DNA from: Ruminococcus sp. | Lineage (GTDB): Bacteria > Bacillota > Clostridia > Oscillospirales > Ruminococcaceae | Length of the DNA: 64,000 nucleotides | Direction of reading: 5' to 3' | Assembly (NCBI GenBank): GCA_017470905.1 | Contig: JAFUXL010000011.1 | Span: 1-64,000 of the forward strand | Made by a program: the position numbers and the translations under genes | The notes under the pieces: model-generated | Databases searched by the model: none | Told to the model about the DNA's origin: nothing | Seen by the model: only the letters and a program-made list of their open reading frames with translations | Shown here: piece by piece, positions 1-64,000 of the stretch | Layout of the letters: each line of letters begins with the position of its first letter | How positions within the stretch are numbered: the stretch's first letter is position 1

Positions 1-171
1 TTCAGCGGAAAACGAGTACAGCGAGGATTATACAGAACTGCTGACGGAACATTGCTCAATGCAGATGTGAACGGTGCATTGAATATCATGAAAAAAAGCA
101 GCGTTGTGGACTTAACAGTCCTATACAGTAGCGGCGAAGTGGACACGCCTGTAAGAATAAGGGTTGCCTGA
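1..171 (+). CDS. tnpB: TnpB (IS200/IS605 OrfB) C-terminal end, partial
   Basis: The window opens inside a reading frame of 56 residues ending at TGA 169-171. It contains NADVNGALNIMKK, the C-terminal signature of TnpB, whose Asp belongs to the RuvC-like nuclease active site. TnpB proteins are RNA-guided DNA nucleases carried by IS200/IS605-family elements. The transposon-type right end follows directly. Only the last part of the gene is visible, so whether the element is complete, or has a TnpA partner, cannot be told. The family call is safe; activity is unknown. Confidence 0.85.
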   Translation, partial: FSGKRVQRGLYRTADGTLLNADVNGALNIMKKSSVVDLTVLYSSGEVDTPVRIRVA

Positions 172-241
172 TTTTCAGGTGGAAACTTAAATACCAATCT
201 TCTTACGAAGCCCCAGCCTCTTTAGGCGGGGGAGAGTTCAC
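172..241 (+). ncRNA. IS605-type right end / omega-RNA scaffold 3' part
   Basis: Just after the tnpB stop there are short hairpins (CCTGATTTTCAGG around 167-179, then CCCC-GCCT/AGGC-GGGG at 211-231) followed by GAGAGTTCAC ending at 241. This is the usual layout of an IS605-family right end, which also encodes the scaffold of the guide RNA used by TnpB. If the end is at 241, the guide would be read from the flank starting at 242. The boundary is inferred by resemblance to known elements, not measured. Confidence 0.5.
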
Positions 242-286
242 GATAAAATAAAAGAGTAATGATGCCGATTTCAAGGGGGTGAAATT

Positions 287-1396
287 ATGGAAAGAATGTC
301 GCTGAACGTCCTTTTGTCGCTGATAATGCAGACGAAAATCAAGGGGAGAGGGCATGTTTCAAACGAGAAAATCTATGTGAAATTTATTTCTGCAATTGCC
401 GACGGAGATGAAAAGGATTTGCTGAAAAAATTCAACAACGAGATTGTTCCGAAAGAGGCTTACAGAAAATTCGGCAGATTTTTAAGCCGGTTTTTAAAGG
501 ACGGCAAGGGTTATCCTTACGATTTGACAGAGTTTACAGAATTTGAAGGCTGTATCGGCGACAGCGTGAAATATGCCGAATATCTGCGGAAAATCGGGAC
601 TTTATGCAATGAGATTTTGGATGAAAATAAGATAAATCCGCTTGTGTATACCCTTCTTGAAATTATCCGTCAGGACAGCAATATCAGAGTTATTCTCTAT
701 AATTCCGAATTTGTCGAAAAAGAAAATCTGCTCGGCAGTTATGCGCACCCGAAAAGAATATGCATTGAGGCATTGCTGTTGGGACTGCTGTATCATGTTC
801 ACAAAAATCCTGCGCTGTCTCAAAATATTAAACTGTTTGAAGTACCCGACAAACGGACTTTTCATGTCGTTCATTTCAGCGGATATAATTCCTTAAATCC
901 TGAATTGCCGATAAATCTGACGGATAATATTCATGAAAATTCAAAACATCAGAGGTCTGCGGAATTGAAATACAGGTTGGACTTTAGGCATAACAACGAG
1001 ATTATTTCCGAACTCCCCGAAAATAGAAATATATTTCTGTACTGCACGGGCGGAGCAGGAAAAACAACGGTTTTGCTTAATCAAATCATGAATGAACATA
1101 CAGTTAATTTTTATTTTCCGCTTTATCAGTATAAGCCTGAAATTCGGGAAAATCTGCATATTGAAAGCTGTCGGATTTTATTGCAGATACTGCTGAAATA
1201 TCACTATCAGTACGAATATCAGACCTATGAAATTTATACCGCAAACGAGGGCGAAGAAACAATTTTGCAGCAGCTTACGGAGCTTGAGAATATGTTCAAA
1301 ATCCTGCCGGTAAGCCGTCCGAAATACAGACTGCTGCTTGACGGGTTTAATGAAATTCCGCTTGATTTACAGAGGGATTTTCTTTGTGAACTTTAA
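287..1396 (+). CDS. NACHT NTPase, N-terminal fragment (369 aa)
   Basis: This is the part of the interrupted NACHT gene before the TAA at 1394-1396. It carries the unrecognised helical N-terminal domain (about 1-240), the P-loop CTGGAGKTT near residue 257 and LLLDGFNEI near residue 350. It ends within the NTPase domain just after Walker B, so on its own it lacks the sensor, winged-helix and C-terminal parts and is unlikely to be a functional switch. The start has a good ribosome site six bases upstream. Confidence 0.7.
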   Translation: MERMSLNVLLSLIMQTKIKGRGHVSNEKIYVKFISAIADGDEKDLLKKFNNEIVPKEAYRKFGRFLSRFLKDGKGYPYDLTEFTEFEGCIGDSVKYAEYLRKIGTLCNEILDENKINPLVYTLLEIIRQDSNIRVILYNSEFVEKENLLGSYAHPKRICIEALLLGLLYHVHKNPALSQNIKLFEVPDKRTFHVVHFSGYNSLNPELPINLTDNIHENSKHQRSAELKYRLDFRHNNEIISELPENRNIFLYCTGGAGKTTVLLNQIMNEHTVNFYFPLYQYKPEIRENLHIESCRILLQILLKYHYQYEYQTYEIYTANEGEETILQQLTELENMFKILPVSRPKYRLLLDGFNEIPLDLQRDFLCEL

Positions 1397-1546
1397 TGGA
1401 TTTGCAGGAAATGGCGAAATGTCGGAATTATAATTACGGGGCGGACTGTTCCCAAATATGAGATATTTGACAGCTTTGAACAGGTTGAATTATGCGGCGT
1501 TTCGGACAGTGAATTACAGTCGGTATTATCAGGCTTCAGCACTGTA

Positions 1547-2482
1547 TTGCCCGACAAAAATCTTTCCGAAATACTGAAACTTCCTATCTTCTTGAATATG
1601 TACACGGAAACCGGCAGCGAATTTAAAACAAGGGGAGAGCTGATTGACGGATATATCATGTATAAATCCGAATTTTTGAGTGATACTGAGAAATTTCTGA
1701 TATGGTACGTTATTCCGTTTGCTGCAAAAAAGATGTTCAGAATATGGTTCAGAATAAACGTAAGCCGTGCGGAAATTATGGAAGCTGCGGATTGTGCAAT
1801 TAATTATTATCTTATGAATAATAATGTATTTCAGAACTATATTGCTCCAAAAAATCTTGATAAAAATACCCTGCGTGAAAGCAGGGCGAAAACGGATTGG
1901 GTCAGAATTATGCTGAATACAGGATTTGTTGAGGAGAATATTTCAAATCCGAGATTTCTGCATTTTACACACCAGTATTATCAGGAATATTTTGCGGCAA
2001 GGCACATAATAAACCTTATAGAATCGGCAAAAACCGTATATGACCCATTGAGCGGAGGGTTGCCTGCGAACGTGGCCGAATCAGGACTTTTTGACCAATG
2101 GTACGGCGGTTTCGGCTGTGCAGAGAGTGATGAAGTTTATAAATTTATCGGTGAGATATGCGGTGAAGGTGAGTGGACTATACTTGACAGTCTGCTTGAA
2201 ATGTCAAGGGATTTTAACGGATATTTCACCGCCGAAAATGTCATAAGAACGATGAAAATTTCACGCAATGATAAAATTTATAATCTTGATTTCAGCAAGC
2301 TTAAACTTCCTTTTTTTATGTGCAGTGATGCAGATTTTATTGACTGCGATTTCAGAGGGTGCATAGTGCCGTTTTGGAGAAGTCTTGATAACATAAGTTT
2401 TAAAAACTGCGATTTTTCGGGAGCAGTTTTTTTGCTTGAAGAAGGCAAAAAACTGCTTGCAGATTTGGGAGCTGAAATATAA
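1547..2482 (+). CDS. NACHT NTPase, C-terminal fragment (up to 311 aa)
   Basis: This continues the same frame after the stop. The frame is open from 1397, but the first usable start codon is TTG at 1547 and no ribosome site precedes it, so independent translation looks weak. It includes the helical region after the NTPase core, with HFTHQYYQEYFAARH, a motif common in the arm region of NACHT proteins, and two pentapeptide-like units near the C-terminus. No other frameshift or stop is seen in 1,086 bases, so the break is recent, tolerated or an assembly error. Confidence 0.5.
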   Translation: MPDKNLSEILKLPIFLNMYTETGSEFKTRGELIDGYIMYKSEFLSDTEKFLIWYVIPFAAKKMFRIWFRINVSRAEIMEAADCAINYYLMNNNVFQNYIAPKNLDKNTLRESRAKTDWVRIMLNTGFVEENISNPRFLHFTHQYYQEYFAARHIINLIESAKTVYDPLSGGLPANVAESGLFDQWYGGFGCAESDEVYKFIGEICGEGEWTILDSLLEMSRDFNGYFTAENVIRTMKISRNDKIYNLDFSKLKLPFFMCSDADFIDCDFRGCIVPFWRSLDNISFKNCDFSGAVFLLEEGKKLLADLGAEI

Positions 2483-2511
2483 AAAGGGGGCAGTCTGCCC
2501 TTCCTGAGAGA

Positions 2512-2766
2512 TTAAAGATTTAAGTATTTTCTTCCTTCTTCGCCATAGTCAAAGTCTTCGTCAATTCCAAGGTATTCATTGAGTTTTTTCATTGCCTTGT
2601 AAAATTCTTCCGTTGACATCTCTTCATCGAACATCTCCATTGTTTTCCAGAGAAATTCGTGGTTTTCCTCATCGCCGAGCATTTCGTCCGACTCGTTATC
2701 GGAATAGCCGAAATTTTCTGTGAGCTGTTCCTTGTAGAAGTCATTGTCTTTTTTTCTGTTATACAT
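2512..2766 (-). CDS. Small acidic hypothetical protein (84 aa)
   Basis: Not recognised. It has 84 residues, is rich in Glu and Asp, and lacks a signal peptide or membrane segment. The start was placed at ATG 2766 because GGAGGT lies six bases upstream; an in-frame ATG at 2772 abuts that site and is too close. It is convergent with the NACHT gene, with a 29-base gap holding a short GGGCA/TGCCC inverted repeat. The coding call rests on the good ribosome site and composition. Confidence 0.6.
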   Translation of the reverse strand: MYNRKKDNDFYKEQLTENFGYSDNESDEMLGDEENHEFLWKTMEMFDEEMSTEEFYKAMKKLNEYLGIDEDFDYGEEGRKYLNL

Positions 2767-2947
2767 ATTCATACCTCCGTTTTTGCCTTTAAGCCTGATA
2801 TTATTATAGCACATAAAATTAAATAAAATCATATAAAAAATCCTGCGAATTTATTGATTTGTGAACACGCTGCAGCAAGAGAATATAAAGATGCAGCTAT
2901 TGAGGCATGATTTAAAAAAAGTGTGAGATATTGTTCATATCATCGCT

Positions 2948-2969
2948 TTTTTGTAAGATTTTACAAAAA
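2948..2969. promoter_or_regulatory. Palindrome upstream of spoVT
   Basis: A 9-bp perfect inverted repeat (TTTTTGTAA-GATT-TTACAAAAA) lies about 75 bases before the spoVT start. It could be an operator, perhaps for SpoVT itself since AbrB-type proteins bind AT-rich symmetric DNA, or a terminator-like hairpin. No convincing sigma-G promoter was found by eye. Confidence 0.3.
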
Positions 2970-3041
2970 TAAAAAGAATAATTTTAACCCTTATGCAAAT
3001 AATAGCTTCACAAAACAAATTTTATTTGTGGAGGATAAATT

Positions 3042-3578
3042 ATGAAAGCAACCGGAATTGTCAGGAGAATTGACGACCTCGGCAGAGTCGTTATTCCCAA
3101 GGAAATAAGACGCACTATGCGTATACGTGAGGGCGACCCTCTTGAAATATATACTAACAGCGAGGGCGAAGTGATATTCAAAAAATATTCCGCAATAAGC
3201 GAAATGAGTGAAAACGCTTCGTATGTGGCTGACATAATGCATAAGATAGCAGGCTGCGGCGTGGCGATATTTGATAAAGACCATGTTGTCGCAGCGGCAG
3301 GTGTTCCAAAAAAGGAAATATCCGAGCGCAGAGCCTCTGCGGAGCTTGAAGAACTCATGGACAGCAGAGGACAGTACTTCATGAAGAACGGCAGCAGGAA
3401 ATTTTTCCCTGCTGAGGGTGTGGAATATTTCGCCATATGCGCCATCCCGATACTTGCAAACGGAGATGTTTCGGGTGCGGTGGTATTTCTCGGCGGCGAA
3501 AGACATTCCGAGCCGAACGAACTGCAAAAAAGTCTTGTGAATGCGGCTGCGCAGTTTCTCGCCAAAAAAATTGAATAA
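3042..3578 (+). CDS. spoVT: Stage V sporulation protein T (AbrB-GAF regulator)
   Basis: SpoVT is a DNA-binding regulator active in the developing forespore. The 178-residue length equals that of the Bacillus subtilis protein. Residues 1-50 are an AbrB-type swapped-hairpin domain (MKATGIVRRIDDLGRVVIPKEIRR pattern with LGRVVIPKE). Residues 55-178 form the GAF-like sensor domain, ending GAVVFLGG and a C-terminal helix. The start has GGAGGA seven bases upstream. It stands alone between the small acidic gene and a hairpin at 3588-3615. Its presence says that the organism is a spore former or descends from one. Confidence 0.93.
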   Translation: MKATGIVRRIDDLGRVVIPKEIRRTMRIREGDPLEIYTNSEGEVIFKKYSAISEMSENASYVADIMHKIAGCGVAIFDKDHVVAAAGVPKKEISERRASAELEELMDSRGQYFMKNGSRKFFPAEGVEYFAICAIPILANGDVSGAVVFLGGERHSEPNELQKSLVNAAAQFLAKKIE

Positions 3579-3587
3579 ACCGAACAA

Positions 3588-3615
3588 GGGCGGCAAGTCG
3601 TGTGACCTGCCGCCC
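3588..3615 (+). terminator. Hairpin after spoVT
   Basis: GGGCGGCAaGTC-gtgt-GACcTGCCGCCC forms a strong stem ten bases after the spoVT stop, between convergent genes. There is no clear T-run after it on either strand, so it may act bidirectionally but weakly. Confidence 0.55.
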
Positions 3616-3656
3616 CTGTCCTTGGTGGTTTATATGAAAATTGAGGATTTCATTAA

Positions 3657-5894
3657 TTAAGAGAAGTCGGGCATTTCGCCGTCAAAGCCGCCCTCGGGCA
3701 TATCGGGCATTTCGCCGTTAAAGGCGCCGTTCGGTTTTTCGGGTCTTTCGCCATTGAAATTTCCGCCGAAGTTTCCGAAATCTCCGCCCATTCTTCCGCC
3801 GCCGTGACCGCCCATTCCGCCGCCGCCAGTCATGCCCTGTGAGCCGATGGTCGATATAACGGAGCTTGCGGTGAATGATGAAGTTTCCGTGCCATCATTG
3901 TTATATCCGCCGTTTACATAAAGACCGTATTTATTCTCGGCAGACGAAGAACCGCCTGTATAGAAAATATATGAAGCACCTGTCTGTATGTCGGGGGAGC
4001 TTATGACGATATTCTGGAATGTCTTTGACGGGGCGAAGCTCAATATCTCTTTGCCGCTTTCATCGAGGAGAGTGACGAGAGTGCCGCCGTCATATGAGGT
4101 ATCAAATGTGCAGGAAACGCTGTTCTGTGAAGAACCTTCGGACGGACGTTCAGCCATTCCCGAACTTCCTGCGGCTATGAGCAGACCGCCTGTGACGATT
4201 ATTTCGTTATTGCTGTCGAGCGCACCGTTGCCCGAATTTGTGGGACCATTTACTATAACAGTGCCGCCGCTTATGGTTATATCTCCGTTTGAGTCAAGAC
4301 CGTCTCCGCCTGCATCGACATATACCGTGCCGCCGCTTATATTGAGCGAAACACCGCTTACATATGTTCCCATGCCGCCCTGCGAGGTGACACCGTCGCT
4401 TGCGTTGAAACCGTCATCGGAGGAGATTAATTCCGTTGTGCCGCCTGAGATATTTATAACAGCGGCTTCTATTCCCTCATAGGAATTGGTTATATTCACG
4501 CTGCCGCCTGTGATATTTATTTCGCTGTCGGCATGGATACCGTCATCTCCTGCATCGAGAGAGAGGTTTCCGCCTGTGATATTTACAGTATTATCTGAAT
4601 GCAGGGTATCGTCCGAGGAATTTATGCTGAACACACCATCCTCGATACTTATTTCGGAACCTGCCTTTATACCCTTTGTGCTTGAAGAAGTATCAGATGA
4701 ACTGTCGGTATTGTTTGCGGTCTGAACGAAAGCGAGGTCTGTATATCCGTAATTGACTGTTCCCTCGGAGAAATTTCCGAAGCCGCCGAAGCCGCCGCCG
4801 AAATCTTCATTTCCGCCGAAGTGTCCGAAATCTCCGCCCATTCTTCCGCCGCCGCCGAAATCGTCTGTATGTGTTTTTGAGACATTTGAGCTTCCGCCGC
4901 CTGCGGTTATATCGAAGTTTCCGCCTGCCGAGGTGAATACAGTTTCAGCCTGTATGCCGTCCTGCTGGGCATCAATTGTTATATTTCCGTTTTCGACATA
5001 TACAAAGCCGAGCGAGGTATCCTCGGTATTGGTGGACTTGATACCGTCCTGACCTGATTTTATATTTATATTTCCGTCAGCGACAGCGACATAGTCCTTG
5101 CCCTTTATGCCGTCACCTGCGGAATTTATATTTATTGTGCCGCCTGTGATTACTATATCGTCCTTGCTCCTGATACCGTCATTGTAGTTTGCGTTTACGT
5201 TGAGAGTACCTGTGCCGTTTATTGTTATGCTGTCCTTGCTGAAAATGCAGGCATCGGGTTCGTCCTCCGCGGTGTCGGAATAGGTATAATTATCCGGGTC
5301 TGTGAGAGTATTCGTGCTGTTATCCGCAAGGGTTATGAATATCTTATCCGATGAAACGGCATATATCGGCGAGGAATAGGAACAGCTTATATCCGCATTG
5401 TCGAGGACGAGCTGAACCTTGGCTTTATCCGCATTTATTATAATCTGACCGTCAGTGAGCTTGCCCGTGATATAATAAACGCCCTCGGAATTTATGGTTA
5501 TTACCGAGCCGTTTACTGCTGCGCCTGTGCCGTTTATGTCGGCGGTGGTATCTTTGAGTGTTATTTCTGCGGTAATCTGTTCATAGTCGGGGTTCAAATC
5601 CCTTGCGGAGAACAAATCGCTTATTGCAGTTTTCCTGACAGTGCTTGCAATGGTTTCAGCCTTGATTGCAGATGTGGTTGTATCATTGGTTTCCGCAGAA
5701 GAAGCCGATGAAGTCTCTTCCTGATTGTCTGTTTGTGTCTGGATTGTATCATTATTTATCTCTTCGGCAGATGACAGTTCGGAAACGACTGATGAATTAT
5801 TGTTATTGTTTCCGCAGCCTGTGGCAAGAGCCGAGAAAGTCATAGCTGCTGTAAGGAACGCAAAAGTTTTCTTCATGATATTGATATTTTTCAT
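3657..5894 (-). CDS. Beta-helix carbohydrate-binding lipoprotein (Cthe_2159-like)
   Basis: A secreted lipoprotein of 745 residues. The signal peptide ends in the lipobox LATGC (Cys27) and is followed by a Ser/Thr/Asn-rich linker to about 110. From about 130 to 650 it consists of repeats of the type ITGGTxNIxxxxDGI, a right-handed beta-helix pattern seen in the Cthe_2159 family, whose founding member in Clostridium thermocellum binds cellulose and acidic sugars. There is a Gly-rich insert near 350-390 and a Gly/Pro-rich tail with FNGExP-type repeats. ATG 5894 was chosen over longer frames because AGGGTG lies close upstream and the signal peptide starts there. It lies downstream of a two-component system on the same strand, which may control it. 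Confidence 0.75.
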   Translation of the reverse strand: MKNINIMKKTFAFLTAAMTFSALATGCGNNNNNSSVVSELSSAEEINNDTIQTQTDNQEETSSASSAETNDTTTSAIKAETIASTVRKTAISDLFSARDLNPDYEQITAEITLKDTTADINGTGAAVNGSVITINSEGVYYITGKLTDGQIIINADKAKVQLVLDNADISCSYSSPIYAVSSDKIFITLADNSTNTLTDPDNYTYSDTAEDEPDACIFSKDSITINGTGTLNVNANYNDGIRSKDDIVITGGTININSAGDGIKGKDYVAVADGNINIKSGQDGIKSTNTEDTSLGFVYVENGNITIDAQQDGIQAETVFTSAGGNFDITAGGGSSNVSKTHTDDFGGGGRMGGDFGHFGGNEDFGGGFGGFGNFSEGTVNYGYTDLAFVQTANNTDSSSDTSSSTKGIKAGSEISIEDGVFSINSSDDTLHSDNTVNITGGNLSLDAGDDGIHADSEINITGGSVNITNSYEGIEAAVINISGGTTELISSDDGFNASDGVTSQGGMGTYVSGVSLNISGGTVYVDAGGDGLDSNGDITISGGTVIVNGPTNSGNGALDSNNEIIVTGGLLIAAGSSGMAERPSEGSSQNSVSCTFDTSYDGGTLVTLLDESGKEILSFAPSKTFQNIVISSPDIQTGASYIFYTGGSSSAENKYGLYVNGGYNNDGTETSSFTASSVISTIGSQGMTGGGGMGGHGGGRMGGDFGNFGGNFNGERPEKPNGAFNGEMPDMPEGGFDGEMPDFS

Positions 5895-5953
5895 AAAATC
5901 ACCCTTTCTGTTCCAATTCCCGGTTTTATATTTTTCTGACGAACAATTCTGTA

Positions 5954-5978
5954 TCTCCCCTGCCGTAGGCAGGGGAGA
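5954..5978. repeat. Palindromic repeat core (11-bp arms)
   Basis: TCTCCCCTGCC-gta-GGCAGGGGAGA is a perfect inverted repeat about 60 bases before the lipoprotein start. Related cores recur in the window (6103, 9112, 18010, 24138, 28764, 49026), so it is taken as a member of the palindromic repeat family rather than a gene-specific site. Confidence 0.6.
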
Positions 5979-6165
5979 CAAGGCTTTCTGTTTGTTCATA
6001 TATCTTTATCTCTATGATGTTATTATAGACCCGTGTTATGTAAAATTCATGCAGGATTTGTGAAATAAATCTGAAAAATATATGATTAAATTCAAAATCT
6101 CTCCTGCCGCAGGCGGTGGGAAACAGTGTTTTTTATGATACTTTGTATGAATTATGCATTATGTA

Positions 6166-8049
6166 TTATGACTGCATTGTGACGATAAAGCATATGCTCC
6201 TGCCCTCTTCGTTGTCAATATGTATCTTGAATTTATGCTTGTCGATTATGGATTTGGCTATGGCGAGACCAAGACCGTAGCTTCCTGCGGCACGGTTTCG
6301 GGACTCGTCACTTCTGTAGAAACGTTCAAAAATCTTGTCCTTTTCTTCTTCCTTAACGCCCGAACCTGTATTATATACGGAAAATAAAATTTTCCTGTCC
6401 TTGTCCTTTGTTAGCGATACCCTTACCGTTCCGCCGTCCTTTGAATATTTAAGGGCATTGTCGATGAAGATAGCCGCCATTTGCTTGATATGCTGTTCGC
6501 TTGCCGTGATGTGTATGCCCTCTTCGATATTCAGCACGAAATTTTTATTCGTTTCAAATGCCTGACATTCAAACGGGAGAGCCGTATTTTCAACCGCCTT
6601 GCTCAAATCAAATTCGGTGAGGATAAAGCTGGAGGTATTGTTTTCGAGCCTTGTGAGGTTGAGCAGTTCGTTCACGAGGACGTTCATTCTGTCGGCTTGG
6701 TCCTGAATATAATTCAGCCATTTGTTGTCGCCTATTTCGCCCGAAAGGACATCGGCATTTGTCGAGATAACCGTCAGGGGAGTTTTAAGCTCGTGGCTTG
6801 CGTCTGATATAAACTGCTTCTGCTTGTCGAAAGCATCTTTAATCGGCTTTACTATAAGACCACTCAGAAAATACGATGCGGCGGACAAAAGAACAATGCT
6901 TATTATTCCTATCAGGACGGTGGTTCTTTTCAGCTTTCCAAGCATATCCATTTCGGAGGTCTTGTCCGTGAATACAAATATAGTGCCGTTGCTTTTTTCT
7001 GCGGAGAGAAACTGATAATTATTCAGCATACCGCCTGTTATGCCCTTTTCGGATATTGCATCTATGTATTTCTGTGCATTTTCCTGCGATAAATCGTCAT
7101 TGTTGTGAATATCGAGATATTTTCCGTTCTTGTCGGACATTATAATAAAGAAGTCTATCGTATCGAGTGATTTGGGAACAGGTTCTCTGTTGAATTTTTT
7201 AAAATCATATTCGGGCGGCTGATTGTTCTGAAAGTCCTGAAACGGAGCGGTCTGTATTTCCGCTGTGGAAGTATCCGCAAGGAGATAAGCTCCGTTCGGG
7301 ATATAGGCGCAGTATGCGCTCATGAAAACATATCCCCATTTTCCGCCGTGGTTGTCACGTTCGCCGTTATCCCAGCGGTTGCCCCAGTCATCGGGGCGGT
7401 CATTTGGTCTGTCAGGGTCAAAGGGATTGAAATCATCATCGGGGAAAGGCGGTTTATCGTCATCATCGTCATCATCGTCCTCGTCATCATTATCGTCCTC
7501 GTCGTCGTCATCATCATCGTCATCTTTTTTATTATCATTATTTTCTGACGGCGTGAAGGCTGCCGGGGGCTGTTCCTGCGGAGGCTCTTCATTATTCTCT
7601 TCGGGAGGCGGAGGCGGTTCGTCCTCGGAATTATCCTGTTCTTCCTGTTCGGGTTCGGTAATTTCCTCGTCTGTTTCGGCAGTTTGCTCCGTGGTTTCCG
7701 TTATCGGTTCGGTTTCGGCGGAGGTCTGGGCAGTGGTTGTTGAAGTATCTGTTGTAATTTCAGTAGCGGCGGCGGTGGTAACGGGAACGGGTTCGCCGCT
7801 CGGTTTTTCGGGCGGAGGAGAATTATTGTCGAATTTATCGTTCATGCGGTCTAAATCCCTTTTGAATGTAAAGGTAGATGTATTTTCATCGTATTCGACA
7901 CCTTCGGCGATTTTTTCGAGGACGTTTTTTGACTGACGTTCCATGAGGGAGTTCATTATTAAATTTATCGAGCCGAGAACAGCTATAAATATGGCAAGCA
8001 GTATGCTTACGATTATGCTGAAAAATTTAAGCTGTACTTTCTTAAACAA
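6166..8049 (-). CDS. Sensor histidine kinase with poly-Asp extracytoplasmic domain
   Basis: A 627-residue membrane histidine kinase. TM1 is about 8-32, an extracytoplasmic region spans 33-375, and TM2 is about 377-397. The dimerisation/phosphoacceptor box DASHELKTPL has His419, followed by N, G1 and G2 boxes of the ATPase domain (IDNALKYS, GSGVKEEE, GSYGLGLAIA). The outer domain is unusual: a Thr/Glu/Pro-rich stretch, then an almost pure acidic run at 176-198, then Asp/Pro/Asn/Trp-rich sequence, and only about 110 residues that look like a folded sensor. Start is TTG 8049 with GAGGTGA just upstream. The response regulator lies 330 bases upstream. The ligand is unknown; a divalent cation is a plausible inference. 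Confidence 0.85.
   Translation of the reverse strand: MFKKVQLKFFSIIVSILLAIFIAVLGSINLIMNSLMERQSKNVLEKIAEGVEYDENTSTFTFKRDLDRMNDKFDNNSPPPEKPSGEPVPVTTAAATEITTDTSTTTAQTSAETEPITETTEQTAETDEEITEPEQEEQDNSEDEPPPPPEENNEEPPQEQPPAAFTPSENNDNKKDDDDDDDDEDDNDDEDDDDDDDDKPPFPDDDFNPFDPDRPNDRPDDWGNRWDNGERDNHGGKWGYVFMSAYCAYIPNGAYLLADTSTAEIQTAPFQDFQNNQPPEYDFKKFNREPVPKSLDTIDFFIIMSDKNGKYLDIHNNDDLSQENAQKYIDAISEKGITGGMLNNYQFLSAEKSNGTIFVFTDKTSEMDMLGKLKRTTVLIGIISIVLLSAASYFLSGLIVKPIKDAFDKQKQFISDASHELKTPLTVISTNADVLSGEIGDNKWLNYIQDQADRMNVLVNELLNLTRLENNTSSFILTEFDLSKAVENTALPFECQAFETNKNFVLNIEEGIHITASEQHIKQMAAIFIDNALKYSKDGGTVRVSLTKDKDRKILFSVYNTGSGVKEEEKDKIFERFYRSDESRNRAAGSYGLGLAIAKSIIDKHKFKIHIDNEEGRSICFIVTMQS
7456..7524 (-). repeat. 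GAY trinucleotide tract coding for poly-Asp
   Basis: Twenty-three codons of the kinase gene are almost only GAT/GAC (with two GAG/GAA and one AAT). The tract is prone to slippage in steps of three, which would change the length of the acidic run without breaking the frame. The antisense reads as poly-Ser or poly-Ile, explaining spurious opposite frames. Confidence 0.8.
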
Positions 8050-8150
8050 AATATCACCTCTTATTTAATTCATAATTCATAATGCAGAATGCATAATTAT
8101 ATTTTCTTTGTGTTTCCGATTACAGCGAGGGATTTCTTTTTATATAAAAT

Positions 8151-8287
8151 CATGCACAAAATTTTTATATTTTTCTTTGTTCCCTCCGTCCCTAAAGGGA
8201 TTTCCGTTGGTCACCTACGGCGGAGGGAACATTGTTTTTTATTATGCTTTTTGTATATTATCACGAAAAATTTTAAATTTGCTCAAT
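8151..8287. repeat. MITE-like palindromic element, variant with insert
   Basis: This fills most of the 330-base gap between regulator and kinase genes. One end reads TGCACAAAATTTTT and the other AAATTTGCTCA. The core is GTTCCCTCCG...CGGAGGGAAC, split by a short insert with GTCCCTAAAGGGATTTCC. The element is bordered by tandem copies of ATTATGAATTATGCATT-type sequence (8069-8100, 8346-8378). No coding content is seen. Confidence 0.65.
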
Positions 8288-8379
8288 CATAGTTAATGCA
8301 GAGTTATATTGCCCTTTGCCAATCGGATTTTCCGGAAGAAAAAGCAATTATGAATTATGAATTATGCATTATGAATTGT

Positions 8380-9048
8380 TTATTCAAGTGAGTAGCCTAT
8401 TCCACGTGCCGTCTTAATCTGTACGGGGGCGGAAATAACGCTTATTTTCTTGCGCAGGAATGATATGTAAACTTCGATGTTATTGTATTCAACATCGCTC
8501 TCGTAGCCCCATATTTTCTCGATAATGCGTTCTTTCGGGAGTATCTGTCTCGGATTTGCGATTAAAAGCTCCATTATCTGATATTCCTTAAGGCTTAATT
8601 TTATATCGTTTGCACCGTAGATTATGGAGCATTTGTTCTTGTTAAGTTCGAGACCGTTGAATGACATTTTATTATCGTCCACTATTTCGCCTCTTCTTCG
8701 GGTCAGCGCACGTACTCTTGCAAGAAGCTCACCCGTTACAAAGGGTTTCGTGAGGTAGTCGTCAGCTCCGCAGTCAAGACCGTTTATCTTGTCCTCGATT
8801 TCGCTCCTTGCGGTGAGCAGAAGAACGGGAGTATTTATCTTTTCTTTTCTTAAATTTTTAAGTATCTCAATGCCGTTCATTCCGGGGAGCATTATATCGA
8901 GAATAATTCCGTCGTAAACTCCCGTCAGGGCATTGTCAAGACCGTCAATTCCGTCATATACGGTATCGACAGAATACATATTTCTTTTAAGGATTTCCGA
9001 GAGAGCGTCAGCAAGCTGCATTTCGTCCTCAACTACAAGTATTTTCAT
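8380..9048 (-). CDS. OmpR-family response regulator
   Basis: A 222-residue two-component regulator. The receiver domain (1-120) has the acidic pair Glu7/Asp8, phosphoacceptor Asp51 (IILDIMLPG), Thr79-type switch (LLLTAR) and Lys in YLTKPF. The C-terminal winged helix (about 128-222) has the LSLKEYQIMELL and RGIGYSLE motifs. It is upstream of, and on the same strand as, the poly-Asp kinase, so they form a pair. An extended -10 (TGCTATAAT, 9181-9189) could start the transcript. The downstream beta-helix lipoprotein is a likely target or co-transcribed gene. Confidence 0.9.
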   Translation of the reverse strand: MKILVVEDEMQLADALSEILKRNMYSVDTVYDGIDGLDNALTGVYDGIILDIMLPGMNGIEILKNLRKEKINTPVLLLTARSEIEDKINGLDCGADDYLTKPFVTGELLARVRALTRRRGEIVDDNKMSFNGLELNKNKCSIIYGANDIKLSLKEYQIMELLIANPRQILPKERIIEKIWGYESDVEYNNIEVYISFLRKKISVISAPVQIKTARGIGYSLE

Positions 9049-9180
9049 ATAAAATTACCCCTTTCGTGTTTTGAGGATAACGCATTATTTTCACATTTTC
9101 CCTTATCCCTCCGCCGCAGGCGGTGGGATATTATTTCATTCTTATTTCAGACAATTAACGCAGTTATCCACTATACTTAT

Positions 9181-9189
9181 ATTATAGCA
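9181..9189 (-). promoter_or_regulatory. Extended -10 before the response regulator
   Basis: On the minus strand TGCTATAAT gives an extended -10, about 130 bases before the start codon. No good -35 is present. The rest of the 363-base gap (9049-9411) holds a palindromic repeat core (CCCTCCGCCGCAGGCGGTGGG, 9112-9132) and the divergent promoter at 9302. Confidence 0.45.
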
Positions 9190-9301
9190 TATATTCTTTA
9201 AATAAGCTTAAATATTTTTTTAATTTAAAAAAATTTCTGATAAAAAATCCCCGTGCTTTTTGTGCATATTTACAGTTTTCAGTATTTTTCACAAAGCGAT
9301 A

Positions 9302-9330
9302 TTGACTGTACGGAATATTTATGGTAAAAT
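9302..9330 (+). promoter_or_regulatory. SigA-type promoter for the TPR-like gene
   Basis: TTGACT at 9302-9307, 17-base spacer, TAAAAT at 9325-9330. It lies 82 bases before the start of the rightward gene. Confidence 0.65.
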
Positions 9331-9411
9331 TATGTTTGAAAACATCTTTTTTTATTCCATGCCTGCGGTGTGGATATACGGAAAAAATTATAATCTGGGA
9401 GGAATTTCAAT

Positions 9412-10158
9412 ATGCAGTCTACTCAGGAACGAAGAAAAGCTAAAATGGCAAAGGCTTTTCTGCCGTCCGTTTCTGCCGAACTGAAAAAATATGACGAATT
9501 GTATCAGCTCTATTGTCAGAAAGGCTATACAAAACAGCTTTGCGAGGAATATGCCGATGCCTTTATAAATGATGTGAAAAAACCGGCAAATGAGGATATT
9601 CTCCAGACGGCAAGGCTCTATGACATGATACACGACAACGATAATGCGGAATTTTATCTCGATATGTTAAGCGACAGAAAACTCGGCGGAGAGGAAAAAT
9701 ATGACTTCTGTATCCAGATGCTTAAAACAAGAAGCAAGCTCAATCACTGGCGTGATGCGGAGGATTTCAGGACGGAGAATATAAATTTTATGCAGAACCA
9801 TGCAGAGAAAACATCGCCGCAGAAAAAAGCCGATTTATATATCGCCCTCGCCCTTGCCGACTGCGCCGCAGCCTATTCCTATGACGGCGACTCCCTGACC
9901 AAACAGAAAAAATTCAACATGGCTTTCGGTATGCTCATGAAAAACGGATATAAGCCCCACGGCGCACACGATATGAAGCTGCTCGAAATACTGATAACGG
10001 GTGTTTACATATGCGCCTGTTCGGAAGATGTCTCCGAGATTGAAAATGCCGTACAGAATGCAAAAAGCTATCTGAGGATAATAGGAAATTTTGAATTTGA
10101 CTGGTGCAGTGATTATTATGAAAAGAGGATTTCCGATGCCGCAGTCATGATATTATAA
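9412..10158 (+). CDS. Hypothetical helical (TPR-like) protein
   Basis: Not recognised. It has 248 residues, no signal peptide and no membrane segment, and looks all-helical with paired amphipathic helices (for example YDELYQLYCQKGYTKQ and ADLYIALALADCAAAYS) that suggest tetratricopeptide-like repeats. The start ATG has GGGAGGA seven to eight bases upstream and a clear promoter at 9302. It is a single-gene unit closed by a terminator at 10170. A role as a protein-interaction module is an inference from fold impression only. Confidence 0.7.
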   Translation: MQSTQERRKAKMAKAFLPSVSAELKKYDELYQLYCQKGYTKQLCEEYADAFINDVKKPANEDILQTARLYDMIHDNDNAEFYLDMLSDRKLGGEEKYDFCIQMLKTRSKLNHWRDAEDFRTENINFMQNHAEKTSPQKKADLYIALALADCAAAYSYDGDSLTKQKKFNMAFGMLMKNGYKPHGAHDMKLLEILITGVYICACSEDVSEIENAVQNAKSYLRIIGNFEFDWCSDYYEKRISDAAVMIL

Positions 10159-10169
10159 TTAAAATTAAT

Positions 10170-10195
10170 TTCCCCGCCTTGCGGGGAATATTTTT
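10170..10195 (+). terminator. Intrinsic terminator of the TPR-like gene
   Basis: TTCCCCGC-ctt-GCGGGGAA followed by TATTTTTA, starting 12 bases after the stop codon. Confidence 0.85.
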
Positions 10196-10210
10196 ATGCC
10201 CGAAAACAAA

Positions 10211-10240
10211 AGACGGAAGCCGCATTACAGCCTCCGTCTT
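10211..10240 (-). terminator. Bidirectional terminator after ppdK
   Basis: AGACGGAaGC...GCcTCCGTCT forms a 9-bp stem with T-runs on both sides; on the minus strand it is followed by TTTTGTTTTC, fitting a terminator for ppdK. Confidence 0.75.
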
Positions 10241-10335
10241 ATTTAAAATCGTCAATTTGCGCCTTTGATACCTTGCGCTTTCGTTCACTTCGCTGCGCTC
10301 CGTTCACTTTCAGCGCAAGGGCGCAAATCTCCTCT
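10241..10335 (-). repeat. Solitary copy of the dnaK-type hairpin repeat
   Basis: Read on the minus strand, this matches the four tandem units before dnaK (26066-26449): same loop (GAAAGTGAACGGAGC, then GAAGTGAACGAA) and same 3' end GACGATTTTAAAT. The stems differ but stay paired: CTTGCGCT/AGCGCAAG here against CTTGTGAT/ATCACAAG there, and TTTGCGCC/GGCGCAAA here against TTTTTGCC/GGCAAAAA. It lies between the ppdK stop and its terminator, so it is probably in the ppdK 3' untranslated region. Confidence 0.75.
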
Positions 10336-10362
10336 GTTATAATTATTTTTTATGTCAGATTA

Positions 10363-12987
10363 TTACTTGTTGGCGATAGCAGCCTGTGCAGCAGCAAGAC
10401 GTGCAATCGGTACACGGAAGGGTGAGCATGATACATAATCAAGACCAATCCTGTGGCAGAATTCAACAGATGTCGGGTCGCCGCCGTGTTCGCCGCAGAT
10501 ACCGCAGTGAAGCTTGTCGTTTGTACCCTTACCCATCTTAACAGCCATATCCATAAGCTTGCCGACACCAATCTGGTCGAGCTTTGCAAACGGGTCGTTC
10601 TCGAAAATCTTCTTCTCGTAGTATGCGTTGAGGAACTTGCCTGCATCGTCACGAGAGAAGCCGTATGTCATCTGTGTGAGGTCGTTTGTACCGAAACAGA
10701 AGAAGTCTGCATTTGCAGCGATTTCGTCAGCAGTAAGAGCAGCACGGGGAATTTCAATCATCGTACCAACTTCATATTCAAGCTCTGCGCCGGCAGCCTT
10801 GATAGCGGCATCGGCAGTCTCAACAACTACCTTCTTAACGAACTTGAATTCCTTTACATCGCCAACGAGGGGTATCATGATTTCGGGCTTAACTGTCCAG
10901 TCGGGGTGGTTCTTCTTAACGTTGAGGGCAGCCTTGATGATAGCATTTGTCTGCATCTTTGCGATTTCGGGATATGTTACTGCAAGACGGCAGCCTCTGT
11001 GACCCATCATGGGGTTAAACTCGTGGAGTGAAGCGATTATATTCTTGATAGTCTCAACGGACTTGCCCTGTGCCTCAGCGAGAGCCTTGATGTCCTCTTC
11101 TTCGGTGGGAACAAATTCGTGGAGAGGCGGGTCGAGGAAACGGATAGTAACAGGGTTGCCCTCAAGAGCCTCATAGAGAGCCTCAAAGTCAGCCTGCTGC
11201 ATGGGTTCGATTTTAGCAAGAGCAGTTTCTCTTTCCTCAACTGTGTCGGAGCATATCATCTCACGGAAAGCAGCAATTCTTGCAGGGTCAAAGAACATAT
11301 GCTCTGTACGGCAGAGACCGATACCCTCCGCACCAAGCTCACGAGCCTTTTTAGCGTCAGCGGGTGTATCTGCATTGGTTCTTACCTTGAGTGTTCTGTA
11401 CTTGTCAGCCCAAGCCATAATTCTTCCGAATTCGCCTGCAATCTGAGCATCAACAGTGGGGATAATGCCCTCGTAGATGTTGCCTGTTGTACCGTCAATC
11501 GAGATAGCATCGCCCTCTTTGAATGTCTTGCCTGCAAGCTCAAACTTCTTGTTAGCCTCGTCCATCTTGATGTCGCCGCAGCCCGATACGCAGCATTCGC
11601 CCATACCACGAGCAACAACGGCAGCGTGTGAAGTCATGCCTCCACGAACTGTGAGGATACCTTCAGCGGCCTTCATGCCTGTGATGTCCTCGGGAGATGT
11701 TTCGAGACGAACGAGAACAACCTTTTCGCCTTTTTCAGCCCATGCGATAGCATCGTCTGCTGTGAATACTATCTTACCGCAGGCAGCTCCGGGAGATGCG
11801 CCGAGACCCTTGCCGATAGGAGTTGCAGACTTAAGAGCAGCAGCATCGAACTGGGGGTGGAGGAGAGTGTCGAGGTTTCTGGGGTCAATCATAGCAACAG
11901 CCTCCTGCTCTGTCTTCATGCCCTCGTCAACGAGGTCACAAGCGATTTTGAGAGCAGCCTGAGCGGTTCTCTTGCCGTTTCTTGTCTGGAGCATATAGAG
12001 CTTCTTGTTTTCAACAGTGAACTCCATATCCTGCATATCGTGGTAGTGATTTTCGAGGGTCTTGCAGACCTCAACGAACTGAGCATAAGCCTCAGGGAAT
12101 GTATCAGCCATCTGCTGGATAGGCATAGGAGTACGAACGCCTGCAACAACGTCCTCGCCCTGTGCATTTGTAAGAAATTCGCCCATGAGCTTCTTTTCGC
12201 CTGTAGCGGGGTCACGTGTGAATGCAACGCCTGTGCCGCAGTCATCGCCCATATTGCCGAATGCCATTGACTGAACGTTTACGGCAGTACCCCATGAGAA
12301 AGGAATGTCGTTGTCCATTCTGTAAACATTGGCTCTGGGGTTGTCCCATGAACGGAAAACAGCCTTGATTGCGCCCATAAGCTGTTCCTTGGGGTCGTCG
12401 GGGAAATCAACGCCGATTTTAGCTTTGTATTCGTCCTTGAACTGACCTGCAAGCACCTTGAGGTCATCAGCGGTAAGCTCAACGTCCTGAGTAACGCCTT
12501 TTTCCTCTTTCATTTTGTCGATAAGCTCTTCAAAATACTTCTTGCCGACTTCCATAACAACGTCGGAGTACATCTGGATAAATCTTCTGTAGCAGTCCCA
12601 AGCCCAGCGAGCGTTGCCTGATTTTTCGGCAATTGTGTTTACAACGGTTTCGTTGAGACCGAGGTTGAGGATAGTATCCATCATACCGGGCATTGAAGCT
12701 CTTGCGCCCGAACGAACGGAAACGAGGAGGGGATTTTCCTTATCGCCGAACTTCTTGCCTGTAATTTCTTCCATTTTGGTGATATACTCATTGATTTCGG
12801 CAATTATTTCATCGCTGATGCCGCCGTCCTCATAGTACTGAGTACAAGCCTCTGTTGTGATTGTGAAGCCCTGGGGAACAGGGAGACCGATGTTTGTCAT
12901 CTCAGCGAGGTTTGCGCCCTTACCGCCGAGAAGCTCTCTCATGTTTGCATTACCTTCTGAGAAAAGGTAGCAGTATTTTGTAGCCAT
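10363..12987 (-). CDS. ppdK: Pyruvate, phosphate dikinase
   Basis: Interconverts pyruvate, ATP and phosphate with phosphoenolpyruvate, AMP and pyrophosphate; in clostridial anaerobes it is part of PPi-linked glycolysis. The 874-residue length is typical. The N-terminal nucleotide-binding domain has LLGGKGANLAEM, the central swivelling domain carries the phospho-His in GGMTSHAAVVARG (His454), and the C-terminal PEP/pyruvate barrel has the Cys near the end in HCGICGEHGGDP. The ATG is preceded by GGAGG. It is a single-gene unit with an extended -10 upstream and a terminator downstream. Confidence 0.97.
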   Translation of the reverse strand: MATKYCYLFSEGNANMRELLGGKGANLAEMTNIGLPVPQGFTITTEACTQYYEDGGISDEIIAEINEYITKMEEITGKKFGDKENPLLVSVRSGARASMPGMMDTILNLGLNETVVNTIAEKSGNARWAWDCYRRFIQMYSDVVMEVGKKYFEELIDKMKEEKGVTQDVELTADDLKVLAGQFKDEYKAKIGVDFPDDPKEQLMGAIKAVFRSWDNPRANVYRMDNDIPFSWGTAVNVQSMAFGNMGDDCGTGVAFTRDPATGEKKLMGEFLTNAQGEDVVAGVRTPMPIQQMADTFPEAYAQFVEVCKTLENHYHDMQDMEFTVENKKLYMLQTRNGKRTAQAALKIACDLVDEGMKTEQEAVAMIDPRNLDTLLHPQFDAAALKSATPIGKGLGASPGAACGKIVFTADDAIAWAEKGEKVVLVRLETSPEDITGMKAAEGILTVRGGMTSHAAVVARGMGECCVSGCGDIKMDEANKKFELAGKTFKEGDAISIDGTTGNIYEGIIPTVDAQIAGEFGRIMAWADKYRTLKVRTNADTPADAKKARELGAEGIGLCRTEHMFFDPARIAAFREMICSDTVEERETALAKIEPMQQADFEALYEALEGNPVTIRFLDPPLHEFVPTEEEDIKALAEAQGKSVETIKNIIASLHEFNPMMGHRGCRLAVTYPEIAKMQTNAIIKAALNVKKNHPDWTVKPEIMIPLVGDVKEFKFVKKVVVETADAAIKAAGAELEYEVGTMIEIPRAALTADEIAANADFFCFGTNDLTQMTYGFSRDDAGKFLNAYYEKKIFENDPFAKLDQIGVGKLMDMAVKMGKGTNDKLHCGICGEHGGDPTSVEFCHRIGLDYVSCSPFRVPIARLAAAQAAIANK

Positions 12988-13046
12988 TGGTTGTGTACCT
13001 CCATTTTAACATTTGAGCGGAGAGTAGTATTCTCCTGCTTATAACT

Positions 13047-13055
13047 ATTATACCA
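13047..13055 (-). promoter_or_regulatory. Extended -10 promoter for ppdK
   Basis: TGGTATAAT on the minus strand, 60 bases before the ppdK ATG. No good -35. A short GGAGA/TCTCC inverted repeat follows in the leader (13017-13033). Confidence 0.55.
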
Positions 13056-13160
13056 TATTATGTAAGAAAATACTATATCCAATACATAAAAATTTTTGCG
13101 TTAGTTTTGTAGCATATTACACAAAAAATTGTGAAAAGAAATAAATATAGCAAAAAGTGC

Positions 13161-13188
13161 TTGCAATTATTGTTAAAGTTTGTAATAA
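13161..13188 (+). promoter_or_regulatory. Promoter for glmU
   Basis: TTGCAA (13161-13166), 16-base spacer, TAATAA (13183-13188), about 62 bases before the glmU start; divergent from the ppdK promoter. Confidence 0.5.
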
Positions 13189-13249
13189 TGGAAGTAAGTA
13201 TTTGTTATGCTTGAATTTGATTAAAATAACTGACAGGGGGTTTTTTTAT

Positions 13250-14614
13250 ATGAATAAAGCAGTTATCCTCGCAGGAGGACAGGGAAAGAGAATGAAAGCG
13301 GATATGCCAAAGCCGCTTTTCAAGGTATTGGGAGAGCCTATGCTCGAATGGGTCATATCCGCCTGCGAAAATTCGGAAATATCCGATATATGCATTATAA
13401 AGGGCTTCAGGGGAGAGATGATAGACGAATATCTTTCTGGAAGATACGAAACGGCTTTGCAGGCTGAACGTCTCGGAACGGGTCATGCCGTACAGCAGGC
13501 TATACCTTTCCTCGAAAAGGATACGGACGGAAATACTCTCGTACTCTGCGGCGATGCTCCGTTTATCGACAGCGAAACAATAAACCAGTCTCTCATGCTC
13601 CATGAGCAGAATAACAATTCTGTTACGGTCATAACCGCAGAGCTTGAAAATCCTTCTGGCTACGGAAGAATTATCCGTTCAAAAAACGGCATAAGCGGAA
13701 TTGTCGAACAGAAAGACGCAACGCAGGAGCAGAGGAATATAAAAGAGGTAAATTCCGGGGCTTACTGGTTCAGAACCGCCGACCTCATTTCACTTCTCGG
13801 CAAGCTCGAAAACAACAACGCACAGAAAGAATATTATCTCACCGATACGATTTCGATAGCCATATCCGAGGGCAAGAATGCAGGCGCATACAAATCCTCC
13901 AACCCCGATATAATAAAGGGCGCAAACAACAGAAAAGACCTGCTCGAACTCAATACATATGCAAGAAATATGGTTATCGAAAAGCACCTGGAAAACGGTG
14001 TCGAATTTGTCTGCACGGACGGAATTATCATCGAAAGAGATGTTGAAATAGGTGTCGGCACACAGATACTCCCCTCGACCGTGCTGCGCAAGGGTACGAA
14101 AATCGGCGAAAACTGCATTATAGGCTCAAATACTGTGATAGAGGGCTGCACTGTCGGGGATAATGTGATAATGAACAACGTTCAGGCTTACGGCTCTGTG
14201 ATTGAAAGCAATTCCGAGATAGGACCCTATGTGCATATCCGACCCGAAAGCAGAATATGCGAGGGCGCAAAGATAAGCGATTTCGTTGAGATAAAAAATT
14301 CTACCATAGGCAGAAAGACAGCCGTTGCACATCTTGTCTACATCGGCGACAGCGATATAGGAAAAAAAGCCAATATCGGAGCAGGAACTGTCACGGTGAA
14401 TTTTGACGGCATTTCAAAGAGCAGATGTACTGTCGGGGATTATGCCTTTATCGGCAGCAATACAAATCTCATAGCCCCCGTAAATCTCGGAAAAGCCGCA
14501 TATACCGCCGCAGGCACTACCATAACGAGGGATATTCCCGACTATGCGCTTGCCATAGGCAGGGGAGAACTCAAGATAAAAGAGGGCTATACCCGCAAAA
14601 AGCTCAATAAATAA
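13250..14614 (+). CDS. glmU: Bifunctional UDP-GlcNAc pyrophosphorylase / GlcN-1-P acetyltransferase
   Basis: GlmU makes UDP-N-acetylglucosamine for peptidoglycan and surface glycans. The 454 residues hold an N-terminal uridylyltransferase domain (LAGGQGKRM at 7-15, then LCGDAPF) and, from about 250, a left-handed beta-helix acetyltransferase with hexapeptide repeats and the IGPYVHIRP, GAGTVTVNFDG motifs. The start ATG 13250 was chosen because the LAGG motif follows at once and GGGGG lies nine bases upstream; an upstream extension is not conserved. Monocistronic, closed by a hairpin at 14648. Confidence 0.95.
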   Translation: MNKAVILAGGQGKRMKADMPKPLFKVLGEPMLEWVISACENSEISDICIIKGFRGEMIDEYLSGRYETALQAERLGTGHAVQQAIPFLEKDTDGNTLVLCGDAPFIDSETINQSLMLHEQNNNSVTVITAELENPSGYGRIIRSKNGISGIVEQKDATQEQRNIKEVNSGAYWFRTADLISLLGKLENNNAQKEYYLTDTISIAISEGKNAGAYKSSNPDIIKGANNRKDLLELNTYARNMVIEKHLENGVEFVCTDGIIIERDVEIGVGTQILPSTVLRKGTKIGENCIIGSNTVIEGCTVGDNVIMNNVQAYGSVIESNSEIGPYVHIRPESRICEGAKISDFVEIKNSTIGRKTAVAHLVYIGDSDIGKKANIGAGTVTVNFDGISKSRCTVGDYAFIGSNTNLIAPVNLGKAAYTAAGTTITRDIPDYALAIGRGELKIKEGYTRKKLNK

Positions 14615-14647
14615 GCGTTTGGTTCCTGTCCCACGCATAAAAATATT

Positions 14648-14670
14648 CCCCCTGCCTCTTCAGGCGGGGG
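14648..14670 (+). terminator. Terminator hairpin after glmU
   Basis: CCCCC-GCCT-cttc-AGGC-GGGGG followed by ATAATTTATATTT, 33 bases after the stop. The T-run is imperfect. Confidence 0.6.
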
Positions 14671-14690
14671 GATAATTTATATTTACAAAT

Positions 14691-15078
14691 GAAAAAGCAC
14701 TCGGCATTGGCACCCTCTCTCTTGCCAATGACGAATGCTTTCTCTTTCTGACATCTCCGCACCCTCTATACGGATTTGTCTTACGGCAGGTGCAAACACG
14801 AAGCACCGATACAGTTTCCCGTTTGACTGTAAATCTTCCCGAATTTCTTAAACTGTTTCAAGCCGCTGTTAGGCGTTCAAACATATTATAGGCATTAATG
14901 TTCGATAGTCGGCTTTTTTCAGAATATTTTGCTGTAAATGGTAATAATGTCAGGTGTTCGGCGGAGTTTAAGACCGAAACAACGGGTCGGACTGTATTTG
15001 CCACAATAAACAGGACACAATAATGTATCTGAATAAGCGGAGAGAATAGCCGAAAATAGCTGTTTAACCCCCTCCGAC
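14691..15078 (-). ncRNA. Candidate structured noncoding RNA (about 390 nt)
   Basis: A leftward promoter (15085-15113) and a long terminator hairpin (14694-14741: AAAGCATTCG...CGAGTGCTTT enclosing CATTGGC/GCCAATG, then TTTTTC) delimit a transcript without a credible reading frame. Inside are several stems: GACA-TCCG/CGGA-TGTC (about 14750-14780), GGTGC/GCACC (14789-14807), ACAGT/ACTGT (14811-14830) and AAGCCG/CGGCTT (14869-14914). I looked for RNase P, tmRNA, SRP and 6S RNA signatures and saw none. The only frame of note (64 codons) begins upstream of the expected transcription start and lacks a usable start. Confidence 0.5.
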
Positions 15079-15084
15079 AATTGT

Positions 15085-15113
15085 ATTATAGAACAAAAGA
15101 AAAAGATAATCAA
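15085..15113 (-). promoter_or_regulatory. Promoter for the candidate RNA
   Basis: On the minus strand: TTGATT (15113-15108), 17-base spacer, TATAAT (15090-15085). It points away from the synthetase gene and towards the structured region. Confidence 0.65.
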
Positions 15114-15489
15114 TTGATAATATTGCTTATTTTTAGCACTATATTGCTATAATTTTTTAAAAACAATAAATTAACATAATATTAATATATAAATTAATTT
15201 TATTTATATATATTTGGTTAATATTAAGAAATATGAATTATATAAATATAAGATATATTTATTAATTAATTATTATAAGTGCTTAATACAGCCTTTTTCG
15301 GCGGTTTGTAAATTTCCTGCCATTAAATAAATATTTTTTACTGAAATTATTAATATATAATGAATTATGTTAAAACACAAAAAATAATAATATTTTACAA
15401 ATTGTTTTTCCGTGCTTTTCCAAAAAAATTTTTCGGATTTTTTAAAAATTTCCGTTCTGCCGGAAAATCCATGCGCAATATTATATAAA
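15114..15489. other. Very AT-rich gene-free spacer
   Basis: Between the candidate RNA promoter and the terminator of the fusion synthetase gene, about 370 bases are nearly all A and T, with runs such as TTATTTATATATATTTGG. No reading frame, palindromic repeat or promoter of note was seen apart from scattered TATAAT-like words that are expected by chance. Confidence 0.6.
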
Positions 15490-15513
15490 AAAGGACAGCC
15501 AAAGCTGTCCTTT
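15490..15513 (-). terminator. Terminator of the HTH-cupin-synthetase gene
   Basis: AAAGGACAGC-tttg-GCTGTCCTTT followed by TTTTATAT on the minus strand, 18 bases after the stop. Confidence 0.88.
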
Positions 15514-15530
15514 CTGCCATTATTTTTAAA

Positions 15531-17837
15531 TTATCCCTTGAGAGCGACACGTCTTATCTTGCCGCTGATAGTCTTGGGGAGTTCGTCACGAAATTCAACA
15601 ATTCTGGGGTATTTGTAGGGCGCTGTATGTTTCTTGACATAGTTCTGGATTTCCTTTTTAAGCTCCTCCGTACCCTCCTTGCCCTTTACGAGGACGATTG
15701 AAGCCTTTACAACCTGACCTCTTACGGGGTCGGGGGCTGCGCTTACGCCGCATTCGAGAACGTAGGGAAGCTCCATGATAACGCTTTCGATTTCAAAGGG
15801 TCCTATTCTGTAGCCGCTGGATTTTATAACATCGTCAACACGTCCGACGTACCAGAAATATCCGTCCTCGTCTTTCCATGCGGTATCGCCCGTGTGGTAT
15901 ACGTTGTCGCTCCAAGCCTCTTTGGTTTTTTCATCGTCCTTATAATATCCGAGGAAAAGACCTGCCGGTATTTTTTTACCGGTGCGGATGACAATTTCGC
16001 CCGTTTCGCCCGTCTTGACGGGATTTCCGTCAGAGTCAACTATATCGACATCGTAGAGTACGCTGGGCTTTCCCATAGAGCCGGGACGGGGGTTCATGCC
16101 GACAAAGTTTCCGATTGCAAGTGTGGTTTCGGTCTGACCGAAGCCCTCCATGAGTTTCAGTCCCGTTGCGTTGTAGAACTGTGTGTATACTTCGGGGTTG
16201 AGAGCCTCGCCTGCGATGGTTGCGTGCTTTATGCTGCTCAAATCAAATTTCGACAAATCCTCCTTGATGAAAAATCTGTACATCGTGGGCGGAGCGCAGA
16301 AGGTTGTGATATTATACTTTGCGAACATCGGGAGAATTTTATTTGCATCGAATTTGTCAAAATCATAGACAAACACGCAGGTTTCACTGAGCCACTGACC
16401 GTAGAGCTTGCCCCAGAGAGCCTTTCCCCAGCCCGTGTCGGAGATTGTGAAATGTATTCCGTTGGGGTCAACATTATGCCAGTAGCGTGCGGTTATGAAA
16501 TGACCGAGTGCGTATTTATGACTGTGCATTGCGATTTTGGGATAGCCCGTAGTACCCGATGTGAAGAACATGAGATTGGGTTCGCTGCCGCATGAAAGCT
16601 CATCGGGCGATGTCGGACGCTCAAACACATCACTGCACTGTGAAATGCCCTTGTCAAAATCGAGCCAGCCCTCACGCTCACCCTTTACGATGATTTTCGT
16701 TATATCCATGCCGCTTTCTTCAATTGCAAGCTCTGCCTGATGTGCAACATCGCCCTCACCTGTACATACAATAGCCTTTACCTCTGCGGCTTTGAAACGG
16801 TATGTGAAATCATGCTGTACAAGCTGATTTGTGGCAGGGATAACTATTGCTCCGAGCTTGTGGAGTGCGATTATAGAGAACCAGAACTGATAGTGTCTCT
16901 TGAGGACGAGCATAACCTTGTCGCCCTTTTTAATTCCCACAGAACGGAAATAATTGGCGGTCATGTTTGAATATTTCTTTATGTCGGCAAAGGTAAAAGT
17001 TCTCTCTTCCAGCTCGTTTGAAACGTAGATAAGGGCTTTCTTGCCGGGGGATTTTTCCGCAAGGGCATCAACAACGTCAAAGCCGAAATTGAAAGTTTCG
17101 TCATTTTTGAAGCTTATATCCGCAAGTGCGCCTGTCTCGTCCGTTTCGATGCTCACGAACTTATCTGCAACGGGATTTTCGACTTTTGCAAGGTCGAAAT
17201 TCGTAACGCCGGGGAGAATGGACGGTTCAAGGTGCTGGATAGCTTTCTGCGGCTGCTGATTGATACCGAAAACAACGGCATAGAATTTACATTCCTGACC
17301 GCCTACAGCCCATTCGTCATGGGGTTCGCCGCTGTCGTAGTAGATAGAGTCGCCCTCTTCGAGGATTTCCTCATTGTCGCCGATTTTTACCTTGAGCTTG
17401 CCGCTTATGATTATATCAAGCTCCTGACCCTCATGCGTGTGGGGGTGGGGAACTCTGAATTTTTCGTCAACGTAGGGGATAGTTACGAGGAAGGGTTCTC
17501 CGATTTTATTTCTGAACTGGGGAGCAAGGCGGAGATAGCTGAGCCCCTTTCTCCTTGCGATAGGCAGACCTTCGCCCTTTCTCGTGATGTCAAAGCTTTT
17601 GATACGGGGGCTTTCGCCCTCCATAAGGTCGGTAATTTCGACACCGCAGGCATTTGCGAATTTGTAGATGAATGAAAAGCTGAAATCCTTTGCGCCGCCC
17701 TCATAGGCGAGGTACTCGTAGGTTGAAACTCCTGCTTTTTCAGCCATCTCTTCGGGAGTAAGACCTACTGACTCACGTGTTGCCCTAATTCGCTCGGCGA
17801 CCTCTCTTATCTTATATTCGGGATTAAAATTATTCAC
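15531..17837 (-). CDS. HTH-cupin-AMP-dependent acyl-CoA synthetase fusion
   Basis: A 768-residue three-part protein. Residues about 10-68 are an XRE-type helix-turn-helix (LTPEEMAEKAGVSTYEYLAYE). About 110-190 is a cupin with the metal-ligand pattern HPHTHEGQE...PHDEW. About 225-768 is an ANL-superfamily adenylating enzyme: phosphate loop FFTSGTTGYPK, EGFGQTET, YHTGDTAW, GRVDDVIKSSGYRIGPFEIE and catalytic Lys in TISGKIRR. The enzyme half resembles acetyl/acyl-CoA synthetases (acid + ATP + CoA). GTG 17837 is preferred because AAAGGAGAGG precedes it by six bases. Two palindromes in its leader suggest self-regulation by the HTH part. The substrate cannot be read from sequence. Confidence 0.85.
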   Translation of the reverse strand: MNNFNPEYKIREVAERIRATRESVGLTPEEMAEKAGVSTYEYLAYEGGAKDFSFSFIYKFANACGVEITDLMEGESPRIKSFDITRKGEGLPIARRKGLSYLRLAPQFRNKIGEPFLVTIPYVDEKFRVPHPHTHEGQELDIIISGKLKVKIGDNEEILEEGDSIYYDSGEPHDEWAVGGQECKFYAVVFGINQQPQKAIQHLEPSILPGVTNFDLAKVENPVADKFVSIETDETGALADISFKNDETFNFGFDVVDALAEKSPGKKALIYVSNELEERTFTFADIKKYSNMTANYFRSVGIKKGDKVMLVLKRHYQFWFSIIALHKLGAIVIPATNQLVQHDFTYRFKAAEVKAIVCTGEGDVAHQAELAIEESGMDITKIIVKGEREGWLDFDKGISQCSDVFERPTSPDELSCGSEPNLMFFTSGTTGYPKIAMHSHKYALGHFITARYWHNVDPNGIHFTISDTGWGKALWGKLYGQWLSETCVFVYDFDKFDANKILPMFAKYNITTFCAPPTMYRFFIKEDLSKFDLSSIKHATIAGEALNPEVYTQFYNATGLKLMEGFGQTETTLAIGNFVGMNPRPGSMGKPSVLYDVDIVDSDGNPVKTGETGEIVIRTGKKIPAGLFLGYYKDDEKTKEAWSDNVYHTGDTAWKDEDGYFWYVGRVDDVIKSSGYRIGPFEIESVIMELPYVLECGVSAAPDPVRGQVVKASIVLVKGKEGTEELKKEIQNYVKKHTAPYKYPRIVEFRDELPKTISGKIRRVALKG

Positions 17838-17861
17838 AGCAAGCCTCTCCTTTCTCAGAAT

Positions 17862-17877
17862 TTGCACCGCAGTGCAA
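17862..17877. promoter_or_regulatory. Palindrome in the leader, possible operator
   Basis: TTGCAC-cgca-GTGCAA lies 25 bases before the fusion gene start, between promoter and ribosome site. A natural candidate for binding by the gene's own HTH domain. Confidence 0.4.
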
Positions 17878-17883
17878 CTGAAA

Positions 17884-17914
17884 CGTGTGTGATTTTATGC
17901 CCGTGGGCATACAC
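17884..17914. promoter_or_regulatory. Second leader palindrome
   Basis: TATGCCC-gt-GGGCATA with outer CGTGT/ACACG arms, just downstream of the expected transcription start at about 17930. It may be an operator or a leader hairpin. Confidence 0.4.
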
Positions 17915-17936
17915 GCTTCAAGCTTACGTAATCATT

Positions 17937-17965
17937 ATTATATCACCGCAGTTTTAATTTGTCAA
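17937..17965 (-). promoter_or_regulatory. SigA promoter for the fusion synthetase
   Basis: TTGACA (17965-17960), 17-base spacer, TATAAT (17942-17937): a consensus match in both boxes. Confidence 0.85.
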
Positions 17966-18004
17966 TACAAAATTTCTCATCATTAATATAATTTTTTGGT
18001 TTTA

Positions 18005-18190
18005 TATCTGTTCCCTCCGCCTGCGGCGGGGGAAACATGAATTTTTATTATTTATCACCGCAGATGACCGACCGAAATCCCTTTAGAGACGGGGAACATA
18101 ATAAAAACACTGTTTTCCCCCACCGCAGGTGGGGGAAAACAAGGAAAAAATATAAAAATTTTTTGTGCATTATTTCAAAATGTTCATTTA
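18005..18190. repeat. MITE-like palindromic elements, two cores
   Basis: Most of the 454-base gap between the fusion gene and the next rightward gene. Core one is GTTCCCTCCGCC-TGCGGCGGGGGAAAC (18009-18035). Next comes the variant insert with AAATCCCTTTAGAGACGGGGAAC (18076-18097), then core two TTTTCCCCCACCGCAGGTGGGGGAAAA (18113-18139), with the flank ATTTTTTGTGCATTATTTCAAAATGTTCATTTA. No coding content. Confidence 0.65.
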
Positions 18191-18214
18191 TAGTAATCAG
18201 GGCAAAAAAAAGGC

Positions 18215-18243
18215 TTGAATTTTAAATACTGTTGTGTTATAAT
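18215..18243 (+). promoter_or_regulatory. Promoter of the dehydrogenase-proBA run
   Basis: TTGAAT (18215-18220), 17-base spacer, TATAAT (18238-18243); about 50 bases before the first gene of the rightward run. Confidence 0.75.
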
Positions 18244-18291
18244 ATAGAATGTATTCTTAAAAAAGGCATATCATGCCGGATAGGAGAGATT

Positions 18292-18639
18292 ATGAACTTT
18301 ACAGACATTTATCTTCTGGCACAGTCGGAGGTGGAGCAGCCGGGACTTTTTCCCTTTCCTTTCGGACTTCATGTTGCATTTTCCGTTTTTGCGGTCATAT
18401 TTCTGGTGTACCGTTTTGTGAAAGAAAAATACCCCTATCAGCTCATAATGGCGGCAGCCATACCGATTTCACTGATAATATGGGTATCCGACAACAAAAC
18501 CCTTTTCTATGCGATAGGAATAATCGAGCTTGTCCTCATGCTCATTGCAATGCTTACTTCAATGTTCATCAAAAAGCCCGAAAAGAAGCCCGCAGAGGAA
18601 ACCGCCGATGACGGCGGCGGTCAGGGAGAAGAAGAATGA
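18292..18639 (+). CDS. Small membrane protein of unknown function
   Basis: Not recognised. It has 115 residues with three predicted membrane segments (about 20-38, 48-66 and 70-90) and a charged cytoplasmic tail ending DDGGGQGEEE. GGAGAG lies six bases before the ATG. It is the first gene of the run and its stop overlaps the next start by ATGA (18636-18639), so translation is coupled to the dehydrogenase. No catalytic motif seen. Confidence 0.7.
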   Translation: MNFTDIYLLAQSEVEQPGLFPFPFGLHVAFSVFAVIFLVYRFVKEKYPYQLIMAAAIPISLIIWVSDNKTLFYAIGIIELVLMLIAMLTSMFIKKPEKKPAEETADDGGGQGEEE

Positions 18640-19586
18640 AAATATCTGTACTTGACCGCAGCACGATAAGCCCTAACGGGGATATATCGTTTTCGGAACT
18701 CGAAAAACTCGGCGATGTCAGAATTTTTCCCATGACAAGCCCTGACGATACCGTGAAAAATATATCCGATGCGGAAATAGTCCTCTGCAATAAGGTTCTC
18801 ATAACAAGGGATATTATTGATAAATGTCCGAATATAAAATACATAGGGCTTTTCGCAACGGGTTTCAACAATGTTGATATTGAATATGCCGCACAAAAGG
18901 GCATAACCGTCTGCAATGCCGGTTCATACTCGACAGATGCCGTTGCACAGCAGGTTTTTGCCTGTATCCTCGACAGGTACAGCAGGATAAGGGATTACGA
19001 TACAGCCGTCAGAAACGGTGAATGGATTAAATCCCCGACTTTTTCGTATTTCCCTTTTCCCACGGCGGAGCTTTCGGGCAGGACTCTCTCGATAGTCGGC
19101 TACGGCTCAATCGGTCATAAGGTCGCATGGATTGGCAGAGCTTTCGGCATGAATATAATCATATCCACAAGAACCGTACCCGAAAGCTGTCCCTATGAAC
19201 TTGCGGATATTTTCAGAGCCGCAGAAAAAGCCGATATTCTTACCTTTCACTGTCCTCTCACGGAACAGACAAGGGGAATTGTGAACAGCGAATTATTAAA
19301 CCGGATGAAGCCCTCCGCAATGCTTATAAATACATCACGGGGCGGTGTTGTCAATGAAAATGACCTTGCGGACGCTCTTAACAACAATAAAATATCAGCC
19401 GCTTATCTCGATGTACTCGACAAAGAGCCGATGTCTCCCGATACTTCCCTTAGATATGCAAAAAACTGCATAATTACTCCGCATACTGCATGGGCGGCTT
19501 ATGAAACCAGAAAAAGACTTGCCGAAATCGTGTTCGAAAATGTCAGGGCATGGCTGGACGGCAGTCCGCAGAATAAAGTAAACTGA
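18636..19586 (+). CDS. D-isomer-specific 2-hydroxyacid dehydrogenase
   Basis: NAD(P)-dependent reduction of a 2-oxoacid or oxidation of a D-2-hydroxyacid. The 316 residues show the family layout: a split catalytic domain, the Rossmann motif GYGSIG near 151, and the catalytic set Arg in NTSRGG, Glu in DKEP and His in TPHTAWA. Sequence near FATGFNNVDIEYAAQKGI is typical of glycerate/hydroxypyruvate reductase-type members, but substrate is uncertain. ATGA overlap with the membrane protein; proB starts 24 bases downstream. Confidence 0.88.
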   Translation: MKISVLDRSTISPNGDISFSELEKLGDVRIFPMTSPDDTVKNISDAEIVLCNKVLITRDIIDKCPNIKYIGLFATGFNNVDIEYAAQKGITVCNAGSYSTDAVAQQVFACILDRYSRIRDYDTAVRNGEWIKSPTFSYFPFPTAELSGRTLSIVGYGSIGHKVAWIGRAFGMNIIISTRTVPESCPYELADIFRAAEKADILTFHCPLTEQTRGIVNSELLNRMKPSAMLINTSRGGVVNENDLADALNNNKISAAYLDVLDKEPMSPDTSLRYAKNCIITPHTAWAAYETRKRLAEIVFENVRAWLDGSPQNKVN

Positions 19587-19610
19587 AAGAAGATTTGAAA
19601 GAAGATATGT

Positions 19611-20411
19611 ATGAGAAATATTTCTGAAAAAAAGAGAATTGTCATAAAGCTCGGTACTTCAACCCTCGCCCATAAGACGGGAAAATTAAATATCAGAAGA
19701 ATGACCAATCTCGTCAGGGTCATCTCCGACCTGCACAATTCGGGACGTGAGATAATAATGGTATCTTCGGGGGCAGTCGGTCTGGGGGCAGGAAAGCTTG
19801 GACTTTCCGAAAAACCGCAGGAAACCAAGCTGAAACAGGCTGTCGCCGCTATCGGTCAGTGTGAGCTTATGCACGTCTATGACGATATGTTCGCAAAATA
19901 CAGCGTGACCGTTGCGCAGATACTCCTGACAAAGACTATCATAAACGACCCCAGTCACTGTCAGAATTTCATGAATACCGTGGATACCCTCGTAAAAATG
20001 GGAGTTATCCCGATAGTGAACGAGAACGATACGATTGCAATTGACGAGCTTGAACTCGAAATAGGCGAAAACGACTCGCTTTCCGCACTTGTCGCAGACC
20101 TTTCAGGGGCGGATTTGCTCCTCGTTCTTTCGGATATAGACTGTCTGTATACCGATGACCCAAGGACAAATCCCGATGCGCAGCCTATAAGATATGTTGA
20201 AAAAATTACCCCCGAAATTGAAGCCGCCGCAGGCGGAGCAGGCACAAGCTTCGGAACGGGCGGTATGTCCACAAAGATAAATGCCGCCAGAATAGCCGCA
20301 AATGCAGGCATAGACATGATTATCATGAACGGGCGTGACCCCGAAAGGCTCTATGACCTGTTTGAAGATAAAGAAATAGGCACTCTTTTCAAGGGTGCGG
20401 AAAAATTATGA
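19611..20411 (+). CDS. proB: Glutamate 5-kinase
   Basis: First step of proline synthesis: phosphorylates L-glutamate. It has 266 residues, an amino-acid-kinase fold with IVIKLGTSTLA at the N-terminus, VSSGAVGLGAGKLG, NENDTI and the ADLLLVLSDIDCLYTDDP nucleotide-binding stretch. It lacks the C-terminal PUA domain found in longer ProB proteins. The ribosome site is weak (GAAGAT). proA follows after 10 bases, so glutamyl phosphate can pass to the reductase. Confidence 0.95.
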   Translation: MRNISEKKRIVIKLGTSTLAHKTGKLNIRRMTNLVRVISDLHNSGREIIMVSSGAVGLGAGKLGLSEKPQETKLKQAVAAIGQCELMHVYDDMFAKYSVTVAQILLTKTIINDPSHCQNFMNTVDTLVKMGVIPIVNENDTIAIDELELEIGENDSLSALVADLSGADLLLVLSDIDCLYTDDPRTNPDAQPIRYVEKITPEIEAAAGGAGTSFGTGGMSTKINAARIAANAGIDMIIMNGRDPERLYDLFEDKEIGTLFKGAEKL

Positions 20412-20421
20412 GGTGATTTGT

Positions 20422-21669
20422 ATGAGCTATACGCAGGAACTCGGAAAAAAGGCAAAGGCTGCCGAAGCCGCCGTATCGACCGCTTCGACACTCCTTAAAA
20501 ATAATGCCCTCGCTGCCATTGCGGAGGCACTTATAAAAAATCAGGACATAATAATAAAGGAAAACGAAAAAGACCTCGCCGCCGCAAGAGAAAACGGTAT
20601 GTCACAGGCTATGCAGGACAGACTTAAACTTGATGAAAAGAGAATTGCAGGAATGGCACAGGGCGTTGAACAGATAATTGCCCTCACCGACCCCGTGGGA
20701 CAGGTTGTTGACGGATTTGTAAGACCCAACGGTCTGCGCATTACCAAGACGAAAGTGCCGCTCGGTGTCATAGGAATAATATTTGAGTCACGTCCGAATG
20801 TTACGGTAGATGCGGCTGCACTCTGTCTCAAGGCAGGAAATGCCGTTATCCTCAAGGGCGGAAAGGAAGCAATAAATTCAAATATAATCCTCGGAAAGAT
20901 AATGCGTGATGCGGTAAAATCCGCAGGCATACCCGAAGATGTAATTCAGGTTGTCGAGAATACCTCCAGAGAAACCACAAACGAACTCATGCGCCTTAAC
21001 GGTTATCTCGATTTGCTTATCCCCAGAGGAAGCGCAAGGCTTATTCAGGCGGTTGTCAATACCGCAACAGTTCCCGTAATCGAAACAGGTGCAGGCAACT
21101 GTCATGTATATGTTGACTCCTCTGCCGATTTGGATATGGCGGTCAATATCACGGATAACGCAAAAACACAGCGTCCCTCAGTCTGCAATGCCATAGAAAG
21201 CCTCCTCGTCCACAAGGATATTGCAGAGGAATTTCTGCCCCTAATTGCGGAGAGATTTAAAAAGCATGATGTTAAGATATACGGCTGCAACAGGACAATA
21301 GAAATCCTCGGAGATACTGTCGGCAAAGCAACGGATACGGAATACACAACAGAATTTAATGATTATGTCATAGCAATAAAAGTCGTTGACAGCATAGATG
21401 AGGCTATCGCACATATAAGAAAATACAGCACGAGACACTCGGAATGTATTGTCACGAAATCCCTCGATGCCGCAGAGAAATTCAAGAGGGAAGTCGATGC
21501 GGCTGCCGTTTATGTCAATGCATCGACAAGGTTCACGGACGGCGGAGAGTTCGGCTTCGGCGCAGAAATAGGAATATCCACCCAGAAACTCCACGCAAGA
21601 GGTCCTATGGGTCTTTCGGAGCTTACAACCGTAAAATACCTTGTTGAAGGCAGCGGACAGATAAGATAA
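20422..21669 (+). CDS. proA: Gamma-glutamyl phosphate reductase
   Basis: Second step of proline synthesis: NADPH reduction of glutamyl phosphate to glutamate semialdehyde. The 415 residues belong to the aldehyde dehydrogenase superfamily; PLGVIGIIFESRPNVT and the catalytic Cys in KTQRPSVCNAIESLL are visible, with GFGAEIGISTQKLHARGPMGL near the end. ATG 20422 was chosen because GAGGTGA lies six bases upstream. It sits between proB and an unknown membrane protein 11 bases on. Confidence 0.96.
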   Translation: MSYTQELGKKAKAAEAAVSTASTLLKNNALAAIAEALIKNQDIIIKENEKDLAAARENGMSQAMQDRLKLDEKRIAGMAQGVEQIIALTDPVGQVVDGFVRPNGLRITKTKVPLGVIGIIFESRPNVTVDAAALCLKAGNAVILKGGKEAINSNIILGKIMRDAVKSAGIPEDVIQVVENTSRETTNELMRLNGYLDLLIPRGSARLIQAVVNTATVPVIETGAGNCHVYVDSSADLDMAVNITDNAKTQRPSVCNAIESLLVHKDIAEEFLPLIAERFKKHDVKIYGCNRTIEILGDTVGKATDTEYTTEFNDYVIAIKVVDSIDEAIAHIRKYSTRHSECIVTKSLDAAEKFKREVDAAAVYVNASTRFTDGGEFGFGAEIGISTQKLHARGPMGLSELTTVKYLVEGSGQIR

Positions 21670-21680
21670 GGGAGTTAGAA

Positions 21681-22940
21681 ATGGCAAGAAAAAAGAACAG
21701 GAAAAAAAATAATATCCACGAAAATCCCAATATCCCAAAGGATACAAAAGTCGGCAGTGAGAAAAAAGTCATGGACGATACCGCCCAGAAAAATAAAATA
21801 GACGATATGTCCGTTGATGATATACTCGCAACGATTGCCGCTGACGGAAAGACGGAAAATAAATACGAAGAAATGAAAGCGGACGGCGATTTCTTTGAGA
21901 TTGAAGAGATAAACGATACAGAAGAAGTATTGGAAATTCCGCAGGAGGAAAATACCGCCGCCGACAGCATGATTGAAAATATACGCCGCAATGCTGCGGA
22001 GCTTATATCCGACATCGAAGCTCCGCAGGAATATGCGGAAATCAGCGAAATTGACGGATTTGCCGAAGTTAATGAATTTGCCGAAGTCAATGAAATTAAT
22101 GAAGATGTTCACGCAGCGGAAAACGAACAGACGGAGGATATTTCCGATTTGACGGAAAATCCCGGAATTTTGAGCGAAACAGATGAGACAAAAATATCGG
22201 ACGGGAATTTCAGCGGCATACTCGATGAAAACCCAGAAGAAACGGTAAACAGGGAACTTTCCGTTGCCGATACCAATGAGGCTGACGACAGCTCAAAGGG
22301 CATGGGAAAAAGAACCCTCTATGCCGCAATAGGAGTTATGTTCGCCGTGTTTACCTGCATAGGAATAAGCAGCGCACTCACAAAGGCTACGGGTTATTTC
22401 GGCAGCTTTACTGTCGGCGAGGCGCAGACGGAAAGCTTCAAGTCAGTCGTATATCCTGCGGTAATTATGGATATGCCTGCATTTACGAATACATACGAAC
22501 TCACCTCGGAGCAGGTTCTCACAGCGGCTATATGGTCTATGATAATGTCGGACGGTGTTCTCGACAATTACAAGAAAACATTTGATGTCGTTTCCGTTCC
22601 TGCTGTCGATGTCGAGGCATATGCGGTAAAGCTTTTCGGCGAGGATATTCCCACGCTCAGTCACAGCACGGTAGGCCCCACAGAGTCGAGATTTTACTAC
22701 AACAGCGAGGCGAAAGCCTATAATATCCCCGTAAATCCCCTTGTATACACATACTATCCGAGAATAAAATCCGTCTCCAAGGTTGACGAGGTATATTCCG
22801 TAATGGTCGACTATATCAACGAGCTTCCTGAATGGATGGACAGCGTTTCCTCCAAACAGGTGGAATTTAAACTCAAAGAGTCGAACGGCGGATATATAAT
22901 AACCTCACTGAGAGTTGTTACCGCTGCGCCGTCACTTTAA
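21681..22940 (+). CDS. Single-pass membrane protein with long acidic cytoplasmic region
   Basis: Not recognised. It has 419 residues. The first 25 are very basic (MARKKNRKKNN), about 30-205 is acidic and low-complexity with EFAEVNE repeats, one membrane helix lies at about 212-232, and 240-419 is a folded outer domain without known motif. Arrangement suggests the C-terminal part is extracytoplasmic. GGGAG lies before the ATG. It follows proA closely and precedes the corA leader region, so it may be transcribed with both. Confidence 0.75.
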   Translation: MARKKNRKKNNIHENPNIPKDTKVGSEKKVMDDTAQKNKIDDMSVDDILATIAADGKTENKYEEMKADGDFFEIEEINDTEEVLEIPQEENTAADSMIENIRRNAAELISDIEAPQEYAEISEIDGFAEVNEFAEVNEINEDVHAAENEQTEDISDLTENPGILSETDETKISDGNFSGILDENPEETVNRELSVADTNEADDSSKGMGKRTLYAAIGVMFAVFTCIGISSALTKATGYFGSFTVGEAQTESFKSVVYPAVIMDMPAFTNTYELTSEQVLTAAIWSMIMSDGVLDNYKKTFDVVSVPAVDVEAYAVKLFGEDIPTLSHSTVGPTESRFYYNSEAKAYNIPVNPLVYTYYPRIKSVSKVDEVYSVMVDYINELPEWMDSVSSKQVEFKLKESNGGYIITSLRVVTAAPSL

Positions 22941-22998
22941 ATTCCGACGGCGTATACCGGCATTCATACAAGACACATATCAAAAACGGAGGTGCAAT

Positions 22999-23082
22999 AT
23001 GAACCCTGACCCTTACGGGAAAAAAACCATACCCCATATTCCGACAGAGTTCATGAATGTATCTTTTCTCCTGTCGGAATAA
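22999..23082 (+). CDS. Putative Mg2+-sensing leader peptide of corA (27 aa)
   Basis: A short frame with a near-perfect ribosome site (GGAGGTG, five bases before ATG) encodes MNPDPYGKKTIPHIP followed by 12 more residues. The Pro-Asp-Pro at positions 3-5 matches the Met-Glu-Pro-Asp-Pro start of enterobacterial MgtL, where acidic/proline codons destabilise ribosomes at low Mg2+. Its last four codons plus stop (23071-23082) are the 3' arm of a 10-bp hairpin whose 5' arm (23038-23047) is also inside the frame. A CorA-family transporter follows 46 bases later. Translation is well supported; the sensing role is inference from this arrangement. Confidence 0.65.
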   Translation: MNPDPYGKKTIPHIPTEFMNVSFLLSE

Positions 23083-23120
23083 ATCCGAAGAAAGGAGAGC
23101 TGTCTGCGTACAGCGGACAG
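23038..23120 (+). promoter_or_regulatory. Leader hairpins between leader peptide and corA
   Basis: Hairpin one: ATTCCGACAG (23038-23047) with CTGTCGGAAT (23071-23080), perfect over 10 bp. Hairpin two: CTGTC (23100-23104) with GACAG (23116-23120), or GCTGT with ACAGC. The arms share CTGTC/GACAG, so they can exchange partners, and a further TTCCGAC copy lies at 22942-22948. A strong AAAGGAG (23091-23097) sits 31 bases from the corA ATG; folding hairpin two would bring it to about 11 bases. No T-run follows hairpin one. Confidence 0.5.
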
Positions 23121-23128
23121 TATTTGCC

Positions 23129-24055
23129 ATGATAAATTTTTATGTTTACAGCAACGGCAGGCTCTGCGAATGTGATAAGGCACAGGCAGGCTGCTGGGTG
23201 TCGGTTGTTGACCCTACACCGCAGGAAATTAAAGACCTTATTGACGATTTCGGACTTGACAGCGGTTTCGTCAAGTCCTCACTCGATGAAGAAGAGTCCT
23301 CACGTATAGAGAGCGAGGACGACCAGACACTTATTATAATTGACGCTCCCGTTTCCGCAACCAATGATGACAATACAAGAATGTTCTACACAATGCCCAT
23401 AGGCATAATAATTACAAAGGACTATGTTTTTACAATAAGTCTGCACGAAACACAGGTTCTTGACGAGGCTGTCAGGGGTACTATAAGAAATCTCCGCCCC
23501 TCATTCAAGACGAGATTTGTCTTGCAGATACTTCTGCGCATATCGGCACTGTTCCTGTTCTATCTTAAACAGATAGACAAAATATCATCAGCCGCAGAAC
23601 AGGAACTCCATGACGCTATGAAGAACGAGCTTCTCATGCAGCTCCTTGCTCTTGAAAAATCCCTTGTCTACTTTTCCACTTCACTGAAAGCGAATGAAGT
23701 AACCATAGGAAAGATAAACAGGGGCAGAGTTATAAAGCTTTACGATGAAGACCAGGACCTGCTCGAAGATGTCCTCATAGAGCTTAAACAGGCTATCGAA
23801 ATGGCAAGCATATACACGGGGATTTTATCCAGCATGATGGACGGCTTTTCATCGGTAATATCAAACAACCTTAATATAGTCATGTGGCGGCTTACCATAG
23901 TCACGATAATTATGGAGATACCAAATATTATATTTGCGTTCTACGGAATAAATACGGTGGATTTGCCGATACCTTACACGATTTTTCCCATACTGCTGAC
24001 GATATGTCTTACAACAGCGGCGGCATTCATACTCATAAAATGGAAAAAGAAATGA
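23129..24055 (+). CDS. corA: CorA-family divalent cation transporter
   Basis: CorA proteins are pentameric Mg2+ (or Co2+/Ni2+) channels. The 308 residues contain an N-terminal cytoplasmic domain, the long coiled helix (about 120-240) and two C-terminal membrane helices. The usual GMN signature after the first helix is GIN here (FYGINTVDLP), a conservative but notable change at the selectivity loop. ATG 23129 has only a weak adjacent GGACAG; the strong AAAGGAG is farther away, separated by a hairpin. Preceded by a leader peptide and closed by a terminator at 24061. Confidence 0.88.
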   Translation: MINFYVYSNGRLCECDKAQAGCWVSVVDPTPQEIKDLIDDFGLDSGFVKSSLDEEESSRIESEDDQTLIIIDAPVSATNDDNTRMFYTMPIGIIITKDYVFTISLHETQVLDEAVRGTIRNLRPSFKTRFVLQILLRISALFLFYLKQIDKISSAAEQELHDAMKNELLMQLLALEKSLVYFSTSLKANEVTIGKINRGRVIKLYDEDQDLLEDVLIELKQAIEMASIYTGILSSMMDGFSSVISNNLNIVMWRLTIVTIIMEIPNIIFAFYGINTVDLPIPYTIFPILLTICLTTAAAFILIKWKKK

Positions 24056-24060
24056 TATAT

Positions 24061-24096
24061 TCCCGAAAGTATTCAGTTGCTTTCGGGAGTTTTTTT
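24061..24096 (+). terminator. Terminator after corA
   Basis: TCCCGAAAG...CTTTCGGGA with a run of seven T, five bases after the stop. Confidence 0.92.
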
Positions 24097-24120
24097 AATT
24101 CATAATGCATAATTCATAAT

Positions 24121-24190
24121 TGAGCAATAAAAACAATGTTCCCTCCGCCGCAGGCGGAGGGAACCAAGAAAAATAAAAAAAATTTTTGTT
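24121..24190. repeat. MITE-like palindromic element, short form
   Basis: Starts TGAGCA, core GTTCCCTCCGCC-gca-GGCGGAGGGAAC (24138-24164), then AAGAAAAATAAAAAAAATTTTTG. Preceded by CATAATGCATAATTCATAATT. It occupies the spacer between corA and the hrcA promoter. Confidence 0.65.
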
Positions 24191-24304
24191 TATGGTCGGG
24201 AAGATACGGGGGCTTTTTTATTCAAAATCAATTATGAATTATTGATGAATTTTACGATTTTTACTGGAAAATTTAGGTTAAATAGCTGAAAATGAATAAA
24301 TTGC

Positions 24305-24333
24305 TTGACAAAGTGAGATAATAGTGGTAAATT
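24305..24333 (+). promoter_or_regulatory. SigA promoter of the hrcA-dnaK operon
   Basis: TTGACA (24305-24310), 17-base spacer, TAAATT (24328-24333), immediately before the CIRCE element. Confidence 0.88.
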
Positions 24334-24337
24334 ATTA

Positions 24338-24364
24338 TTAGCACTCAAAGAGTGAGAGTGCTAA
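24338..24364 (+). promoter_or_regulatory. CIRCE operator (HrcA binding site)
   Basis: TTAGCACTC - 9 bases - GAGTGCTAA is an exact match to the CIRCE consensus, placed over the expected transcription start. HrcA bound here represses the chaperone operon until heat stress. Confidence 0.98.
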
Positions 24365-24394
24365 ACGGCTTGACGCAGAAAGGAAGTGTGAACC

Positions 24395-25438
24395 GTGGAC
24401 GAAAGAAAGCTCAGAATACTTGCCGCCGTAGTTGACGAATACGTCAGAACAGGTGAACCCGTAGGTTCAAAGGCTATCTCAAAACTCGGTCACATAAAAG
24501 TATCGTCTGCAACCATAAGAAACGATATGGCAGTACTCGAACAGCTCGGCTACCTCGAACAGCCCCATACCTCGGCAGGCAGAGTACCGACATTCAAGGG
24601 CTACAGATTGTATATCGATGAACTCATGACCGCCCCCGCCCTTTCCGATGAGGAAAAAAATAAACTTGACGAAATGCTCGGCGGTGCCGATACACCCGAA
24701 GAACTCCTCATCGAAAATGCCGCCGCCGCACTTACCGAAATTACCCAGTGCGCCGCAGTGGTGACAAATTCTGTACCCAGATTTTCCGTCATATCAAAGG
24801 TGGAGGTCATACCGACAGGAAAAAGACTATATGTCATACTCCTGATAACCTCAAACGGCAGTATCAAGAATAAAGCCTGCCGTCTTGAATTTGACCTCAG
24901 CCACGAACAGCTTGATTTCTTTACACATTATATAGACGAAAATCTCCACGGCGTTTCCGTTGAGGATTTGTCGGAGGAAATGTTCGATAAAATGGTAGCC
25001 GCCGTGAGCGCATATATGATTTCCCTTTCGCCGCTTGTAAAGAGCATATATGAACTTTCCGAGGATTTGCGGCATCAGGAAATGACCGTAAAAGGCGGCG
25101 AAAAGCTACTCTCATGCGATGAACTCGACAAAATGGAAGTCGTTAAATTCATCGGTCAGAAACACGAAATAACCGATATACTTGAAGATACATTCAGCGG
25201 TATTCAGGTTAAATTCGGCGCAGAGGGCAATTTCGCAATCGGAAATTCAAGCATGATAGTTTCAAAATACCGCAAGGGCGGCAAGGATGCAGGCTCTCTC
25301 GGAATTATAGGTCCCATGAGAGTTGATTACAAGAAAATTATTCCATATATAGAATATCTGACACAGAAAATCTCTTATCTGATGTCGGAGAACGATGAAA
25401 ATATAATTATGGCTGAAAATTCAGAACCAAAGCCGTAG
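24395..25438 (+). CDS. hrcA: Heat-inducible transcription repressor HrcA
   Basis: Represses the dnaK operon through the CIRCE site just upstream. The 347 residues begin with a winged helix (RKLRILAAVVDEYVRTGEPVGSK, SSATIRNDMAVLEQLGYLEQPHTSAGR), then a GAF-like domain and the characteristic C-terminal GxLGIIGPxRMDY-type motif (LGIIGPMRVDY). GTG start with AGGAAGTG upstream. First gene of the operon; grpE follows after 13 bases. Confidence 0.97.
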   Translation: MDERKLRILAAVVDEYVRTGEPVGSKAISKLGHIKVSSATIRNDMAVLEQLGYLEQPHTSAGRVPTFKGYRLYIDELMTAPALSDEEKNKLDEMLGGADTPEELLIENAAAALTEITQCAAVVTNSVPRFSVISKVEVIPTGKRLYVILLITSNGSIKNKACRLEFDLSHEQLDFFTHYIDENLHGVSVEDLSEEMFDKMVAAVSAYMISLSPLVKSIYELSEDLRHQEMTVKGGEKLLSCDELDKMEVVKFIGQKHEITDILEDTFSGIQVKFGAEGNFAIGNSSMIVSKYRKGGKDAGSLGIIGPMRVDYKKIIPYIEYLTQKISYLMSENDENIIMAENSEPKP

Positions 25439-25451
25439 AAAGGAGCAGCAA

Positions 25452-26027
25452 ATGGAAGAAAAAAATATAACTCCCGAAACCGAGGACGAAAACCAGGCAG
25501 GGGAGACAGCAGCAGATGAGGAGCTTGACGAAATGGCTGCCGAAACAAGCGATGAGGAGGATGCAGTAAGCGAATATAACGATGCGGCATCGGAATATGC
25601 TGCTCTCGAAGATGCGCTCAACGAGGCAAACGACAAGTATCTCAGGCTCTTTGCGGAATATGACAACTACCGCAAGAGAACCGCACGGGAAAAAACCGAA
25701 ACATATCAGAACGCATCATCAAAATGCATTGAGGAGCTTCTCCCCTTTATCGACAGCTTTGAGCGTTCGCTCGAAATCGAATGTTCTGATGAAAGTTTCA
25801 AAAAGGGCATGGATATGATATTCAAGCAGCTTCAGGATTTCCTCGCAAAGATGAATGTGATAGAGGTAAAGGCTCTCGGTGCGGAATTTGACCCGAATAT
25901 CCACAATGCGATACAGCAGCTTGACAGTACGGATTACGCAAGCAATCATATCTGTCAGGTATATCAGAAAGGCTATACAATAGGCGATAAGCTTATCCGC
26001 CCCGCTATGGTGGCTGTGGCATTATAA
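25452..26027 (+). CDS. grpE: Nucleotide exchange factor GrpE
   Basis: Co-chaperone that promotes ADP release from DnaK. It has 191 residues: an acidic N-terminal tail (1-50), a long dimerising coiled coil (about 55-110; NDKYLRLFAEYDNYRKRTAREK) and the C-terminal beta domain with VxALGAEFDPNIHNAI and GYTIGDKLIRPAMVAV. AAAGGAG precedes the ATG. A 436-base gap with tandem hairpin repeats separates it from dnaK. Confidence 0.97.
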   Translation: MEEKNITPETEDENQAGETAADEELDEMAAETSDEEDAVSEYNDAASEYAALEDALNEANDKYLRLFAEYDNYRKRTAREKTETYQNASSKCIEELLPFIDSFERSLEIECSDESFKKGMDMIFKQLQDFLAKMNVIEVKALGAEFDPNIHNAIQQLDSTDYASNHICQVYQKGYTIGDKLIRPAMVAVAL

Positions 26028-26065
26028 TATGAACAGATAAAAAAAGCATATAATGCTTTATATAA

Positions 26066-26449
26066 GGAAAATTTTTGCCCTTGTGATGAAAGTGAACGGA
26101 GCATAGCGAAGTGAACGAAATCACAAGGTTACAAAGGCAAAAATTTGACGATTTTAATAAGAGGAAAATTTTTGCCCTTGTGATGAGAGTGAACGGAGCG
26201 TAGTGAAGTGAACGAAATCACAAGGTTACAAAGGCAAAAATTTGACGATTTTAATAAGAAGAAAATTTTTGCACTTGTGATGAGAGCGAACGGAACATGG
26301 TGAAGTGAGCAAAATCACAAGGTTACAAAGGCAAAAATTTGACGATTTTAATTAAGAAGAAAATTTTTGCACTTGTGATGAGAGCGAACGGAACATGGTG
26401 AAGTGAGCGAAATCACAAGCTATAAAGGCGAAAATTTGACGATTTTAAA
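26066..26449 (+). repeat. Four tandem 97-bp hairpin repeats before dnaK
   Basis: Units start at about 26066, 26163, 26260 and 26358. Each reads AAATTTTTGCC/CTTGTGAT, a loop of about 32 bases (GAAAGTGAACGGAGC... GAAGTGAACGAA), ATCACAAG, a bulge GTTACAAA, then GGCAAAAATTTGACGATTTTAA. The two stems are 11 and 8 bp. Units 1-2 share one loop version, units 3-4 another (GAGAGCGAACGGAACATGGTGAAGTGAGC), implying stepwise duplication. The last unit runs into the dnaK ribosome site. No spacer variation, hence not CRISPR. Confidence 0.85.
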
Positions 26450-26463
26450 TGGAGGAATTTATT

Positions 26464-28335
26464 ATGAGTAAAATTATTGGTATTGATTTAGGTACAACAA
26501 ATTCATGCGTAGCAGTTATGGAAGGCGGCAACGCAGTAGTTATTCCCAACAGCGAGGGCGCAAGAACTACTCCCTCGGTAGTTGCTTTCACAAACAACGG
26601 CGAAAGACTTGTAGGTCAGGTTGCAAAGAGACAGGCTATCACCAACCACGACAGAACAGTTTCTTCAATCAAGAGACACATGGGCAGCGATTATAAAGTA
26701 GCTATTGACGGCAAAAATTATACTCCACAGGAAATTTCCGCTATGGTACTCCAGAAACTCAAAGCCGATGCGGAGGCTTACCTCGGCGAACCCGTAACAG
26801 AGGCTGTTATAACAGTTCCCGCATACTTCACTGACTCCCAGAGACAGGCTACAAAGGACGCAGGTCAGATTGCAGGTCTTACCGTTAAGCGTATCATCAA
26901 TGAGCCTACTGCGGCTGCTCTCTCCTACGGTATCGACAAGGAAGAGGAACAGACCGTTATGGTATATGACCTCGGCGGCGGTACATTCGATGTATCTATC
27001 ATCGAAATGGGCGAGGACGTTCAGCAGGTTCTCGCAACGGCAGGAAATAACCGTCTCGGCGGCGATGATTTCGACCAGAAGATAATCGACTGGATGATTG
27101 AAGAATTTAAGAAAACAGAGGGTATCGACCTCTCGACGGATAAAATGGCTGCACAGAGACTTAAAGATGCGGCAGAAAAATCAAAAATCGAGCTTTCTTC
27201 AACTACTACCTCGAATATAAATATCCCGTTCATCACGGTTGATGCAACAGGCACTCCCAAGCACCTCGACTTAACTCTCACACAGGCTAAATTCAACGAA
27301 CTCACGGCAGACCTCGTTGAAAAGACAATGGGTCCCGTTCGTCAGGCTCTCGATGACAGCGGTCTGAGCATTTCTGAAATAAACAAAGTCCTCATGGTAG
27401 GCGGTTCTTCGAGAATACCTGCTGTTCAGGAGGCTGTAAAGAAGCTTATCGGCAAAGAACCGTTCAAGGGTATCAACCCCGATGAATGTGTTGCACTCGG
27501 TGCAGCATATCAGGGCGGCGTTCTCGGCGGCGATGTAAAGAACGGTCTTCTCCTCCTCGATGTAACTCCTCTCTCGCTCGGTATCGAGACAGCAGGCGGC
27601 ATATGCACAAGAATGATTGAGAGAAATACAACCATTCCCACAAAGAAATCACAGGTATTCTCGACATATGCCGACAATCAGCCTGCCGTTGACATCAATG
27701 TACTTCAGGGCGAGCGTGAATTTGCAAGAGATAACAAGCAGCTCGGAACATTCCGTCTTGACGGCATTGCTCCTGCTCCCAGAGGAATCCCCCAGATTGA
27801 GGTAACTTTCGATATTGACCAGAACGGTATCGTTCACGTTTCCGCAAAAGACCTCGGCACGGGCAAGGAACAGAATATCACAATCACATCTTCAACGAAT
27901 ATGTCCAAGGACGACATCGACAAGGCTGTAAAGGAAGCAGAACAGTATGCCGCAGAGGACAAGAAACGCCGTGAACAGGTTGACAACAAGAACGAAGCCG
28001 AAAACCTCGTATTCCAGTGCGAAAAGGCTCTTGCAGACTTCGGCGACAAGGTATCCGCAGACGAAAAGGCTAATATCGAGAGCAAGTGTACAGAGCTTAA
28101 ATCGGCAATATCCGCCGACAATCACGACGAGATAAAGAGACTCAAGGAAGAGCTTCAGAAGTCCTTCTATGACCTCTCCGCAAAAATCTATCAGCAGGCT
28201 AATCCCAACGGCGGCACAGGTGCGGCAGGCGGCATTGACCCCTCACAGTTCGCAAATATGAGCGGCGCAGCAGCAGAGGATAATTCGGGCAGCGATGATG
28301 ACGGTGTAGTTGACGCAGACTTCACGGAGGTATAA
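26464..28335 (+). CDS. dnaK: Chaperone DnaK (Hsp70)
   Basis: ATP-driven chaperone. The 623 residues show the Hsp70 signatures [14 protein letters not shown] (N-terminus), [13 protein letters not shown] and [14 protein letters not shown], the substrate-binding domain with [15 protein letters not shown], and the GGT-rich C-terminal tail. It is of the Gram-positive type (shortened nucleotide-binding domain). ATG 26464 has GGAGGA upstream. It follows the hairpin repeats; the next gene starts two bases after its stop with its ribosome site inside the dnaK 3' end. Confidence 0.98.
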
Positions 28336-28336
28336 T

Positions 28337-28642
28337 ATGAACGTACAGCTTGCCGAATATCATCTGACAAATTCGCTGCTTGCAGAGAGAATTAAAAATC
28401 TCACAGAGGAGAACAATATAGAGATAAACGGCATTTATGACCCGTTCGTATATGTTGAAGGCAGTGATGTTTACATCACTGCACCTCTTGAAATTTTTGA
28501 TGAAAAATCCGATATAAAATCTCAGTTATATACCGCACTTGAATACAGTCTTAAAGACTATGCTGCACAACTGAGGGATTTTACGGAGGATTTATATAAA
28601 ACAGACAAAATAGATTTCCGTATATATGCGGAAGATGTATGA
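28337..28642 (+). CDS. Unknown protein between dnaK and dnaJ (101 aa)
   Basis: Not recognised. It has 101 residues, is acidic, soluble, with alternating helix/strand character (LLAERIKNLTEENNIEINGIYDP...YVEGSDVYITAPLEI). GGAGG overlaps the dnaK end and lies six bases before ATG 28337, so it is translationally tied to dnaK. Its place inside the chaperone operon suggests a stress or proteostasis role, but nothing in the sequence proves this. Confidence 0.75.
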   Translation: MNVQLAEYHLTNSLLAERIKNLTEENNIEINGIYDPFVYVEGSDVYITAPLEIFDEKSDIKSQLYTALEYSLKDYAAQLRDFTEDLYKTDKIDFRIYAEDV

Positions 28643-28704
28643 TAGCACTAATAGGGCGAAAATTTCTTTTCGCCCTTAAAGTGTATGTGAAGTCATAAAT
28701 ATTA

Positions 28705-28920
28705 TTGAGCAAATTTAAAATTGTTTTTGATAATATACAAAAAATATAATTAAAATAATTTTTCCCCCACCGTAGGTGGGGAAAAAAGAAAAATATAAGA
28801 TTTTTGTGCATTATTAAAATGCTCATTTATGGATTAAAATATATTTTCCCCCCACCGTAGGTGGGGGGAAAAGAAAAAATATAAGATTTTTGTGCATTAT
28901 TTTAAAATGCTCATTTACAG
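28705..28920. repeat. Two MITE-like palindromic elements in tandem
   Basis: Unit one (28705-28831): TGAGCAAATTTAAAATT at one end, core TTTTTCCCCCACCGTAGGTGGGGAAAAA, then ATTTTTGTGCATTATTAAAATGCTCATTTA. Unit two (28832-28920) repeats the core and right flank. The left TGAGCAAATTTAAAA and the right TTTTAAAATGCTCA are terminal inverted repeats. The dnaJ ribosome site begins right after unit two. Confidence 0.75.
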
Positions 28921-28931
28921 GAGAGATATGT

Positions 28932-30083
28932 ATGGCAGAAAAGAGAGATTATTATGAAGTCCTCGGCTTGCAGAAAGGTGCTACCGAGGAGGAGATAAAA
29001 AAGGCTTACCGCAAAAAGGCAAGGGAAAATCACCCCGATTTGCACCCCGATGACCCCTCCTATGTCGAAAAGTTTCAGGAAGTGAACGAGGCACATGAAG
29101 TCCTTTCAGACCCCCAGAAAAGAGCAAGATATGACCAGTTCGGCCACGCAGGTGTTGACCCCGGCTACGGCGGCGGTGCTGACCCATTCGGCGGTATGGG
29201 CGGCTTCGGCGGCGATATGAATGATATATTTGAAAATCTTTTCAGCGGATTTGGTTTCGGCGGCGGCGCATCACGCTCAACCGCAAACGCTCCCAGACGT
29301 GGTGCGGATATTCAGGAGTCAGTCGTTATAAACTTTATGGATGCCTGCAACGGTGTCAAGAGAGATGTCAAAATAAACCGCATGACTGTCTGCGATGCCT
29401 GTAACGGCAGCGGCGCAGGGGACGGCACTACCGCAGATATATGCCCCGACTGTCAGGGCAGGGGCAGCGTAAAGACAACCCAGCGCACGCCTTTCGGAGC
29501 TATATCTTCAACCAAGCCCTGTCCGCACTGCGGCGGCAAGGGAAAAATAATAAAGAACCCCTGTTCAAAATGCCGTGGTGTGGGACGGCTCAGAGTTCAG
29601 AAAACTGTCTCCGTAGACATTCCCGCAGGCATAGACGACGGACAGATAATCCGTCTCAGCGGTCAGGGCGACTGCGGAGTGAACGGCGGTACTGCCGGCG
29701 ACCTTCTTCTCAATGTGTCCGTAAAGGCTCACCCCATATTCACAAGAGAGGGCTATGACATACACTGCGATATTCCCGTAACCTACATGGAAGCCGTTTT
29801 GGGCGCAGAAATAACCGTTCCCACAATTGACGGCGATGTAAAATACAATATCGGCGAGGGTACACAGACAGGCACTGTTTTCCGTCTCAAGGGAAAGGGC
29901 GTAAAGAAAATACACCGCACCGAAAGAGGCAATCAGTATGTAAAGATTTACGTTGAAGTACCCAAGAACCTCACAAAGAAACAGAAAGACCTCCTTAAAG
30001 AATTTGAGGCATCTCTTTCCGAAAAGAATTACACAAAGAGACAGAGCTTTTTTGAAAAGCTGAAAGCTAAGTTTGATTTCTGA
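28932..30083 (+). CDS. dnaJ: Chaperone DnaJ (Hsp40)
   Basis: Stimulates DnaK ATPase and delivers substrates. The 383 residues contain the J domain with HPD (KARENHPDLHPD, 1-70), a Gly/Phe-rich stretch (75-125), four CxxCxGxG-type zinc motifs (CDACNGSG, CPDCQGRG, CPHCGGKG, CSKCRGVG; about 150-215) and the C-terminal substrate domains. ATG 28932 was taken because GGAGAG precedes it and the J domain starts there. Last gene of the operon, closed by a strong terminator. Confidence 0.97.
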   Translation: MAEKRDYYEVLGLQKGATEEEIKKAYRKKARENHPDLHPDDPSYVEKFQEVNEAHEVLSDPQKRARYDQFGHAGVDPGYGGGADPFGGMGGFGGDMNDIFENLFSGFGFGGGASRSTANAPRRGADIQESVVINFMDACNGVKRDVKINRMTVCDACNGSGAGDGTTADICPDCQGRGSVKTTQRTPFGAISSTKPCPHCGGKGKIIKNPCSKCRGVGRLRVQKTVSVDIPAGIDDGQIIRLSGQGDCGVNGGTAGDLLLNVSVKAHPIFTREGYDIHCDIPVTYMEAVLGAEITVPTIDGDVKYNIGEGTQTGTVFRLKGKGVKKIHRTERGNQYVKIYVEVPKNLTKKQKDLLKEFEASLSEKNYTKRQSFFEKLKAKFDF

Positions 30084-30090
30084 CGAAAAA

Positions 30091-30119
30091 ATCCCTGCGG
30101 ATAACCGCAGGGATAATTT
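30091..30119 (+). terminator. Terminator between dnaJ and secF
   Basis: ATCCCTGCGG-ataa-CCGCAGGGAT with flanking A- and T-runs on both sides, serving the two convergent operons. Confidence 0.92.
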
Positions 30120-30120
30120 T

Positions 30121-31086
30121 TTATTCTTTTTCAGCCTGTTTCGCCTTTAACCACGACCAGGTTACAGTTGCAACAAAGATTGATGAGTAAGTACCCGATA
30201 TAAGACCGAATACAAGCGGTACAGAGAAACTTAAAAGCGATGTGTAGCCGCTTACGAGTACAACTATTGTTACAACAAGCATTGTGCCGATAGTAGTTAT
30301 TGAAGTTCTTATCGAACGTGTGAGAGACTGCGAACAGCCCATATTTATGAGTTCGTTGAGCGAAGCTTTGGGATAGAGCGAACGGTTTTCTCTTATTCTG
30401 TCATAGATAACAATGGTATTGTTTATTGAATAGCCGAGAATTGTGAGTATTACCGCAACGATATTTGAATTAAATTCAAATCCGAAGAGTATCGATGCCG
30501 CAAGAGCGACAACCAGGTCATGACACAGAGCCAATACCGAGCATACGCCTGCCGACCAGCCGCCTATCTTCTTAAATCTTATTGCAATATAGATTATTAT
30601 TACTATTGCCGCAAAGATAATAGCAACAAGGCATTTCAGGAGAAATTCACGTCCCGAAGAGGGGCTTACATCATTTGAGTCAAAAAGCGAAAGATTATTG
30701 TCGGGGAATGACGACTGCAATTTTTCCGTAAGTTCATGTTGTCTGTCGGCATTAAGACCCTCATCTGACGTAAATGATATTGTGAGCTGTTTTCCGCCTG
30801 AGTCAAGGCTTTCGCCCGACCTCACGCTGACGGGAACACCCGTTACTTCATTTACGCTTGACTGCACGGTATTTGTGTCAATGTCGCCCGTGTAATCATA
30901 AGTGAGGACAGTACCGCCCTTAAATTCTATTGCGAAATTAACTCCCCTTATGACGATGCCTGCAACGAGAGCGACTGCAACGAATATGGCAATTATGAGA
31001 ATCATTTTCTTCTTTGAACAGAAGTCATATATTTTCCCTGTGGGGGCAGGTGCGGGAGCAGCAGTGCTGGTTTTTTTCTTGCTCAC
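30121..31086 (-). CDS. secF: Protein translocase subunit SecF
   Basis: With SecD it uses the proton-motive force to help pull secreted proteins through SecYEG. The 321 residues have one N-terminal and five C-terminal membrane helices, the FKGGTVLTYDY motif of the outer loop and the conserved YSINNTIVIYDRIREN signature. The GTG start overlaps the secD stop (GTGA, 31083-31086), so the two are translated together. Confidence 0.96.
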   Translation of the reverse strand: MSKKKTSTAAPAPAPTGKIYDFCSKKKMILIIAIFVAVALVAGIVIRGVNFAIEFKGGTVLTYDYTGDIDTNTVQSSVNEVTGVPVSVRSGESLDSGGKQLTISFTSDEGLNADRQHELTEKLQSSFPDNNLSLFDSNDVSPSSGREFLLKCLVAIIFAAIVIIIYIAIRFKKIGGWSAGVCSVLALCHDLVVALAASILFGFEFNSNIVAVILTILGYSINNTIVIYDRIRENRSLYPKASLNELINMGCSQSLTRSIRTSITTIGTMLVVTIVVLVSGYTSLLSFSVPLVFGLISGTYSSIFVATVTWSWLKAKQAEKE

Positions 31087-32492
31087 TTTATATCACCTCC
31101 GTAGAGTTTTCTGTTGCTGAAAGCGTTAAATCTGGAGAGTGATGTTACCATAAGTCTTGCGAAGAATACTCCGAAGATGAAGTTGCAGACAACGCCTGCG
31201 AGGAGCGTAAATCCGAACGAATAAACAACGCCCTCGGTAGTTGCTCCGAACATGAAGAAAATAGTTCTGTTGAGTATCTTTGAGAAAAAGCTTGACGGAA
31301 CACCGAATGCGCCCATGAGGATTATTGCGATAAGTACGTTTGTTATATTACCGTCAAGGATAGCGGAGAATGCTCTTTTATAAGCCACTCTTATGGCGGA
31401 ATCGAGAGTCTTGCCGGATTTGAGTTCCTCCTTTATGCGTTCGCCCGTGATGATATTTGCATCAACGCCCATACCTACGGAGAGTATCATACCTGCGATA
31501 CCCGGAATTGTGAGAGTTGAGCCGGGCATGAATCCGAACCAGCCTGTTACTGCGGCTATTGAACCTGCAATCTGTCCGCAGAGTGCGATAACAGCAACAA
31601 ATCCCGGCAATCTGTAGAGGATTATGATATATATTGCTATGAAAATGAAAGCGATAAGAGCCGCAAGGAGTATCGCATCGAGAGAGCCTTCGCCCATTGT
31701 CGGGGAAATAGTCTTGAAGCTTGAAGTCTCCATTTTGAACGGCAGCGCACCCGAATTAATCTGGTCGGCGAGCCTTTTTGAGCTTTCGTTTGTGAAATTG
31801 CCTGTAATAACTGCATTTCCGTCAGTGATTGCGGAATTTACGGAAGGTGCGGAAATCATATCGTTATCCATCCATATCGAAATCGGAGTACTCGTACCCG
31901 CAAGCTCGGCAGTAGCCGCTGCGAATTTCGATGCGCCGTCGCTTGTGAGCGAGAGCGTAACAACCCACTGGAGGTCGCCGTAGTCGTTGGGCTGTTCGGT
32001 ATAGCCCGCATTGGCGATGTCGCTTCCGCTGAGGACTATCTCTCCTGTGGGAATCGGATTTCCCTCCTCATCGGTGTCATAGTCAGAGCCTTTGCGGAAA
32101 GTAAGTTCAGCCATTTCGCCGAGTTCCTTTACGGCAGCTTCGGGGTCAAAATTGCTTTCGCCCGCCTGCCACGGGAAACGTACAATAATTCTGTCACTTT
32201 TACTGTCGCTGTACACTTCGTTATCGTTTATACCGAGAGAGGTAAGTCTCGTCTTGATAATCTCGGTAGCTGCATCGAGCTGAGTATCATCCGCATCATA
32301 ATCATCGGAGGGGGCGAAAGTAACGTCAACGCCGCCCTTGATATCAATGCCCAGACGAATATCGTCAATGCCTTTGATAATGGTTTTCCTGTTGTCGCCG
32401 AAAAGGTAGTCCAGTCCTGCAACAGTGGAAAAGGTGAACAGTGCGATAAAAGCAACGACAATGAAGAAAGTTGATTTTTTGGTCTTTTTCAC
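31083..32492 (-). CDS. secD: Protein translocase subunit SecD
   Basis: Partner of SecF. It has 469 residues from GTG 32492, which is favoured because AGGAGG stands seven bases upstream; an in-frame ATG at 32498 abuts that site. One N-terminal membrane helix, the large outer P1 domain with LGIDIKGGVDVTF, and five C-terminal helices with GMGVDANIITGERIKEE. A consensus promoter lies upstream at 32540. Two-gene operon with secF. Confidence 0.95.
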   Translation of the reverse strand: MKKTKKSTFFIVVAFIALFTFSTVAGLDYLFGDNRKTIIKGIDDIRLGIDIKGGVDVTFAPSDDYDADDTQLDAATEIIKTRLTSLGINDNEVYSDSKSDRIIVRFPWQAGESNFDPEAAVKELGEMAELTFRKGSDYDTDEEGNPIPTGEIVLSGSDIANAGYTEQPNDYGDLQWVVTLSLTSDGASKFAAATAELAGTSTPISIWMDNDMISAPSVNSAITDGNAVITGNFTNESSKRLADQINSGALPFKMETSSFKTISPTMGEGSLDAILLAALIAFIFIAIYIIILYRLPGFVAVIALCGQIAGSIAAVTGWFGFMPGSTLTIPGIAGMILSVGMGVDANIITGERIKEELKSGKTLDSAIRVAYKRAFSAILDGNITNVLIAIILMGAFGVPSSFFSKILNRTIFFMFGATTEGVVYSFGFTLLAGVVCNFIFGVFFARLMVTSLSRFNAFSNRKLYGGDIK

Positions 32493-32539
32493 AGTCATGC
32501 CTCCTATTGAATTTATATGTCTGTACGACAATTACATTT

Positions 32540-32568
32540 ATTGTACTATATTTTCATAAAAAAGTCAA
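32540..32568 (-). promoter_or_regulatory. Promoter of secDF
   Basis: TTGACT (32568-32563), 17-base spacer, TACAAT (32545-32540), about 48 bases before the secD start. Confidence 0.8.
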
Positions 32569-32664
32569 GTATAAGACGAAAAAATTATCCGTTAAATAAA
32601 AGCAGGCAAGTTATTTTTTGTGTGTTCGCCAGCCTTCGGCAGGCGGAACATATGATTGCCTGAA

Positions 32665-32780
32665 TGAGCATTTTAAAATAACGCAAAAAATTTTTATGCT
32701 TTGTCCTTGTTTCCCCCGTCCCTAAAGGGATTTCCGTTGGTCACCTGCGGCGGAGGAAACATCGCTTTTTGTCATACTTT
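32665..32780. repeat. MITE-like palindromic element, variant with insert
   Basis: Between the secDF promoter and the end of the atp operon. Starts TGAGCATTTTAAAATAACGC, core GTTTCCCCCG...CGGAGGAAAC split by the GTCCCTAAAGGGATTTCC insert, as at 8151. A second small palindrome (GTTCGCC...GGCGGAAC, about 32625-32649) and ATTATGAATTATGAATTATGC copies flank it. Confidence 0.65.
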
Positions 32781-32812
32781 TGAATTATTAATTATGAATT
32801 ATGAATTATGCA

Positions 32813-33223
32813 TTACTTAAAATGTTTCTGGGATACTTTAAGGCGGTTTATTGCACGGTTCAGTGCCGCCTGTGTCTGATAGTATTCCTTTATGCTTTGT
32901 TTTTGCTTCATGAGTTCTTCGGCACGCTGACGGGCTTCTTCGGCACGTTTTATATCTATCTCTTCGGGCAGCTCGCAGGAGTCGGCAAGTATTATCGCCT
33001 TGTCGGGCATTACCTGTATAAATCCCTCCGATATAGCCGCATACAGCCACTTTCCGTCAACCATGTATTTCAGTTCGCCCGTGGGCAGTACGGTGACGAG
33101 AGGCTCATGCCCTGCCATTATGCCGAGCAGACCGTCTATTGCGGTTATGACAAGATGCTCACATTCACCACGGAAAAAAACTCTGTCCGTGGCGATTATT
33201 TCAAGCTGAAAGGTATTAGCCAT
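32813..33223 (-). CDS. atpC: F-type ATP synthase epsilon subunit
   Basis: Regulatory subunit of the F1 rotor. It has 136 residues: N-terminal beta sandwich (FQLEIIATDRVFF, LLGIMAGHEPLVTVLPTG) and a C-terminal helical pair (about 88-136). Last gene of the atp operon; GGGAGG precedes the ATG, 15 bases after atpD. Confidence 0.95.
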   Translation of the reverse strand: MANTFQLEIIATDRVFFRGECEHLVITAIDGLLGIMAGHEPLVTVLPTGELKYMVDGKWLYAAISEGFIQVMPDKAIILADSCELPEEIDIKRAEEARQRAEELMKQKQSIKEYYQTQAALNRAINRLKVSQKHFK

Positions 33224-33237
33224 TCAATATGCCTCCC

Positions 33238-35045
<1,808 letters not shown>

Positions 35046-35049
35046 TGAA

Positions 35050-35958
35050 TTATTCCTCAAGACTGTTTGCGCCGCCTACAACCTCGGTAATTTCCTGAGT
35101 TATAGCCGCCTGTCTTGCACGGTTATAAAGGAGCGAAAGGTCTTTAATCATATCCCTTGCGCTTGTGGTGGCAGCGTCCATAGCTGTCATTCTCGACTGC
35201 TGTTCACAGCAGAAAGCCTCTACCATTGCGCCGTATATTATACCCTTTGCGTATTGGGGAATGAGAAATTCCATAACCTTTTCGGGGGACGGCACAAAAG
35301 AGGCTTTGGGCAGCTTTTTCATAGTACCGTCGGAAGCCTTGCCCATATGTTTCCTCTGAAAGGGCAGAAGCTGAACGGTTCTCGGCTCTTGCAGATTTGA
35401 ATTTACCATATCCGTATATAATAAATACACTTCATCGAGTTCATGGTTTTCAAATTTTTTGAGTACTGTCTGTGCGATTTCCATAGCCCTGTAAAGTGTG
35501 GGGTTCTGGGTGGTATAGAGAAATTCTCCGTCAACGGAGGCTTTTTTATTGTTTCTCATTCGCCGCTGAAAGTACATACGTCCCACCTGACCCATTACAA
35601 AGAGATAGCAGTTGTCAATATCTGCGGCTTCGGCGAGTTTCTGTTCGGCATATTTAAGTATATTATGATTATAGCTGCCGCACAGACCCTTGTCGGCGGT
35701 TATGACGATATATCCCTTTTTTCGTTTTTCTTCGGGGATATTCGTTCGCCTGTCGAAATAAGCCTGTCTTGTATGGGGGGTATGTTCTAAGACACTTTCG
35801 ATGGTTTCCTGCAATTTATAGAAATACGGCTCGGTTGCATCGAGTGATTTTCTTGCCTTTTTAAGCTTTGAGGAGGACATGAGGTACATGGCATTTGTGA
35901 TTTTGAGTATCTGCTGTATGCTTGCAATCCTCTCACGGATTTCTCTCATATTGGGCAT
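35050..35958 (-). CDS. atpG: F-type ATP synthase gamma subunit
   Basis: Central stalk of F1. The 302 residues begin MREIRERIASIQQILKITNAMYLM, the family N-terminal helix, and end with the C-terminal coiled partner (RARQAAITQEITEVVGGA). The middle Rossmann-like domain includes ITADKGLCGSYN. AGGGGTG stands upstream, 11 bases after the delta-alpha fusion gene. Confidence 0.96.
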   Translation of the reverse strand: MPNMREIRERIASIQQILKITNAMYLMSSSKLKKARKSLDATEPYFYKLQETIESVLEHTPHTRQAYFDRRTNIPEEKRKKGYIVITADKGLCGSYNHNILKYAEQKLAEAADIDNCYLFVMGQVGRMYFQRRMRNNKKASVDGEFLYTTQNPTLYRAMEIAQTVLKKFENHELDEVYLLYTDMVNSNLQEPRTVQLLPFQRKHMGKASDGTMKKLPKASFVPSPEKVMEFLIPQYAKGIIYGAMVEAFCCEQQSRMTAMDAATTSARDMIKDLSLLYNRARQAAITQEITEVVGGANSLEE

Positions 35959-35969
35959 AGTGTCACCCC

Positions 35970-37991
35970 TTATTCTTCAAAAGCCGTAACGATTCTTTCG
36001 ATACGTTCGCCGAGGTCGTCCGTCATGACCTTCTTTTCCTCTATTTCTTCGATAATATCCTGACCGTAGCTGCTGATATAATTCATAAGGTCGCAGATAT
36101 ATTCTTTAAGCTCTTTAAGCGGTATATCGTCAAAAAGACCGTGCTGCGCCGCATACAGGAGTATAACCTGTTCGTAGTGCGGCTTTGGATTGTAAAGCGG
36201 CTGTTTGAGCATTTCCGTGAGCATATGACCGTGATTGAGCAGCTCCGTTGTGGACTGGTCAAGCTCCGAGGAAAACTGCGTGAATATTTCCATTTCCTTG
36301 AATTGCGCAAGGTCTATACGGAGATTTCCTGCCGCCTTTTTCATAGCCTTTGTCTGTGCCGCACCGCCCACACGGGATACCGAAAGTCCGTAGTTTACGG
36401 CGGGTCGCTGACCTGAATTGAACAGTTCGCTTTCAAGGAATATCTGTCCGTCCGTGATTGATATTACATTGGTCGGGATATATGCCGAAATATCGCCGGC
36501 AAGGGTTTCGATTACGGGCAGTGCCGTGAGCGAACCTCCGCCGTGTTCATCGTCAAGACGGCTCGAACGCTCCAAAAGTCTCGAATGAAGATAGAAAACA
36601 TCTCCGGGGTAAGCCTCACGTCCGGGCGGACGGTGGAGGAGCAGAGACATGGCACGGTATGCGACAGCGTGTTTCGACAAATCATCATATACTATAAGAA
36701 CATCTCTGCCCTTTGACATGAAATATTCTGCGATAGCCGTACCCGAATACGGCGATATATACTGGAAAGGCGCAGGGTCGCTTGCCGATGCGCAGACAAC
36801 TACAGAATAGCTCATTGCATTGTATTTTTTCAGCGTATTGACTACCTGTGCGACTGTCGAGGATTTCTGTCCTATGGCGACATATATGCATATTACGTCC
36901 TTGTCTTTCTGGTTTATGATAGTATCAATGGCTATGGAAGTCTTTCCCGTCTGTCTGTCGCCTATGATAAGCTCACGCTGACCCCTGCCGATAGGGAACA
37001 TGGAGTCTATCGCAAGGATACCCGTCTGTAGGGGGACGTTTACGGACTTTCTCTCGATAACTCCGGGGGCTTCACGCTCGATAGGGAAGTATTCCTCTGT
37101 TTTTACAGGGCCAAGACCGTCAATCGGTGAGCCGAGGGCATCGACAACTCGTCCGAGGAGTTCGTCGCTTACGCCGATACCTGCCCTCTTGCCCGTTCTT
37201 ATTACGGAAGAACCCTCCGTAAGACCGTGGTCGTCTCCGAGGAGAACGACACCTACGGATTTTTCTTCAAGGTTCTGGACGATACCTCTTACACCCGTTT
37301 CAAATTCAACGAGTTCGCCGTACATTACGCTGTTCATGCCCCTTACTCTTGCGATACCGTCACCGAGCCTTGTAATAAAGCCCGTTTCTGTTTCGCCCGA
37401 TTTGACCTTGAAATCCCTTACCTCTGTTTTGAGGACGGAGATAATGTCATTTTCGCTTACATCATCATCGGCATCGACAATATCGGCAGCCTTTGATTGC
37501 AGGGTATCCTTCATCATGCGCAGGCTTGTGCGGTAACTGCGGTCGTATTCAACATCGCCTGCATTGAGAATAAAGCCGCCCAGAATATCGGGGTCGTGCT
37601 TGTATTCTATGTCAACATCGTCTTTTATGAATTTTTCCTTTATGAATTTCTTGAGGTCAGCCTGCTGCGACTCCGTAAGGGGAGTGACATAGCGTACAAC
37701 GGCTTTTATAACACCCTGTTTTTCGAGGAGAATATCGGAATATTCCTCAAATATGCCCGAAAGCTGTTCGACAGCTCTGCCTCTGAGTGAGCTTATGAGA
37801 AATTTTTCGAGGCTCTGGGGAAAAAGTCTTTTGATTATGCCTTTTTTTTCGTCCGTTGTCACGAGGGGATTTGAGAGCGTGTCAATGACATCGGGGCAGG
37901 CGGATATGACATTTTTTGCGGCGTCAATATCCTCCTGCGGAATATCGAGCCTTATAAGCTCCTTTACAAGCTCCTTGCCGTTGTCTTTCAT
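35970..37991 (-). CDS. atpHA: ATP synthase delta-alpha subunit fusion
   Basis: One 673-residue frame combines two F1 subunits. Residues 1-168 match delta/OSCP (six-helix N-terminal domain, then YVTPLTESQQADLKKF and DILGGFILNAGDVEYDRSYRTSLRMM). A linker of about ten residues (IVDADDDVSE) leads into alpha from about 178 (GFITRLGDGIARV at 204-216; P-loop GDRQTGKT 344-351; VSRVGGAAQTKAM). The usual YAxAL motif of the first delta helix is missing. No ATG, GTG or TTG with a ribosome site occurs near the junction; the only weak candidate is ATT (codon 171) after AAAGG. The gene overlaps atpF by ATGA. Since F1 has three alpha but one delta, the fusion poses a stoichiometry problem. Confidence 0.92.
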   Translation of the reverse strand: MKDNGKELVKELIRLDIPQEDIDAAKNVISACPDVIDTLSNPLVTTDEKKGIIKRLFPQSLEKFLISSLRGRAVEQLSGIFEEYSDILLEKQGVIKAVVRYVTPLTESQQADLKKFIKEKFIKDDVDIEYKHDPDILGGFILNAGDVEYDRSYRTSLRMMKDTLQSKAADIVDADDDVSENDIISVLKTEVRDFKVKSGETETGFITRLGDGIARVRGMNSVMYGELVEFETGVRGIVQNLEEKSVGVVLLGDDHGLTEGSSVIRTGKRAGIGVSDELLGRVVDALGSPIDGLGPVKTEEYFPIEREAPGVIERKSVNVPLQTGILAIDSMFPIGRGQRELIIGDRQTGKTSIAIDTIINQKDKDVICIYVAIGQKSSTVAQVVNTLKKYNAMSYSVVVCASASDPAPFQYISPYSGTAIAEYFMSKGRDVLIVYDDLSKHAVAYRAMSLLLHRPPGREAYPGDVFYLHSRLLERSSRLDDEHGGGSLTALPVIETLAGDISAYIPTNVISITDGQIFLESELFNSGQRPAVNYGLSVSRVGGAAQTKAMKKAAGNLRIDLAQFKEMEIFTQFSSELDQSTTELLNHGHMLTEMLKQPLYNPKPHYEQVILLYAAQHGLFDDIPLKELKEYICDLMNYISSYGQDIIEEIEEKKVMTDDLGERIERIVTAFEE

Positions 37992-38545
37992 TTCTTGTCA
38001 CCCTCCTCTGCCGCCGAGAGGAACTCGTCAACAAGTCTGCGGTTTTTTTCGTCATCGAGGTTTGCGCCGACAACCTTGGAGGCTGCTTCGATGGCGAGGT
38101 CGGCAATCTGCGCCTGAGCCTGCTGGAGAACTCTTCTGCGTTCGTTCTCGATTGTCTTGCCTGCGGCATTGACTATTTCCTCGGCTTCCTCCTGAGATTT
38201 TTTAATAATTGCGGCTTTTTCGTTTTCCGCATCATCATGGGCTTTCATGATGATTTTTCCCGCTTCTTCCTTAGCTTCGCTGAGAGAATCCTCATAGTGC
38301 TGTCTTAGCTCCTCGGCTTCTCTTTTTGCCTTTTCAGCGGATTCTATATCATTCCGGACAGACTGTGTTCTGTCGTCCATGAGTTTGTTTATGGGCTTGA
38401 AAAGGAATATTTTGAGAAGTATGAAGAGTATGATTATATTGACGGCTGACCAGATGAAATTCCAGATATTTATATCCAGCATAGTACCATTCAGTACACT
38501 TTCGGCTGCAAATACGGGCATACAAGCGATTGTAGCTGCGGTCAT
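37988..38545 (-). CDS. atpF: F-type ATP synthase b subunit
   Basis: Peripheral stalk subunit. It has 185 residues: a hydrophobic N-terminal stretch (MTAATIACMPVFAAES) that looks like an extra signal-type segment, the membrane helix at about 28-48 (IWNFIWSAVNIIILFILLKIFLF), and a long charged coiled coil to the C-terminus. AAGGAAGG precedes ATG 38545. Its stop overlaps the start of the delta-alpha gene (ATGA). Confidence 0.94.
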   Translation of the reverse strand: MTAATIACMPVFAAESVLNGTMLDINIWNFIWSAVNIIILFILLKIFLFKPINKLMDDRTQSVRNDIESAEKAKREAEELRQHYEDSLSEAKEEAGKIIMKAHDDAENEKAAIIKKSQEEAEEIVNAAGKTIENERRRVLQQAQAQIADLAIEAASKVVGANLDDEKNRRLVDEFLSAAEEGDKK

Positions 38546-38580
38546 TATTATCCTTCCTTTCGGTTAAATTTTTCCTGTTT

Positions 38581-38799
38581 TTATTTGAGCAGGAATATTA
38601 TAAGAATAGCAATAACGAAACCGTAAATTGCGGTAGCCTCTGCGAGTGCGCAGCCGAGAAGAAGAGCCTTGTTTATATCGCCCTTTGCTTCGGGCTGACG
38701 GGCTATGGCATCTGCCGCCTTTGAAGTTGCGATACCTATACCGATACCTGCACCTGCGCCTGTGAGAACTGCAATACCTGCACCTAATGCGATTGACAT
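38581..38799 (-). CDS. atpE: F-type ATP synthase c subunit, copy 2
   Basis: Ring subunit of 72 residues, a helical hairpin with ARQPEAKGDI loop and the ion-binding Glu in GCALAEATAIYG. The protein is identical to copy 1, although the genes differ at many third positions. Helix 1 has Ile where Na+-type rings have Gln, and the residue after Glu is Ala rather than Ser, so the ring is predicted to be proton-coupled. GGAGG precedes the ATG. Confidence 0.95.
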   Translation of the reverse strand: MSIALGAGIAVLTGAGAGIGIGIATSKAADAIARQPEAKGDINKALLLGCALAEATAIYGFVIAILIIFLLK

Positions 38800-38839
38800 A
38801 ATAATTACCTCCGTTTTTCTGCCGTATATGCGGCGATTT

Positions 38840-39058
38840 TTATTTAAGCAAGAAAATTATAAGTATGGCGATAACAAAGCCATATATGGCGGTAGCCTCT
38901 GCGAGTGCGCAGCCGAGGAGAAGCGCCTTGTTTATATCGCCCTTAGCCTCGGGCTGACGGGCTATGGCATCCGCCGCCTTTGAAGTTGCGATACCTATGC
39001 CGATACCTGCGCCTGCGCCCGTAAGAACGGCGATTCCTGCACCTAAAGCGATAGACAT
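38840..39058 (-). CDS. atpE: F-type ATP synthase c subunit, copy 1
   Basis: Same 72-residue product as copy 2, located 40 bases upstream of it. Start ATG 39058 has CGGAGGT upstream; longer frames reach back into atpB and are not used. Having two genes for the same protein may supply the roughly ten c subunits needed per enzyme, or reflect a recent duplication kept uniform by selection. Confidence 0.95.
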   Translation of the reverse strand: MSIALGAGIAVLTGAGAGIGIGIATSKAADAIARQPEAKGDINKALLLGCALAEATAIYGFVIAILIIFLLK

Positions 39059-39080
39059 GATGAATACCTCCGATTTAATA

Positions 39081-39770
39081 TTATTCTGCCTCTTCCATTG
39101 CCTCCGACATAAAGAGCGAGGTAAGGAAAACAAAAACGTATGCCTGAATACAGCCGTCAAAAATATCAAAATAGAAGCTGAAAACGAGGGGAAGTCCCAC
39201 GGGCAGCACCATTTTGATAAGCTCCATTACCACGAAAGCACCCAGAACATTTCCGAAAAGTCGCATACAAAGCGACAGCGGCTTGATGAAAAGTTCGAGG
39301 ATATTCATGGGAATGAGCAGAGCCATTGGTTCTTTGAAGCTTTTCAGCCAGCCTTTAAAGCCCTTTTCCCTCATACCGCTGTACTGTATCAGCAGTATTG
39401 CGAAAACAGCAAGCGTAGCCGTCACGCCCAAATCCTTTGTGGGGGGACGCAGACCGAAAAGTCCGACGATATTTGAAATACCGATGTAAATCAGGAATGT
39501 TTCAAGTATGGGGAGATACTTCTTTCCCTTTGACCCGAGTATTCCGAGGAAAAAGTCATTCATCCAGTTTATGCCGATTTCGAGCAGACACTGTGAGCCT
39601 GTGGGGATTTTTTTGAGCTTTCTCACCATGAGTATTGAAGCGATTACGACAACGAGCATTATTCCCCATGTCATTACACACGACTCGGGAACGGGTATTC
39701 CTCCGAGAATCGGAATTGTGAATGCCACACGGCATTCAAGCTCCTCCATAAGTTTTTGGCCTATATCCAT
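39081..39770 (-). CDS. atpB: F-type ATP synthase a subunit
   Basis: Stator channel subunit, first gene of the atp operon. It has 229 residues and about six membrane helices; the essential Arg is in PLSLCMRLFGNVLGA and the last helix region is FDIFDGCIQAYVFVFLTSLFMSEA. ATG 39770 is chosen for AAGGTG eight bases upstream. A promoter (39902) and a leader hairpin with T-run (39814) precede it. Confidence 0.94.
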   Translation of the reverse strand: MDIGQKLMEELECRVAFTIPILGGIPVPESCVMTWGIMLVVVIASILMVRKLKKIPTGSQCLLEIGINWMNDFFLGILGSKGKKYLPILETFLIYIGISNIVGLFGLRPPTKDLGVTATLAVFAILLIQYSGMREKGFKGWLKSFKEPMALLIPMNILELFIKPLSLCMRLFGNVLGAFVVMELIKMVLPVGLPLVFSFYFDIFDGCIQAYVFVFLTSLFMSEAMEEAE

Positions 39771-39813
39771 AAAAACACCTTCTTTCTGTGGAAATATATG
39801 ATAAAAACACAAA

Positions 39814-39836
39814 AACGGAGACAGTAAATCTCCGTT
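39814..39836 (-). terminator. Terminator-like hairpin in the atp leader
   Basis: On the minus strand AACGGAGA-tttactg-TCTCCGTT followed by TTTGTGTTTTT. It lies between the atp promoter and atpB, so it could be an attenuator; it could also stop read-through from the polysaccharide operon. An upstream CTCCG (around 39854) could pair with CGGAG as an antiterminator. Confidence 0.65.
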
Positions 39837-39901
39837 GATTTAGTCAGGTCGGAGTCAGGCGGCAAATATCAGAGCATCGCACACACTTTTCCGACACTAT
39901 T

Positions 39902-39930
39902 ATAATATAACAAAACGGCTTTAAAGTCAA
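39902..39930 (-). promoter_or_regulatory. Promoter of the atp operon
   Basis: TTGACT (39930-39925), 17-base spacer, TATTAT (39907-39902) overlapping a TATAAT two bases on. Transcription would start near 39895, leaving a leader of about 125 bases. Confidence 0.8.
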
Positions 39931-39957
39931 GCGTTTCGGCAAAATTTCTGAAAAAAA

Positions 39958-40299
39958 TTATTGATTTTCCCCGTTGTTTTCGTTCAGCAGTCTAACAGCC
40001 TTGTCAAGTCTTTCGACAGCGTTCGTGTTCAGCTTGTCGGAAAGGCGCAGGCGGTCGAGTTCCTTTTTGAAAGCGTTCAGCTCACCTGCGATTTTGCGCA
40101 TTATTTCAACGGTTTTAAGGTGTTCTTCTTCGAGGGATTGTATACGCTGCGCAAGGGAATTTATATTTTCGGCGAAAGCCTGATTGACGGCATTTTGTTT
40201 TTCGCCGATTTCGGCAAGCTTTGCGCCCGTCCTGAAAGGGTTCGGCTGCTGACCGTCATAGATTTTCAATTCTTCGTCCGTAAGCCTGTAATCTGACAT
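39958..40299 (-). CDS. Coiled-coil protein of unknown function (113 aa)
   Basis: Not recognised. Residues about 40-105 form a long heptad-rich coiled coil (INSLAQRIQSLEEEHLKTVEIMRKI); the N-terminus is YRLTDEELKIYDGQQPNPF. The start ATG 40299 follows GGAAGTG at nine bases. It is the last gene of the polysaccharide run, 16 bases after rmd, and could be a small regulator or chain-length factor, but nothing in the sequence shows it. Confidence 0.65.
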   Translation of the reverse strand: MSDYRLTDEELKIYDGQQPNPFRTGAKLAEIGEKQNAVNQAFAENINSLAQRIQSLEEEHLKTVEIMRKIAGELNAFKKELDRLRLSDKLNTNAVERLDKAVRLLNENNGENQ

Positions 40300-40315
40300 T
40301 CTGCTCTTCACTTCC

Positions 40316-41251
40316 TTATCGGCAGATTTGATTTCTCCAGTAATCGAGTGTATCTTGTATTGTCTGTTCCATGGATATTTCGGCAGTCCAGCCCGTATCG
40401 GCGAATATCTCCGAAACATCGGGTTCAATTATCGGAATATCCGAGGCTCTCATTTTCTGCGGGTCTTTCTTCACGGATATATCCTTTTCGGAAAAAGAAA
40501 TTGCGGTATCGAGGATATACTGTATGCTGACGGCTTTTCCCCGTCCCACGTTGTATATTTTGCCCGATATGCCCTTTTCGGCAAGAAGTCTGTAGGCACG
40601 CACAACGTCACGCACGTCCGTAAAATCACGCACAGCCGAGAGATTGCCGACAGATATTTCGGGCGGACGGAGATTTTTTTCTATCTCCGCAATCTGACGG
40701 CAGAAATCCGATATTACAAAAATATCCGACTGGCCTGCTCCCGAATGATTGAAAGCCCTCACAGATATTATGTCCGTTTTGTAAGCCCTTGAATAAATTT
40801 TGCTTATCATTTCCTGACAGGCTTTTGTTGCGGCATAGATATTCCCCGGATTAAGCGGTTCGGATTCCCTGAGCGGACAGGCATTTTCACGGATAAAGCC
40901 GTATTCCTCTCCCGAACCAATCATTATGAGCCTTGTATTTTTCAAATTCCTTACGGCTTCGAGGACGTTTATTGCGCCTATGACATTTATTTCCGCAGTA
41001 AGCTGCGGATTTTTCCACGAAAGCGAAACGGAGCTCTGTGCGGCAAGGTGATATATACATTCGGGGGATATTTCCCCTGTAAGCGAAAGCACTGCGTTTT
41101 TATCGGTTATGTCAAGATTTTTTACAGTGCAGCTTTCTTTTATATTTTCGTTTTCGAGACAGGTTGCATAAACCTCATGCCCTGAATTTATCAATTCTTT
41201 TATCAAATATCCGCCGACAAAGCCTGCACCGCCTATTACTAGCGACTTCAT
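40316..41251 (-). CDS. rmd: GDP-6-deoxy-4-keto-D-mannose reductase (Rmd-like)
   Basis: Extended short-chain dehydrogenase of 311 residues: GGAGFVGGYL at the N-terminus, Ser-Gly-Glu-Glu-Tyr region GSGEEYG and the catalytic YxxxK in YAATK. Features such as VRAFNHSGAGQSDIFVISDFCRQIAEIE match Rmd-type reductases that convert the Gmd product to GDP-D-rhamnose. The presence of gmd and manC in the same run supports this; a fucose synthase (Fcl) is longer and differs. ATGA overlap with the upstream glycosyltransferase. Confidence 0.75.
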   Translation of the reverse strand: MKSLVIGGAGFVGGYLIKELINSGHEVYATCLENENIKESCTVKNLDITDKNAVLSLTGEISPECIYHLAAQSSVSLSWKNPQLTAEINVIGAINVLEAVRNLKNTRLIMIGSGEEYGFIRENACPLRESEPLNPGNIYAATKACQEMISKIYSRAYKTDIISVRAFNHSGAGQSDIFVISDFCRQIAEIEKNLRPPEISVGNLSAVRDFTDVRDVVRAYRLLAEKGISGKIYNVGRGKAVSIQYILDTAISFSEKDISVKKDPQKMRASDIPIIEPDVSEIFADTGWTAEISMEQTIQDTLDYWRNQICR

Positions 41252-42414
41252 ATGTCACCTCCGTCATCTTCGAGAACGTCACGGAGTTTTTGGATAACAT
41301 CTTTTTCGCTGAAATTATTTTTCACACGCATGGCGGCGTTTTTCCCGAATTTTTCACGCAGCTTTTTATTCTTTGCGAGTATGTCAATTGCCTTTGCAAG
41401 CTGTGCCGGGTTTGAGGGGGCAACCGTAAAGCCCGTCCGCCCGTGGATACTTACATACGGCACACCCGAATCAAGACGGGTATTTATAACGGGCTTGCCG
41501 TAAACCATGGCTTCAAGCTGGACAATCCCGAAAGCTTCGCTCTTGGCTGAGGAGGGCAGGACGAATATATCACAGTCCGCATAAGCCTGTTTGAGCTGTT
41601 CATCGGGCAGAAATCCGAGAAAATGCACAATATCCCCGATATTGTATTTTTTCGTCATTTCTTTTAATTTGCTTTCGAGTACACCAGTACCCGATATGAA
41701 AAGCTCACAGTTTTTAAGCTTGGTAAAAGCCCTTATAAGCACCTCAACGCCCTTGTAATACACGAGCCTGCCCGTGAAAAATACCTTCACGCTGCCGTTA
41801 TAGGTGCATTTTTCGGTCAGTATCGGCGCACGTTTTATTGACAGATATTCACCGGGATTTATTCCGTATGGTATCACCACACATTTATCCCTGTATTCGG
41901 GGAGAAAATCCGAGCCGCTGATATGCCCCTGCGTTGCGGTTATTATGCAGTCGGCACGGTTCAGGAGTTTTTTCATTATCGGCTTGTAAAAAAACATAAG
42001 CCTTTTCTGCCTTACAATATCGCTGTGCCACGATATGACAACCCTTCCCTTGTAACCTGAAAGCAGGAGGGCTGTGTCCGCAAGGGGAAAGGGAAAATGT
42101 ATATGCACAGTATCTGCGCTTTCTGACATCTTTTTGAATAATTTTATAAACGAAAGCGACACGGGACAGGAAAAGTATGTTCCCAGACTTCCTGCCCTTA
42201 CAACGTGAATACCGTTTATTCTTTCGGAGTATGTTTTTCCGAAATTCTCACGGCATACGAGGACTTCCGTTTCTGTATTGTCTGTTTCCGAAAGCCTTTC
42301 GGAATATTGTCTCATAAGACTTTCGATGCCGCCGACATGAGGGTAATAGGCTTTGTTGATTTCAAGAATCCTGATTTTTTTATTCGTTTTATGCGGAAAA
42401 TCATTAAAATTCAT
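41248..42414 (-). CDS. GT4-family glycosyltransferase
   Basis: 388 residues with a GT-B fold. Residues 15-200 are the acceptor domain (INKAYYPHVGGIESLMRQ); about 210-370 the nucleotide-sugar domain with FTGRLVYYKGVEVLIRAF and the EX7E motif SEAFGIVQLEAMVYGKPV. It probably adds a mannose or rhamnose from a GDP-sugar to the growing repeat unit. ATG 42414 with GGAG eight bases upstream is chosen over the adjacent TTG. Its start and stop both overlap neighbours, so the run is translationally coupled. Confidence 0.88.
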   Translation of the reverse strand: MNFNDFPHKTNKKIRILEINKAYYPHVGGIESLMRQYSERLSETDNTETEVLVCRENFGKTYSERINGIHVVRAGSLGTYFSCPVSLSFIKLFKKMSESADTVHIHFPFPLADTALLLSGYKGRVVISWHSDIVRQKRLMFFYKPIMKKLLNRADCIITATQGHISGSDFLPEYRDKCVVIPYGINPGEYLSIKRAPILTEKCTYNGSVKVFFTGRLVYYKGVEVLIRAFTKLKNCELFISGTGVLESKLKEMTKKYNIGDIVHFLGFLPDEQLKQAYADCDIFVLPSSAKSEAFGIVQLEAMVYGKPVINTRLDSGVPYVSIHGRTGFTVAPSNPAQLAKAIDILAKNKKLREKFGKNAAMRVKNNFSEKDVIQKLRDVLEDDGGDI

Positions 42415-43571
42415 CAAAACAGCTCCTTGTAAACGTTATACAGAAATTCAGCGGATTTTTTCCATGTGAATTGTTCTGCACGTCTGATACCTCGTCTGCC
42501 GAGGTCTTTTCTCAAATCGGGGTCTAAATACAGCTTTAAAAGTCCGTCAGCAATGCTTTCGCATGAAAATGCATCGCAAACAACGGCGCAGTCCCCTGTG
42601 ACCTCGGGGAGTGATGCGGAGTCCGACACAAGCACGGGAACTCCGCAAGCCATAGCCTCCAGCGGCGGCATACCGAAGCCCTCGTATATCGACGGGAACA
42701 CGAACGAGAGCGCACCGCACATAAGAGGGGGCATATCCTCTGCAGGAACGTATTTTGTAAAAATTACATACCTATCAAGTCCGAGGTCTTTGACTTTTTT
42801 GAATATATTATCGTAAAGCCAGCCCTTTCCTCCTGCAAGCACGAGAAGCGGAGGTCTTTTCCCTGCCTTTTTCACAAATACAGAGTAAGCCTCTATAAGT
42901 CTTTCGAGGTTTTTTCTCGGCTCGACAGTACCGAGATACAGGAAGTAATCGCCCCTTATGCCGAGAGATTTTTTCACGGCGGCGATTTTTTTCGGGTCGC
43001 CGCAGGGCTTGAATTTATCGGTATCCACACCACAGGGAACAACTCTTATTTTTTTCTCATATTCGGGGAAGTATTTTATTATCTCGGATTTTGAAAACTG
43101 CGAGTCCGTGACGATAATATCCGCCCTTTTCATGGATTTTTTCAAGCCAATATCGAGCATGAACTTTGTTCTTTTCCTGACGGTTTCGGGGAAAGCCTTA
43201 TAAACCATGTCATGCACGGTTATGACGACCTTTCCGTGAACTCCGGGGGGAGCGATATAGTTGAAAAAATGCGTTATATCGGCTTTTTTTCCGAAAAATG
43301 CACTGTAAGGCACGGGCAGGAGCGCAGATGCGGCACGGTAGACATATCCCGAAAAATGCGAGCATTTCAGAGATATATTCTTTCCTGCAAAGGGTTTTAT
43401 TCTCTCACGCTTTATATGATGGTCTTTGCGTGAAAAATAATTGTAGGTATATTTATTTTCGGGGTGAAGTGCAGCCAGAGCCATGGTCTGACCTGCCTCA
43501 CACCAGCCTATTCCCGTCATTCTGCCGCTTATGAGGGGAACGGCATCGAAAGCGATATTAAGCCTTTTCAT
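42414..43571 (-). CDS. GT4-family glycosyltransferase
   Basis: 385 residues, GT-B fold: N-terminal DAVPLISGRMTGIG, then YLGTVEPRKNLERLIEAY and the EX7E motif YEGFGMPPLEAMACGVPV. Resembles mannosyl/rhamnosyltransferases of O-antigen and capsule clusters. It overlaps the following transferase at the TGATG junction and its ATG overlaps the stop of the small gene upstream (ATGA). Acceptor and linkage are unknown. Confidence 0.88.
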   Translation of the reverse strand: MKRLNIAFDAVPLISGRMTGIGWCEAGQTMALAALHPENKYTYNYFSRKDHHIKRERIKPFAGKNISLKCSHFSGYVYRAASALLPVPYSAFFGKKADITHFFNYIAPPGVHGKVVITVHDMVYKAFPETVRKRTKFMLDIGLKKSMKRADIIVTDSQFSKSEIIKYFPEYEKKIRVVPCGVDTDKFKPCGDPKKIAAVKKSLGIRGDYFLYLGTVEPRKNLERLIEAYSVFVKKAGKRPPLLVLAGGKGWLYDNIFKKVKDLGLDRYVIFTKYVPAEDMPPLMCGALSFVFPSIYEGFGMPPLEAMACGVPVLVSDSASLPEVTGDCAVVCDAFSCESIADGLLKLYLDPDLRKDLGRRGIRRAEQFTWKKSAEFLYNVYKELF

Positions 43572-43813
43572 ACACGGGGCTGATAGTTTATAAGCTGTTC
43601 CCTTATGCTTGCGAATGCGGCATCGACAGCTTTTCGGTTAAAGCCCGTGAGTCTGCGCCTTATCGGTTCGGTGGTCACGGCATCAAAAAGACTGAGTGCA
43701 GTTTCCTTGTTAATTTTTCTTTCGTCTATCTGGTCGAGAATTTTTCTGAGACGTTCAAATCTTCCGAGAACGATTTCCATATCATATCCAAAGAATGAAG
43801 TTTTAAGGTCCAT
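43568..43813 (-). CDS. Small protein of unknown function in the polysaccharide run (81 aa)
   Basis: Not recognised. 81 residues, helical and basic (GRFERLRKILDQIDERKINKE, then VTTEPIRRRLTGFNRKAVD). GGGAGG lies six bases before ATG 43813; the stop overlaps the next glycosyltransferase start by ATGA. A coupled position between gmd and two transferases suggests a helper or regulator of the pathway, without direct proof. Confidence 0.7.
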   Translation of the reverse strand: MDLKTSFFGYDMEIVLGRFERLRKILDQIDERKINKETALSLFDAVTTEPIRRRLTGFNRKAVDAAFASIREQLINYQPRV

Positions 43814-43916
43814 AGTTTTCCTCCCTTTTCGGCGGCCGGACGGAGACGGACTCACGGCTTCCGTCTGTTTTCCGTCAAGACATCGTATTTTTTATTGCAA
43901 TAAATATTTTCGTTTT

Positions 43917-44957
43917 TTATTTCTGAAGAGCGTTCCTGATTTTAATTTCGTTTTCTGCTGCGGCAAGGTCGTTTTTTACCATTCTTTCGACAAGCTGAGA
44001 GAAAGAAATTTCTCTTTTCCAGCCGAGGACTTTTTCAGCCTTTTCGGGATTTCCGAGGAGAATATCCACCTCTGCCGGGCGGAAGAATTTTTTGTTGACC
44101 CTGACAACCGTACTGCCGTTTGCGGCATTTATGCCTGTTTCCTCAATGCCCTCACCGTTCCATTCAATCTCTATTCCGACGTGTCTGAAAGCGATTTCGA
44201 CAAATTCACGGACGGTTCTTGTCTCGTTTGTGGCGATAACATAGTCATCGGGCTTATCCTGCTGCAACATAAGCCACATAGCCCTTACATAGTCCTGCGA
44301 ATGACCCCAGTCACGTTTAGAGTCCATATTGCCGAGTTCAACGCAGTCCTGCAAGCCGAGGCTTATCCTTGCGGCGGATTGTGTTATTTTTCTTGTCACA
44401 AATTCAATGCCACGTCTTTCGGATTCGTGATTGAAGAGTATTCCCGAACAGGCGAACATATTATAGCTTTCCCTGTAGTTCTTTGTTATCCAGTGACCGT
44501 AGAGCTTTGCAACACCGTAGGGACTTCTCGGATAGAAAGGGGTAGTCTCTGTCTGCGGAATTTCCTGAACAAGACCGAACATCTCCGAGGTAGATGCCTG
44601 ATAGAATTTTGCATCGGGCTTTACAATTCTTATGGCTTCCAGCATATTGGTAACGCCCAGAGCGTCAATATCGGCAGTGCCGAGGGGAGTATCCCAGCTT
44701 GTGGCAACGAACGACTGTGCGGCAAGGTTATAGACTTCATCAGCCTGTGATATTTTCATAGCCGATATAAGCGAAACGGGGTCTGTCATGTCGGCATAGA
44801 TAAGATTTACCCTGTCTTTCAGATGAGCGATATTTCCGTAGTCAACTGTAGCCTTTCTTCTCCATATGCCGAAAACGTTATAGCCCTTTTCGAGCAGCAA
44901 TTCGGCGAGATATGAGCCGTCCTGACCTGTTATGCCTGTGATGAGTGCATTTTTCAT
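43917..44957 (-). CDS. gmd: GDP-mannose 4,6-dehydratase
   Basis: Converts GDP-D-mannose to GDP-4-keto-6-deoxy-D-mannose. 346 residues with GITGQDGSYLAELLLEKGY at the N-terminus, the Thr/Ser-Glu pair in ASTSEMFG, YxxxK in YGVAKLYG and the RDWGHSQDYVRAMWLMLQ motif characteristic of Gmd. AAGGAG before the ATG. It lies 20 bases after manC, giving substrate and enzyme in sequence. Confidence 0.96.
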   Translation of the reverse strand: MKNALITGITGQDGSYLAELLLEKGYNVFGIWRRKATVDYGNIAHLKDRVNLIYADMTDPVSLISAMKISQADEVYNLAAQSFVATSWDTPLGTADIDALGVTNMLEAIRIVKPDAKFYQASTSEMFGLVQEIPQTETTPFYPRSPYGVAKLYGHWITKNYRESYNMFACSGILFNHESERRGIEFVTRKITQSAARISLGLQDCVELGNMDSKRDWGHSQDYVRAMWLMLQQDKPDDYVIATNETRTVREFVEIAFRHVGIEIEWNGEGIEETGINAANGSTVVRVNKKFFRPAEVDILLGNPEKAEKVLGWKREISFSQLVERMVKNDLAAAENEIKIRNALQK

Positions 44958-44977
44958 AAAAAATCTCCTTTTTTGGT

Positions 44978-46042
44978 TTACACAAGATTATTTCTGTTTT
45001 TTTCTTTAAGCTGTGTGATAATCTGTTTTACGTCCTGAGTGTGGTTTTTTGAGCATACAAGAAGAACATCGTCCGTATCGACAATGATTATATCCCTTGT
45101 GCCGACAGCGGCGACAAGACGTTTTCCGCCGCAGATTGTGGTTCTTTTGGTGTCATAAAGCATTACATCGCCCTCGGCGAAATTTTTAAATTCATCGGTT
45201 TCGTTAATTCTCTCAACGGCAAGCCAGCTCCCAACATCGTCCCATCCGAAGCTGCCGGGGATAGTGTATATATCGGAGGCTTTTTCCATTATTCCGAAAT
45301 CTATTGATTCGCTGCGGAATTTTTCAAATTCGCTTTCAAGGACGGAGCTGAAATTATCCGTGCCGAAGCTTTCGCCTATTCTGAGTGCGCCGTCATAAAT
45401 ATCGGGCATGAAAAGGCTGAAATTTTTCATTACAGAGGATATTTTCCATACGAACATACCGCTGTTCCAGAGATATTTGCCCGACGAAAGATATGATTTT
45501 GCGGTTTTCAGGTCGGGCTTTTCGACAAACTTTTTTACTTCAAAGACATCGCCCTTTTCCTCTCCGAAATTGATATATCCGTAGCCTGTTTCGGGATATG
45601 TCGGGGTTATGCCTATCGTTACAAGATTTTTGCCGTCTTTTGCTGATTTTACGGCTTTTTTCAGGGTACTTATATATATATCCTCATATTTTATCAGGTG
45701 GTCGGACGGGAGGACGAGCATTACGGCATCGTCATATTTTTTATTTATTACCGCCGCCGCATAGGCTATACACGGAGCGGTGTTCCTTGCGCATGGTTCT
45801 GCGAGGATATTATTTTCGGGAATGTCGGGGAGCTGCTGTCTGACGAGGGGGGTATATGCCGAATTTGTCACGATATACACATCGTCTTTATCGACTAAGG
45901 GAAGCAGACGCTTTACCGTTTTCTGAATCATGGTTTCTCCGTCCTGCGTGAGTGAAAGGAATTGTTTTGGGTGGTCGCTGCGGCTTTTTGGCCAGAAGCG
46001 TTCGCCTCTGCCGCCGGCCATTATAACTGCTGTTATTTTCAT
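44978..46042 (-). CDS. manC: Mannose-1-phosphate guanylyltransferase
   Basis: Makes GDP-mannose from GTP and mannose-1-phosphate. 354 residues with the pyrophosphorylase motif MAGGRGERFWPKSRSDHPKQFL and FVEKPD; FGWDDVGSW near 270. It lacks the C-terminal phosphomannose isomerase domain of bifunctional forms. Its ATG overlaps the stop of the priming transferase (ATGA). Confidence 0.94.
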   Translation of the reverse strand: MKITAVIMAGGRGERFWPKSRSDHPKQFLSLTQDGETMIQKTVKRLLPLVDKDDVYIVTNSAYTPLVRQQLPDIPENNILAEPCARNTAPCIAYAAAVINKKYDDAVMLVLPSDHLIKYEDIYISTLKKAVKSAKDGKNLVTIGITPTYPETGYGYINFGEEKGDVFEVKKFVEKPDLKTAKSYLSSGKYLWNSGMFVWKISSVMKNFSLFMPDIYDGALRIGESFGTDNFSSVLESEFEKFRSESIDFGIMEKASDIYTIPGSFGWDDVGSWLAVERINETDEFKNFAEGDVMLYDTKRTTICGGKRLVAAVGTRDIIIVDTDDVLLVCSKNHTQDVKQIITQLKEKNRNNLV

Positions 46043-47421
46043 TTATTATTGTCCTCTTTCCTGACGCTTTCGCTTATAACGCCGTTTTCGGCGGATGCGT
46101 TTGATTTTGGAGGAAAAAGCATGGTTTTAAGCGTCATAAGAATTATCTGTATATCCATTAAAATCGAATAATTTTCGATGTACATCAAATCCATTTTCAG
46201 TTTATCGTATGGCGAAGTATCATAAACTCCCGTTACCTGTGCATAGCCCGTAAGCCCTGCCTTTACTTTCAGGCGGTAGGTAAATTCGGGCATTTCTTTC
46301 TGATAAAGCTCCGTAAGTTCGGGTCTTTCGGGTCTTGGACCCACTACCGACATATCGCCTTTCAGGATATTGAAGAGCTGCGGCAGCTCGTCGAGCCGTG
46401 TCTTGCGCAGGAATTTTCCCACGGGGGTTATCCGTGGGTCGTTGTCCGAGGCAAGTTCGGGAATGCCCGACTTTTCGGCATTCACAATCATACTGCGGAA
46501 TTTGTACACATAGAATGGTCTGCCGTTTATGGTAAGACGTTTCTGTCGGTAGAATATCGGACCTTTGTCGCAGCTTTTTATGGCTGCCGAAATGGCAAGC
46601 ATTATCGGAAATGTAATAATTATAAGGACGATTGAGAATACTATATCGAATATTCTCTTGACCATGCGCTGTTCAAAATCAAGACCGTAATTTCTGCAAA
46701 GGAGCAGGGGAGTGTCAAAAAGTCTTATATCGTCCGCACCTCTGATTATAATATCGGATATTTTAGGGGCGATATACGCTCTGCGTGATTTTTCAAAGCA
46801 GAATTTAACATAGTCGTTCCTCTGATTTGCGGGTATATCACATATTATAACGCCCTCATACTTGAGAATAAGCTCTTTTATTTTTTCGGCAGGCTCTGAA
46901 ATGCTGACCGACTCACATATCATATACTTATCGACACGCTGACTCATTTTCAGGACGAGTGAGGCAGCCTGACGGCTTCCGTAGAGGATTATCAGCCGCC
47001 TTGGGGGATAGAGAAAGAAATATACCTTTGAGGATATTAAATTCCAGACGAACACAAGCCCGAAATCGGCAACTGTGAGGAAAAATATCGGTGAGCCTTT
47101 CATGAAATGCCGACCGATAAGGCTTATCAGCATATAGGCAACGACATTCACGCACACTATTGCGATTAACTGAGAATAGAGCATATCCGTTTTCTTTAAA
47201 TATCCCAGCTTCCAGCCGCCGTAGACTTTGAAGAAAAGAGCTGTCAGAAGGCTATATATGCCTATAAGCACCCAGTTTCCACGCCGATAGTAGGGCAGGA
47301 CTATTTCATCGCTGTAATATCTGTACCAGACAAATGCGAATGCCGCAGTCAGCAGTATGAGAAGAAGCACTGCCGAGAAAAAAGAAATAAATCTTTTGTA
47401 CAGGTCTTTTTTATTCTGCAC
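46039..47421 (-). CDS. Polyprenyl-phosphate sugar phosphotransferase (priming enzyme)
   Basis: Starts exopolysaccharide repeat synthesis by moving a sugar-1-phosphate to undecaprenyl phosphate at the membrane. 460 residues: four to five N-terminal membrane helices (about 10-150), a nucleotide-binding-like middle, then another helix and the bacterial sugar transferase domain with KRIFDIVFSIV, FYRQKRLTINGRPF, KFRSM and LRKTRLDELPQL...DMSVVGPRPERPE. GTG 47421 is preferred because AAGGAG stands seven bases upstream; longer frames enter a repeat element. First gene of the cluster. Confidence 0.9.
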   Translation of the reverse strand: MQNKKDLYKRFISFFSAVLLLILLTAAFAFVWYRYYSDEIVLPYYRRGNWVLIGIYSLLTALFFKVYGGWKLGYLKKTDMLYSQLIAIVCVNVVAYMLISLIGRHFMKGSPIFFLTVADFGLVFVWNLISSKVYFFLYPPRRLIILYGSRQAASLVLKMSQRVDKYMICESVSISEPAEKIKELILKYEGVIICDIPANQRNDYVKFCFEKSRRAYIAPKISDIIIRGADDIRLFDTPLLLCRNYGLDFEQRMVKRIFDIVFSIVLIIITFPIMLAISAAIKSCDKGPIFYRQKRLTINGRPFYVYKFRSMIVNAEKSGIPELASDNDPRITPVGKFLRKTRLDELPQLFNILKGDMSVVGPRPERPELTELYQKEMPEFTYRLKVKAGLTGYAQVTGVYDTSPYDKLKMDLMYIENYSILMDIQIILMTLKTMLFPPKSNASAENGVISESVRKEDNNK

Positions 47422-47495
47422 ATCTACGCTCCTTATATATCTTGGATTAATTGAAGAATAAACAGTCAATACAAAAATAATTGTACAGCTATAAG

Positions 47496-47606
47496 TGAGC
47501 ATTTTAAAATAATGCAAAAAAAATTTTATATTCTGCCCCGGTTTTCCACACCACGGGTGAGGAAAACGGTGTTTTTATTATATTATCATGAACCATTTTC
47601 ATTTGC
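47496..47606. repeat. MITE-like palindromic element
   Basis: TGAGCATTTTAAAATAATGC at one end, core GGTTTTCCACACCACGGGTGAGGAAAAC, then TTATTATATTATCATGAACC...CATTTGCT at the other. It sits just before the polysaccharide operon and may contribute its promoter. Confidence 0.65.
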
Positions 47607-47703
47607 TGCATTATAGTGTACAGTATAATTATAACAAATCATGCAAAATAAGTCAATAGAATAAAAAATATTTTATCATTTTGGTAAATATATCCAAAAA
47701 TGA

Positions 47704-48588
47704 TTACGAATGATTGACAGAAAAGATGTCCGCAACCTCGTTGAGCGTAATATAAGCAAGAGGGTCGATTTTCTGCACTATATTTTTCATCTTGATAACC
47801 TGAAAGCGGTTCACAACGAAGTATATTATTTTCCTGTCCGAACCCGAATACCAGCCCTTTGCATCGAGTATTGTCATTCCGCAGCCAAATTCCTCCTGCA
47901 AGGCGGTGCATATCCTGTCAGCCTCTGATGTGACGATGAACGCAGCCTTTGAACGTTCTAGACCGTCAACTATATAGTCCACGGTTTTCAGTGCCGCCGC
48001 ATAGGTCACTATCGAGTATAAGGGGAGTATCCAGCTCTGTATGACAAATCCGCATATTATATACAATACTATATTATAGCCCATAACGAACGTTCCCACG
48101 GAAAAGCCGAGCCTTTTTGCGAATATAACTGCCATGACTTCAATTCCGTCCATAGCTCCGCCGAACCTGAGAGCAAGACCGCTGCCAAGTCCCGATATTA
48201 CTCCTCCGAAAAGTGCGCACAGCAGCAAATCCTTTCCAGCAAGGGGAGAGGCTATGCTTACATCTACGGGGAGAATATCCGTTATCAGCCATGCCGTCAC
48301 GGAGTATACCATTACGGAATATATGGCGGAGATAGTAAACGCTGCGCCCTGCTTTTTAAGACCGTACAGAAAAAGCGGCACATTGAGTATTACAAGAAAC
48401 ACCGAAAGCGAAAGCTCCTGCGGAGTTATCTGGGATAATAACATGGCAGTTCCCGAAATTCCGCTGTCGTATAATTTTACGGGGGTCAGAAAGACGGTTA
48501 TTCCGAATGCGTTTATTATTCCTGCTACTGTCAGCATTATGTAATTCATAAAGCCTATGCTTTTTATTTCGGATATAAATTTTTTCAT
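47704..48588 (-). CDS. YitT-family membrane protein
   Basis: 294 residues: five to six membrane helices (about 10-195; GVISGLGSGLALRFGGAMDGIEVMA) and a C-terminal DUF2179 domain (about 205-294; GWYSGSDRKIIYFVVNRFQ). The family is widespread in Firmicutes; its transported substrate is not established. AAAGGAG stands before ATG 48588. Unlinked in function to its neighbours. Confidence 0.88.
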   Translation of the reverse strand: MKKFISEIKSIGFMNYIMLTVAGIINAFGITVFLTPVKLYDSGISGTAMLLSQITPQELSLSVFLVILNVPLFLYGLKKQGAAFTISAIYSVMVYSVTAWLITDILPVDVSIASPLAGKDLLLCALFGGVISGLGSGLALRFGGAMDGIEVMAVIFAKRLGFSVGTFVMGYNIVLYIICGFVIQSWILPLYSIVTYAAALKTVDYIVDGLERSKAAFIVTSEADRICTALQEEFGCGMTILDAKGWYSGSDRKIIYFVVNRFQVIKMKNIVQKIDPLAYITLNEVADIFSVNHS

Positions 48589-48605
48589 AAAATCTCCTTT
48601 CAAAA

Positions 48606-48638
48606 GAATAAGGCACTTCACAGAGAAATGCCTTATTC
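48606..48638 (-). terminator. Terminator after the small leader-like gene
   Basis: GAATAAGGCA...TGCCTTATTC, 10-bp stem, followed by TTTTGAAAG on the minus strand; 4 bases after the stop codon of the 76-residue gene. Confidence 0.75.
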
Positions 48639-48642
48639 CGAC

Positions 48643-48873
48643 TTACTTGAGCTTTCCTATGATGCCGCCTATACCGCCGAGCTTTTCGGTAATATCTCCG
48701 ACATTCACCTTATCCTTTATACCGTTTGCGATTTCCTTGATTTTTTCATCGGGGAGGTCAACGCCCACAACGCTTTCAACGGCTTTGACAGGGTCTGACA
48801 TGAATTTGCTGCCGAACTCCTTGTCGTTTTTCACCTTGTCTGCAATTTCGTTTATTTTTGCCTTTACGTCCAT
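48643..48873 (-). CDS. Small leader-like protein (76 aa)
   Basis: Function unknown. Residues 15-50 (KEFGSKFMSDPVKAVESVVG, then VDLPDE) resemble the DPxxAlexxxGvxLPe pattern of Nif11/NHLP-type leader domains, and the C-terminus is Gly-rich (EKLGGIGGIIGKLK). No RiPP-modifying enzyme or transporter is in view, so a peptide product is not claimed. It has its own promoter (48911) and terminator, hence a single-gene unit that is probably well expressed. GAAGGT precedes ATG 48873. Confidence 0.75.
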   Translation of the reverse strand: MDVKAKINEIADKVKNDKEFGSKFMSDPVKAVESVVGVDLPDEKIKEIANGIKDKVNVGDITEKLGGIGGIIGKLK

Positions 48874-48910
48874 TGAGATACCTTCTTTCATTAAAATATA
48901 TTATAAGCTT

Positions 48911-48939
48911 ATTATAGCATATATTTTATCCAAAATCAA
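48911..48939 (-). promoter_or_regulatory. Promoter of the small leader-like gene
   Basis: TTGATT (48939-48934), 17-base spacer, TATAAT (48916-48911) with TGC before it (extended -10). Confidence 0.8.
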
Positions 48940-48970
48940 GCATAATGGAAAATTTTTATCTGTCCTATGA

Positions 48971-49080
48971 TTGAGCAAATTTAAAATTGTTCGTGACGAT
49001 ATACAAAAATATAATAAAAAATACTGTTCCCTCCGCCTTTGGCGGTGGGAACAAAAAATATAAAAGCAGGCAAATTATTT
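48971..49080. repeat. MITE-like palindromic element
   Basis: TTGAGCAAATTTAAAATTGT at the left, core GTTCCCTCCGCC-ttt-GGCGGTGGGAAC (49025-49051), then AAAAAATATAAAAGCAGGC. The remaining sequence to the lysR start at 49425 is AT-rich; it contains TTGAC-ttgt-GTCAA (49280-49293), a symmetric site that could bind a LysR-type dimer. Confidence 0.65.
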
Positions 49081-49424
49081 TTTTCTATTCCCTCGATTGA
49101 TAATATATATACGGTAAAACTTTTTAAAAATATTTTAAGGCATAAAATGAAGTATATGAGAAAAATATGCAATTTTTTTAGAATATTTATCCCAAAAAGC
49201 TTGCATATTTTATTTTTTTATGCTACAATATATATTATAAGTTATAAATTAGGGATATATTTGCAGTTTTTGTTATTACTTGACTTGTGTCAATTTCAAT
49301 ATAAATGATGAACAGTTAAACGAATTTATGCAGTTGCTTAACCCCCCCTCTTACGAACCGCTGTGTGCTGCAAGGAATATATATGCCCTGATTTTCTATT
49401 AATTAACAAGGATGGAGAGAAAAA

Positions 49425-50363
49425 ATGAAACTGCAGCAACTTGAATACGTTATTGCTATCGCTCAGGAGGGCAGTATAACCGGAGCAGCAAGAAAACTCT
49501 ATCAGGCTCAGCCCAATATCAGTATCGCACTGAAAGAGCTTGAAAACAAAATAGGCATACAGATTTTCTGGAGAACTTCAAGCGGTATGGTACTTACTCC
49601 CGAGGGAGAGGACTTCTTTCAGAGAGCAAAGAAAATTGTCACCGAGATGCACCGCCTCGAAGCCGATTATTCCAGTAAGACGGAAAAGAATATAAGCTTT
49701 AAAGTAGCCGCTACACGTTACACCTATATCACCGCCGCTATCGGCTACTGGATAAACAAACTCAACGAAACCAAGAATAATTACAATGTCCGTTTCATGG
49801 AGACAAATACCCATCAGGCTATCGAGGATACGGGTATAGGACGTGCGGATATAGGCATAATCCGTGTACCGGCAAGTCAGAGCGGTTTGTATGCAAAGCA
49901 GCTCACACAGAAAAACCTCTCACAGAGAACCCTCACGGAGTTTAAAATGAAGCTCCTCATGAAAAGCACTCACCCTCTTGCAGAATATGATGATGTACCT
50001 TTCGAGGAACTCAGAAAATATCCCGAAATAATCCACGGCGATGAAGACCTCAGTGTTTTCAGAAAGACCTATATAAACCCCGATTTCGTTTGGACAAAAA
50101 ATGACAAAATGATTTATGTCTATGACAGGGGCAGCAAAATCGGACTTCTCAACACGGTCGAAAATGCCTATATGTGGATTTCGCCAGTACCGCAGAACCA
50201 TTTCGGCAGCGGCGATTTGGTGATAAAAAACTGCTCGTATGCCTGCATACCCACAAGCGATATTGTTATCTACAAAAAGGGCAGCGAGAACGAGGCACTT
50301 GTAAAATCCTGCATGGACAGCCTTGTGGAATTTTCCGAAAAGCTCCTCGTAAATTCAAAATAA
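49425..50363 (+). CDS. LysR-family transcriptional regulator
   Basis: 312 residues. Residues 1-60 form the winged HTH (MKLQQLEYVIAIAQEGSITG, AARKLYQAQPNISIALKELE), and about 90-300 the periplasmic-binding-protein-like effector domain. N-terminus resembles CysB/Cbl-like members of Firmicutes, but the effector is unknown. GGAGAG stands before the ATG. Single gene with terminator; a palindrome at 49280 may be its operator. Confidence 0.92.
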   Translation: MKLQQLEYVIAIAQEGSITGAARKLYQAQPNISIALKELENKIGIQIFWRTSSGMVLTPEGEDFFQRAKKIVTEMHRLEADYSSKTEKNISFKVAATRYTYITAAIGYWINKLNETKNNYNVRFMETNTHQAIEDTGIGRADIGIIRVPASQSGLYAKQLTQKNLSQRTLTEFKMKLLMKSTHPLAEYDDVPFEELRKYPEIIHGDEDLSVFRKTYINPDFVWTKNDKMIYVYDRGSKIGLLNTVENAYMWISPVPQNHFGSGDLVIKNCSYACIPTSDIVIYKKGSENEALVKSCMDSLVEFSEKLLVNSK

Positions 50364-50370
50364 CCAAAAC

Positions 50371-50410
50371 GAACGGGAAACCATGTTGGTTTCCCGTTCA
50401 TTATTTTATA
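50371..50410 (+). terminator. Terminator after lysR gene
   Basis: GAACGGGAAACC-atgtt-GGTTTCCCGTTC, 12-bp perfect stem, then ATTATTTTAT. Confidence 0.9.
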
Positions 50411-50601
50411 AAGGATGAATATAGAAAAGATTTGCATATATTTTATTTATACCGTTTTTGCAGGATAACATAAATTTTTCACTGAAATATACAAAATGTT
50501 TAATCACGTGCTTTAATTATAGCATAATCTTCACGATATTTCAAATATTTATTTTTTATTTTCGCATATATTTTTCATATCAGCGCAATCATTGCATAAA
50601 A

Positions 50602-50629
50602 AAACAGCCGCACTCATGTACGGCTGTTT
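50602..50629 (-). terminator. Terminator after rplL
   Basis: AAACAGCCG...CGGCTGTTT followed by TTTT on the minus strand, about 15 bases after the stop. Confidence 0.9.
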
Positions 50630-50643
50630 CTGATGTAAATAAA

Positions 50644-51015
50644 TTACTTGATTTCGATAGTTGCGCCTGCTTCTTCAAACTTAGCCTTGATTTCGTTAGC
50701 TTCTGCCTCCGAAACGCCCTCTTTGATAGCCTTGGGAGCAGCCTCAACAACTGCCTTAGCTTCCTTAAGACCAAGACCGAGTACGTCCTTGGCAACCTTG
50801 ATAACTGCCATCTTAGCATCGCCGAACGATGTGAGTACAACGTCAAATTCTGTCTTAGCTGCTGCTGCGCCGTCTCCGCCTGCTGTGGGAGCTACTGCTG
50901 CGATAGCTGCTGTTACGCCAAATTCCTCCTGGATAGCGTCTACGAGTTCTTTAAGCTCAAGCACTGAAAGTGTCTTGATATCTTCAACGAATTTAGTAAT
51001 TTTCTCTGAAGCCAT
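50644..51015 (-). CDS. rplL: 50S ribosomal protein L7/L12
   Basis: Stalk protein that recruits translation factors. 123 residues: helical N-terminal dimer domain, Ala/Gly-rich hinge ([18 protein letters not shown]) and the C-terminal domain ending [21 protein letters not shown]...ATIEIK. AAAGGAG before the ATG; 68 bases after rplJ, with an AAGCCGC/GCGGCTT hairpin between. Confidence 0.98.
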
Positions 51016-51083
51016 GATAAAATTCTCCTTTATAATATTTTTTGTGCGGTCAAGCCGCTTTTCTGGAAATTGTCAGGCGGCTT

Positions 51084-51599
51084 TTAAGTTGCGCCCTCCT
51101 CCGAGTTTTTGTCTGCAACAGCCTGGAGTGTTGCGGCGAGTTTCTGGATAGGTCCCTGAAGAGAACCAACGAGCTGGGCGAGGAGTACATCCTTTGAGGG
51201 GATTTTTGAGAGAGCAGTAACGCCTGCCTGGTCATAGATTTCGCCCTCGATATAACCTGCTTTGAGATTGAATTTTTCATCTCCTGCTTTTTCTGCGAAT
51301 TTACCGAGAATCCTTGCGGGAGCAGTCTGGTCGTCGTTTGAGAGAGCGACAGCGGTAGTACCGTTGAGAGCCTCCTCAAAACCTTCGATACCGCAGTTTT
51401 TGAAAGCACGGAGAAGGAGTGTATTCTTTTCTACGAAGTAGTTGACATTAGCCTCACGCAGTTCCTTTCTGAGCTTGGTATCTTCTTCTACAGTGATACC
51501 CTTGTAATCAACGAGAACGCCCGAAACGGAATTTTTGATGAGTTCTGTAAGCTGGTCAACCTTAGCCTTCTTAGCTTCGAGTACAGCATTGCTTGGCAT
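51084..51599 (-). CDS. rplJ: 50S ribosomal protein L10
   Basis: Base of the ribosomal stalk. 171 residues from ATG 51599, favoured because GGAGG stands eight bases upstream; GTG 51608 directly abuts that site. N-terminal EAKKAKVDQLTELIKNSVSG and VDYKGITVEEDTKLRKELRE are typical. The C-terminal helix binds L12. Upstream is an L10 leader and a consensus promoter; the operon is rplJ-rplL only. Confidence 0.96.
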   Translation of the reverse strand: MPSNAVLEAKKAKVDQLTELIKNSVSGVLVDYKGITVEEDTKLRKELREANVNYFVEKNTLLLRAFKNCGIEGFEEALNGTTAVALSNDDQTAPARILGKFAEKAGDEKFNLKAGYIEGEIYDQAGVTALSKIPSKDVLLAQLVGSLQGPIQKLAATLQAVADKNSEEGAT

Positions 51600-51619
51600 T
51601 GTATTCACCTCCGTTTTGA

Positions 51620-51774
51620 TAAAAGCACAAAAGTGCGTTACAAATAAAAATATCCTTTACCGACAGCATGGGAAAGGACAATGATACATCAATATTACCA
51701 ATTGCAATTCCTCGGCAGGACTTACAGCTTGCGCTTGCCGGCTGTCTTTAGAACAAATGCTGCTATCAAACAGC
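51620..51774 (-). promoter_or_regulatory. L10 ribosomal protein leader
   Basis: On the minus strand the leader contains AAGACAGCCGGC (51749-51738) and TAAGTCCTGCCGAGGA (51724-51709), the conserved pair of the bacterial L10 leader, which binds L10-L12 for autoregulation. Hairpins TCCTTT...AAAGGA (about 51654-51678) and GCAC-tttt-GTGC with TTTT (51625-51636) follow; the last may act as a terminator. Confidence 0.8.
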
Positions 51775-51780
51775 TTTAAT

Positions 51781-51809
51781 ATTATATCACGCAAAAAATG
51801 ATTTGTCAA
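51781..51809 (-). promoter_or_regulatory. SigA promoter of rplJL
   Basis: TTGACA (51809-51804), 17-base spacer, TATAAT (51786-51781): consensus in both boxes. The sequence between here and the NUDIX promoter contains a degenerate palindromic repeat (TCTGCGGCTG...CAGCCGCAGA, about 51851-51898) and AT-rich DNA, no genes. Confidence 0.92.
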
Positions 51810-51995
51810 GGGTTTTTAAATATTTTTTGTTTTAAAAAAATAACTCTGCGGTCTGCGGCTGGGGGAACGTTGCTTTTTATCATATTTCTCAGCCGCAGAC
51901 GGCAAAGAAAAATGTAAAATCTTGTTTTAATTTTTTATATCATATCATAAATAATTTAAAATATATCGTTTTGCTGAAAAATTTGTTCTTCACTA

Positions 51996-52024
51996 TGGAC
52001 AAACAGGAAAAAATATGATATAAT
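51996..52024 (+). promoter_or_regulatory. Promoter of the NUDIX gene
   Basis: TGGACA (51996-52001), 17-base spacer, TATAAT (52019-52024). Confidence 0.75.
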
Positions 52025-52070
52025 TATCCCGAATAAAGTAATAACTGCCGACGGCAAGAAAGGAATTGAG

Positions 52071-52484
52071 ATGCTTCACGAAAAATCGTGCGGGGCTATC
52101 GTCTACCGCAAATTTCACGGAAATACGGAAATATTGCTGATAAAACACATCAACAGCGGTCACTGGTCTTTCCCGAAGGGTCATGTTGAACCCGGCGAAA
52201 CCGAGATTGAAACCGCAAGGCGGGAAATAATGGAAGAAACGGCAATAGATGTCATAATCGACCCGACATTCAGGGAAACCGTCACATATTCCCCGAAAAA
52301 GGATACCGTAAAGGTTGTCGTGTATTTTCTCGCAAAGGCAAAAAATGTCAATTTTCACAGACAGGAGGACGAAATCGCCGACATACGCTGGGTCGATATT
52401 TGCTACGCCGTAAATGTACTGTCGTATGAAAATGACAAGACCATTGTCTCAAAGGCAAAGACGGCAATAAAGGATTTATACTGA
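52071..52484 (+). CDS. NUDIX hydrolase
   Basis: 137 residues. The Nudix box is GHVEPGETEIETARREIMEE at about 39-58, with the metal-binding REIMEE. N-terminal SCGAIVYRK and SFPKGHVEPGE resemble bacterial Ap4A/dinucleoside polyphosphate hydrolases (HINSGHWSFPKGH), so hydrolysis of an NDP-X substrate of that type is likely, but specificity is not proven. AAAGGAATTG before the ATG; single gene with terminator. Confidence 0.9.
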   Translation: MLHEKSCGAIVYRKFHGNTEILLIKHINSGHWSFPKGHVEPGETEIETARREIMEETAIDVIIDPTFRETVTYSPKKDTVKVVVYFLAKAKNVNFHRQEDEIADIRWVDICYAVNVLSYENDKTIVSKAKTAIKDLY

Positions 52485-52487
52485 AAA

Positions 52488-52519
52488 TTATCCGCTGAAC
52501 GTTCAGCGGATAATTTTTT
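52488..52519 (+). terminator. Terminator after the NUDIX gene
   Basis: TTATCCGCTGAAC-GTTCAGCGGATAA, 13-bp stem without loop bases, followed by TTTTTT. Confidence 0.92.
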
Positions 52520-52521
52520 AT

Positions 52522-52624
52522 AATAATAACCAAAAATGTAATAAAAACAATGTTTCTTCCGCCTGTGACGGAAGAAACCAAGAAAACACAAAAATTTTTG
52601 CGAATTATTTTTAATTGCTCGTTA
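52522..52624. repeat. MITE-like palindromic element
   Basis: ATAAAAACAATG, core GTTTCTTCCGCC-tgtgaCGGAAGAAAC, then AAGAAAACACAAAAATTTTTGCGAATTATTTTTAATTGCTCGTTA. It ends just before the stop of the cohesin-like lipoprotein gene. Confidence 0.65.
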
Positions 52625-52631
52625 ACAGCTC

Positions 52632-53345
52632 TTATTTTACTGTGACAGAGCCGTCAAGTGCATGGGTGAATGCATATTCCTGCATTTCCTCGTCCTGCAT
52701 ATCGTTCGTGAAAAGGTCTGTTTCCTGAAAATAATAGCTTAGCGGATAGACCGTTCCGCTTTGTGCATCATCGGGGATTTTCAGATAGAATTTTGCAATC
52801 TCTCCGTCATATCCCTCGTTTCCGCCGAACATTTCCGTAAAGAAGAAACAGCCGAGGTGTTTTTCCATGAGTTCATCAGGCAGACCCTCAGCCCACAGCA
52901 TTCCGACAGCACCCATTGAAAGCTCCGATGCGTCACCGAGCTTATATTTTATAGTCCTTTCCTCTTCGTCCTGCATTTCGCATACAAGCTCTTCGGGATA
53001 GGTGATATGCAGACCGCACATAGCCCATTTTTCGTCCGCACCGCTTACGGAGAGGATTATTTCGGCGGTATCGCCTGCCATTACCTCCGTATTGCTCAAT
53101 GAAAGCACGGGCATTGCAGTGCCTTGCTCTGCGGCGGCGGTATCTTCCGTTTCATCGGGGACAGCCGTAATTATTTCCGTGATTGTTTCGGATTCTTCGG
53201 CGGCGGTTTCTGCCGGTTCCTCGGAAATTTTCGGCGATTCGCCTTCCGATGATGAGTTAGTATTTTCGGTCTTATCGCCGCAGCCCGAAAATACGGCTGC
53301 GGCAGCGATTAACGAAAGAACGGCTGATATTATTTTAAGCTTCAT
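52632..53345 (-). CDS. Lipoprotein with cohesin-like domain
   Basis: 237 residues. Signal peptide ending in lipobox FSGC (Cys22), an acidic Thr/Glu linker to about 75, then one domain of about 160 residues: MPVLSLSNTEVMAGDTAEI..., KWAMCGLHITYPEELVCEM, LGCFFFTEMFGGN, EIAKFYLKIPDDAQSGTVYP. This pattern is like the cohesins and cohesin-like modules of ruminococci, which bind dockerins on fibre- or starch-degrading enzymes. Binding itself is unproven. The ATG lies inside the last codons of clpE (11-base overlap), so it is translationally coupled. Confidence 0.65.
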   Translation of the reverse strand: MKLKIISAVLSLIAAAAVFSGCGDKTENTNSSSEGESPKISEEPAETAAEESETITEIITAVPDETEDTAAAEQGTAMPVLSLSNTEVMAGDTAEIILSVSGADEKWAMCGLHITYPEELVCEMQDEEERTIKYKLGDASELSMGAVGMLWAEGLPDELMEKHLGCFFFTEMFGGNEGYDGEIAKFYLKIPDDAQSGTVYPLSYYFQETDLFTNDMQDEEMQEYAFTHALDGSVTVK

Positions 53346-55647
53346 CTTCGGGCTTCTCCTTCTGAGCTGTTACTGTTATATTGTCGCCGTCTGCGGAGAT
53401 AAATATATTTTTGGTTGAAGATGCGTCCGAAATGATTATCTCCGCTATTTTATCCTCAACTTCCTGACGAATAACACGTCTTATATCTCTTGCACCGTAG
53501 GGCTTTCCGTAGGATTTTTCCGCAATTAAATTAAGTGCGGCATCGTCATAGCTGACGGTTATATCCTTTTCTGCGAGGGGTTCTTTCATCTCGTCAATCA
53601 TGAGTGCGGCAATATTTGCGAAATTGGATTTGTCAAGCTGTCTGAAAATTACAATCTCGTCAATACGGCTTATAAATTCGGGGCGGAGAAAATCTCTCAG
53701 ACCTTTCATTGCCTTTTCCTTGGTTATCTCGTTTTCGGTGCGGTTGAATCCGACTCCGAGGCTTTTATCCGTCGAGCCTGCGTTTGAGGTCATGCAGATA
53801 ATGGTATTTTCAAAATTTATCGTCCTGCCGTGAGCGTCATCAACCTTTCCCTCGTCAAGTATCTGCATGAGGATATTCATTACATCGGGGTGAGCCTTTT
53901 CTATTTCGTCAAAAAGTATAACGGAATAGGGACGGCGGCGGACTTTTTCTGTGAGCTGACCTGCCTCGTCATATCCCACATATCCGGGAGGCGAGCCTAT
54001 CATTCTTGCAACGGAATGCTTTTCCATATATTCCGTCATATCAAGCCTTATGAGCGGTTCTGTCGAGTCGAACATCTCCTCGGCAAGAGCCTTTACAAGC
54101 TCGGTCTTTCCGACACCTGTCGGACCCACGAAAATAAACGATGCAGGACGGCGGCGTTTATTGAGATGCACTCTCGTGCGCTTTATAGCCTTTGTGAGAA
54201 CTGAAACGGCTTCGTCCTGACCGAGAACCCTCTTTTTGAGAGACTCTTCAAGGCGTGCGATTTTGAGAAATTCGGTTTCGGCGATTTTGCTTGCAGGTAT
54301 ACCCGTCCAAAGCTCGACAACCTTGGTTATGTCATTTTCCGTCACCTGGACGTTTTCGGCTTTTTCCTTTAATTTAGCGGCTTCTTCCCTGGTGCGGATA
54401 AGCTTTCCCTTTACCTCCGCAAGAGCCTGATAGTCGGGTTCGCCCGACTGTGAGATTGATTTTTCCATATCCGCAAGGACTTCGATTTCTTTCTTGATTT
54501 TCGTATAGTCTGCGATTTCGGGGGAGCGTATGCTTGCGATTGCGCAGCCCTCATCGAGCAAATCAATAGCCTTGTCGGGGAGGAAACGGTCTGTTATATA
54601 TCTCTCCGAAAGCACGGCGCAGAGCCTTATCAGATAGTCGGAAATATGAACCTTATGGTAATCCTCGTAATATTTCTTAATTCCGAGGAGAACGTCAACG
54701 GTATCCTCGATTGTCGGTTCGTTGACCGTCACGGGCTGGAAACGTCTTTCGAGTGCGGAGTCCTTTTCGATATATTTTCTGTATTCGCCGAATGTGGTTG
54801 CGCCTATGACCTGAATTTCTCCTCTTGAAAGTGCGGGTTTAAGTATATTCGCTGCATTCATCGAGCCTTCGGAGTCACCTGCTCCGACAAGATTATGAAC
54901 TTCGTCAATAAAGAGAATTATATTTCCCTCACGCTTTACCTCCTCGACAAGACCCTTTACACGGCTTTCAAACTGTCCTCGGAACTGTGTTCCTGCAACG
55001 AGTGCGGTAAGGTCAAGGAGGAAAATTCTCTTGTCTGCAAGGTTGAAAGGCACATCGCCTGCGTTTATTCTCTGGGCGATACCCTCTGCGATAGCGGTTT
55101 TTCCGACACCCGGCTCACCTATGAGACAGGGGTTGTTTTTGGTTCTTCTTGAAAGAATCTGTACAACTCTTGCGATTTCCTTTTCTCTGCCGATAATATT
55201 GTCGAGCTGACCGTCTGCGGCTTTCTGGGAGAGGTTATTGCAGTATGAGCTGAGGAATTTAAGCTCCTTTGGTTTCTTTTCTTTCTTACCGAAGGGATTG
55301 CTTCTTCTCTCGTTTTTTTCTTTTTTATCGCCGACAGGTTCGGGCTTTTCGTTTCTTTCGGGGATATTATTCTGGGGCGAACCGAAAATATTCGAGATAA
55401 AGTCGGGCATAATTCCCGAACCTCCCATTTCAAAGGAGTCGCCGTCGAGCATATCCATCATGGTATTGGAAAGCTGGTCTATTTCCTCGTCGCTTATTCC
55501 GAGCTTATCCATATAGTCCTTTACATTGGGTATCTGCTCATCTCTTGCACAGGTGAGACAGAGACCTTTGTTTTCCTTTTCGTTTCCTTTCATCGAGGTA
55601 ATAAATACCACGGCAGGTCTTTTTTTGCATTTGCTGCACATTATCAT
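53335..55647 (-). CDS. clpE: ClpE-type AAA+ unfoldase with N-terminal zinc finger
   Basis: Hsp100 protein that unfolds substrates for ClpP. 770 residues from ATG 55647 (AGGAGG nine bases upstream). It begins with a four-Cys zinc ribbon (Cys4, Cys7, Cys30, Cys33), as in ClpE, instead of the ClpC N-domain. Then a linker, AAA domain 1 with GEPGVGKT and IILFIDEVHNLVGAG, a middle segment (about 395-470), and AAA domain 2 with GPTGVGKTEL and VILFDEIEKAHPDV. No clear CtsR operator was seen upstream. Same strand as cvpA, 71 bases downstream of it. Confidence 0.9.
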   Translation of the reverse strand: MIMCSKCKKRPAVVFITSMKGNEKENKGLCLTCARDEQIPNVKDYMDKLGISDEEIDQLSNTMMDMLDGDSFEMGGSGIMPDFISNIFGSPQNNIPERNEKPEPVGDKKEKNERRSNPFGKKEKKPKELKFLSSYCNNLSQKAADGQLDNIIGREKEIARVVQILSRRTKNNPCLIGEPGVGKTAIAEGIAQRINAGDVPFNLADKRIFLLDLTALVAGTQFRGQFESRVKGLVEEVKREGNIILFIDEVHNLVGAGDSEGSMNAANILKPALSRGEIQVIGATTFGEYRKYIEKDSALERRFQPVTVNEPTIEDTVDVLLGIKKYYEDYHKVHISDYLIRLCAVLSERYITDRFLPDKAIDLLDEGCAIASIRSPEIADYTKIKKEIEVLADMEKSISQSGEPDYQALAEVKGKLIRTREEAAKLKEKAENVQVTENDITKVVELWTGIPASKIAETEFLKIARLEESLKKRVLGQDEAVSVLTKAIKRTRVHLNKRRRPASFIFVGPTGVGKTELVKALAEEMFDSTEPLIRLDMTEYMEKHSVARMIGSPPGYVGYDEAGQLTEKVRRRPYSVILFDEIEKAHPDVMNILMQILDEGKVDDAHGRTINFENTIICMTSNAGSTDKSLGVGFNRTENEITKEKAMKGLRDFLRPEFISRIDEIVIFRQLDKSNFANIAALMIDEMKEPLAEKDITVSYDDAALNLIAEKSYGKPYGARDIRRVIRQEVEDKIAEIIISDASSTKNIFISADGDNITVTAQKEKPEDEA

Positions 55648-55718
55648 CGGGCAAATCCTCCTGTTAAAATAATTTATCTTCACGGGCAGAGAATATCCGC
55701 CCTCTCTCTTATGCATTG

Positions 55719-56615
55719 TCACATTTTCATTATGAAGTTGTAGAAGTACTTGAAAATATATGTTTTGTCAACTGCGCTGTTTTCAAAGAATATTTTCTCG
55801 TTGCTTCCCATTATCGCATAAAGCCTTAATATTGCGGTTGCGGCGAATGTGAATATTCCTCCGTGCACAATACCGATAATTCCGCCTATTACATGGGAAG
55901 TCGGGCTTGTGTAGCTTTCGTCGTCGGTAAAGGCTTTTACAAGTGCAACAGTAAGCAGTATTATGACTGCGAGCAGTATTGTGAATACAATAAGCCTTAT
56001 TACCGTCTGATAAGCCTGAGATATATAATTATCAGCTATGTATGCGGCGGCGGATTTGTGATTGTCCTCCAATACGCTTAAAAGCGGAGCGAGGTCGTCT
56101 ATATTGGTATCTGTATCCTTGAGTATCTCTGCGGCGGAGGCTGCGGCATATTTGCTGAGCTCCCTGCTTACGATTTTTTTCGTTATGGATGCATAGCCCT
56201 CGTGAATTTTTCGCAGGAGTATGCTGTCGCTGTCGGCTTTTTTGCCGTTGATATTATTTATATATTTTACAAGCTGACCGTCAACGTCCGTACCCGATGC
56301 GAAAATTGTGTTGAGCTTTTCTTTCTTCACGCTTATATTATAATCCAGACCTTCGAGATAATCCTTAAATTCGGTCATGAAATAATCGGATTCCATAGAT
56401 TTGTTGAGCTTGTCGATATTACTGCTCCTGACTGTGTTTTTGTAGAGAGAGCCTGAAACGCTTCCGCTTATCGAAAATGCAAGTACAACGGCGAGTATAT
56501 ATCCGATAAGGTGAAAGGCTGATTTTACAAGTCCCTTTTTCGCCGACAAAGCCGTGCCTGCGATTATTATGACGGCGGCAATCACGTCATAGAGCCACCA
56601 GAGTTCACTGTTCAT
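55719..56615 (-). CDS. CvpA-family membrane protein
   Basis: 298 residues with four membrane segments: two near the N-terminus (about 8-26 and 33-55; SAKKGLVKSAFHLIGYIL) and two after a large central loop (about 212-235 and 248-270; HVIGGIIGIVHGGIFTF). The family includes colicin V production protein; molecular function is poorly known. GGAGG lies 28 or more bases before the ATG, with a TACGGAA/TTCCGTA hairpin in between. Next to a DUF5711 gene. Confidence 0.85.
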   Translation of the reverse strand: MNSELWWLYDVIAAVIIIAGTALSAKKGLVKSAFHLIGYILAVVLAFSISGSVSGSLYKNTVRSSNIDKLNKSMESDYFMTEFKDYLEGLDYNISVKKEKLNTIFASGTDVDGQLVKYINNINGKKADSDSILLRKIHEGYASITKKIVSRELSKYAAASAAEILKDTDTNIDDLAPLLSVLEDNHKSAAAYIADNYISQAYQTVIRLIVFTILLAVIILLTVALVKAFTDDESYTSPTSHVIGGIIGIVHGGIFTFAATAILRLYAIMGSNEKIFFENSAVDKTYIFKYFYNFIMKM

Positions 56616-56719
56616 AAATATTCATTACGGAAAAATTCCGTATTTCCTCCTTTTCAATTTTTTTGAGATAAATATCTTGTCTCACGGCGGCGGCATGAAA
56701 CAGGATTTTTTATGATTTT

Positions 56720-57877
56720 TCAGCAATCATAGTCTATTCTGTCTATTTTGTTGAAGCCTTTCAGGTATATGTATTTGCTGCTTCTTGCAAATCCGCTGTA
56801 TGAGTCCGAAATTCCTGCCGTAGCTCTTACAGCACCGCTGAAATCATAGGCAATTATCATTTCCCTGCTCATGACATATATTATGTCGTCCTTTATTGCC
56901 ACATCGATGAGGGGCTGTTCAAATTCAAGCTCTGTCGGTTTTTCTTCGTCGCCTGTGAATATTGCAAGGGTATATTTTCTTCTCGGATAGTTATTCACCG
57001 CAACGGCGGATTTTTCGCCGTCACTGCTGCCGCCTGCAAGCTCCCCGTCATATCGGTAGAACGATACTATTTCGCCGTTGTTTGCTATATATCCGCAGGC
57101 ATCAAGACCGAGAACGAATGCGCCTCCGCTGCGGCAGTAAACATCAAGGCCGAGGGTATCAAGTCCGGGAGATTTCCATACCTCACTGCTTTCCCTGAAA
57201 TTTATCTCCTCAACCGAGGTGGTTATAGAGCCGTCCTCTGCGTTTATGAAGCTTATCGTGCAGCCCGTACTTTCCTCATTGAAACACAGGTCGTTTACGT
57301 GTTCAAAGCATTTTCTTTCATATATCATATTCCCTTTGGGGTCGTATATGAACATTTCGCAGTCATAATTTCTCGATGTTGTGACGGCGGCTATATATCC
57401 CTCTGCGCTTATCCTTGCGAAGATAATATTCGTGCCGAAATTTTTTTCATATATTACATCGTCCCGGTTTTCTATGCAGAAATCGTTTCCGCCGTTTTCG
57501 TATATGAGCAGATTTTCGCCCGAACACCGCATTACGGGGTTTATGTAGCCGTGCTGTCTTTTTCTTATGAGTTCTCCCTTTTCGTTGTAGAAATATATAT
57601 ATGCATCTGTGAGTACTGCGAAGTCGCTGCCTGTACAGCATAGCTGAAAGTTATTTCCGCCGCTTACCTCGATTGGATAATTACCCTGAGCGAGTACGCC
57701 GTCATTTATTATCATGTGATACTGCTTGCTTATGCCTTTCAGTCTCGGCAGCCACAGACTGCGTGAAAGATACAGTCCGGCAGCGATTGCGGCTGTAAGG
57801 ATAAAGACAAATGTCCTGACACGCAGTTTTTGTTTTTTTTTCTTTGCACCGGCAGAGATGCTGCCGTGTTCTGTCAT
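56720..57877 (-). CDS. DUF5711 beta-propeller membrane-anchored protein
   Basis: 385 residues. One N-terminal membrane helix (about 24-42) after a basic segment (KKKKQKLRVR), then an outer domain of repeated four-strand blades (YIYFYNEKGELIRKR, MFIYDPKGNMIYERK), a beta-propeller pattern that matches DUF5711 of clostridia. Function unknown; position beside cvpA suggests a joint envelope role. AGGAGG before the ATG, 14 bases after truA. Confidence 0.75.
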   Translation of the reverse strand: MTEHGSISAGAKKKKQKLRVRTFVFILTAAIAAGLYLSRSLWLPRLKGISKQYHMIINDGVLAQGNYPIEVSGGNNFQLCCTGSDFAVLTDAYIYFYNEKGELIRKRQHGYINPVMRCSGENLLIYENGGNDFCIENRDDVIYEKNFGTNIIFARISAEGYIAAVTTSRNYDCEMFIYDPKGNMIYERKCFEHVNDLCFNEESTGCTISFINAEDGSITTSVEEINFRESSEVWKSPGLDTLGLDVYCRSGGAFVLGLDACGYIANNGEIVSFYRYDGELAGGSSDGEKSAVAVNNYPRRKYTLAIFTGDEEKPTELEFEQPLIDVAIKDDIIYVMSREMIIAYDFSGAVRATAGISDSYSGFARSSKYIYLKGFNKIDRIDYDC

Positions 57878-57891
57878 CAGCTCGACCTCCT

Positions 57892-58650
57892 TTATTCCGA
57901 AAGCATATCCCGACTGTCGTAGAATACTCTGTTAAGGTAAAGACCGTGTGCCACAGCGGTTCTTCCGGCACGCAGGCGGTCTTTTGCGGAAAGGATAGCG
58001 GGCATATCGTCGGGGTTTAATTTTCCCTCGCTGACATCAATGAGAGTGCCTGCGATTATCCTAATCATATTATACAGAAAACCGTTGCCTTTTACAAGTA
58101 TTATCACCGATTCACCATAATTTTCTATTTTAAGTTCATAAATCGTGCGGATTGTAGTTGAAACATTTGTACAATCTGCGCAAAAAGATGCGAAGTCATG
58201 CGTGCCTGTCAGGTAGGCGGCGGCTTGTCTTGCCCTTTCGATGTTGAATTTTCGGCGGTAATGAAAGGCGAGGTCGGCGGCAAAGGGATTTTTTGATTCG
58301 CTGCAATGCATCTTGTAGATATATTCCTTTCCCTTGCAGTCAAATCTTGCATGAAAATCAAGCGGAACGTCCTCACAGCTTAAAATGGAAATATCATCGG
58401 GGAGTTCGCCGTTTACACCCCTCGTAAAGCCTATACAGCGGATATTGCTGCTGGTTTTCACGTTGAAGCAGAACTGATTTGCATGAACTCCCGTATCCGT
58501 CCTTGAACAGCCTGTTATATTTATCGGTTCATTGAGGACTTTCGAGATGTGCTTCTCCAGTATCTCCTGAACCGTCACCGCATTTGCCTGTCTTTGGAAT
58601 CCGTGGTATTTCGTCCCCCTGTAAGCCGTCATTACTTTCAGATTTCTCAT
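57892..58650 (-). CDS. truA: tRNA pseudouridine(38-40) synthase
   Basis: Isomerises uridines 38-40 of the tRNA anticodon arm. 252 residues with catalytic Asp52 in GCSRTDTGVHA, YHGFQRQ near the N-terminus and GNGFLYNMIRIIAGTL. ATG 58650 has GGAGAG five bases upstream. Its first 122 bases are also read in another frame as the end of the yfhO-like gene. In many Firmicutes truA directly follows ecfT; here the large membrane protein gene lies between. Confidence 0.96.
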   Translation of the reverse strand: MRNLKVMTAYRGTKYHGFQRQANAVTVQEILEKHISKVLNEPINITGCSRTDTGVHANQFCFNVKTSSNIRCIGFTRGVNGELPDDISILSCEDVPLDFHARFDCKGKEYIYKMHCSESKNPFAADLAFHYRRKFNIERARQAAAYLTGTHDFASFCADCTNVSTTIRTIYELKIENYGESVIILVKGNGFLYNMIRIIAGTLIDVSEGKLNPDDMPAILSAKDRLRAGRTAVAHGLYLNRVFYDSRDMLSE

Positions 58651-61321
58651 GGTTCTCTCCTTTGTACGGTATATTTTTCTTTTTAGAATTTGCAATTGCA
58701 AGCATTACAAACAGCGCAAGGCATATACAGCTTATCAAAAGACCGGTTTTAAAGCCCTCCGGAGTATAGGAAAGCTTTATATCGTGATGTCCCGGAGATA
58801 ATCTGACACCCAGCAGTGAACTGAGTACGGGGAATGTTTCGGATTTTTCCCCGTCAACATAAATGCTCAAACCCTTTTCATACGGCACGGGCATATATAA
58901 AATACCGTCGCTTTTAACATCTATGCTGCCCGTTATCCTCGTGTCCTCAAAGCTGTCAATATTTAACTGTTCGTCCGCAAATGATTCGTATGCCCTGTCG
59001 AAAACGTTTTTATCAAGGGCATAAATCATCAGCTTATAGCTGCCTGAGTCGTGTTCGCTGCCCGATGATACGGTTACTTCTGCGGTGCTTCCCGACTGAC
59101 CGTTTCCCATAGGGAAAACTATGGGGTATTTATTGATTGATACGGTGCTGTCCGCCGATAAATCATCACATCTTACGTCCGCACTTTCGCATGATGAGCT
59201 TGTGGCATATCCGTAGAGATAATAATTATCCATGCAGTTGAATGAGTATATGCTTTTTCCCGGTGAATTTGTATTTTCCTTTGAGAAGGTATAATTTCCG
59301 AAAGAGCCTTTCACCACATTCATGTTGTCATATTTAACGAGGGCGACAGGCTGGGCGGTATATAAATTATCGTCCGTTCCTGCGGCAAGCCTGAACAGCT
59401 TGTTCTGATATTCAAAAGGATTTTCAGCATCGCTGTCCTCCATTTCAAGAATATCCTCATTCACCATGAAACCGAATGAGAGGGGATATTTATTTTCATA
59501 GAGGCATACGCCCCCGACAGTGTACTTATATTCGAGAAAAGCCTCCTCTGTGTTCAGCTTGCCGCTTTTCGAGATTATATATTTAAGACCGAGCAGAGAA
59601 TTTACAAGGGGCGTTGAAATCCTGTAGTAATATCTGTTTCCTGCCTCGGACGCATAAAGTCCAAGCCGTCTGAAAAGCCTTGAAACGGATACGTTTGCCG
59701 ATGATGAAAACTGCGAAACTCCCGTATAGCCGTACAGTGCGCTGTCGTTGAGGGTATATGTATAGGTCATCTCGGTTCTGTAAAAGGGCGAAATGTCATC
59801 TTCTGCGATTTCGGAGAGAATGCCCCGGACTTCTTCATTTTTTGCCGGATAGCTTGAATATCCCGAACTTCCGACAGCACCCACTCCCTTGACTGCGTTG
59901 CTGCACATCTCTCCCGTCACTGCGAATATGAGCGCAATATTTATCAATGTTCTGCGTGCTGTATTATTCCTGAAAGGGAATATCCTTGCAGCTGAAAATA
60001 CAAGCAGATATGCAGCCGAAATAATTATCGAGCTTTTAAGTGCGCCCTCGAAATCAAATACTTTGTCATTGCTTAAATAATTAAGATACACCACGGCGCA
60101 CGGAGCAGGTATCAGCAATAATATCTGATATATCTTCACGCCCTTTTCAATAACTGCATCATATGCCCTGTATGCAAGCGATACAAGAACAAAGCTGAAT
60201 ATGAAAGAATATCTGTACGGAAGCTGATTTGTAATATGGAAACCGTGCCATATGAAATTAAGCATATTCATATTACAGCTTACGGCTATGAGGGCGAGCA
60301 GGAATATTCCGCATATCTTCTCACGGATTTTTATGCCCCCCGAAAACAGGAATACTCCGAAGAGCATGACCGCAAGCATACCGCAGGCGAAATTCGGCAG
60401 TCCCTCAAGGTGCGTGGGTTCGCTGTAGGATATGAGATTTGCGAATATATCCTGCCATTTTTCAGCCCATGACACGGTTTTCGGGAAAGTATTGTTCACG
60501 CTGTATGTAAGCTGCAATCCGCAGTATGCAGGAATGAGAATAAATGCCCCAAGTCCTGCACCGATTAGCGATGAACGGAATATCAGCCATAATTTATAAA
60601 ATCCGTCCTTTACGCCCTCTGCCTCGTTTATAACGGTGCATATGAACATGAATACAGTGAATAAACAGGTGAAATATCCCACGTAGTAATTTGATATGAG
60701 CGAAAGAGCAAGGGCGATTGTATACAGCTTCCATTTTCTCTCCCTGCAAATCGCCGTTATGCCCGTCATCACAAGTGGAAAAAGCGCAATCGTATCAAAC
60801 CACATTACATTCCAGTAATATCCCAGAGTATAGCTGCAAAGCGCAAACATGCAGGCAAAAAATACCGTTGAAATATCCCTGTGCCTGTACGTATAGCGGA
60901 GGAATATATTGCAGAAAAGTCCGCTGAAGCCCACCTTTGCAATGAGTATATAAGTCAAAGCATCACGGACGGACTCATCACCGAAGAATATTGACAGCCA
61001 GTTGAGGGGGCTTGCGGCGTAGTAGGCTATCAGCGCAAGGAAATTCGTACCCATGCCGTTCCGCCACGAATAGAAGAACGAACCGCCCGAAAGGAGCTTT
61101 TCACGCACTACCTTGAAAAACGGAAAATACTGGTGCCACAGGTCAACAACAAGCATTTGTTTATCGCCGAAAGGGTGTATACTTTCCTTATAGAAAGCAT
61201 AGAGCATTATTGCGGACGGTATCAGAAAGGAGAGAATACAATAAAATATTCCCCTTTCGTATAAAATCTTCACGGTCTTGTTTTCTCGTAATTTTTTTAA
61301 TTTATCTGTTTTGCTGTCCAT
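58529..61321 (-). CDS. YfhO-family multispanning membrane protein
   Basis: 930 residues with about a dozen membrane helices in the first 480 residues, an outer domain of about 400 residues, and a final helix (about 855-880). YfhO proteins are thought to be GT-C-like glycosyltransferases; in Bacillus and Listeria relatives decorate teichoic acids. N-terminal loop VVDLWHQYFPFFKVVREKLLSGG fits the family. The last 45 residues after the final helix (hydrophilic, NHEKSESNDGLQGDE) are encoded within truA and look like accidental overprinting. GGAGAG before the ATG. Confidence 0.85.
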   Translation of the reverse strand: MDSKTDKLKKLRENKTVKILYERGIFYCILSFLIPSAIMLYAFYKESIHPFGDKQMLVVDLWHQYFPFFKVVREKLLSGGSFFYSWRNGMGTNFLALIAYYAASPLNWLSIFFGDESVRDALTYILIAKVGFSGLFCNIFLRYTYRHRDISTVFFACMFALCSYTLGYYWNVMWFDTIALFPLVMTGITAICRERKWKLYTIALALSLISNYYVGYFTCLFTVFMFICTVINEAEGVKDGFYKLWLIFRSSLIGAGLGAFILIPAYCGLQLTYSVNNTFPKTVSWAEKWQDIFANLISYSEPTHLEGLPNFACGMLAVMLFGVFLFSGGIKIREKICGIFLLALIAVSCNMNMLNFIWHGFHITNQLPYRYSFIFSFVLVSLAYRAYDAVIEKGVKIYQILLLIPAPCAVVYLNYLSNDKVFDFEGALKSSIIISAAYLLVFSAARIFPFRNNTARRTLINIALIFAVTGEMCSNAVKGVGAVGSSGYSSYPAKNEEVRGILSEIAEDDISPFYRTEMTYTYTLNDSALYGYTGVSQFSSSANVSVSRLFRRLGLYASEAGNRYYYRISTPLVNSLLGLKYIISKSGKLNTEEAFLEYKYTVGGVCLYENKYPLSFGFMVNEDILEMEDSDAENPFEYQNKLFRLAAGTDDNLYTAQPVALVKYDNMNVVKGSFGNYTFSKENTNSPGKSIYSFNCMDNYYLYGYATSSSCESADVRCDDLSADSTVSINKYPIVFPMGNGQSGSTAEVTVSSGSEHDSGSYKLMIYALDKNVFDRAYESFADEQLNIDSFEDTRITGSIDVKSDGILYMPVPYEKGLSIYVDGEKSETFPVLSSLLGVRLSPGHHDIKLSYTPEGFKTGLLISCICLALFVMLAIANSKKKNIPYKGENHEKSESNDGLQGDEIPRIPKTGKCGDGSGDTGEAHLESPQ

Positions 61322-61340
61322 TTTTATCTCTCCGGGTTAT

Positions 61341-62147
61341 CTATTTTAACCAATGCGCCGTGATTATTGCGGCGGCATAGAATATGACTGTTATTCCGAG
61401 TGCGATATAGTCTTTCGGCGAGGATTTAAGCTGTCTGAGCCTTGTTCTTCCCTCACCGCCGTTGTAGCAGCGGCATTCCATAGCGGTTGCAAGCTCGTCC
61501 GCTCTCCTGAATGACGATATAAACAGGGGGACTAATATGGCAATCATGTTCTTAGCCCTTGTTGTGAAGCTTCCCGTATCTATTTCTGCGCCACGGGCTT
61601 TCTGTGCGGATATTATCTTATCGGTCTCTTCTATCAGGGTAGGAATAAATCTTAGGGCGATAGACATCATCATCGCAAGCTCATGCACGGGGAATTTAAG
61701 CTTTTTAAGCGGCGACAAAAGCCTTTCTATCGCATCGGTAAGGGTTATCGGAGATGTGGTATAGGTCAGGACGGAACTGCCCGTTATCAATAAAATTATT
61801 CTCACAACCATGAAAACGCTTATATCAATGCCGCCCTCTGTTATCTTTATGAATTTCCATTCAAAGTAAATATCTCCGCTGTCAACGAGAAAAAGATTTA
61901 TCACAGCCGTCACAAGCAGAAAAGGGAGCAGGGGCTTTACGCTTTTTGCGAACATCTTAACCGGTATTCCCGAAAGCAGTACGGACATGAGAGTATACAC
62001 CGCACCGACAGCAAGGCTTGAAACGCTGCTGCCCGTAAACAGCATGAGTATATATATAAATGTTATTACTATTTTAAATCTTGGGTCAAGGCGGTGGATT
62101 ATGCTGCTGCTAGGAAAATACTGTCCTATTGTTATATCTTTAAGCAA
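61341..62147 (-). CDS. ecfT: ECF transporter T component
   Basis: Transmembrane coupling subunit of the shared energy-coupling-factor vitamin transporters. 268 residues with about five to six membrane helices; the two coupling motifs are AQKARGAEID and AMECRCYNGG. The start is TTG 62147 (AGGGG eight bases upstream); an ATG seven bases before is out of frame. One base separates it from ecfA2. Confidence 0.93.
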   Translation of the reverse strand: MLKDITIGQYFPSSSIIHRLDPRFKIVITFIYILMLFTGSSVSSLAVGAVYTLMSVLLSGIPVKMFAKSVKPLLPFLLVTAVINLFLVDSGDIYFEWKFIKITEGGIDISVFMVVRIILLITGSSVLTYTTSPITLTDAIERLLSPLKKLKFPVHELAMMMSIALRFIPTLIEETDKIISAQKARGAEIDTGSFTTRAKNMIAILVPLFISSFRRADELATAMECRCYNGGEGRTRLRQLKSSPKDYIALGITVIFYAAAIITAHWLK

Positions 62148-62148
62148 T

Positions 62149-63009
62149 TCATAAGCCCCTTTCCCTGAGATATTTAATAATCAGGTCTTTTGCATATCCT
62201 ACGGTATAGACTTCCTTTCCGAAGTCAAGCCCTTGTTTTTTCAGCTTTGTGAAAACTTTTGTTATCTGCGGAACATCAAGACCGATTTCGGATATTTCCT
62301 CCGACCTGCCGAAAACCTTTACCGTATCGTCAAAGCAGAAAAGCCTTGCCTTGTTCATCACGAGGATTTTATCCGCAAAGCCTGCAATATCCTCCATGCT
62401 GTGCGATACTATCAGTACGGTGTTTTTGGTTCTCCTGTGATAATTTTTAATATGTGTGATAATTTTGTCTCTGCCTGCCGGGTCAAGACCTGCGGTCGGT
62501 TCGTCTAAAATCAATACTTTCGGGCGCATTGCCATAACTCCTGCGATTGCAACACGTCTTTTCTGACCGCCCGAAAGCTCAAAGGGGGAGCGTTCGAGGA
62601 TTTCCTCCTTAAGCCCTATATCACAGGCGGTTTCGATGACACGGAGCTTTATTTCGGACTCGTCAAGCCCCATATTCCTGCACCCGTATGCAATATCCTT
62701 GTAGACGGTTTCCTCGAATATCTGGTATTCGGGGTACTGGAATACAAGTCCTACCTGAAAGCGGACATCACGTATTTTATTCTTATCCTCCCATATATCC
62801 CTTCCGTCAAGGAGAACTCTGCCGGAAGAAGGCTTCAAAAGACCGTTGAAATGCTGTATCAGGGTAGATTTTCCCGAACCTGTGTGACCCATTACGCCGA
62901 TAATCTGTCCGGCATCGATTTTAAGATTAACGTGGTCTACAGCAACTTTTTCAAATGGAGAGCCTGCGCTGTAGATATATGTAAGCTCCTGAGTTTCAAG
63001 AACTGCCAA
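62149..63009 (-). CDS. ecfA2: ECF transporter ATPase A2
   Basis: ABC-type ATPase of 286 residues: Walker A GHTGSGKST, Q-loop VFQYPEYQIF, signature LSGGQKRRVAIAG, Walker B VLILDEPTAGLDP. TTG 63009 is chosen since GGGGGT lies seven bases upstream; TTG 63024 would give 291 residues but overlaps that site. Overlaps ecfA1 by 14 bases. With EcfA1 and EcfT it forms the general module used by several substrate-binding S proteins encoded elsewhere. Confidence 0.94.
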   Translation of the reverse strand: MAVLETQELTYIYSAGSPFEKVAVDHVNLKIDAGQIIGVMGHTGSGKSTLIQHFNGLLKPSSGRVLLDGRDIWEDKNKIRDVRFQVGLVFQYPEYQIFEETVYKDIAYGCRNMGLDESEIKLRVIETACDIGLKEEILERSPFELSGGQKRRVAIAGVMAMRPKVLILDEPTAGLDPAGRDKIITHIKNYHRRTKNTVLIVSHSMEDIAGFADKILVMNKARLFCFDDTVKVFGRSEEISEIGLDVPQITKVFTKLKKQGLDFGKEVYTVGYAKDLIIKYLRERGL

Positions 63010-63862
63010 TGGTTTTACCCCCAAATAATTTTTTTATCGCCTCGACACATTCTTCTTCCGTGATAATATCATCGGGAATATCATAGCCTGCGTTTTTCAG
63101 TTCCCATGCAAGCTCAGTCACCTGCGGAACGTCAAGCCCGATTTCCTTTAACTTCTGTACATGGGAAAATACTCCTTTCGGAGTATCGTCAAGAATTATA
63201 TTCCCCCTGTCCATGACGACAACACGGTCACACTGCGCCGCCTCGTCCATATAATGCGTTATGAGTACTATGGTTATATTTTTTTCACGGTTCATCTGTC
63301 TTATGGTTGACATAACCTCTTTTCGCCCCTGCGGGTCAAGCATGGCGGTAGGCTCATCGAGGATTATGCACCTCGGCTGCATGGCGATTATTCCTGCTAT
63401 GGCTATCCGCTGTTTCTGACCGCCCGAAAGCTGTGCAGGAGAATGCAGACGGTATTCGTACATATTCACGGCTTTCAGGGAGTCGTCAACACGTCTGCGC
63501 ATTTCTTCATAGGGTACACCCAGATTTTCGAGGGCGAAAGCGACATCTTCCTCAACGACAGATGAAACTATCTGATTGTCGGGGTTCTGGAACACCATGC
63601 CCGCACACTGACGCAGCTCAAATATTCTGCTGTCGTCGGAGGTATCAATGCCGTTGACGATAACTTTGCCGTCCGTGGGTACTAAAATTGCATTGATATG
63701 CTTTGCAAGAGTTGATTTTCCGCAGCCGTTATGACCGAGTACGGCGACAAATTCGCCCTCTTTTATATTCAGGTTTATGCCCTTCAGTACCTCTGCGGAG
63801 AGATTGCCCGTGTCGTCTCTGTATGAAAAATGGAGATTTTCTATTTCTATGATATTTTTCAT
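62996..63862 (-). CDS. ecfA1: ECF transporter ATPase A1
   Basis: 288 residues: Walker A GHNGCGKSTL, Q-loop VFQNPDNQIV, signature LSGGQKQRIAIAG, Walker B IILDEPTAMLDP. It pairs with EcfA2. The ATG directly follows the stop of the partial upstream gene (TAAATG), whose 3' end holds an AGGA ribosome site. Confidence 0.95.
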   Translation of the reverse strand: MKNIIEIENLHFSYRDDTGNLSAEVLKGINLNIKEGEFVAVLGHNGCGKSTLAKHINAILVPTDGKVIVNGIDTSDDSRIFELRQCAGMVFQNPDNQIVSSVVEEDVAFALENLGVPYEEMRRRVDDSLKAVNMYEYRLHSPAQLSGGQKQRIAIAGIIAMQPRCIILDEPTAMLDPQGRKEVMSTIRQMNREKNITIVLITHYMDEAAQCDRVVVMDRGNIILDDTPKGVFSHVQKLKEIGLDVPQVTELAWELKNAGYDIPDDIITEEECVEAIKKLFGGKTIGSS

Positions 63863-64000
63863 TTATTTTTTATCCTGCGGTATGGTAATAACGGGCTTGC
63901 CGTTTTCGTCAATGAGCGGAGTAAGACCGCCCTCCGCAACATAGAGATAGCTTACACCCGTCACTGTGTCCTGCAATATCTGGACGGTGTTGAGTTCCTG
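63863..64000 (-). CDS. C-terminal end of a DUF6440-like protein, partial
   Basis: The last 45 residues of a gene running in from the right edge. TVTGVSYLYVAEGGLTPLID followed by ENGKPVI matches the C-terminal pattern of DUF6440 small proteins (function unknown). It ends one codon-junction before ecfA1, so it is likely in the same operon. Confidence 0.6.
   Translation of the reverse strand, partial: QELNTVQILQDTVTGVSYLYVAEGGLTPLIDENGKPVITIPQDKK

Follow-up and report, generated by a model that had tools for sequence, protein, structure and literature searches.

What becomes of F1 when its delta and alpha subunits are encoded as one polypeptide? Textbooks treat the number of deltas and peripheral stalks in each F1 as a constant, one of each, and the gene described here bears directly on it. 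The window (the whole stretch of DNA that was analyzed, 64,000 nucleotides from Ruminococcus sp., contig JAFUXL010000011.1) carries on its minus strand, at 35970..37991, an ATG-initiated gene of 673 amino acids in which a whole OSCP/delta domain is joined through a short acidic linker to a complete alpha subunit, all in a single frame without a stop, as the preliminary description had read it. The delta part is composed of an N-terminal domain (NTD, residues 1–91, 37719..37991) and a stalk-binding C-terminal domain (CTD, residues 92–173, 37473..37718) with a GGF...D..S core; the CTD aligns to the start of chain I of PDB entry 9jc1. The linker (residues 174–178, 37458..37472), the length of which differs between species, is followed by alpha (residues 179–673 and the stop codon, 35970..37457). 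The PF00213 (OSCP/delta) profile matches residues 15–164 over profile positions 19–172 of 172 with 91 bits (cut-off 22.3), which places the protein in the delta family both by score and by coverage of the two domain halves; only the first 18 profile positions are unmatched. Residues 179–672 match TIGR00962 (atpA) over positions 3–498 of 503 with 763.3 bits (cut-off 484.45), which identifies an F-type alpha, and three alpha-subunit Pfam domains lie between residues 203 and 671. In the structural model of the fusion, the NTD is predicted to contain six helices (residues 4–15, 19–31, 34–40, 46–56, 59–70 and 74–91) with block pLDDT values of 74–85 (59 for the first ten residues), and the alpha N-terminal helix (180–197) is modeled with low confidence (block pLDDT 46–57 at residues 171–200).

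The fused gene lies in an otherwise complete operon with the order a, c, c, b, delta-alpha, gamma, a 137-aa frame, beta and epsilon; its ATP synthase genes are on the minus strand. Subunit a (atpB, 39081..39812, PF00119) is followed by two c subunits (atpE, PF00137): copy 1 at 38840..39058, for which the open reading frame is listed from 39169 and homology begins at 39058, and copy 2 (72 aa) at 38581..38799. An unfused b of 185 aa (atpF, 37988..38545, PF00430) comes next, and its last 4 nt (37988..37991) are shared with the first of the fusion. Downstream are gamma (atpG, 35050..35958, PF00231), beta (atpD, 33238..34650, TIGR01039) and epsilon (atpC, 32813..33223, PF02823/PF00401). Subunits a and b have one gene each in the operon, and nothing that would raise their supply was seen. 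The completeness of the operon and the lack of a further delta, both proposed from the sequence alone, were upheld: no second PF00213 match was found in the window's own assembly (32 contigs), which is 74% complete, so that a free delta or alpha copy could sit in the missing part. An Rfam search of 32500–41000 matched nothing. The same genome also encodes subunit D of a V/A-type ATPase, so the fused F-type enzyme need be neither the principal source of ATP nor the sole rotary ATPase of this organism.

N-type ATPases likewise have an F-type operon without a separate delta gene. This identity was rejected for the window, as its alpha scores 617.5 bits against a TIGR03324 cut-off of 750.5 and passes TIGR00962; the N-type gene order is given in PMC5709465. 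The b-delta fusion of mycobacteria and Gordonia (PDB 7jg5 chain d; PMC5709465, as far as that source was covered) resembles the window in that delta is fused to an adjacently encoded stator subunit. However, delta is joined there to the stalk subunit b, which in the window is a separate gene with PF00430 and no PF00213.

A sequencing or assembly error that conceals a stop and a start at the junction, named beforehand as what would overturn the fusion, might be suspected in a draft genome of this completeness, yet it is scarcely credible given how regularly the fused frame recurs. It was found as one frame, nearly end to end, in 113 of the 125 genomes of the genus, and an ordinary alpha is present alongside the fusion in 11 of the 125. 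The remaining twelve genomes comprise three with cut or broken copies (G321, G314, G329), four with an ordinary free alpha only (G355, G396, G383, G404) and five, 64–82% complete, without a close F-type alpha match (G311, G323, G348, G373, G401; best E for alpha 3e-18 to 1e-31). The search for proteins that pair PF00213 with alpha domains, suggested in the preliminary description, returned the pairing in all 120 proteins listed (of 797 matches), several of which are named Ruminococcus flavefaciens. The close relatives in the database are named Ruminococcus sp., R. flavefaciens follows at lower identity, and one entry is labelled Prevotella/Alistipes; it is on these names that the genus is here called Ruminococcus. 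The database name of one relative begins 'Multifunctional fusion prote', so automatic annotation already shows the fusion.

The spacing of the genes points the same way. In all 54 full-fusion loci examined, no more than 3 nt separate subunit b from the fused frame, and the gap between b and alpha is 480–733 nt in 35 of 35 unfused loci (some loci were fetched twice). Among 126 loci classed as half-fusions, in which only the C-terminal half of delta precedes alpha, merely three have a gap above 100 nt: L054, in fact a full fusion with a missed first start (excluded from the Ruminococcus sets); L136, with an unclear frame and an extension unlike delta (excluded from the trees); and L150, in which b is cut. 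Gaps as small as those before the fusions leave no space for a separate delta gene. On these counts the error reading was rejected.

The fusion extends beyond the genus. In the family sample (297 genomes), the full-length form is present in at least nine genomes outside Ruminococcus (g35, g54, g9 and g110), and at least 16 genomes have a shorter fusion, with frames of 573–671 aa that match the query from residue 83–110 onward. All eight of the shorter extensions compared with PF00213 match from profile position 85–111 to about its end (L074 below the cut-off), which means that the half-fusion is the C-terminal half of delta alone joined to alpha. One-frame fusions, half or full, occur in at least 37 of 391 genomes of the class sample and in at least 21 of 398 genomes of the phylum sample, five of which are shared with the class sample. 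Among named genomes, the best 80 of 540 relatives gave 76 half-fusion frames and four frames cut by contig ends. Half-fusion strains that are not marked as metagenome bins include Anaeromassilibacillus senegalensis An867, Lachnoclostridium sp. An181, Faecalibacterium gallinarum JCM 17207, Faecalibacterium sp. An122 and Lachnospiraceae bacterium NC2008. Protein searches with a half-fusion query and with an out-of-class query listed only three and six relatives, respectively, as this type of search depends on shared exact words.

The missing half of delta does not appear to be encoded elsewhere in these genomes. Nothing but the C-terminal half is matched by PF00213 in, among others, A. senegalensis (G806), G066, G218, G287, G539 and G488, as well as in three related genomes from another class, G835 (a single contig), G878 and G979. 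A profile of the NTD alone (A5, which includes the window's own row and matches the window NTD with E 9e-28) matched nothing in 25 of 26 half-fusion genomes, a few of which are 71–90% complete or of unstated completeness; in control genomes that have an NTD, it was matched in six of six. The sole match, in G803, is weak and chance-like (E 0.007, over 43 positions in a frame of 81 aa), and PF00213 searches agree wherever they were run, so a hidden delta NTD was rejected for these genomes. In other half-fusion genomes, for example three of Faecalibacterium, an ordinary delta is present elsewhere. In G815, the PF00213 alignment is odd (33–172, with two stops).

In the alpha-domain tree, the fused rows do not form one clade, and a single clade of all fused rows was rejected by the AU test (p 6e-10; 29 fused vs 20 unfused rows). 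In the 49-row tree, the Ruminococcus fusions (99/96) are sister to the unfused L091, L095 and L096 (joint branch 99/98), and the g54-type fusions stand among unfused rows (100/99). The half-fusion L087 is nested in the g35 full fusions (100/98), the full fusions L139 and L140 group with the half-fusions L119 and L123 (93/89), and the half-fusions L131, L132, L133 and L135 lie beside ordinary enzymes (100/100). There are hence two places in the tree where half-fusions stand beside or inside full fusions. A 95-row tree concurs on these placements (L175 counts as separate there merely since its contig starts inside the gene). We claim on the basis of these trees that the fusion arose several times overall. 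On the Ruminococcus/g35/half-fusion side, an old fusion may have been split again in some unfused sisters (L091, L095 and L096; L092 and L093; L223). On the Ruminococcus side, such re-splitting takes about as many steps as repeated fusion, and we therefore do not claim a number of origins.

The preliminary description knew of no delta-alpha fusion, which needs correction. The covered sections of Ueno et al. 2025 (PMC12229609) report a natural fusion without the delta NTD in Acidaminococcus fermentans and in UniProt entries G4Q3K6 and A0A1I2C5T3, so the half-fusion is already in print, and from these few sequences multi-stalk enzymes were proposed to exist in nature. According to the same sections, a single delta seated on the threefold axis through its NTD limits the enzyme to one stalk. 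The engineered Bacillus PS3 deltaDeltaN-alpha FoF1 had up to three b2 stalks with a-subunits (two on average) and an H+/ATP ratio of 5.8 vs 3.0, and synthesized ATP at about half the proton-motive force (PMC12229609). The window shares with A. fermentans a natural fusion of the delta and alpha genes and differs from it in that the delta NTD, missing there, is present.

The engineered protein is also the closest structural match. The best alignment of the window junction among PDB chains is to 9jc1, the engineered enzyme, which was the first-ranked fold match for the models of both the window fusion (TM by query 0.61; mean pLDDT 72, fair at best) and the A. senegalensis half-fusion (TM 0.79; mean pLDDT 81). 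In 9jc1, a short linker connects the delta CTD with the N-terminus of alpha, and the enzyme contains no free delta or alpha; in the window, the delta CTD is likewise covalently N-terminal to alpha, and no free delta or alpha gene was found in its own assembly at the completeness given above. However, residues 2–104 of delta, its NTD, are missing from the engineered protein, whereas the window retains the NTD with an altered helix 1. The half-fusion relatives lack the NTD as well, and the predicted proteins of these natural half-fusions have the engineered deltaDeltaN-alpha architecture. Multi-stalk assembly was shown for the engineered enzyme and is a prediction for that of the window. Clostridia operons without a delta gene have been depicted (PMC5709465, Fig. 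6B). They belong to the same bacterial class and likewise have no delta gene, but a delta within alpha is not mentioned in the passages of that paper covered here; we infer that they are probably half-fusions seen as delta-less.

With three alphas in each F1, the number of deltas depends on whether free alpha is also made. Proteolysis or internal initiation could release alpha from the fused product, one alpha retaining delta, and thereby restore the usual 3:1 ratio in an ordinary alpha3 delta1 enzyme. The linker, being acidic and variable, would be compatible with this, and internal starts are available to related operons: in L129 and L130, where gamma and beta share one frame, an ATG with a Shine-Dalgarno (SD) duplex (-8.4 and -5.9 kcal/mol) stands at the beta start. 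In contrast, no conserved ribosome-binding site for an internal alpha start was found among the 33 Ruminococcus fusions by SD duplex energy. The fusion's own SD duplex is -12.2 kcal/mol in the window (median of the 33 fusions -12.0 kcal/mol), and separate alpha genes have -6.1 to -10.8 kcal/mol at their best start (n = 16, 14 distinct loci; L112, a cut half-fusion, not counted). The in-frame ATGs near the alpha start in Ruminococcus (14–26 codons upstream, one at 7) range from +1.2 to -3.8 kcal/mol. GTG codons with an SD of -6.9 to -7.1 within residues 100–215 occur in 5 of the 33 loci, including two (L045 and L060) with a GTG 7 codons before alpha at -7.1; such GTGs favor internal initiation in those loci, but they are few and scattered over three different positions. 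In other fused lineages, possible internal starts are confined to single loci (e.g. L132, L136, L084 and L119) with no common position. Internal initiation, one of the sources of free alpha considered in the preliminary description, is thus unsupported as a conserved feature. Cleavage is unlikely at least in the half-fusion relatives, since a severed CTD would have no known hold on F1. Taken together, we regard free alpha from the fused gene as improbable. Because no conserved internal start exists, each F1 should hold three tethered deltas, and the stoichiometry problem raised by the preliminary description stands. Its list of solutions (three OSCP domains in each F1, two of them removed or idle, or free alpha) was incomplete, as it left out three deltas working at once to hold several stalks, the arrangement shown for the engineered delta-CTD-alpha fusion (PMC12229609).

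What has happened to delta in the fusions is seen in the pattern of conservation. The alpha-binding site of OSCP is formed by helices 1 and 5 of the NTD (PMC4057687, in the part covered). Helix 1 carries a YAxAL-like motif, sought as Y[AGS]xx[LIVMF] within residues 1–32, in none of 39 Ruminococcus rows, among which the window's row appears twice. Of 35 separate deltas, with two loci entered twice, 31 have the motif; among the four exceptions, Y is replaced by C in three and the frame is mis-started in the fourth. The loss of YAxAL noticed in the window was therefore confirmed across the genus. Among the other full fusions (some loci fetched twice), the motif is absent from all five g35 rows, present in all five g54-type rows (g54/g9/g110) and present in three of five further rows. 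At alpha identities of 75–85%, helix 1 identity was 0.26 in Ruminococcus fusions vs 0.51 in separate deltas, and that of helix 5 was 0.20 vs 0.43 (159 and 45 pairs, which share ancestry and are not independent, the band resting on few deep Ruminococcus lineages). Helices 2, 3, 4 and 6 had similar identity in both sets, and CTD identities were 0.65, 0.69 and 0.47 in fusions vs 0.40, 0.45 and 0.29 in separate deltas. The groove index was -0.07 in fusions (bootstrap -0.12 to -0.02) vs +0.10 in separate deltas (0.05 to 0.17), and CTD minus NTD was +0.24 to +0.29 vs -0.04 to +0.07; the ranges did not overlap on sequence resampling for either contrast. For the helix identities and the groove index, the separate set excluded L234 (an upstream ORF mis-assigned as delta), L095 (a late delta start) and the pair L066 and L068, which duplicate L091 and L092. 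At alpha identities of 85–95%, with nine separate pairs, the contrast was small for helix 1 (0.64 vs 0.70) and kept for helix 5 (0.41 vs 0.62).

The NTD as a whole is no faster in fusions than in separate deltas at like alpha distance (for example, 0.62 vs 0.61 at an alpha distance of 0.15–0.20). The NTD/CTD distance ratio is 1.6–3.7 in fusions vs 0.97–1.46 in separate deltas at like alpha distance (L234, L095, L066 and L068 included), and this rise is mainly due to a slower CTD. Rough dN/dS estimates, with dS near 1, were about 0.16 for the NTD, 0.07 for the CTD and 0.05 for alpha (65, 87 and 90 usable of 90 pairs), which points to purifying selection on both delta domains, so that the NTD is not dead. 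These comparisons show, at the level of sequence, that the alpha-gripping helices 1 and 5 of Ruminococcus fusions have relaxed in comparison with the remaining helices and that the stalk-binding CTD is more conserved in fusions than in unfused deltas. The changed docking mode suggested in the preliminary description thus finds its signs in the lost motif and the relaxed helices. In the g54/g9/g110 full fusions, helices 1 and 5 are conserved (2 and 7 pairs) together with the motif, and fusion therefore need not mean loss of the axis seat.

By analogy with the engineered enzyme, we see an even chance that the fusion gives three tethered deltas per F1 and, likely, at least two b2 stalks, each paired with a separate a-subunit. 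In the ordinary enzyme, the delta NTD on the threefold axis would restrict F1 to one stalk. A covalent bond to alpha could replace the grip of the NTD, and the axis seat would then become less important. A stalk-binding domain would be exposed on the face of every alpha, the arrangement of the Bacillus PS3 construct. The enzyme would be expected to have two or three stalks with their a-subunits, to work at a higher H+/ATP ratio and to synthesize ATP when the proton-motive force is low, which would suit a fermenting anaerobe. Since the window fusion has both the tether and a relaxed groove, we read it as an enzyme whose tether would have replaced the grip and that probably recruits more than one stalk.

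There is a serious and close rival to this reading. Three deltas may be tethered, but one NTD may take the axis seat and one CTD bind b2, leaving two deltas idle; we consider this quite possible, though clearly short of an even chance. The sense of the fusion would then be, with the same reserve, that delta is never missing and its separate gene can be dispensed with. The whole NTD, which according to the covered sections of PMC12229609 is the one-stalk limiter, is retained under purifying selection, and there is a single a gene and a single b gene, the latter overlapping the fusion by 4 nt. Both observations count against multiple stalks and agree with idle deltas, as does the alpha-gripping motif retained in g54-type fusions. 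On the other hand, it is chiefly the gripping helices 1 and 5 that have relaxed within the NTD. In other fused lineages, the NTD has been lost and was not found in 25 of the 26 half-fusion genomes, which argues that a docked NTD is unnecessary once the CTD is tethered. Furthermore, the engineered fusion, which has no NTD, recruits extra stalks on its own (PMC12229609, in the sections covered). A structure, stoichiometry or activity of a natural fusion was not found in the open-access literature searched.

In the same literature, we found no report of a full-length delta-alpha fusion, nor of its spread in Ruminococcus, its repeated origins or the relaxation of the groove; the wide distribution, repeated origin, full-length form and selection pattern are likewise absent from the covered sections of PMC12229609. 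We propose tentatively, at slightly less than an even chance, that Ruminococcus and many other Bacillota naturally build multi-stalk F-type ATP synthases that evolved repeatedly, with the full-length fusion as a living intermediate in which the axis grip is dissolving and the loss of the NTD as the end point. The natural enzymes form an evolutionary series, from unfused forms through fusions that keep the grip and fusions that have relaxed it to fusions without the gripping half; the engineering work, in the sections covered, has no such series (PMC12229609). With these enzymes, the number of stalks, the H+/ATP ratio and the minimum proton-motive force could also be tested directly in anaerobes. 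If the proposal is true, such enzymes would move two to three times more protons per ATP, and they would determine how low the proton-motive force may fall before fermenting anaerobes cease to synthesize ATP.

The proteolipid genes of the operon are duplicated: two almost identical c-subunit genes lie in tandem on the reverse strand of the window (38581-38799 and 38840-39058). Such a pair is common to many other Ruminococcus loci and is also found in the unfused sister loci L091-L093, and a single c gene is present in loci L097, L098, L099, L105 and L106. In the half-fusion operons, in which only the C-terminal half of delta is joined to alpha, c carries an additional ∼45-70 residues at its N-terminus (for example, L138:5806-6156, L073:5813-6205 and L075:8802-9224), which look like a putative signal peptide followed by a linker. 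Subunit a of these operons is long and only weakly similar to that of the window.

The N-terminal helix of alpha is usually bound by the N-terminal domain of delta. In half-fusions this helix is conserved although that domain has been lost, with the consensus IIPLIKETVxDW clear in alignments A2 and A4 (residues ∼85-100 of the alpha frames). The PF00213 profile for OSCP/delta gave no match at threshold in the half-fusion genome G805 (locus L171), so profile searches under-count half-fusions.

The window's own genome also encodes a V/A-type ATPase subunit D (G000:C4:151539-152123), and an ordinary, unfused F-type alpha accompanies the fusion in 11 Ruminococcus genomes and occurs without it in four. 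Loci with the ordinary alpha include L102 (G325), L103 (G341), L104 (G340) and L100/L101 (G355, G396); the c subunit of L102 is, judging from its motif, presumably of the Na+ type.

Between gamma and beta, the window contains a hydrophobic 137-aa frame (34647-35060, reverse strand) that had no match in Pfam and NCBIfam searches. Apart from the window's own copy, the set of retrieved loci gave a single match, weak and partial (L038), although many of these loci stop close to this position. In two relatives gamma and beta themselves form one uninterrupted forward-strand frame, of 786 aa in genome G544 (L129:7596-9956) and 794 aa in G670 (L130:8115-10499), in both cases adjoining a half-fusion alpha. 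Because an in-frame ATG with a Shine-Dalgarno sequence is located at the beta start of both frames, the sequence suggests that free beta is also produced alongside the gamma-beta chain. The latter would be a rotor-stator fusion, an odd arrangement if so.
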